DNA of 10,439 nt, taken from contig JAUCGN010000048.1 in the NCBI GenBank assembly GCA_030378125.1, positions 1-10,439 on the forward strand, given 5' to 3'. Below are positions 1 through 10,439 of the stretch, one piece after another. Within the stretch, counting starts at the first letter, position 1, and the number at the start of each line of letters is the position of its first letter. The stretch comes from Thiotrichales bacterium HSG1 (lineage in GTDB: Bacteria > Pseudomonadota > Gammaproteobacteria > Beggiatoales > Beggiatoaceae). The position numbers and the translations under genes are program-made. A model generated the notes under the pieces. That model was not told the DNA's origin and ran no database searches. It was given only the letters and a program-made list of their open reading frames with translations.

Positions 1-133
1 GACACTCGCTCTTTACGATAGCCGCATGGGGCGGTTTGATTCCAGCATCGGATTGCCGAAATCGAGAGGCCAACTCTCATCTTTAATACAGCATGAAAAA
101 CTTGTGCTTTTCTTCAGGACACACTAGGGATTA
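1..133. other. Left-edge stretch with the end of an unrecognised open frame
   Basis: On the + strand a frame is open from base 2 and closes with TAG at 125-127, giving 41 residues that include LYDSRMGRFDSSIGL. I recognise no family in it. It may be the C-terminus of a gene lying left of the window or chance, because the stretch is short. The - strand offers nothing better. I see no clear promoter for the following gene here. Confidence 0.2.
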
Positions 134-172
134 ATGGATTGCGAACTTTGTACTTTTTGTTTGGGGGAAACC

Positions 173-3004
173 ATGAAAAAAATATTTTTATTAATTAATA
201 TCTTATGTGTAGTTTGTTGGCAAAATGTTGTTTATGCGGATAATAAACCAATCCTACGGCTAGAAACTGGGATGCACACTGCCAAGATAACTAATATTGA
301 TGTCGATACGGCGGAACGGTTTTTAGTCACTGGTTCTGAGGATAAAACTGTGCGTCTTTGGTCTTTGCCGGAAGGTCAATTGATACGTACTTTCCGTCCA
401 CCAATTGGTCAGGGTCATGAAGGTAAAATTTTTGCAGTAGCGATTTCTCCTGATGGAAAAACTATTGCGGCGGGGGGATGGACCGGTTATGAATGGGATA
501 AAGAAGTTGCTATTTACCTTTTTGACCGTGTAACCGGAGAATTAACTCAACGCATCACCACAGGACAGCCAAACGTAATCAATCATTTAGCCTATTCGCC
601 AGATGGTCGCTATTTAGTTGCTAGTTTAGGAGCTAGAGAAGGTATTCATATTTATCACAGTTCAAACTATCACCAAATAGCCAAAGACACAGACTATGGT
701 AGTGATAGCTATTGGGCCGAATTTGATTATACTGGCCGTTTAGTTAGCAGTTGTTGGGATGGTTATGTTCGCCTATATGACAAGAACTTTAATTTAATCA
801 AACGTAAAGCACCGGAAGGTAATCGTCCTTTTGCAGTCCGTTTTTCACCGACTGGCGATAAAATTGCGATTGGTTTTGCTGATTCTACCCAAGTTAATGT
901 ATTATCAGGAAAAGATTTAAAATTATTGTATAGTCCCAATACACAAAATGTTAATAATGGTAGTCTGTTAAGTGTGGCTTGGTCACAAGATGGAGATACC
1001 TTGTATGCAGGAGGAAAGTATGATGAAGATGGTTTAAATCCAATTGTTAGCTGGTCAAAAGCTGGTAAAGGTTATCATCAAGCATGGGCAACTTCTCCAG
1101 ATGTTATTATAGATATTCGGACATTAAAAACTGGTGCAGTTCTTTTTGGAGCTGGAGACCCATCTTTTGGGCTATTCACTAAACAAGGTAAAAAAACTTT
1201 GTATCGTGAAGCTGGTATTGCTGATTTTCGGAATGTATTTATTGATGATGGTTTTTTAATTTCTAAAACTGGTAATAAAGTACAATTTAAATACGGTTCA
1301 GACCTGTCAGGCCTATTTGCAGTGGATAAACGAATTTTGAAATTAAACTCATCACCACAATCAAACTTAATTAAACCAAATACTTCAAGTTTAAACATCA
1401 CCAATTGGAAAAATACTTATCACCCCAAACTAAATGGCCAAGAACTTGCTCTTGAACAATATGAAACATCACGTAGTCTTGCCATTACCCCGGATGCTCA
1501 ACATTTTCTATTAGGTGCAAGTTGGTCATTACGCTTGTTTGATAAAAATGGTCAGCAACAATGGCAACAACCAGTGCCGGGTACAGCTTGGGGAGTTAAT
1601 ATTTCTGGAGATGGCAAAGTAGCAATAGCAGCCTTTGGTGATGGCACAATTCGCTGGTATCGCCTAACCGATGGCGAAGAACTACTGGCTTTTTTCCCTC
1701 ACAAAGACGGCAAACGCTGGGTTATCTGGACCCCACAAGGCTATTACGCTGCCTCTGCCAATGGTGACGAACTCATCGGCTGGCATATCAATCGTGGCCC
1801 AGATAAAGCCGCCGATTTTTACCCAGCAGCTCAATTCCGTGACCGCTATTACCGCCCCGATGTCATTAGCAAAGTCCTTGACACCCTTGACCCCGAACAA
1901 GCACTTGTCCAAGCTAATCAAGCCATAAAAAAACACCAAGCTGAACTTAAAATTCAACAAATATTACCACCAATAGTCAACATTATTTCACCGACAGACG
2001 GAGCCAATTTCTCCAGTTCAACCATCGAATTACGTTACCAGCTACGCAACCCTTCCAACGAAAAAATCACCAACTTAAAAATATTAATTGATGGCAATGA
2101 ACAACGCGGCCCGGAAACAACTTTAGTCCACGATGCCACCAACAGTTTATCAATTTCAGTGCCGAAACGTGATATAGCCATCAGCCTGATAGCCGAAAAT
2201 CGCTACGCTGCCTCCGTTCCATCCACCATTAATCTGAAATATGTCGGCAAAAAGCAAACATTCCGCATCCCAATCAAACTATATGTACTAGCCGTTGGTA
2301 TCAGCGACTATGATAACGACAAACTTGATTTAAACTATGCAGCCAAAGATGCCAGAGACTTTGCCAAACTGCTTGAATCTCAAAAAGATTATGGCCTATA
2401 CAGCGAAGTTGTGGTCAAATTGCTCACCGATGTGAATAGAGACCAAATCCTTGACGGCCTTGAATGGATTGAAAAACAAGTTACCCAACATGACGTAGCG
2501 ATGGTATTCTTTGCCGGACATGGAGCCAACAATAATCAAGGCGACTATGTTTTTATGCCCCGTGATTTCGACCATAAACGAGTCAGACGCACCACATTAC
2601 CCTATTACGAACTGAAAAGCACTATGGTTCGTTTAGCTGGCAAAAGACTATTATTTTTAGATACTTGTCACTCAGGCAATGTACTTGGTACTCGTAGAGG
2701 CATCGGAGATATTGACCAAATCGCCAATAGTTTATCCAGTGCCGAAAATGGAGTAGTCGTATTCGCAGCCTCCACTGGCAGCCAAACTTCCCAAGAGCAT
2801 ACCAAATGGCAAAACGGAGCATTCACCGAAGCCCTGCTCGAAGCTTTCAAACAAGCCGATTACACCAAAGATGGCAGTATCAGCATCAACGAACTTGACC
2901 TATACGTCTCCGATCAAGTAAAAAAACTAACCAACGGCGACCAAACTCCAACTACCTCAAAGCCGGAAACTGTCCCGGATTTTCCGGTTGTGGTGGTGCG
3001 TTAA
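173..3004 (+). CDS. Exported WD40-repeat protein with C-terminal caspase-like (peptidase C14) domain
   Basis: A 943-residue protein. The start is the ATG at 173, preceded by the Shine-Dalgarno run GGGGG about six bases upstream and opening a typical signal peptide (MKKIFLLINILCVVCWQNVV, cut near YA-D). An upstream in-frame ATG at 134 would bury that signal and was not used. Residues about 35-530 hold degenerate WD40 repeats (GSEDKTVRLWSL, AISPDGKTIAAGG, AYSPDGRYLV, FSPTGDKIAIGF, GDGTIRWYRL), probably one or two beta-propellers for protein binding. A glutamine/lysine-rich linker near 570-590 and a beta-rich segment near 598-690 follow. The caspase-like domain covers about 701-925, with candidate catalytic His783 (FFAGHGAN) and Cys832 (LDTCHSG). 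An EF-hand-like loop at 896-907 (DYTKDGSISINE) suggests calcium dependence. Members are thought to be periplasmic or surface cysteine peptidases; substrate unknown. It runs opposite to the integron array and is not a cassette. Codon use shifts towards C-ending codons from about base 1640. Confidence 0.9.
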   Translation: MKKIFLLINILCVVCWQNVVYADNKPILRLETGMHTAKITNIDVDTAERFLVTGSEDKTVRLWSLPEGQLIRTFRPPIGQGHEGKIFAVAISPDGKTIAAGGWTGYEWDKEVAIYLFDRVTGELTQRITTGQPNVINHLAYSPDGRYLVASLGAREGIHIYHSSNYHQIAKDTDYGSDSYWAEFDYTGRLVSSCWDGYVRLYDKNFNLIKRKAPEGNRPFAVRFSPTGDKIAIGFADSTQVNVLSGKDLKLLYSPNTQNVNNGSLLSVAWSQDGDTLYAGGKYDEDGLNPIVSWSKAGKGYHQAWATSPDVIIDIRTLKTGAVLFGAGDPSFGLFTKQGKKTLYREAGIADFRNVFIDDGFLISKTGNKVQFKYGSDLSGLFAVDKRILKLNSSPQSNLIKPNTSSLNITNWKNTYHPKLNGQELALEQYETSRSLAITPDAQHFLLGASWSLRLFDKNGQQQWQQPVPGTAWGVNISGDGKVAIAAFGDGTIRWYRLTDGEELLAFFPHKDGKRWVIWTPQGYYAASANGDELIGWHINRGPDKAADFYPAAQFRDRYYRPDVISKVLDTLDPEQALVQANQAIKKHQAELKIQQILPPIVNIISPTDGANFSSSTIELRYQLRNPSNEKITNLKILIDGNEQRGPETTLVHDATNSLSISVPKRDIAISLIAENRYAASVPSTINLKYVGKKQTFRIPIKLYVLAVGISDYDNDKLDLNYAAKDARDFAKLLESQKDYGLYSEVVVKLLTDVNRDQILDGLEWIEKQVTQHDVAMVFFAGHGANNNQGDYVFMPRDFDHKRVRRTTLPYYELKSTMVRLAGKRLLFLDTCHSGNVLGTRRGIGDIDQIANSLSSAENGVVVFAASTGSQTSQEHTKWQNGAFTEALLEAFKQADYTKDGSISINELDLYVSDQVKKLTNGDQTPTTSKPETVPDFPVVVVR

Positions 3005-3034
3005 CTCGTAAGCTGCATATACTTGATTTATCTA

Positions 3035-3166
3035 ATGCGAATTAAGGGTTGAAAAATTATCTTAAAAATCAAATTATTAAAATAATGTATTTTTTCTATT
3101 TTAAAAAATCAATTTTTTAACTTATTGTTTTTAGAAGATTCACAAATTTTAACCCTTAATTCGCAT
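3035..3166. mobile_element. MITE-like element with perfect 16-bp terminal inverted repeats
   Basis: ATGCGAATTAAGGGTT at 3035-3050 is the exact reverse complement of AACCCTTAATTCGCAT at 3151-3166. The 100 bp between them is very AT-rich and has no reading frame of useful length. The size (132 bp), the perfect ends and the lack of coding capacity fit a miniature inverted-repeat element. No clear target-site duplication is visible in the flanking bases, so it could instead be a large hairpin that ends transcription of the upstream gene or of the array. It lies 30 bp after the WD40-caspase stop codon and 17 bp before the last attC. Confidence 0.55.
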
Positions 3167-3183
3167 GTTTGATACAACAAAAT

Positions 3184-3237
3184 ACCTAACACCATTCTTG
3201 AGCCGCCGATAGGTCGGCCTCCAAGATTAAGTTAGAA
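3184..3237 (-). other. attC site 1, last of the array
   Basis: Read on the - strand: R'' TTCTAAC, arm CTTGGAG, loop with CCGACCTATCGG, arm CTCAAG, and R' GTTAGGT, which matches GTTRRRY exactly. One extra G is left unpaired in the R''-side arm (CTTG[G]AG against CTCAAG), the usual strand-choice mark of attC. It terminates the HD-domain cassette. Confidence 0.9.
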
Positions 3238-3275
3238 TTAATTTATGATTATTTGCTGTGCTTCCTTTCATCATT

Positions 3276-3821
3276 CTAGCCTATGAGCTTTTTCCAAAAT
3301 TCCATAATACTCTCATTATTTACTATTCTATTTCCAAATTTTGTCAATTCTCCCCATTTATTTTCTCTAACAATAAATTTAGCCTCTCTAGAATATAACA
3401 TTTTCTCCGATGGTTTTATACCAACTCTCCTTAAGTCTAATCTATCTGCATCCCAACATGTACCAATTGTTTTATCTTTAACAGTTTCAACAACTCTTTT
3501 GTTATGATATTGACAGGCATAATACAATAACTCGAATTTTTCTTCTGATAATTCATATTCTTTATTTAACAATGACTTTGCATATTCTGCTCCTCTAACT
3601 CCATGTTCAGCATCACGCCCGTCGTTGAGTCTCATACTATCATGAAATATGGCAAACAGTCTTATCACATCTTCATCTGCATCATTTAATTGACATATAT
3701 ATAAGCCATTTCGTTCTACTCTAGACCAGTGTTTTGGTCCATGAATATGTGAATTAATCCTATTTGGATTTGAGATCACAATTTTCCAAAGATTATTGAA
3801 ATTTATCTTTGAATATTTCAT
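3276..3821 (-). CDS. HD-domain protein, probable metal-dependent phosphohydrolase
   Basis: A 181-residue cassette gene. The frame extends upstream to an ATG at 3866, but that codon lies inside attC 2 and would be fused to the site, so the ATG at 3821 (MKYSKINFNNLW) is preferred; neither start has a strong Shine-Dalgarno. The HD superfamily pattern is visible: His27/His31 (HIHGPKHWSRVERNG), the His60-Asp61 doublet (FAIFHDSMR), His106 (YACQYHNKR) and Asp126 (CWDADRLDL). Proteins with this spacing bind one or two divalent metals and hydrolyse phosphate esters of nucleotides or related compounds; the substrate cannot be told here. No transmembrane helix or export signal is seen, so it is likely cytoplasmic. 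It is the last cassette in the array, between attC 2 and attC 1. The family call is firm, the reaction is not. Confidence 0.82.
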   Translation of the reverse strand: MKYSKINFNNLWKIVISNPNRINSHIHGPKHWSRVERNGLYICQLNDADEDVIRLFAIFHDSMRLNDGRDAEHGVRGAEYAKSLLNKEYELSEEKFELLYYACQYHNKRVVETVKDKTIGTCWDADRLDLRRVGIKPSEKMLYSREAKFIVRENKWGELTKFGNRIVNNESIMEFWKKLIG

Positions 3822-3854
3822 ATGTAACGCTGTATGTAATTTTAACGATAATCC

Positions 3855-3907
3855 AACTAACACCATTCTTGAGCCGCCGATAGGTCGGGAGCAAGACCAA
3901 GTTAGAA
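3855..3907 (-). other. attC site 2
   Basis: R'' TTCTAAC at 3901-3907, R' GTTAGTT at 3855-3861, 53 bp. The R''-side arm reads CTTGCTC while the R'-side arm reads GGCTCAAG, so only CTTG/CAAG pairs well. The mismatch suggests arms from two attC sub-types. It ends the first toxin-antitoxin cassette. Confidence 0.88.
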
Positions 3908-3923
3908 TTTTTTGTTGTTGTAT

Positions 3924-4139
3924 TTAAGTTTGATTTATTTGAGTTCCATATTCCATTAGTTCTTTATCTTTTTCTAGTAATATATTAACTATATAATTCA
4001 TATCGGTATTCTTTGCTTGAGATAATTTCTTTATAAATTCAGCTATTTCAGGCTCAAGATAAATTGGTAAATTAAAATCTGCATCAGGATGGTAAAATTT
4101 TCCTCTTTCACCTTTTGAAAAATCATATTCTTCTTTCAT
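3924..4139 (-). CDS. brnA: Antitoxin of a BrnT/BrnA-type toxin-antitoxin pair
   Basis: A 71-residue protein starting MKEEYDFSKGERGKFYHP. Longer starts at 4169 and 4154 lie inside the toxin gene. The ATG at 4139 is chosen because GAAGG lies eight bases upstream and it follows the toxin stop by four bases, which implies translational coupling. The segment FNLPIYLEPEIAEFIKKLSQ followed by MNYIVNILLEKDKELM has the strand-helix-helix pattern of a ribbon-helix-helix DNA-binding dimer, here near the middle and C-terminus. The N-terminal SKGERGKFYHPDADFNLPIYL is typical of small antitoxins annotated with BrnT partners. Such antitoxins bind and neutralise the toxin and repress their own operon. The toxin-first gene order matches brnTA systems. 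It is in the same cassette as the toxin, closed by attC 2. Confidence 0.8.
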   Translation of the reverse strand: MKEEYDFSKGERGKFYHPDADFNLPIYLEPEIAEFIKKLSQAKNTDMNYIVNILLEKDKELMEYGTQINQT

Positions 4140-4143
4140 TTTA

Positions 4144-4443
4144 TTAACCTTCATATTGTTTGCATTCAAAATTAGTAGCTTTTCTTGCAGATATTACCCT
4201 AATTTTACATAAGGATTTATTGATATTGTTAAATGTATGGACTATTGATAGTAATACTCCATTGTTGTCTAGTCCTATGGTAACCCATCTTTCTTCATAC
4301 TCGCTATGTTCTTCATCAACTATTGATAATGCATTAGAATCACGAAATATTGTAGCCGCACGTTCAAAATTGATTTTATGCTTATGAATATTTGTTTTTG
4401 CTTTTTTTGCATCCCATTCAAAATTATATTGCATTTTTGTCAT
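4144..4443 (-). CDS. brnT: BrnT-family toxin (ribonuclease-type)
   Basis: A 99-residue protein with the BrnT signature: an N-terminal FEWDAKKAKTNIHKHKINFERA, a central SEYEERWVTIGLDN, and a C-terminal RVISARKATNFECKQYE. Family members are RelE-fold RNases that block translation and are held inactive by BrnA. The start could be the ATG at 4443 or the one three codons later at 4434; neither has a Shine-Dalgarno at normal spacing. An upstream in-frame ATG at 4461 has a strong Shine-Dalgarno (AAGGAAG, 4464-4470), but a TGA stops it after three codons (MKL, stop at 4450-4452). The gene may therefore be translated by re-initiation, or the stop may be a mutation. It is first in a two-gene cassette with the antitoxin. 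Confidence 0.87.
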   Translation of the reverse strand: MTKMQYNFEWDAKKAKTNIHKHKINFERAATIFRDSNALSIVDEEHSEYEERWVTIGLDNNGVLLSIVHTFNNINKSLCKIRVISARKATNFECKQYEG

Positions 4444-4449
4444 ATATAG

Positions 4450-4461
4450 TCAAAGTTTCAT
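4450..4461 (-). other. Three-codon in-frame mini-ORF with strong RBS ahead of brnT
   Basis: ATG AAA CTT TGA at 4461-4450 is in frame with the toxin and preceded by AAGGAAG at 4464-4470, five to six bases in total from the ATG. The toxin ATG at 4443 follows its stop by six bases. It could be a translational-coupling leader that supplies initiation to an otherwise weak start, or the true toxin start broken by a point mutation. The sequence alone does not decide. Confidence 0.4.
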
Positions 4462-4481
4462 TGCTTCCTTTTATTTGTACT

Positions 4482-4534
4482 ACCTAACACTTTTCTTCAG
4501 CCGCCAAAGGTCGGCCTCCAAAATTTAGTTAGAA
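4482..4534 (-). other. attC site 3
   Basis: R'' TTCTAAC and R' GTTAGGT, 53 bp, with loop CCGACCTTTGGCGG on the - strand. The arms (TTTGGAG and CTGAAG) pair less well than in most other sites. It closes the cassette for the small membrane protein. Confidence 0.88.
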
Positions 4535-4543
4535 TTAATTTTA

Positions 4544-4579
4544 CTCTGACCCCAATTATTACTGTGACCCCAATTATTA
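4544..4579. repeat. Two tandem 18-bp units with core TGACCCCAATTATTA
   Basis: CTCTGACCCCAATTATTA at 4544-4561 is followed directly by CTGTGACCCCAATTATTA at 4562-4579, one base different. The second unit overlaps the stop codon of the small membrane protein. Related words occur just inside other attC sites (CTGACCCC near 6665, CTTTGACCACAATTAT near 8448), so a short GGGGTCA-containing trailer is shared by several cassettes. Confidence 0.7.
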
Positions 4580-4768
4580 CTGTTCACTGCGTGGAGTTAT
4601 CAATAATGTCATCAGGCTCGCAGCCATTTCTCCGTCTCCTAGCAAAACAAAACCCCATTTTGGAATGGCCTGTAAAAGCCAAACAAAAAATGAACTAACG
4701 ATTACTTTTTTGCCTAATGACAATTTTATATACCACAAATGCAGTTTTGATATTCGTTTACCAAACAT
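4577..4768 (-). CDS. Small single-helix membrane protein of unknown function
   Basis: A 63-residue protein. The ATG at 4768 has a good Shine-Dalgarno, AGGAAAG, nine bases upstream, which supports translation despite the small size. A basic N-terminus (MFGKRISKLHLWYIKLSLGKK) precedes one hydrophobic stretch (VIVSSFFVWLLQAIPKWGFVLL, about residues 22-43), so the N-terminus is probably cytoplasmic by the positive-inside rule. The tail (GDGEMAASLMTLLITPRSEQ) runs into the tandem GGGGTCA-type repeat, with the stop codon inside it. I recognise no family. It is the sole gene of its cassette, flanked by attC 3 and a long-type attC. Confidence 0.6.
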   Translation of the reverse strand: MFGKRISKLHLWYIKLSLGKKVIVSSFFVWLLQAIPKWGFVLLGDGEMAASLMTLLITPRSEQ

Positions 4769-4786
4769 GTTTTATATCTTTCCTAA

Positions 4787-4853
4787 ATCTAACACTTATG
4801 TTAAGCGGCACGAGACACGGATGTAAAGTGTCCGCTTCAACGACTGGTTATCC
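4787..4853 (-). other. Long-type attC site A
   Basis: R'' GGATAAC at 4853-4847, R' GTTAGAT at 4793-4787. The R''-side arm GTTGAAGCGGACACT pairs with CGTGCCGCTTAAC, leaving an unpaired G and an unpaired A six pairs apart, with one mismatch near the loop. This two-bulge stem is a different architecture from the 53-bp sites. Confidence 0.78.
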
Positions 4854-4902
4854 TGAGTGTAGTCCGACCGTAGCAACTTAGAGAAACGGTTTATCAAGAT
4901 AA
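4793..4902 (-). repeat. Gene-less 110-bp cassette, copy A of the repeated unit
   Basis: This is the most diverged and shortest of five copies (others at 8133, 8259, 9395 and 9602). It has long-type attC A plus a trailing stretch ending GATAAC, but has lost about 14 bp (the GTAGCAAGGAC part) relative to the 126-bp copies. No reading frame is credible. Its limits coincide exactly with integron crossover points. Confidence 0.8.
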
Positions 4903-4950
4903 CACCATTCTTGAGCCGCCGATAGGTCGGTGAGCAAGAGTAAGTTAGAA
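4897..4950 (-). other. attC site 4
   Basis: R'' TTCTAAC at 4950-4944 and R' GTTATCT at 4903-4897, the latter supplied by copy A of the repeated unit. The R''-side arm CTTGCTC faces GGCTCAAG, the same arm mismatch as site 2. It closes the pilin-like cassette. Confidence 0.88.
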
Positions 4951-4985
4951 TTAACTTTACTCTAACTCTTTGTTTTTTCAATTTT

Positions 4986-5417
4986 TTATTTCATACATCT
5001 TTTTGGTAAATATTCAATATATGGAGTGCAATTTGGTTCTACAGATTGAACATCAGATTGTTTACAACTCCAATCACCCTTGACGTTTGTAAAACCAATT
5101 TTACCCAAATCATCTACTAAATTGAAACAAAGTGTCGGACCTGTTGTTGTAGTACGGCTGTATACTACCTCTTTAACATAAACAGAAGATGTAAACCCTG
5201 AAGCCTCAAAAGTTTGAGGATATTCACCCATGTCTACACGATACACACCAAGTTCAGTTTTAATTTGAGCAAAAGACAACATTACTTCAGACAACAATAT
5301 TTTGACATCATTGTTAAGTGGTAATATTTTGCAGTAATAAGCAGGAATCACAACAGCAGTTAAAATAGCAATAACCATCACCACCATCATCACTTTACAA
5401 CATCGTTCAATTTTCAT
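4986..5417 (-). CDS. Pilin-like protein with N-terminal membrane helix
   Basis: A 143-residue protein. The frame reaches an ATG at 5459 that lies inside attC 5, so the ATG at 5417 (MKIERCCKV) is preferred; AAGGGA lies about 13 bases upstream, rather far. The first 30 residues (CCKVMMVVMVIAILTAVVIP, then AYYCK) resemble the start of a type IV pilin or pseudopilin, including the IAILTAVVIPAY pattern. However, the leader-peptidase glycine and the glutamate at mature position 5 (G-FTLIE) are absent. A helical stretch follows (VKILLSEVMLSFAQIKTELGVYR), then a small domain with FTNVKGDWSC and four Cys in the second half that could form disulfides, as in pilin head domains. It may be a minor pilin, a decoy, or a membrane-anchored protein with a pilin-like fold. 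It is the sole gene of its cassette. Confidence 0.65.
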   Translation of the reverse strand: MKIERCCKVMMVVMVIAILTAVVIPAYYCKILPLNNDVKILLSEVMLSFAQIKTELGVYRVDMGEYPQTFEASGFTSSVYVKEVVYSRTTTTGPTLCFNLVDDLGKIGFTNVKGDWSCKQSDVQSVEPNCTPYIEYLPKRCMK

Positions 5418-5450
5418 GGCACTTAAATTTCCCTTAAATGTTTGTTGAGT

Positions 5451-5504
5451 TACTAACACCGTTCTTGAGCCGCCGATAGGTCAGCCTCCAAGATAAGGTC
5501 CATA
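5451..5504 (-). other. Degenerate attC site 5, R'' box lost
   Basis: R' GTTAGTA at 5457-5451 and the central palindrome are normal, apart from one G-to-A change in the loop (GGTCAGCC for GGTCGGCC on the + strand). After CCAAGATAAG the expected GTTAGAA is replaced by GTCCATAG. Without R'' the hairpin base cannot form, so the lipoprotein cassette may be fixed in place. Confidence 0.75.
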
Positions 5505-5507
5505 GCA

Positions 5508-5834
5508 CTATCGCTTATGCACCTTACCGCATTGTTTGTCTAAAGATTTATTCTTTGCTATTTTCATTGATAAATCAATGGGAAATAAAATCGTATCTAA
5601 TGCAAATGAAAAAGGAAAATCAATTGCCGCCAGTGGCTTAATTATGAGACTCAGGTCAATGATATGAGGATGTTTTGGTGAAGAAGTTGTGAGCCAGAGA
5701 TAATCTTCTCTAACACCTGGATAGATTGATGGATACTTGGCAGCATCATTAAGTATAAGTCCTCCTGATCTAACATTTATACTAGAACAAGATGTCATAA
5801 AAAATAAGCAGGTCAAAATTAATAATATCTTCAT
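5508..5834 (-). CDS. YceK/YidQ-like outer-membrane lipoprotein
   Basis: A 108-residue protein starting at the ATG at 5834 (MKILLILTCLFFMTSCSSIN), with GGAG about 11 bases upstream; the longer frame to 5891 would hide the signal. The lipobox MTSC makes Cys16 the probable lipidation site, and Ser17 at +2 favours outer-membrane sorting. After a short linker come YPGVREDYLWL and IKPLAAIDFPFSFALDTILFPIDL, which match the YceK/YidQ family (DUF1375) pattern of a YPGVR motif followed by a D-P-S-x-x-x-D-T-x-x-x-P-x-D block. The molecular role of the family is not established. Its stop codon is four bases from the damaged attC 5, so the end of the gene may have been re-formed when the R'' box was lost. 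Confidence 0.8.
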   Translation of the reverse strand: MKILLILTCLFFMTSCSSINVRSGGLILNDAAKYPSIYPGVREDYLWLTTSSPKHPHIIDLSLIIKPLAAIDFPFSFALDTILFPIDLSMKIAKNKSLDKQCGKVHKR

Positions 5835-5919
5835 TATTTTTATTTCTCCATAACGGCTAGCATAGTTACAATTACGAGTGAAACGAGCCAAAATTATGTA
5901 GTAGGCTTATTACTTTTAA

Positions 5920-5972
5920 ATCTAACACCATTCTTGAGCCGCCGAAAGTCGGCCTCCAAGACCAAGTTAGAA
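5920..5972 (-). other. attC site 6
   Basis: R'' TTCTAAC, R' GTTAGAT (a full GTTRRRY match), 53 bp. The R''-side arm CTTGGAG pairs with CTCAAG leaving one unpaired G. It closes the second toxin-antitoxin cassette. Confidence 0.9.
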
Positions 5973-5993
5973 TTGTTTCATATGCTATCAAAG

Positions 5994-6269
5994 TTAAACA
6001 CTTTGACGATTTGATTCTGCAAATTTATGTAAGATACCAGCTACAAATGTTTGATATGAAATACCTTCCGATAATGCAAGTTTTTGAATTACAAAAAAAT
6101 CACGATTGGCAATATAAATATTTATTTTTTTATCTTGTTTTAAAGTGTTAACAGCATATTTTTTATGTTTTTCTATTTCTTCTATTGCATTTGGAATTGG
6201 ATGTATATTCTCAGATTCGAAAGCATCAAAAATTTCTTGTTCTTCTTGAGTAAATGTATATTTAGCCAT
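5994..6269 (-). CDS. Antitoxin of the second BrnT-like toxin-antitoxin pair
   Basis: A 91-residue protein. The start at 6269 is well fixed: GGAGGA, formed by the last two codons of the toxin, sits six bases upstream, and the toxin stop is two bases before the ATG, so the two are translationally coupled. The N-terminal half (FTQEEQEIFDAFESENIHPI, then EEIEKHKKYAVNTLKQDKKI) is charged and helical. The C-terminal INIYIANRDFFVIQKLALSEG and ISYQTFVAGILHKFA have the strand-helix-helix spacing of ribbon-helix-helix DNA-binding proteins, as in antitoxins paired with small BrnT-like toxins. The expected role is toxin neutralisation and operon autorepression. It differs in sequence from the antitoxin at 3924-4139, so the two systems are unlikely to cross-neutralise. 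Confidence 0.82.
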   Translation of the reverse strand: MAKYTFTQEEQEIFDAFESENIHPIPNAIEEIEKHKKYAVNTLKQDKKINIYIANRDFFVIQKLALSEGISYQTFVAGILHKFAESNRQSV

Positions 6270-6271
6270 GA

Positions 6272-6544
6272 TTATCCTCCAATATATATTTTCGTTGCTT
6301 TACGGCTAGGTATGATTGTTTTCAGAAAAATTTCATCTTCTGATTCTACATATGGAACTAGATAAGCATAATTGTTGACAGCCACAACAGAAATTAACTG
6401 AGTTGGGTAACGTACATTATTTGGATGTGGATATACGTCTAATTCATCACCATTACTTATATGAAATACAATTTCTTCAAAAGAAATACCTCTTTCTTTC
6501 TTCAAAATTTCATTCTTTTCTTGGTTCCAATTATAAGTTTTCAT
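6272..6544 (-). CDS. BrnT-like toxin of the second toxin-antitoxin pair
   Basis: A 90-residue protein, MKTYNWNQEKNEILKKERGI, with the conserved toxin pattern: N-terminal W-x-x-E-K-N, then ISFEEIVFHISNGDELDVYPHPN, a central VAVNNYAYLVPYVESEDEIF, and the C-terminal FLKTIIPSRKATKIYI. It resembles BrnT (RelE-fold RNase) but belongs to the shorter sub-family that keeps PSRKAT. No Shine-Dalgarno precedes the ATG at 6544, but TATAAT lies at 6552-6547, only two bases upstream. If that is a -10 box the mRNA would start at about the ATG and be leaderless; no convincing -35 is seen. It precedes its antitoxin and shares its cassette. Confidence 0.82.
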   Translation of the reverse strand: MKTYNWNQEKNEILKKERGISFEEIVFHISNGDELDVYPHPNNVRYPTQLISVVAVNNYAYLVPYVESEDEIFLKTIIPSRKATKIYIGG

Positions 6545-6576
6545 ACATTATAAATAATTGTACTATCTGTATTTAA

Positions 6577-6629
6577 ACCTAACACCATTCTTGAGCCGCC
6601 GATAGGTCGGGAGCAAGACAAAGTTAGCA
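6577..6629 (-). other. attC site 7
   Basis: R'' TGCTAAC at 6629-6623, one base different from the usual TTCTAAC, and R' GTTAGGT at 6583-6577. The R''-side arm CTTGCTC faces GGCTCAAG, the third site with the mismatched arms seen at sites 2 and 4. It closes the secreted-protein cassette. Confidence 0.88.
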
Positions 6630-6656
6630 CATTTTTAGGTTTAATTTGGGCCAGAT

Positions 6657-7343
6657 TTAATTCGAGCCTGACCCCTTTTTTAATTGAGGAACAAGCAACC
6701 GCACTAAAGGTGCCGCATCACCTAAGTTAGTTTGCTTCATTTTATAGTGAACTTTCTTATGTCCATTACACAATGAAGCTAAAGGTTCTAAAGTGAGGCT
6801 AACGGTACTCAACCAACCACCAAATGAATAAGCAGCTAATATATCAATAACTGTTCCGCTACTTAATTGACAAGCTTGTTTTTCAAGGTTTCTGTCTAAA
6901 TACAAAGTCACATCATCAAAAATGGCAAAAACACTCTTTGTCGATTTTGAATCACAGCTTGATTTAAATAGACGATCATTGCTGCCTAAATAAGGAATTG
7001 TAATAGCTCCTTGATCTGTTAAATAGACAAAAGTTGTAGGTAAAAAAGAATTCTTTTTCTTTTTTGTTCCGATCAAAAGTTGATCCCCCTTTTTTATATC
7101 TATTTTCCATCCACTTATACTATCTTGATAAGAGTAATTATCTTCAAATGTTGCGATACAATAATTTTTCCAGTTGCTTGGTATTTCTATTGCACGAGCA
7201 GTGTATTCAGCAGGACATACCTGTTCAGACCGATAAAGACTTCCGTCTTCATCAATACATGAATACATCTTTTCTTCTGCAAACACGGATGAAAATAATA
7301 ATAACCCGATCAATGATAAATTTACCTTTAGAGTGTATCTCAT
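6657..7343 (-). CDS. Secreted protein with N-terminal DUF4124-like segment
   Basis: A 228-residue protein. The ATG at 7343 has GGAAA about nine bases upstream. A clear signal peptide (MRYTLKVNLSLIGLLLFSSV, cut after FA-E) predicts export to the periplasm. Immediately after it, KMYSCIDEDGSLYRSEQVCP matches the DUF4124 pattern (Y-x-C-x-D-x-D-G then a C-P about ten residues on), a short domain found at the N-terminus of many exported proteobacterial proteins and of unknown function. The rest has at least five further Cys, a KKKK turn near residue 95, and beta-rich segments (FAIFDDVTLYLDR, GTVIDILAAYSFGGW) that I cannot assign. The last residues (KKGSGSN) are encoded by the GGGGTCAGGCTCG trailer shared with other cassettes, so the C-terminus may have been extended into the trailer. 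It is the only gene of its cassette. Confidence 0.75.
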   Translation of the reverse strand: MRYTLKVNLSLIGLLLFSSVFAEEKMYSCIDEDGSLYRSEQVCPAEYTARAIEIPSNWKNYCIATFEDNYSYQDSISGWKIDIKKGDQLLIGTKKKKNSFLPTTFVYLTDQGAITIPYLGSNDRLFKSSCDSKSTKSVFAIFDDVTLYLDRNLEKQACQLSSGTVIDILAAYSFGGWLSTVSLTLEPLASLCNGHKKVHYKMKQTNLGDAAPLVRLLVPQLKKGSGSN

Positions 7344-7377
7344 TTAAATATTTCCATGATTATGTTTTATGAACACT

Positions 7378-7430
7378 ACCTAACACCATTCTTGAGCCGC
7401 CAAAGGTCGGCCTCCAAGATTAAGTTAGAA
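7378..7430 (-). other. attC site 8
   Basis: R'' TTCTAAC, R' GTTAGGT (a full GTTRRRY match), 53 bp, CTTG[G]AG paired with CTCAAG. It closes a cassette without a gene. Confidence 0.9.
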
Positions 7431-7528
7431 CTATATCTAATATCCTAAATTATATCAACTTCACTTTGAACAAGATTTAACGGATTAAAAGATGGACAGG
7501 ATTAAATCCAAACTGATAACCAAACTAA
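7384..7528 (-). repeat. Gene-less 145-bp cassette
   Basis: Apart from attC 8 it holds about 92 bp with no usable frame on either strand. The part next to the attC (ATCCTAAATTATATCAACTT then CACTTTGAAC on the + strand) resembles the start of the repeated body at 8846 and 9776, so it may be a fourth, mostly replaced relative. The remainder contains GGATTAAAAG and GGACAGGATTAAATCC, a repetitive TTAATCC-type sequence. Confidence 0.65.
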
Positions 7529-7574
7529 CACCCCTCTTCACCCGCCAAAAGTCGGGTGCAAGGGCAAGTTAGAA
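7523..7574 (-). other. attC site 9
   Basis: R'' TTCTAAC, R' GTTAGTT, 52 bp. The arms CTT[G]CACCCG and CGGGTGAAG pair perfectly apart from one extra G, a clean textbook attC stem. It closes the nuclease-like cassette. Confidence 0.92.
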
Positions 7575-7575
7575 C

Positions 7576-8103
7576 TTATTTAAGAGTGCCTCTTTCAGCA
7601 TCGAAGTAAAAGTTTTTAGCAGTATCATTCTTTTTAAACTTCTTCAAATACTCTGTTTTTACAAAATCAAATTTCATGGCTTTCAAAGGTGCAACAAATA
7701 TCTCGTTAGGATTATCAGGAGTTCCACCAACCCCAATAATTATAAATACTGGTACATTTTTATCAGTGGCATAATTGTTATATCGTTCCACTTGTATTTT
7801 CTTAGCCCAATTAATACCACCTTTATAATAGTTTTGTCGCCATTTACACTCCACTGCAAATATATGTTTGATATTTTTTAAGCGAAATTCAAACTCTAAA
7901 TCAGGATTTTTATTGGACTCGGCATATCTACCGTTTGTCCCTTTATCACTACGCCATTCCTTAAGTGTAAAATACCGTTTATCAAATTTGTTTACAATTA
8001 ATTGTTCAAATTTATCACCTTTTTCTTTGGCTGTATTTTGTACACTTTCTTTTTTATATGACGAAAAACCTAACCATTTAAAAATAATATTTAGTAAATT
8101 CAT
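7576..8103 (-). CDS. PD-(D/E)XK nuclease-like protein
   Basis: A 175-residue protein starting MNLLNIIFKWLGF at 8103. The order of conserved groups fits a PD-(D/E)XK endonuclease core: a helix with Glu33 (EKGDKFEQLIVNKF), Pro67-Asp68 (NKNPDLEFEFR) at the end of a beta-hairpin, and Glu85-Cys-Lys87 (FAVECKWRQ) on the next strand. VPVFIIIGVGGTPDNPNEIF then gives the following core strand. Asp68, Glu85 and Lys87 would bind the metal and catalyse phosphodiester cleavage. No DNA-recognition or helicase domain is attached, so the target is unknown. Possible roles include restriction-like defence and DNA repair. A short frame, MLRKKP, overlaps its start (CCATGA) but lacks properly spaced initiation signals. 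It is the sole gene of its cassette; its stop lies just inside attC 9. Confidence 0.78.
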   Translation of the reverse strand: MNLLNIIFKWLGFSSYKKESVQNTAKEKGDKFEQLIVNKFDKRYFTLKEWRSDKGTNGRYAESNKNPDLEFEFRLKNIKHIFAVECKWRQNYYKGGINWAKKIQVERYNNYATDKNVPVFIIIGVGGTPDNPNEIFVAPLKAMKFDFVKTEYLKKFKKNDTAKNFYFDAERGTLK

Positions 8104-8126
8104 GGTTTTTTCTTACGTAACATCTC

Positions 8127-8193
8127 CACTAACGCACATGTTAAACGGCACTAGACAAGGATGTAAAGTGTCCGCTTCAACGCCAAGTTATCC
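8127..8193 (-). other. Long-type attC site B
   Basis: R'' GGATAAC, spacer TTGGC, arm GTT[G]AAGCGG[A]CACT, loop of 14, arm AGTGCCGTTTAAC, R' GTTAGTG. Thirteen pairs (one G-T) with two unpaired bases on the R'' side. Confidence 0.82.
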
Positions 8194-8258
8194 TGAGTGT
8201 AGCCCACCCGCAGCGACTTGGAGAAGTGTAGCAAGGACGGAACGGTTCATCAGGATAA
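8133..8258 (-). repeat. Gene-less 126-bp cassette, copy B of the repeated unit
   Basis: Consists of long-type attC B plus about 60 bp bounded by GTTATCCTGA and its mirror (here TCAGGATAAC on the + strand). Directly followed by copy C, so the pair is a tandem array of one cassette. A + strand frame (GTRQGCKVSASTPSYPECSP) runs through it but continues across attC boundaries and is not credible as a gene. Confidence 0.85.
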
Positions 8259-8319
8259 CACCCATGTTAAACGGCACTAGACAAGGATGTAAAGTGTCCG
8301 ATTCAACGACTGGTTATCC
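8253..8319 (-). other. Long-type attC site C
   Basis: The R' box GTTATCC comes from copy B and is the perfect complement of R'' GGATAAC, giving a seven-pair hairpin base. The arms GTT[G]AATCGG[A]CACT and AGTGCCGTTTAAC have one mismatch. It is formed at the junction of the two tandem gene-less cassettes, which is direct evidence that these units behave as cassettes. Confidence 0.85.
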
Positions 8320-8384
8320 TGAGTGTAGTCCGACCGTAGCGACTTGGAGAAACGTAGCAAGGACGGAACGTTTCATCAGGATAA
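8259..8384 (-). repeat. Gene-less 126-bp cassette, copy C of the repeated unit
   Basis: The same length as copy B and similar to it, but with the spacer CAGTC instead of TTGGC between R'' and the arm, as in copies A and E. No gene. Next along is attC 10. Confidence 0.85.
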
Positions 8385-8437
8385 CACCGCTCTTCTCCCG
8401 CGCGGCTTTTTGCGTCGGGAGCAAGGCTAAGTTAGAA
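8379..8437 (-). other. attC site 10
   Basis: R'' TTCTAAC, R' GTTATCC from copy C, 59 bp. CTT[G]CTCCCG pairs with CGGGAGAAG with one unpaired G, and the loop is longer than in other short sites (ACGCAAAAAGCCGCG). It closes the cassette for the 88-residue protein. Confidence 0.9.
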
Positions 8438-8489
8438 TTAATTTCACTTTGACCACAATTATCTTAAGAGGTATATCTGGAATGATTTG

Positions 8490-8756
8490 TTATGTGATTT
8501 CAAGTAAAATGCTAGGATTTTTGTCTATCACTCCTTTGATAATCATATTTTTTAGGTCATCATGAACTATAAACCACATTGGATTACCAAATGTTTTAGG
8601 ATAGCCCTTATCTTCTTCATCACTTCCATTCCAACGCATGGCAATTACTTTATTTTTATTTTTCCAAATTCCATACGCTACTGAAAAACTGCCATTATCA
8701 AACAATACTTTTTTAACTTTAAAGTTTCCTGGATTAACATCTGTTGGCTTTGGCAT
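8490..8756 (-). CDS. Small cytoplasmic protein of unknown function
   Basis: An 88-residue protein, MPKPTDVNPGNFKVKKVLFD, starting at 8756 with the purine-rich AAGAAGAA upstream as a plausible ribosome site and TATAAT at 8782-8777 as a possible -10 box (no good -35). No signal peptide or membrane helix. The composition and pattern (FSVAYGIWKN, KVIAMRWNG, YPKTFGNPMWFIVHDDL) look like a compact alpha/beta or beta-sheet protein. I have an impression of similar hypothetical proteins sharing KxxAMRWNG and GYPxxFGNPxWF, but know no function. It is the only gene in its cassette. The real-gene call rests on orientation, placement against attC 10 and sensible composition. Confidence 0.75.
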   Translation of the reverse strand: MPKPTDVNPGNFKVKKVLFDNGSFSVAYGIWKNKNKVIAMRWNGSDEEDKGYPKTFGNPMWFIVHDDLKNMIIKGVIDKNPSILLEIT

Positions 8757-8791
8757 AATATTCTTCTTTTTTACAAATTATAAATACATTC

Positions 8792-8845
8792 ACCTAACAC
8801 CATTCTTGAGCCGCCGATAGGTCGGCCTCTAAGATAAAGTTAGAA
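8792..8845 (-). other. attC site 11
   Basis: R'' TTCTAAC, R' GTTAGGT, 54 bp. The R''-side arm CTTAGAG has a C-to-T change on the + strand relative to sites 1 and 8. It is nearly identical to site 14, because both belong to the duplicated gene-less cassette. Confidence 0.9.
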
Positions 8846-8975
8846 CCATATAAAATAATCTTAAAATTACCTTCCATCAACTTCATTTTGAACTATCAAA
8901 TTCAGATAAACAGTTTACAGCTAACAGACAGTACAAGAGAATTGAAAATAACTTAAGAACTATTAACCCAACTAA
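8798..8975 (-). repeat. Gene-less 178-bp cassette, copy 1 of a duplicated cassette
   Basis: The whole cassette, attC included, matches 9728-9904 with only a handful of differences. The body (8846-8969) contains a 32-residue hydrophobic - strand frame (VLKLFSILLYCLLAVNCLSE) with stop at 8883, but its only ATG lies inside attC 12 and neither start nor frame upstream is kept in copy 2. I treat it as non-coding. Confidence 0.82.
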
Positions 8976-9022
8976 CACCATTCTTGAGCCGCCGATAGGT
9001 CGGCTCCAAGACCAAGTTAGAG
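8970..9022 (-). other. attC site 12
   Basis: R'' CTCTAAC at 9022-9016, R' GTTAGTT at 8976-8970. One base of the loop region is missing relative to site 1 (GGTCGGCTCCAAG on the + strand), so CTTGGAG[C]CGACC is closer to its partner. The R'' box contains the stop codon of the zinc-ribbon gene. Confidence 0.9.
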
Positions 9023-9382
9023 TTGCACATTGTAAACACGCCAATATTTCCAGTTCCTGTATGCAGGTCTTGTGATAACCCAAACAGACCACCCGAAACC
9101 AAGAAACAAGATTAAGCCTGCAAGCACTTTCACAGCTAATGATTCTATGAATATACCACCTAAAAATATTACCAGCGGCAAAGTTCCCCACTGGATCAAT
9201 ACCTCATCAAATGGATGCACATTAATTATAAGCGGTGTTCCACACTCAGGACAAACAGCAATGCGTTTCCTAATTGTCTTGTTTATTGGCAATGGTATTG
9301 TAAAAAGAGCATCACCTATACCTTTCATCGGCATATAGCGATTTTTCAAATTTGTTTTACAATTAGGACAATGATAATTCAT
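9017..9382 (-). CDS. Zinc-ribbon protein with two membrane helices
   Basis: A 121-residue protein. The ATG at 9382 (MNYHCPNCKTNLKNR) is preferred over an in-frame TTG at 9388; there is no Shine-Dalgarno, and the ATG is only 13 bases inside the cassette. Cys5-x2-Cys8 and Cys44-x2-Cys47 (AVCPECG) form a four-cysteine zinc ribbon of about 43 residues, interrupted by a basic loop. Two hydrophobic segments follow, about 61-79 and 83-103, and the tail is aromatic and basic (RPAYRNWKYWRVYNVQL). The ribbon and the tail are therefore probably both cytoplasmic. No function is known to me. Its TAA stop lies inside the R'' box (CTCTAAC) of attC 12, so the attC forms part of the gene's end. Confidence 0.78.
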   Translation of the reverse strand: MNYHCPNCKTNLKNRYMPMKGIGDALFTIPLPINKTIRKRIAVCPECGTPLIINVHPFDEVLIQWGTLPLVIFLGGIFIESLAVKVLAGLILFLGFGWSVWVITRPAYRNWKYWRVYNVQL

Positions 9383-9388
9383 AGACAA

Positions 9389-9455
9389 CTCTAACCACTA
9401 TGTTAAGCGGCACTAGACAAGGATGTAAAGTGTCCGCTTCAACGCCAAGTTATCC
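9389..9455 (-). other. Long-type attC site D
   Basis: R'' GGATAAC, spacer TTGGC, arm GTT[G]AAGCGG[A]CACT, loop TTACATCCTTGTCT, arm AGTGCCGCTTAAC, R' GTTAGAG. Thirteen perfect pairs with two unpaired bases six pairs apart: the best-preserved long site. Confidence 0.85.
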
Positions 9456-9520
9456 TGAGTGTAGCCCGACCGTAGCGACTTGGAGAAGCGTAGCAAGGGC
9501 GGAACGTTTCATCAGGATAA
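9395..9520 (-). repeat. Gene-less 126-bp cassette, copy D of the repeated unit
   Basis: It shares spacer TTGGC with copy B. The half outside the attC is bounded by the 10-bp inverted pair GTTATCCTGA/TCAGGATAAC, with an inner GCCC/GGGC pair. No gene is seen on either strand. Confidence 0.85.
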
Positions 9521-9568
9521 CACACTGCTTCACCAGCCGTATAGGTCTGGTGCAAGAGCTAGTTAGCA
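9515..9568 (-). other. attC site 13
   Basis: R'' TGCTAAC, R' GTTATCC from copy D. CTT[G]CACCAG pairs perfectly with CTGGTGAAG, leaving one G unpaired. It makes up most of its 81-bp cassette. Confidence 0.9.
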
Positions 9569-9601
9569 GGCTCGCAATGTGTAAACGAGTCGACCTACTA
9601 A
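9521..9601 (-). repeat. Minimal 81-bp cassette
   Basis: Attachment site 13 plus about 33 bp (CGCAATGTGTAAACGAGTCG is the core on the + strand). It has no room for a gene or an obvious promoter. It lies between copies D and E of the 126-bp unit. Confidence 0.8.
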
Positions 9602-9662
9602 CCCCTATGTTAAGCGGCACTAGACAAGGATGTAAAGTGTCCGCTTTAACGACTGGTTATCC
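9596..9662 (-). other. Long-type attC site E
   Basis: R'' GGATAAC, spacer CAGTC, arm GTT[A]AAGCGG[A]CACT, arm AGTGCCGCTTAAC, R' GTTAGTA. As in site D but with A instead of G as the first unpaired base. Confidence 0.84.
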
Positions 9663-9727
9663 TGAGTGTAGCCCGACCGTAGCGACTTGGAGAAGCGTAG
9701 CAAGGGCGAAACGTTTCATCAGGATAA
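9602..9727 (-). repeat. Gene-less 126-bp cassette, copy E of the repeated unit
   Basis: It shares spacer CAGTC with copies A and C and is very close to copy D over the rest of its length. No gene. With copy D it flanks the 81-bp cassette. Confidence 0.85.
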
Positions 9728-9775
9728 CACCATTCTTGAGCCGCCGATAGGTCGGTCTCTAAGATTAAGTTAGAA
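9722..9775 (-). other. attC site 14
   Basis: R'' TTCTAAC, R' GTTATCC from copy E, 54 bp. Nearly identical to site 11 over the hairpin. Confidence 0.9.
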
Positions 9776-9904
9776 CCATATCAAATAATCCTAAAATTAC
9801 CTTCTATCAACTTCATTTTGAACTATCAAATTCAGATAAACAGTTTACAGCTAACAGACAGTACAAGAGAATTGAAAATAACTTAAGAACTATAACCCGA
9901 CTAA
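9728..9904 (-). repeat. Gene-less 177-bp cassette, copy 2 of the duplicated cassette
   Basis: The body (9776-9898) differs from 8846-8969 at about five positions, including a one-base deletion near the upstream end that breaks the small hydrophobic frame seen in copy 1. The stretch 9395-10113 as a whole (about 720 bp) holds no gene, only gene-less cassettes and repeat copies. Confidence 0.82.
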
Positions 9905-9951
9905 CACCGTTCTTCTCCCGCCAAAGGTCGGAGAGCAAGGGTAAGTTAGAA
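9899..9951 (-). other. attC site 15
   Basis: R'' TTCTAAC, R' GTTAGTC, 53 bp. CTT[G]CTCTCCG faces CGGGAGAAG; pairing is good with one unpaired G and one extra T. It closes the cassette of the gene cut by the window edge. Confidence 0.9.
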
Positions 9952-9957
9952 TTTATT

Positions 9958-10086
9958 GGACAATCCTAAAATTACGTTCCATCAATTTCACTTTAGAGCC
10001 ATCAAATGTAGATAAATAGTTTGCAGTAAATATATAGTACAAGTTAAATAGTTGATATTAAAAATAATTAAGAACTATTAACCCAA
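9958..10086 (-). repeat. Diverged third copy of the 124-bp cassette body
   Basis: It aligns end to end with 8846-8969 and 9776-9898, sharing CCTAAAATTAC, GTTCCATCAATTTCACTTT (CTTCCATCAACTTCATTTT in copy 1), the word ATCAAA and the far end TTAAGAACTATTAACCCAA. Where the other two copies run into an attC R' box (CTAAC), this one reads ATTCACGTTGACACG, with no attC, and then reaches the partial gene. Confidence 0.7.
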
Positions 10087-10113
10087 TTCACGTTGACACG
10101 ATTGTTATGTTCT

Positions 10114-10439
10114 TCATGCTTTACAATTTTCCACTAAAGAATATAGTTGCTCAGTTGAGCATATTCCAAAAATAGCATTTTCAGAAGATCGATATTCTTT
10201 CCATGCCTTTCTATTTTCATTAAGACTATTATTCAATAAATTTACAATTTTTTTGTCAAATTCAAAATCTACATAAATACCATCTTTTCTATATAAAGAT
10301 AGAAGTAATTTCTTCTGATTATGTTCAATTTTTATAGGCTGTTCTAATATAGTAGATAGGAAATTATCTACACTAAAAAATCTTGTTACATTATTAGTTG
10401 CTTTTATATTTACAAAAGTTTGATTATGATATTTTGATA
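10114..10439 (-). CDS. Partial gene of unknown function, N-terminus beyond the window
   Basis: A - strand frame is open from the right edge and ends with TGA at 10116-10114, giving 107 C-terminal residues. They include YHNQTFVNIKATNNVTRFFS, SLYRKDGIYVDFEFDKKIVN, NENRKAWKEYRSSENAIFGI and the end CSTEQLYSLVENCKA. The composition (Asn/Lys/Ile-rich, alternating strand and helix) is that of a soluble protein. I do not recognise a family. Orientation and its place upstream of attC 15 make it a cassette gene. It is separated from that attC by the diverged repeat at 9958-10086. The start and full length cannot be given. Confidence 0.65.
   Translation of the reverse strand, partial: SKYHNQTFVNIKATNNVTRFFSVDNFLSTILEQPIKIEHNQKKLLLSLYRKDGIYVDFEFDKKIVNLLNNSLNENRKAWKEYRSSENAIFGICSTEQLYSLVENCKA

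Follow-up and report, generated by a model that had tools for sequence, protein, structure and literature searches.

Cassette array and gene-less units

The window analyzed here, a stretch of 10,439 nucleotides, is contig C352 of the draft genome of Thiotrichales bacterium HSG1 (G000; 2.22 Mb in 457 contigs, 63% complete). It contains a cassette array on the minus strand (3190 to 9904) with 19 complete cassettes and 20 crossover points, which were placed by hand, a script having put four of them in the wrong position. The longest sense open reading frame (ORF) does not exceed 33 aa in 9 of the 19 cassettes and 63 aa in 10 of them. Two cassette genes have BrnT-family matches (4144 to 4443 and 6272 to 6544, both on the minus strand), the second below the Pfam cutoff; a small ORF adjoins each, and the pairs are possibly toxin-antitoxin cassettes. 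The end of the array adjoins a gene for a 956-aa protein with WD40 repeats and a caspase-like domain (134 to 3004, plus strand), and positions 1 to 78 (minus strand) match the Rfam group II intron family D1-D4-2 up to the contig edge.

The most repeated cassette of the array is a 126-bp unit without a gene. Copies lie on the minus strand at 8133 to 8258, 8259 to 8384, 9395 to 9520, and 9602 to 9727, and a shortened copy of 110 bp lies at 4793 to 4902. The longest sense ORF is 27 aa in the unit and 33 aa in the 110-bp copy. A first-pass annotation of this DNA had described five 126-bp units that begin and end at crossover points; all five lie on the minus strand and have G|TT crossovers at both ends, while the length applies to four, which agree pairwise at 111 to 120 of 126 positions. 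The two units at 8133 to 8384 form, as had also been noted, an exact head-to-tail tandem, of which the unit at 8259 to 8384 is the upstream partner in cassette orientation, preceded immediately by a short-type attC (8381 to 8438, minus strand). The downstream partner starts with TTATCCTG and ends in TGTGCG, followed by TTAGTG. Fifteen further crossovers are of the shorter type, the number previously given for short attC sites, except that the crossover at 5457 has no R'' box recognizable by eye.

Other gene-less cassettes on the same strand are an 81-bp cassette between two units (9521 to 9601; longest sense ORF, 4 aa), a 145-bp cassette (7384 to 7528; 12 aa), and a 178-bp cassette (8798 to 8975; 17 aa) that is repeated in relatives and in the window, where its second copy measures 177 bp (9728 to 9904; 96% identity). 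Together with two other gene-less cassette families, the unit accounts for 8 of the 19 complete cassettes. Two tandem copies of the 177- to 178-bp cassette adjoin the attI of G003 (G003:C119:45-390). Matches related to the 81-bp cassette occur in loci L107, L115, L118, L125, and L128, and in 6 of 8 matches, one of the six partial, this cassette is directly followed by the 126-bp unit, a share biased by the fact that most of the loci were fetched for holding the unit.

When a cassette circularizes, its first bases complete the R' box of the attC that it carries. The R'' box of the unit (GGATAAC) pairs with the start of its own unit (G+TTATCC) at 7 of 7 bases in four units, among them that at 8133 to 8258, and at 6 of 7 in the shortened copy. 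Only 4 of 7 pairs form between this box and the beginning of the next cassette, except at the tandem junction, where the R'' of the upstream unit and the R' of the next one form the full seven-base pair reported earlier. Because R'' pairs with its own start and poorly with that of the next cassette, we consider the unit a complete cassette. Its attC, running from R'' GGATAAC to R' GTTATCC and lying across the tandem junction at 8253 to 8319 (minus strand), measures 67 nt, 61 of which are within the 126-bp unit; it thus makes up about half of the cassette and not almost the whole of it, as first proposed. The L''/L' stem of 13 pairs with two bulged bases, originally attributed to all five units, is present in two (9395 to 9520 and 9602 to 9727), and each of the other three has 12 Watson-Crick pairs, supplemented in one by a G-T pair. 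The first bulged base, described as G, is A in the unit at 9602 to 9727.

The first-pass annotation had suggested folding both strands as single-stranded DNA, and the attC indeed folds more stably than dinucleotide shuffles, with z scores of -3.2 and -4.3 for two unit attC sites and -3.2 and -2.3 for two short attC sites; the fold of the whole unit is weaker (z of -2.1 on each strand). A home-made attC finder was dropped as noisy (13 sites forward, 9 in the reversed window, 1 to 7 in ten shuffles); similarity to ten of the window's short attC sites was used in its place.

In an alignment of 40 copies, between which indels occur, the named structure is paired in 93.2% of cells, against 31 to 42% with the partners slid, although part of this excess is expected from a structure drawn from one of the same 40 copies. 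Covariation is modest, with 8 double-change cells compared to 3.1 in shuffles. In 5 of the 40 copies the L'' box does not pair with L'; these five have a divergent, GTTTTCGCTACC-like L'' box, which is seen in loci L130, L132, and L134. Mean column identity is 0.93 for the unit's own R boxes and 0.81 and 0.89 for the stem arms, compared to 0.73 for the body and 0.74 for the loop. This greater conservation of R boxes and stem arms favors persistence of the unit through its mobility.

The same comparison bears on the possibility that the unit is kept for use, as a putative promoter or transcribed element reading into the next cassette. All four full-length window units carry at their 3' end a promoter-like motif in sense orientation, TTTACA-18-TAACAT, directed toward the next cassette; promoter-like sites between 8100 and 9800 number 11, versus 4.7 (standard deviation, 2.3) in shuffles; and 14 of the 40 copies have a promoter-like match in sense and 1 in antisense, with 2.7 (standard deviation, 1.7) in mononucleotide shuffles. 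Promoter activity has also been published for gene-less Vibrio cassettes (PMC11014356, in the portion of the source available). However, the promoter-like match is absent from 26 of the 40 copies, and identity is lower in the body and loop than in the R boxes and stem arms, as if recombination were the main constraint. On these sequence features, retention for such a use appears less likely than not.

Genomic contexts of the unit

We collected 81 copies of the unit from the HSG1 genome, ten relatives, and four contigs of Achromatium palustre; 12 without a left end were dropped, and 69 had a readable one. Copies known only from tables were left out of this classification (for example, those on G001 C45, C222, C199, C432, and C234, G002 C248, and G041 C176). 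The left end follows a short attC in 32 of the 69 copies, another attC in 5, attI-related DNA in 11, another unit in 3, and none of these in 18, some of which resemble other attC or attI by eye. The base before TT is G in 53 of the 69. Control GTTA sites in the same loci matched a short attC in 49 of 2,054 cases, a rate that may overstate chance, since the controls share loci with the copies and may contain real attC sites. The stem score alone is unreliable, with control GTTA sites reaching 7 in 29% and 9 in 9% of cases, and the five assignments to other attC sites required a stem score of at least 9 plus inspection by eye.

References for attI were the DNA adjoining the intact intI genes of G001, G003, and G004, and the attI class was defined, without a shuffled control, by a match in the 200 bp upstream that ends no more than 110 bp from the unit. 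Seven of the 11 matches end within 4 nt of the unit, and 4 end 47 to 105 nt away. Three sites (G004 C317, G004 C257, and G002 C232) match the part of the reference that adjoins its first cassette, one (G000 C48, with the unit directly behind the attI-like DNA) matches its middle, and the remaining seven match only reference positions 2 to 102, i.e., the intI start and promoter part. On G000 C337 the unit lies behind attI-like DNA beside an intI remnant; this remnant is all that was found in a search for intact intI in the HSG1 genome, itself 63% complete. In G004, an intact intI lies 2.5 kb from a copy that is truncated on its right. Two loci of Candidatus Achromatium palustre (L084 and L092) contain tandem units with 126-bp spacing up to the contig ends, and L084 adjoins an intI N-terminal stretch that is 69% identical to that of G004. 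At positions 1 to 118 of L169 (G002:C69), what looks by eye like the 3' end of a group II intron abuts a unit, with no Rfam match at the gathering score.

Right ends, called by script, read G|TT in 41, A|TT in 16, and C in 2 of the 59 read, with 22 of the 81 unread; the 16 A calls include doubtful readings, and the 2 C calls are probably misreads. The DNA that follows mostly begins with TTAG or TTAT, as cassette starts do. Judged from the left-end contexts, most readable copies occupy the places expected of a cassette mobilized by an integron integrase (IntI).

MITEs are short, multicopy, and non-coding. The unit shares all three properties and contains the inverted pair TTATCCTGA/TCAGGATAA, but the ends of the unit are integron crossover points, the inverted pair links its start to the internal R'' box and not to its other end, and right ends are mostly followed by cassette starts. 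A search for the unit in related genomes had been proposed as a means of telling a cassette from a MITE, and 51 of the 69 left ends follow an att-type site or a further unit. The opposite outcome, numerous copies that lie outside integrons and are flanked by target-site duplications, would have spoken for a MITE and was not seen; no such duplication was noticed by eye in the contexts inspected, and 18 of the 69 left ends are unclassified. A MITE-like element moved by a transposase, its position in the array being incidental, is therefore very improbable, and this reading was set aside because left-end contexts are mostly att-type. The earlier view of the unit as an integron cassette that multiplied is supported by the 37 left ends behind attC, the 3 behind another unit, and the 11 behind attI-related DNA.

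Alternatively, homologous recombination or segmental duplication among arrays, rather than IntI, might be the main source of the copies. Units occur in tandem, the draft genomes are fragmented, and the frequent succession of the 81-bp cassette and the unit, even if drawn from biased loci, indicates that blocks may travel together. Single units, on the other hand, follow many different attC sites as well as attI-like DNA, and duplication within arrays does not account for copies that lie immediately behind attI-like DNA. We regard recombination or duplication as an improbable main origin of the copies.

Two sites were compared among relatives in the search for empty sites. On G000 C136, the unit lies directly behind a uspA-like gene and heads an array with short attC sites at C136:9982-10029 and 7346-7392; no attI similarity was found upstream of this copy. 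In G001, G002, and G004, uspA is followed by different DNA, and stretches of it as long as 1.5 kb gave no match in the 15.2-kb contig C136. The C136 insertion is therefore not bounded. At the site of the unit on G001 C259, G003 keeps approximately the first 20 nt of the unit and G002 and G004 are without it, and the right flank of the G002 and G003 site was not found in the G001 contig. The C136 copy resembles the CALIN/attG insertions (PMC12444791, in the part of that work available) in heading an array directly behind the uspA-like gene, with no attI similarity found; it differs from them in that neither of the two comparisons recovered an empty site with both flanks.

Distribution, integrase, and subfamilies

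Within its order, the unit was found in 11 of 42 genomes; since all 42 belong to one family, this search is silent on other families. Matches number 9 in G000, 17 in G001, at least 20 in G002 (20 of 27 candidates scored), 1 in G003, 8 in G004, 3 in G005, 1 in G025, 1 in G027, 7 in G036, 5 in G038, and 6 in G041. Among wider kin, 11 of 143 genomes matched, all in one family (at most 6 candidates scored per genome), and in a class-wide sample 3 of 369 matched, all from the same family (at most 2 candidates scored per genome). A scan of genome collections with a strict pattern returned 25 stretches from Thioploca, Halobeggiatoa, Thiomargarita, Parabeggiatoa, Achromatium, or Thiotrichaceae, with records including Candidatus Halobeggiatoa, Candidatus Parabeggiatoa, Thiotrichaceae metagenome-assembled genomes, and Candidatus Achromatium palustre; the same pattern gave no match in viral contigs. 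The NCBI taxonomy places Achromatium in Thiotrichaceae.

The first-pass annotation had suggested that the unit may be an immigrant, on the premise that a sedentary array usually has one attC type. A recent arrival from outside the family was rejected, as neither the 143 kin nor the 369 class genomes, with up to 6 and 2 candidates scored per genome, gave a match outside it, and the unit looks like a family resident. The premise is also weak, because mixed sites occur in the arrays of relatives and in those of Vibrio, where 59-be sites form clades of mixed species (Boucher et al. 2006, PMC1382264, in the text available).

An intI gene (TIGR02249) scoring over the cutoff was found in 5 of the 11 unit-bearing genomes and in 2 of the 31 others (Fisher's exact test, P = 0.0085, on related genomes that are not independent units). 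The remaining 6 unit-bearing genomes are without an intI over the cutoff; only genes over the cutoff were counted, as weaker matches occur in 13 to 14 of 14 control genomes too.

A tree of the 40 copies, with good support for only 4 of its 37 inner branches, contains a group of 24 rows whose branch is one of these (100/99). This group contains copies from G000, G001, G002, and G004, together with one from G005, two from G038, and one from G041; three other G038 copies and four other G041 copies fall outside it. Two subfamilies thus co-occur in G038 and in G041, and the presence of two lines in one genome suggests, as its simplest explanation, movement between genera. This sharing of two genomes by the subfamilies, together with the left-end contexts, favors IntI-type mobility over a MITE.

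The cleavage triplet of integrons is usually described as a fixed GTT. Ten copies nevertheless have a GGC-A|TT end in place of G|TT (one each in G025 and G027, three in G036, two in G038, and three in G041), and those represented in the tree lie outside the 24-row group. The ten lie at separate places, which a fixed triplet does not predict. Because a cassette takes along the base that precedes TT, the A|TT variant would have been inserted repeatedly or spread by recombination.

A probable minimal cassette and its relation to known systems

From its sequence and contexts, we infer that the unit is very probably a minimal, gene-less integron cassette mobilized by IntI, which likely persists largely through its own mobility. 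It consists of a body of 59 to 65 bp and a folded attC. The IntI of the family would excise the unit as a circle, using the bottom strand of this attC in its folded form, and the circle would be inserted at attI, into a further attC site, or, rarely, at another place; as the donor copy can survive this single-strand reaction, copies would accumulate. Weak promoter activity may bring the following cassette a side benefit. A stronger version, in which the unit is a cargo-free, self-propagating parasite of integrons, stripped down mostly to recombination sequence and selected for its uptake by IntI, with at least two genus-crossing subfamilies, one of them tolerating A|TT, is a tentative proposal with somewhat less than an even chance of being correct.

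In the available text of Boucher et al. (2006, PMC1382264), Vibrio arrays contain families of non-coding cassettes, one with 45 members in a single genome; selfish and regulatory roles are already weighed for them, and cassettes inserted outside integrons are also reported. The unit resembles these paralogous cassettes in being gene-less, present in multiple copies per array, similar over its whole length, and confined to one clade. As far as that text goes, it differs in occurring in giant sulfur bacteria of several genera, in lying also directly behind attI-like DNA, and in having an attC of another type than most sites in the array around it. The gene-less Vibrio cassettes tested for promoter activity measure 491 to 666 bp, with attC sites of 101 to 127 bp (Blanco et al. 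2024, PMC11014356). According to the part of that study available, these promoter cassettes of Vibrionaceae superintegrons are, like the unit, gene-less and located in sedentary arrays; the unit, at 126 bp, is approximately a quarter of their size, its attC measures 67 nt, and its putative promoter motif is not conserved. No paper on the 126-bp unit was found in the literature searched. The unit is of the same kind as the paralogous non-coding cassettes known from Vibrio; what sets it apart is its size, its family, the genera in which it occurs, and its attI-like contexts.

Cassettes are usually explained by the genes that they carry. If a cassette without cargo is the most repeated one of its array, occurs in several genera of one family, and lies directly behind attI-like DNA, minimal hitchhikers that belong to integrons themselves become conceivable. 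An object of 126 bp would make the question of selfish versus regulatory roles for non-coding cassettes testable, and the A|TT subfamily could probe how strict the integrase is about its cleavage triplet. Should the unit prove to be a promoter cassette, it would be a compact example of a known function. As it stands, the unit, repeated in many integron arrays of giant sulfur bacteria (Thioploca and Thiomargarita among them), looks like a minimal hitchhiker of the integron.
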